Below are positions 1 to 7,322 of a stretch of 7,322 nucleotides of DNA, piece by piece. A program made the translations under genes and the position numbers. The stretch is from Anaerolineae bacterium. Its GTDB lineage: Bacteria > Chloroflexota > Anaerolineae > Promineifilales > Promineifilaceae. Positions within the stretch are counted from its first letter, which is position 1. Each line of letters opens with the position of its first letter. The stretch covers positions 1-7,322 of the forward strand of contig JANQGC010000338.1 of NCBI GenBank assembly GCA_028277515.1, given 5' to 3'. A model generated the notes under the pieces. It had not been told where the DNA came from and did no database searches. It saw only the letters and a list, made by a program, of their open reading frames with translations.

Positions 1-1243
1 CTTCAAAGACCGCCAGGTGGGAGACAAAACCATTTCCGCAGAGGTGATCGTCCAGGCGATCACAACCGCTGCCGATGAAGTGCTTGAAGGTAAATTTAAT
101 GACCAGTTCGTCGTCGATCCCATTCAAGCCGGCGCCGGCACCAGCCATAACATGAACACCAATGAGGTAATCGCCAACCGGGCCAATGAATTGTTGGGCT
201 TTTCTTTGACGGATGGCCAAAAGCCGGTGCATCCTAATGACCATGTCAACATGGCCCAATCAACCAATGACACCATCCCCACAGCGATTCGGCTGGGCTG
301 TCTATGGCGCATGGATGAATTGGAAGAGGCCCTGGAGAAGTTAATTGCGGCCTTATATGAAAAAGCGGCCGAGTTTGATGATGTCGTTAAGAGCGGCCGC
401 ACTCATCTTCAGGATGCCGTTCCGGTGCGCCTGGGACAAGAATTTGGCGCTTACGCCCTGACCATCGAGCGTGACCTGGAAAAAATCCAGCAAGCCGCAG
501 ACCATCTGAATCGCCTGGGCATTGGCGGCACAGCAACAGGCACAGGCTTAAATGCGCACTCCGAATATCATGGACAAATGATCGAAGTGCTCTCCCGACT
601 GACCGGGATTGAATTAAAAGAGTCAGACAATCTATTTGAAAGTATGCAGAGCATGGCCGATCCGGTTCATTTCAGCGCCGCCTTGCGCACCCTGGCCCAA
701 GATTTGGTGCGCATTGCCAATGATATCCGCTTGCTCTCTTCCGGTCCCAGCACCGGATTGGACGAGATACGTTTAGAACCTGTGCAGCCTGGATCATCCA
801 TCATGCCCGGCAAAGTCAACCCGGTCATGGCTGAAATGATGAACATGGCCATGTTCCAGGTGATCGGCAATGACACGACGGTCATGATGTCCGGGCAGGC
901 CGGCCAGTTGGAATTGAATGTGATGATGCCCATTATCGCTTACAACCTGTTCCAAAGCATGGACATTATCATCAACGCCACAACCGTCTTCACCGAGAAA
1001 TGCATCGCCGGCATCAAGGCCAATCCTGAAAAAGCCCACGGCTGGTTAGCGAAAAATGCTATCCTGGTTACTGCACTTAACCCGGTCATAGGCTATGCGA
1101 AGGGAGCTGAGGTAGCCAAGGAAGCGATGGCCAAAAACTTGACCGTGCGCCAGGTCGTCCTGGAAAAAGGGTATTTGACTGAGGAAGAAGCCGATCAGCT
1201 GCTCAATGTGCGGGCGCTGACAGATGGCGGAATCCAGGGTTAA
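1..1243 (+). CDS. aspA: Aspartate ammonia-lyase (aspartase), 5'-truncated by window edge
   Basis: Catalyses reversible deamination of L-aspartate to fumarate and ammonia; a cytosolic homotetramer in the family. The frame is open from base 2, so the gene begins upstream; about 65-75 N-terminal residues are missing judged from E. coli AspA, leaving 413 residues. Superfamily motifs in order: GAGTSHNMNTNEV, HPNDHVNMAQSTND, GRTHLQDAVPVRLGQEF, and the mobile catalytic loop GSSIMPGKVNPV (bases 791-826), whose serine is the catalytic base in the family. GAGTS (rather than fumarase TGSGTQSN), QDAVP, VNPVMAE, VIGNDT and GQLELNVM all favour aspartase over class II fumarase; the sequence resembles Bacillus aspartase as I remember it. 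It is not argininosuccinate lyase, which carries a GSSxMPQKKNP loop. A GTG at 17 could be misread as the start, but homology continues upstream of it. No terminator lies between its stop and the arg promoter 9 bases later, so readthrough would enter the arg leader. Confidence 0.82.
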   Translation, partial: FKDRQVGDKTISAEVIVQAITTAADEVLEGKFNDQFVVDPIQAGAGTSHNMNTNEVIANRANELLGFSLTDGQKPVHPNDHVNMAQSTNDTIPTAIRLGCLWRMDELEEALEKLIAALYEKAAEFDDVVKSGRTHLQDAVPVRLGQEFGAYALTIERDLEKIQQAADHLNRLGIGGTATGTGLNAHSEYHGQMIEVLSRLTGIELKESDNLFESMQSMADPVHFSAALRTLAQDLVRIANDIRLLSSGPSTGLDEIRLEPVQPGSSIMPGKVNPVMAEMMNMAMFQVIGNDTTVMMSGQAGQLELNVMMPIIAYNLFQSMDIIINATTVFTEKCIAGIKANPEKAHGWLAKNAILVTALNPVIGYAKGAEVAKEAMAKNLTVRQVVLEKGYLTEEEADQLLNVRALTDGGIQG

Positions 1244-1252
1244 AGCATTATT

Positions 1253-1280
1253 TTGACATACGCCCGGCATCTGCTACAAT
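1253..1280 (+). promoter_or_regulatory. Sigma-70-type promoter of the arg operon
   Basis: TTGACA (1253-1258), a 16-base spacer, then TACAAT (1275-1280) preceded by TGC, which also gives an extended -10 (TGn). The -35 is a perfect consensus and the -10 differs at one position. Transcription should start about 1286-1291. It lies 9 bases after the aspA stop and drives the leader and argC onward. No AT-rich ArgR-box-like palindrome was seen across it. Confidence 0.85.
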
Positions 1281-1290
1281 TCCGCCCGTA

Positions 1291-1365
1291 ATGAAATTGT
1301 TTGCTATTTTACAAGCACCTCGCCGTTTTCGCCGTCGTCGCCCGACCAAAAGGTCTGGTACTTGA
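1291..1365 (+). CDS. Arginine-rich leader peptide of the arg operon (24 aa)
   Basis: ATG at 1291, TGA at 1363-1365. The peptide begins MKLFAILQAP, followed by RRFRRRRP and then TKRSGT. Seven of 24 residues are arginine: codons 11, 12, 14-17 (six CGC/CGT within 1321-1341) and 21 (AGG at 1351). There is no Shine-Dalgarno; the promoter -10 ends at 1280, so the ATG sits within about 0-5 bases of the predicted transcript start, implying leaderless or near-leaderless translation. It lies between a strong promoter and a strong terminator in front of arginine genes, the classic position of an attenuation leader peptide. The likely role is to sense charged tRNA-Arg by ribosome stalling. The alternative, a small basic structural protein, does not explain the competing RNA pairings that overlap its 3' end. 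Confidence 0.8.
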   Translation: MKLFAILQAPRRFRRRRPTKRSGT

Positions 1366-1441
1366 GGTTGTCTGAACTGCAAACGCAATAAGAGAACGCG
1401 ATCGAACCGCCAGACTAGAAGAAAAGTCTGGCGGTTTTTTT
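1340..1441 (+). promoter_or_regulatory. Arginine transcription attenuator (1:2, 2:3, 3:4 pairings)
   Basis: Three alternative RNA pairings can be drawn. Segment 1 (1340-1347) with segment 2 (1352-1359): loop AAAA, four pairs (CGACC side GACC/GGTC), one mismatch, two G-C pairs and a terminal G-U. Segment 2 (1352-1359, GGTCTGGT) with segment 3 (1409-1416, GCCAGACT): eight pairs including two G-U; this antiterminator removes most of the terminator's left arm. Segment 3 with segment 4: the terminator at 1405-1436. A ribosome stalled with the last CGC codons (1336-1341) in its decoding sites should cover segment 1 but end near 1351, freeing segment 2 for antitermination. A ribosome at the stop codon (1363) should cover segment 2 and let the terminator form. 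A second GTCTG copy at 1370-1374 could pair weakly with CAGAC (1411-1415). The model predicts expression during arginine shortage; it is inferred, not tested. Confidence 0.78.
1405..1441 (+). terminator. Intrinsic terminator in the argC leader
   Basis: Perfect 12-bp stem: AACCGCCAGACT (1405-1416) with AGTCTGGCGGTT (1425-1436), an 8-base purine loop (AGAAGAAA), and a T-tract from 1435 to 1441 followed by ATTTT. It lies 28 bases before argC, so it is conditional rather than a gene-end terminator, although it could also stop readthrough from aspA. Confidence 0.92.
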
Positions 1442-1468
1442 ATTTTGGATGGGTACAGGGTCAGGAAA

Positions 1469-2476
1469 ATGATAAAAGCAGGAATTTTTGGCGCAACGGG
1501 TTATACAGGATATGAACTGGTTTCAATCTTGCAGAAGCATCATGAAACGCAGATCTGTTTTGCAACTTCCACCACCAATGTCGGGAAATCGCTGCGCACG
1601 ATTTATCCGGCCGCTCCGAATATCGCCCTGGTGTCCCCGGAAGAGGCGAACCTGGAGGAAACCGATGTCGTTTTCCTTTGCCTGCCCCATGCCACCGCAG
1701 CGCATACGGCCGTCCACGCCTTAGAAGCGGGCAACCGGGTAGTTGATCTGAGCGCCGACTTTCGTCTCAAAGATGCGGCCGTTTACGAATCCTGGTATGG
1801 CACAACCCACCCCGCCCCCGAATTATTAGAGGAAGCGGTCTACGGATTAACCGAATTCGCCCGTGCGGATCTTGCCGGGACACGGCTGGTCGCCAATCCC
1901 GGCTGCTATACGACCACCACCTTGCTCGCTCTACAACCAATTATGGCCGCTCAACTGGAAATAAGTGGAGACATTATCATTGATGCCAAGTCGGGCGTCT
2001 CCGGGGCAGGTCGGGCGCCGCAGAGCAATACCCACTTTGTGCAGGTGGCCGATAATTTTTCACCTTACAAGATCGGCCGCGCCCACCGCCATTTGCCGGA
2101 AAAGGAGCAGGTGATTTCCTGGTGGCATAAAAATCCGCCACAACTGATCTTCAGCCCGCATCTACTTCCGGTTCCCAGGGGCATCCTGGCCAATATCTAT
2201 GTGTCCCTATTGGGCAACTGGTCAGAATCTGAGATACGTAGTTTATACGAGGACACTTATGCCGCAGAAACCTTTGTACAAGTACTGCCCCCTGGAGAAC
2301 TGGCCACACTGGCCCATGTCACCCACAGCAACAACTGTGCCATCTCACTCACCTTTGCCAACCGCATGTTGATTATCACATCGGCTACGGATAACCTGGT
2401 CAAGGGTGCAGCAGGGCAGGCCGTGCAGAATATGAACGTCATGTTTGGGCTAACAGAGGGGGAGGGTTTGAATTAA
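1469..2476 (+). CDS. argC: N-acetyl-gamma-glutamyl-phosphate reductase
   Basis: Third step of arginine synthesis: NADPH-dependent reduction of N-acetylglutamyl-5-phosphate to the semialdehyde, in the cytosol. The protein is 335 residues, typical for the shorter ArgC type. N-terminal NADP-binding Rossmann motif GIFGATGYTGYE (about residues 5-16); VVDLSADFRL; active-site cysteine C146 in NPGCYTTT; SGVSGAGR; then GRAHRHLPE with H206/H208, the catalytic histidine region. The ATG at 1469 is chosen because it gives the usual MIKAGIFGATGYTG beginning and has AGGG (1457-1460) 8 bases upstream; an upstream TTG at 1445 lies almost in the terminator T-tract and adds 8 unconserved residues. It is the first structural gene after the attenuator; argB follows 2 bases after its stop. 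Confidence 0.96.
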   Translation: MIKAGIFGATGYTGYELVSILQKHHETQICFATSTTNVGKSLRTIYPAAPNIALVSPEEANLEETDVVFLCLPHATAAHTAVHALEAGNRVVDLSADFRLKDAAVYESWYGTTHPAPELLEEAVYGLTEFARADLAGTRLVANPGCYTTTTLLALQPIMAAQLEISGDIIIDAKSGVSGAGRAPQSNTHFVQVADNFSPYKIGRAHRHLPEKEQVISWWHKNPPQLIFSPHLLPVPRGILANIYVSLLGNWSESEIRSLYEDTYAAETFVQVLPPGELATLAHVTHSNNCAISLTFANRMLIITSATDNLVKGAAGQAVQNMNVMFGLTEGEGLN

Positions 2477-2478
2477 TC

Positions 2479-3252
2479 ATGCGCGTCTTAAAAGTTGGCG
2501 GCAATGAGCTGAGCGATCCCGATTTTGTCAATCTCCTGGCAAAAAACGTGGCTCGCATCCGAGAAAATACGGGCCGGCCGTTGATTATTGTCCACGGTGG
2601 GGGCAAGGCCATCGCCAGCGTGCAGTCCAGGCTGGGTCTAAAAACAGTTAAAGTAGACGGGCTGCGGGTCACAGATGGGGAGTCATTGGATGTAGCGGAA
2701 ATGGTCCTCTCCGGGCACAGCAATAAGATTTTGGTCAAAGCGCTGCTGGCTGCCGGTCTGGATGCGATCGGCCTCAGCGGGGTTGATGGCGGATTACTGC
2801 GCTGCAAGAAGAAAGTCCATCCGACGGCCGACCTGGGCTTTGTTGGCGAGATCGTCGAGGTACGTCTGGAACTTATCGAACGATTGATCGCCTCAAACCT
2901 GGTCATTGTCCTCTCGCCCATTTCGCTCGGTCTGGATGGCTTGACCTACAATGTCAACGCTGATGAAGCTGCCAGCGCCGTTGCCCTGGCGACGAGTGCG
3001 AGCCAATTAGACTTTATTTCCAATGTCCCCGGCGTCTTGAATGGGCAAAAGATTATCTCCCAGTTAACCACAGGGGAAACAGAGCATTTAATTGAGCAGG
3101 GCATCATCAGCGGCGGAATGATTCCCAAGGTCCGGTCGGCCTTGCAAGCCATTGAACAGGGTGTTAAGCGGACGCGGATTGTTGATCTCGCCGGCCTGGC
3201 CGGCAGCGAGGGCACTGTCTTTCTCAAAAAACCTGCTGAGGTCATTCAATAA
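2479..3252 (+). CDS. argB: Acetylglutamate kinase
   Basis: Second step of the pathway: ATP-dependent phosphorylation of N-acetylglutamate. 257 residues, normal for the amino-acid kinase family without an N-terminal regulatory helix, which in the family usually goes with arginine-insensitive enzymes (inference). Motifs: K5-V-G-G, HGGG at 39-42, GLRVTD with R63 (N-acetylglutamate contact), IGLSGVDGG, YNVNAD with N158/N160, and GGMIPKV with K217, the nucleotide/phosphate lysine. The closely related LysZ kinase was considered, but the GLRVTD segment, the absence of any LysW-like gene here and the argC-argD-argJ context favour ArgB. The start is only 2 bases after the argC stop; a GGAGG at 2461-2465 lies 13 bases upstream, a rather long spacing, so coupling to argC translation is likely. 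Confidence 0.94.
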   Translation: MRVLKVGGNELSDPDFVNLLAKNVARIRENTGRPLIIVHGGGKAIASVQSRLGLKTVKVDGLRVTDGESLDVAEMVLSGHSNKILVKALLAAGLDAIGLSGVDGGLLRCKKKVHPTADLGFVGEIVEVRLELIERLIASNLVIVLSPISLGLDGLTYNVNADEAASAVALATSASQLDFISNVPGVLNGQKIISQLTTGETEHLIEQGIISGGMIPKVRSALQAIEQGVKRTRIVDLAGLAGSEGTVFLKKPAEVIQ

Positions 3253-3261
3253 GGTCAAAGC

Positions 3262-3693
3262 ATGAAGAATCTGACTGTCACCATCAGCCGCTTTAACATC
3301 TCCGATTATGAGGAAGTTTACCATTTATGGCAGAGCTGTTCCGGCATTGGTTTAAGCAGTGCCGACAGCGCGGAGAATATCGCCGCCTACCTGGAACGCA
3401 ATCCGGGTATGAGTTTTATTGCCAGGGCTGAACAGATGATAGTCGGTGCTATTTTAGGTGGCCATGACGGCCGTAGAGGTTATATCCACCACCTGGCCGT
3501 ACGCGACGATTATCGTCGCCAGGGAATCGGCAAGCAGTTGGTTGAACACTGTCTGAACAGATTAAGCGAAGAAGGGATGCAAAAATGCCACCTGTTTATT
3601 TTTCATGAAAACTATAGCGGCATCGCCTTTTGGCAAGATTGTGGCTGGACATTTCGCCAGGATATTCGCGTCATGTCTGCCTATCTCAATTAA
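3262..3693 (+). CDS. GNAT-family N-acetyltransferase, substrate unknown
   Basis: 143 residues, a single GNAT domain. Acetyl-CoA pyrophosphate-binding motif A is visible: AVRDDYRRQGIGKQLV, with R85-R-Q-G-I-G90. A strand with VGAILGGHDGRRGYIHHLAV precedes it, and a YSGIAFWQDCGW motif near the C terminus corresponds to the usual Y/F-x-x-x-G-F/W end of the fold. It resembles small YpeA-like acetyltransferases more than N-acetylglutamate synthases. It sits 9 bases after argB, with AAGG (3251-3254) overlapping the argB stop as its ribosome site, and 44 bases before argD, so it is cotranscribed with arginine genes. A role in the pathway or in modifying its products or enzymes is possible but not shown; the clearer N-acetylglutamate synthase is the separate gene at 4940. 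Confidence 0.85.
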   Translation: MKNLTVTISRFNISDYEEVYHLWQSCSGIGLSSADSAENIAAYLERNPGMSFIARAEQMIVGAILGGHDGRRGYIHHLAVRDDYRRQGIGKQLVEHCLNRLSEEGMQKCHLFIFHENYSGIAFWQDCGWTFRQDIRVMSAYLN

Positions 3694-3737
3694 GTGGTTT
3701 TGCATTAGAATATTTACTTATAAAGGGCTGGATATCA

Positions 3738-4940
3738 ATGGAAACAAAAGAAATAATTCAAAACGAATCAACCTACGTGCTGCAAACCTATGTCCGGCCG
3801 GACATTGTTTTCTCGCATGGCCAAGGGGTTTTCTTGTTTGATTCGGAAGGCAAGCGTTACCTTGATTTTTCTTCAGGGATCGCCGTGACGGTCCTGGGAC
3901 ACAGCGACGAGGGGTGGGTCATCGCCGTACAGGACCAGGCCAGCAAGCTGGTTCATGTTAGCAACCTCTATCACACCGCCCCCCATGCCGCCCTGGCTAA
4001 ACGTCTGGTTGAACATTCCTTTGCTGATAAGGTCTATTTCTGCAATTCCGGCGCGGAAGCTAATGAAGCGGCGATCAAGTTCGGCCGTAAATACGCTCAG
4101 CAAACCGCGAACAATCCGCAGAAAACAGAAATCGTCGCTTTTTCCGGCGGCTTTCACGGCCGAACAATGGGTGCCTTAGCTGTTACCCACAAAGCCAAGT
4201 ATCGCGATCCATTTCGGCCGCTCATGCCAGGCGTCACTTTCGCACCTTACAATGATTTGCAAGCGGCCGAACAAGCGATCAATGACAACACCTGCGCCGT
4301 GATTGTCGAGCCGGTGCAAGGGGAAGGCGGCGTGCACCCGGCCGATAAGGAATTCTTGCAGGGACTGCGCGGGCTTTGTGACCAATACCAGGTTACTTTG
4401 ATCTTCGACGAGGTGCAGTGCGGCCTTGGCCGGACCGGCACGTTGTGGGCTTATGAAGCATATGATGTGACGCCGGATATCATGACCCTGGCCAAGCCTC
4501 TGGCCGGGGGCCTGCCCATCGGCGCAACCCTGGTTACTAAGGCTATTGCTTCTATTATCAAACCCGGCGACCACGGTAGCACCTTCGCCGCCGGCCCTCT
4601 TGTCTGCCGCGCTGCGGAGGCGGTCTTTGACCGGGTTAACAATCCCCAATTTTTAGCCCAGGTGCGGGCAAATGCCGCATATTTGCACCACCGCCTGACA
4701 ACATTGGAGCATGACCCAATCGTCGAAGTACGTTCTGCCGGCTACCTGGTCGGTGTAGAGATGAAAATGCCCGTCGCGCCCCTGGTTGATGCCGCCCGGA
4801 ACCAGGGATTGATCGTGCTCAATGCCGGTGACAATGTCCTGCGTCTGGCACCACCACTCATCGCCGGGAAAGCAGAAATCGACCAGGCCGTCGGCATTAT
4901 TTCATCCTGTTTAGATGACCTGGAGAGCACAGAAAGCTGA
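3738..4940 (+). CDS. argD: Acetylornithine aminotransferase
   Basis: PLP-dependent class III aminotransferase, 400 residues, converting N-acetylglutamate semialdehyde and glutamate to N-acetylornithine. Motifs: [33 protein letters not shown] (cofactor phosphate region), [30 protein letters not shown] (aspartate that contacts the pyridine nitrogen), [14 protein letters not shown] with K253 as Schiff-base lysine, and [15 protein letters not shown], where family members usually have GGNP in place of AAGP. The ATG at 3738 gives the normal length and has AAGGG (3723-3727) 10 bases before it; in-frame codons reach back to 3630 inside the GNAT gene but that extension is not family-like. Its TGA shares one base with the ATG of the next gene (TGATG at 4938-4942), indicating translational coupling. 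The same enzyme family also includes ornithine and succinyldiaminopimelate aminotransferases; context favours argD. Confidence 0.94.
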
Positions 4941-5509
4941 TGAATATTCGCCCCGCCCGGCCGAGTGATGTCCCGGCCATTGCCCAACTGGTCGCCGAAT
5001 ATGTCCGGCGGGGAGACTTGCTGCCACGCACGGCCGAATCAGTGCAGCAGAATTTGCAGGATTGGCTGGTCGGCATTGACGCCGACAATGATCTCGTTGC
5101 CTGTGTAAGTTTACAACGTTATACACCTGAACTGGCCGAAGTGCGCTCCCTGGCCGTTTCCGACAAAGCCAAAGGGCAGGGTTATGGCCGGATCATTGTC
5201 AAGGCGCTCATCGGCGAAGCCAGGATTCGTAACATTCCCACTCTCTTTGCTTTAACGCGCGTTGTACCCTTCTTTCACAAGTTGGGATTTCAGACAACCG
5301 TCAAAGAGCGTTTTCCGGAAAAAGTATGGCGCGACTGCCAGGCTTGCCCGGTCTTCGACAACTGTGATGAAACGGCCGTTTATATGCACCTGACCCCCGT
5401 TCAACCGAATGCTTATATTCCCATTCCCATTCCCGTGCGCGCTCGAGCCGCCAACCTAAGCATAGGATCAATTAATCTAGCATTGCCCAATGAAAAAGGA
5501 GAATTACCC
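4940..5509 (+). CDS. argA: Short (GNAT-type) N-acetylglutamate synthase, no own stop codon
   Basis: First committed step: acetyl-CoA plus glutamate to N-acetylglutamate. The GNAT domain spans about residues 1-151. It begins [16 protein letters not shown], has [20 protein letters not shown], the acetyl-CoA motif K78-G-Q-G-Y-G83, [16 protein letters not shown], and a cysteine cluster C133-x2-C136-x5-C142 followed by DETA. These match the stand-alone short synthases and the C-terminal domain of E. coli ArgA (from memory), not its kinase-like N-terminal half, which is absent. The start overlaps the argD stop by one base. Unusually, the frame has no stop after the domain: 39 linker residues (152-190) run in frame into the argG ATG, giving a potential 611-residue ArgA-ArgG protein ending at 6775. 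The 5509 end given here is the domain boundary, not a stop. Confidence 0.82.
5417..5434 (+). repeat. Hexanucleotide tandem repeat (ATTCCC)x3
   Basis: Three perfect head-to-tail copies of ATTCCC, encoding Ile-Pro three times in the ArgA-ArgG linker. Being a multiple of three, copy-number change would keep the frame. Confidence 0.9.
5496..5501 (+). promoter_or_regulatory. Strong Shine-Dalgarno for argG
   Basis: AAGGAG at 5496-5501, 8 bases before the ATG at 5510, an ideal site and spacing. It argues that ArgG is made from its own start even though the upstream argA frame is open through it. Confidence 0.85.
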
Positions 5510-6775
5510 ATGTCAAAAGAAACTGTAAACAAAGTCGTCCTGGCCTATTCCGGCGGATTGGACACCTCGGTGATCGTGCCCTGGCTGCGCGAGAATTATG
5601 GCTGCGAGGTCATCTGTTTCTGCGCCGATATCGGCCAGGGAGACGAAGAATTAGAAGGGTTAAAAGAGAAAGCCCTGGCCAGCGGCGCCAGCAAGGTTTA
5701 TGTCGAAGATTTACGCCACGAATTCGCCAAGGATTTCCTTTTTCCCTTAGTGCAGTCCGGCGCTATCTACGAACGGCGCTATTTGTTAGGCACTTCCGTA
5801 GCCCGGCCATTGATCGCTAAATGGCAGGTGGCCATTGCCGAAATGGAAGGAGCGGATGCGGTAGCTCATGGCGCGACAGGAAAAGGTAATGATCAAGTGC
5901 GCTTTGAATTGACCTACAAGGCGCTCAACCCGACTTTAAAAGTGATCGCGCCCTGGCGGGAGTGGGATATCCGCTCCCGTGAAGATGCTCTTGTTTATGC
6001 CCGTAAACATAATGTGCCCGTTGTACACAGTGAAAAATCAATCTACAGCCGGGATGCCAATCTATGGCACACGTCACATGAAGGCGGCATCCTGGAAGAT
6101 CCGGCCAATGAGCCGGAAGAATCCATGTTCCTGATTTCAAACTCGCCGGAAAATGCACCTGATGAGCCGGAAGTGGTCAAGATCGATATTGAAAAAGGGG
6201 TTCCGGTGGCTGTGAATGATGTGCTGCTACCACCGGCATCAATTATCGAAACCTTGAATGAAATCGGGGCTAAGCACGGCATCGGCCGTGTCGACCTGGT
6301 TGAAAACCGGCTGGTGGGCATGAAATCGCGTGGTGTATATGAGACGCCGGGCGGCACTATCCTCTATGCTGCCCAACGTGAGCTGGAATCACTCTGTTTG
6401 GACCGTGACACCAGCCATTACAAAGAGCAGGTTGGCGTGCGCTACGCGGAACTGGTTTACTTCGGCAAATGGTACCATTCGCTGCGCGAAGCGCTGCAAG
6501 CGTTCATCGACGTTACCCAGGAAACAGTCACCGGCTGGGTCAAGCTGAAACTATACAAGGGTAATGTGATCGTCGTCGGCCGTTCCAGCTCCAACAGCCT
6601 GTATCGTGAAGATTTTGCCACCTTCGGCCAGGAAGATGTCTATGATCAGCAGGACGCCGTGGGCTTCATCACACTCTTTGGATTGCAAATGAAAGTGAAA
6701 GCTATGATGGAAGTGAGTGACGGCGGCCGTACCCATTACGCCGCCCCTGATTATTCTAAATTCAAGCGCGATTAA
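5510..6775 (+). CDS. argG: Argininosuccinate synthase
   Basis: Seventh step of arginine synthesis: ATP-dependent condensation of citrulline and aspartate to argininosuccinate; cytosolic homotetramer in the family. 421 residues from the ATG at 5510, the usual length of about 400. ATP-binding P-loop AYSGGLDTS (residues 12-20), [22 protein letters not shown], and the family signature [13 protein letters not shown] (121-133); [25 protein letters not shown]. The start is chosen for the conserved N terminus ([16 protein letters not shown]) and the perfect Shine-Dalgarno 8 bases upstream. The reading frame is nevertheless open back to the argA ATG at 4940, so a 611-residue ArgA-ArgG fusion could also be produced by ribosomes finishing argA. 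Followed by a 173-base spacer before argJ. Confidence 0.95.
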
Positions 6776-6788
6776 GTAAATATACGAA

Positions 6789-6849
6789 AGATTTGTCAAT
6801 TTTTATTTTCTTGTACCTCTGGAAATTCCACAGAAAAATTGACAAATCT
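6789..6849. repeat. Perfect 16-bp inverted repeat with inner hairpin
   Basis: AGATTTGTCAATTTTT (6789-6804) and AAAAATTGACAAATCT (6834-6849) are exact reverse complements separated by 29 bases. The spacer itself contains GGAAATTCC (6821-6829) and can form a small nested hairpin (6817-6822 with 6828-6833, one mismatch). There is no T-tract after the right arm on the + strand, so it is not a typical terminator of argG. Outward-facing TTGACA lies in both arms. No clear target-site duplication flanks it. It could be a structured mRNA element, an operator-like palindrome, or a small MITE/REP-like insertion. Confidence 0.85.
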
Positions 6850-6867
6850 AATGCAAAACTACTTAAT
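6839..6867 (+). promoter_or_regulatory. Possible weak promoter upstream of argJ
   Basis: TTGACA (6839-6844) inside the right arm of the inverted repeat, 17-base spacer, then CTTAAT (6862-6867), which matches four of six -10 positions but lacks the important T and A at its 5' end. Would give argJ a leader of about 75 bases. Weak evidence. Confidence 0.25.
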
Positions 6868-6892
6868 AACGTTTACTGGCCTTTCTGTTAAA

Positions 6893-6919
6893 GAAACCCG
6901 ATTTTGAGGATCGGGTTTC
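6893..6919 (+). terminator. Hairpin before argJ, at best a weak terminator
   Basis: GAAACCCGAT (6893-6902) pairs with ATCGGGTTTC (6910-6919), a 10-bp stem, with a further T-G pair and a 5-base loop. It is followed by AAATATCTT, not a proper T-tract, so it may reduce readthrough, stabilise the upstream mRNA or mark a processing site rather than end transcription. Confidence 0.45.
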
Positions 6920-6948
6920 AAATATCTTGCGCAGGGAGAGAAAACAAT

Positions 6949-7322
6949 ATGAAAACCATCCATTCAGGTTCCGTAACCGCTCCTGCCGGTTTTGTCGCTG
7001 GAACGGCCGCTTGCAACATTAAGAAGCCGGGTCGCCTGGACCTGGCTCTTCTCCATTCACAAAATGACTGCTCTGCAGCGGCCGTCTTCACGCGCAACCA
7101 GGTCGCTGCCGCCCCCGTTTTGCTCGACCAGGCAACGCTCTCCGGCAATCGAAACGGTATTCGCGCAGTCGTTGCCAATGCCGGCAATGCCAATGCCTGC
7201 ACAGGCAAACCCGGCCTGGAAAATGCCCGGTGGATGCAGCAGATGGCTGCGGATGCCTTGGGATGCACGGCCAGCCAGGTGCTGGTCTTATCCACCGGGG
7301 TCATTGGCGTTCAACTGCCTAT
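6949..7322 (+). CDS. argJ: Glutamate N-acetyltransferase (ornithine acetyltransferase), 3'-truncated
   Basis: Transfers the acetyl group from N-acetylornithine to glutamate, making the pathway cyclic; some members also use acetyl-CoA. 124 codons are present, about the first third of a roughly 400-residue proenzyme. Visible: TAPAGFVAGTAACNIKKPGR near the N terminus, DCSAAAVFTRNQVAAAPV, AVVANAGNANACTG, and the STGVIG motif followed by LP at the edge. The self-cleavage threonine that separates alpha and beta chains lies beyond the window. ATG at 6949 has GGAG (6935-6938) 10 bases upstream. It is on the same strand as argC-G but after a longer, structured spacer, so it may have separate expression control. 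With ArgJ present, the ArgA-type enzyme would serve mainly to top up acetylated intermediates. Confidence 0.94.
   Translation, partial: MKTIHSGSVTAPAGFVAGTAACNIKKPGRLDLALLHSQNDCSAAAVFTRNQVAAAPVLLDQATLSGNRNGIRAVVANAGNANACTGKPGLENARWMQQMAADALGCTASQVLVLSTGVIGVQLP

Follow-up and report, generated by a model that had tools for sequence, protein, structure and literature searches.

A predicted Arg-codon transcription attenuator in the argC leader of Anaerolineae and codon-swapped relatives of its RNA core

The arginine operon in the stretch of Anaerolineae DNA analysed here (the window, 7.3 kb) is very probably controlled by a ribosome-mediated transcription attenuator of the his/trp type, one that would sense charged arginyl-tRNA and set expression of argC-argB-GNAT-argD-argG. 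Computational analysis establishes the anatomy of this leader, its conservation, its codon specificity, its co-varying pairings and its folding behind a modelled ribosome. In the mechanism that we propose, transcription from a promoter at positions 1253-1280 would begin a few bases before the leader ATG. When Arg-tRNA is ample, the translating ribosome is expected to cross six clustered CGC/CGT codons, reach the stop codon and cover segment 2 of the leader RNA, upon which segment 3 would pair with segment 4 and RNA polymerase would terminate near position 1440. When Arg-tRNA is scarce, the ribosome would halt on the Arg run and block the pairing of segment 1, segment 2 would capture segment 3, no terminator would form and the operon would be transcribed. 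RNA that is not translated should form both the 1:2 and the 3:4 hairpins, leaving the operon off. This scheme involves a transcription start site, coupling of transcription with translation, termination in vivo and a response to arginine, all of which we infer from the elements described below. The initial annotation of this DNA had read the region as the his/trp logic applied to arginine. Our analysis supports that reading and shows it to be wider than was claimed, as such leaders are found class-wide before argC, also before argG and argD, and in an Ala version before alaS.

The argC leader and its predicted switch

The window is an arginine operon preceded by the 3' end part of an aspartase/fumarase-family gene (17-1243, stop at 1243). 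The first gene under the proposed control is argC (1469-2476, plus strand; TIGR01850, 378 bits versus a cut-off of 233.6), whose product is best matched by proteins of Chloroflexi/Chloroflexota MAGs (71% identity) and of Anaerolineae (67-69%). On the same strand follow argB (2479-3252; TIGR00761), a GNAT acetyltransferase gene (3262-3693; PF00583, with NF002959 below its cut-off), argD (3738-4940; TIGR00707) and a GNAT domain fused in frame to argG (4940-6775; TIGR00032/NF001770), with the start of argJ after a gap downstream of the fusion. In the fusion protein NF001770 covers residues 195-591 and a GNAT match covers residues 1-151, the best model there being NF005840 (N-acetyltransferase). 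Beginning at the argG end is a 41-nt inverted repeat (6764-6874; 76% complementary, 29-nt gap), and a 21-nt, 95% copy of it lies in the opposite orientation at the end of the first GNAT gene (3689-3720). These repeats are perhaps remnants of a small mobile element.

Upstream of the leader is a sigma-70-type promoter (1253-1280, plus strand) made up of TTGACA (1253-1258), 16 nt and TACAAT (1275-1280), with TG before the -10 element. It was described at the outset as near-consensus, and the promoter scan bears this out with 11/12 matches. Transcription usually starts about 7 nt after the -10 element, which in the window ends 10 nt 5' of the leader ATG. A promoter with at least 9/12 matches stands just before the frame in 60 of the 94 leaders examined, and in half of these (30/60) the -10 element ends 6-10 nt before an in-frame start. 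Given this spacing and the usual start position, such leaders, that of the window included, are probably nearly leaderless, which is a prediction from sequence.

The leader frame is enriched in codons for the amino acid that the operon makes. It encodes the putative peptide MKLFAILQAPRRFRRRRPTKRSGT* (1291-1365, plus strand, near-leaderless by prediction) and comprises 24 codons, with Arg at codons 11, 12, 14, 15, 16, 17 and 21. Translation of 1291-1365 thus reproduces the seven Arg codons counted earlier, six of them within 21 bases. The candidate sensor is the run of codons 11-17 (CGC CGT TTT CGC CGT CGT CGC; 1321-1341, plus strand). Arg accounts for 4.7% of the codons in six window genes, and from the codon use of the window genes the probability of at least six Arg in a given seven-codon run is about 7e-8.

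An intrinsic terminator lies between this frame and argC. The scan places it at 1404-1437 with a T-tract (1434-1444, plus strand), and core pairing agrees with the 12-bp stem that had been described. Its left arm is segment 3 (1405-1416, plus strand) and its right arm is segment 4 (1425-1436, plus strand), the 12-bp core being AACCGCCAGACT/AGTCTGGCGGTT. Segment 2, GGTCTGGT (1352-1359, plus strand), overlaps the end of the leader frame and has two potential partners. As antiterminator, it pairs with the terminator left arm at 1409-1416, as first proposed; eight pairs form, two of them G-U, and seven of the eight (1410-1416) were counted in the alignment described below. The other partner is segment 1 (1341-1347, with G1340; plus strand), which would act as anti-antiterminator; this pairing of 1340-1347 with 1352-1359 also holds, but with one C-U mismatch in the window. 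The whole region 1253-1468 folds better than shuffles (z -2.61; 3/200 shuffles as good). As the total found by the terminator/promoter scan in the window is no higher than in shuffles, the weight of the argument rests on the combination of these elements and on their conservation.

The window differs in one detail from relatives with the same type of leader. Its 1:2 loop (within 1348-1366) is one base longer than in most relatives, which shifts the frame, so that the stop codon, usually about 21 nt downstream of the first base of segment 2, comes 10 nt earlier. The predicted outcome of the switch is unchanged by this earlier stop.

The switch was modelled by folding the RNA that has emerged past the ribosome before segment 4 exists, with the front edge of the ribosome placed 12 nt beyond the first base of the A site, as toeprint work indicates. 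Wherever the ribosome stalls among the six clustered Arg codons of the window, segments 2 and 3 form ten pairs; with the ribosome at the stop codon there are no 2:3 pairs, and the free RNA forms the 1:2 hairpin. The geometry claimed for stalling, with antiterminator on Arg codons and none at the stop, is thereby reproduced by folding. Among 90 leaders, 87 form the antiterminator with a stall 9-25 nt before segment 2, and it is lost at the stop codon in 75 and kept in 15, both behaviors being right in 72. For free RNA, the main pairing partner of segment 2 lies upstream in only 64 of 97 leaders.

This result is partly built in, because segment 2 had been located by its complementarity to the terminator. 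The folding was therefore repeated without that choice and with dinucleotide shuffles. When the ribosome stalls on the middle Arg of the cluster, an uninterrupted helix of at least 7 bp to segment 3 forms in 60/97 leaders as compared with 10.7% of dinucleotide shuffles; at a threshold of at least 5 bp the figures are 80/97 and 47.1%. For the window itself the helix is 8 bp and is matched by 0/20 of its shuffles. Leaders of type L101 did no better than their own shuffles in this test. The shuffle control answers the circularity of the segment 2 choice only partly. Within that limit, folding has a stall favoring the antiterminator and a ribosome at the stop codon favoring the terminator.

Conservation and covariation of leaders before arginine genes

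The scan for similar leaders took in the 350 nt upstream of argC from 176 distinct regions: the Chloroflexota set contributes 128 (window included, as well as L029, titled Gracilibacteria) and other phyla contribute 48; 15 duplicate upstreams and L031, which has no upstream, were left out. A region passed if it held a frame of 8-50 codons with at least four Arg in eight codons, followed by a terminator. For tests on the leaders themselves we dropped 12 of the 128 regions, which have no detectable terminator or have N in the stretch, and leaders with at most two Arg close to segment 2, so that 97, 94 or 90 leaders were used depending on the test.

An Arg-rich frame followed by a terminator precedes argC in 75/128 regions of the Chloroflexota set (106/128 at three or more Arg, 23/128 at five or more); the next amino acid, Leu, reaches 12/128 at four or more and 49/128 at three or more. 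The loose scan at three or more Arg is failed by 22 of the 128 upstreams. Before other long ORFs in 30 of these Chloroflexota-set loci the scan passes 6/145 regions, three of which (L008, L011 and L020) are argC leaders that escaped the filter, and in the 450 nt before alaS in the same class four or more Arg are found in 1/47. Seven of the 48 argC upstreams from other phyla pass at four or more Arg; in four of these (L039, L049, L050 and L076) the frame looks like what we take to be the C-terminus of ribosomal protein S9, and the remaining passes are L041, L044 and L046.

The leader is present in all 12 genomes closest by ArgC, in 11 before argC and in one before argD. The latter genome (L003/G136) has none before argC (L003/L084), and carries MNFVNQLPRRFRRRQITRSGFWG* with a full switch before argD (L200:230-1405, minus strand). 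Thus, the leader appears to have stayed with an arginine gene. Arg leaders also stand before argG in L239, L241 and L264, and a family model identifies the gene as argG in L239 and L264. Sampling across the phylum gave 43 scored argC upstreams, of which 13 pass at three or more Arg. One of the 13 (L272) belongs to the class itself; eight upstreams (L267, L268 and L275-L280) are convincing by eye, for example with the stretch LRLRRPRTNEVRW within the frame. Their sequences suggest a second lineage with such leaders across the phylum. The other 30 of the 43 are without a leader, L282, L283 and L285 being among those scored so.

Segment pairing was followed in an alignment of 26 type-A leaders. 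These derive from 31 leaders typed by motif, from which L002 (a near-copy of L001), L100, L105, L114, L132 and L145 were removed and to which L117 was added. Ten of the 26, besides the window, are among the 12 relatives taken by ArgC alone; the alignment as a whole was chosen partly by its GTCTGG/CCAGAC motif. GTCTGG is invariant in the 26 leaders, a set partly chosen by that motif, and the antiterminator forms seven of seven 2:3 pairs in 26/26. This full conservation is in part selected, since the leaders were picked partly by motif. Three aligned leaders carry a compensating G-C to A-U double change in the 2:3 helix. For the terminator together with the 1:2 hairpin, 28 double-changed cells were counted as compared with 5.0 in shuffles, 95.3% of cells being paired; double changes affect nine of the 11 counted terminator pairs, and 1:2 alone pairs in 91.7% of cells. 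Relatives therefore retain a 1:2 hairpin that competes with the antiterminator and an antiterminator that excludes the terminator.

More distant leaders have other sequences in segments 2 and 3, for example GTCTGGATAG with CTCCAGAC and CGTGTGTCCGG with CTGACACACGG, and these are still complementary. When each segment 2 region was scored on unrelated terminators, the terminator of the same leader gave a better match than at least 95% of them in 45/97 leaders, where about five are expected. Compared with shuffles of the leader itself, the real match ranked above at least 95% in 42/97, the other 55 not doing so. Chains of 6-mers held in common connect 96 of the 97 terminators, so that the swap counts are not independent, and no count was corrected for shared ancestry. 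A swap test on whole leaders is weaker (42/116 in the best 5%) than this focused one. The alignment of relatives that had been put forward as a check thus turned up all that it was to look for, namely a conserved Arg-rich mini-frame and the 1:2, 2:3 and 3:4 pairings, and relatives lacking both the Arg codons and the terminator, which would have spoken against the idea, are not the pattern observed.

Codon identity, codon-swapped leaders and other explanations

Over 116 leaders, the density of Arg triplets peaks 12-29 nt before segment 2. With codons within 6 nt of segment 2 excluded, more than one Arg codon is used in 87/97 leaders and CGN is mixed with AGR in 32/97; with all codons counted these figures become 90/97 and 36/97. 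In one leader sequence type AGG makes up 49 of the 88 codons for Arg. The amino acid at these positions is retained though its codons vary, and on this comparative evidence it is the codon that is read. The leader peptides otherwise differ widely among relatives, except for the Arg run and the residues forced by segments 1 and 2.

A covariance model, R1, was built from argC leaders alone and used to search 298 genomes from the class that contains G001, a class that appears to be Anaerolineae in the wide sense. Matches at E of 0.01 or below occur in 110/298 genomes, many of the weak ones being ordinary terminators. Among the match places listed, 40 stretches were inspected, which amount to 39 distinct places (L232 and L265 counting as one), a few of them argC itself. 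The Arg leaders before argG are among the R1 matches. The argC-type core CCAGACC/GGTCTGG was found with runs of Ala before alaS in L227, L228, L229, L231, L233, L234, L235 and L238. Examples are MKQSCVISAAAAAQTSGLVTSAA (L229) and MNQFSSIIQNSAAAAAGQTSGLDRLCA (L235), which are strong R1 matches in genomes near the window, and alaS was confirmed by family model in all four cases tested (L227, L231, L235 and L238). The Ala leaders may be duplicates of the arginine attenuator in which the codon run was exchanged. Weaker cases before alaS (L232/L265 and L236) have low Ala content and other DNA in between, and in L230 the Ala leader ends at the contig end. Between the weak Ala-type leader and alaS in L265 we noted, by eye, a small antitoxin-like and a PIN-toxin-like gene.

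A separate scan took 50 alaS upstreams from 291 genomes with alaS; three were too short, and of the 47 scored eight have at least three Ala and four have at least four, with about five of the eight convincing. Three of the eight passes (L337, L341 and L345) are chance-like. On these counts Ala leaders before alaS throughout the class were rejected. That so few alaS upstreams pass indicates that the Ala version is limited to near kin of the window.

Two weaker R1 matches (E 2.6e-6 and 8.9e-6; L242 and L258) lie before genes for chorismate mutase. Each is a Phe/Tyr-rich leader, with a peptide that begins MLKSARWFAYFYFYGFRNS, followed by a terminator before type I chorismate mutase, aroH (L242:240-450 and L258:197-400); the family was confirmed in L242. 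Further matches with some Lys codons stand before LysX genes in L263 (MFNLTVVKKSKKRTPA) and L253 (MPTTTKRTIKPDTLSG), at E 2.5e-7 and 7e-5. The Lys codon match is uncertain and is the least certain of the re-use cases. A type-A-like terminator with a short frame precedes a LysE-type exporter gene (PF01810) in L237, with no clear codon run. Matches in L240, L243, L246-L252, L254-L257 and L259-L262 (E about 2e-7 to 1e-3) were set aside as ordinary terminators without a clear cognate frame.

The same RNA core with Ala in place of Arg points to codon sensing, and it argues against both an arrest peptide and a riboswitch. An arrest peptide would have the basic nascent chain (RRFRRRR) stall the ribosome, perhaps with arginine as its ligand. 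Polybasic runs can slow ribosomes, and the leader of Salmonella speF conserves the peptide core HIRRT*HIMM, in which two codons are for Arg, according to the accessible part of its description (PMC6386406). No conserved peptide sequence is found here; the peptides of relatives vary except in the Arg run and the positions that segments 1 and 2 force, and a basic-peptide effect cannot explain Ala runs joined to the same core before alaS. We consider this explanation very unlikely.

Slightly less probable still is control of the terminator by a T-box or metabolite riboswitch, with an incidental mini-frame. The motif GGTGGNACC, which we take to be that of T-boxes, does not occur on the plus strand of the window, and neither the window nor any of the 20 sources with related leaders (window included) contains a match at the gathering score of an Rfam family, Rfam 15 offering no family that matches the leader. 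Neither an Rfam T-box match nor T-box sequence was thus found, and the keeping of Arg in frame through changes of codon also speaks against a riboswitch. On the other side, one comparative paper, in the portion available, names T-boxes as controlling arginine genes of other bacteria (PMC1262725).

Codon-sensing attenuation also has to be weighed against two accounts that we rate as scarcely credible. One holds that the terminator, 160 nt after the stop codon (1243) of the aspartase/fumarase-family gene, merely ends that upstream lyase transcript and that the mini-frame is there by chance, against which stand the order of frame and terminator kept before argC in most class members, the promoter of at least 9/12 matches just before the frame in 60/94 leaders, and the co-variation of segment 2 with the terminator. 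The other, given no greater weight, is that an ArgR repressor at the promoter controls the operon and that attenuation is minor. ArgR is the usual regulator elsewhere. The ArgR N-terminal family, however, is matched at E of 0.001 or below in only 8/298 class genomes and over cut-off in 3/298, all three of these matches being partial and close to the cut-off, and the C-terminal arginine-binding family is matched in 0/199 class genomes. The same searches in control genomes gave matches over cut-off in 8/14 for each family. ArgR appears to be practically missing from the class; its absence in the window organism we infer from kin, many of them drafts. In these relatives the attenuator seems to take the place that an arginine repressor usually has.

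A broader view is somewhat more likely than not, though held with distinctly less confidence than the attenuator of the window. In it, ArgR-less Chloroflexota of this class use Arg-codon attenuation for arginine biosynthesis, and the RNA core has been copied and re-specified by exchange of its codon run, with Arg before argC, argD and argG, Ala before alaS, a Phe/Tyr-rich frame before a chorismate mutase and possibly Lys before the LysW/LysX lysine genes.

Relation to known attenuators and biological meaning

Arginine operons are usually thought to be controlled by repressors or T-boxes. The mechanism that we propose is itself known. What would be new is its Arg specificity for arginine's own biosynthesis genes, its class-wide use without ArgR and the existence of codon-swapped relatives. 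With his/trp-type attenuators the window shares a run of cognate codons, a segment 2 that chooses segment 1 or 3, and a 3:4 terminator before the first gene. It differs from them in sensing arginine, in belonging to Chloroflexota and in a leader start nearly at the predicted transcript start, and in the window group the 1:2 element forms a tight hairpin of 7 bp, its loop spanning about 3-4 nt in most members. The attenuated operons of E. coli and Salmonella listed in the available part of one account are trp, his, leu, thr, ilvGMEDA, ilvBN and pheA, with no arg operon in that list (PMC1183508).

Among the leader-peptide attenuators of Actinobacteria, several in Streptomyces lividans are leaderless, and this species also has AlaL before alaS (PMC8079986). 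In the excerpt available, these resemble the window and its relatives in having frames at the transcript start and an Ala-rich leader before alaS; they differ in that the eight listed there (two Leu, two Trp, Ala, Ile, Met and Thr) include none for Arg (PMC8079986). The accessible portion of another study reports no conserved RNA structures upstream of Actinobacteria arginine operons and names T-boxes for arginine elsewhere (PMC1262725).

Two other leaders are known in which Arg codons report on arginine. In the Salmonella speF leader, orf34 senses arginine through Arg codons in a short upstream frame; as far as its available text goes, it does so with two consecutive Arg codons, serves an ornithine decarboxylase and works through Rho, RNase G and access to the ribosome binding site (PMC6386406). 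Unlike the window, it is described there with neither an arginine biosynthesis operon nor a route by intrinsic terminator (PMC6386406). In Staphylococcus aureus rbfL, leader-peptide Arg codons likewise report arginine supply; in contrast, its control, in the part of the paper at hand, is translational and covers the ribosome binding site, short arginine lowers expression and the target is a biofilm regulator (PMC13009471). The cysS uORFC-8-2 motif, in the available excerpt, is like the present case a leader-peptide attenuator predicted by comparative genomics, differing in that it concerns cysteine and Rhodobacterales (PMC8632094). Partial texts further describe a leader peptide at Pseudomonas carA with possible pyrimidine-linked attenuation (PMC4997734) and a 2026 M. 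tuberculosis study in whose excerpt arginine is not mentioned (PMC13236596). A 2010 survey, in its accessible part, knows of leader-peptide attenuation in Proteobacteria and Actinobacteria only, apart from the Firmicutes example that it adds itself (PMC2965389).

Among the matches listed in a search of open-access literature, no arginine biosynthesis operon is described with a leader-peptide transcription attenuator, older subscription papers being a place where this could differ, and we found no open-access paper naming Chloroflexi or Anaerolineae with such attenuators. The present leaders would thus place leader-peptide attenuation in another phylum. A class-wide arginine attenuator without ArgR would answer how these largely uncultured bacteria can sense arginine. 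If the copying and re-specification of its core is true, the leader is a natural modular sensor in which the codon cassette alone sets the amino acid. Leaders in which the same core carries different codon runs offer clean natural material for testing codon sensing, as well as a template for reporters of amino acids.
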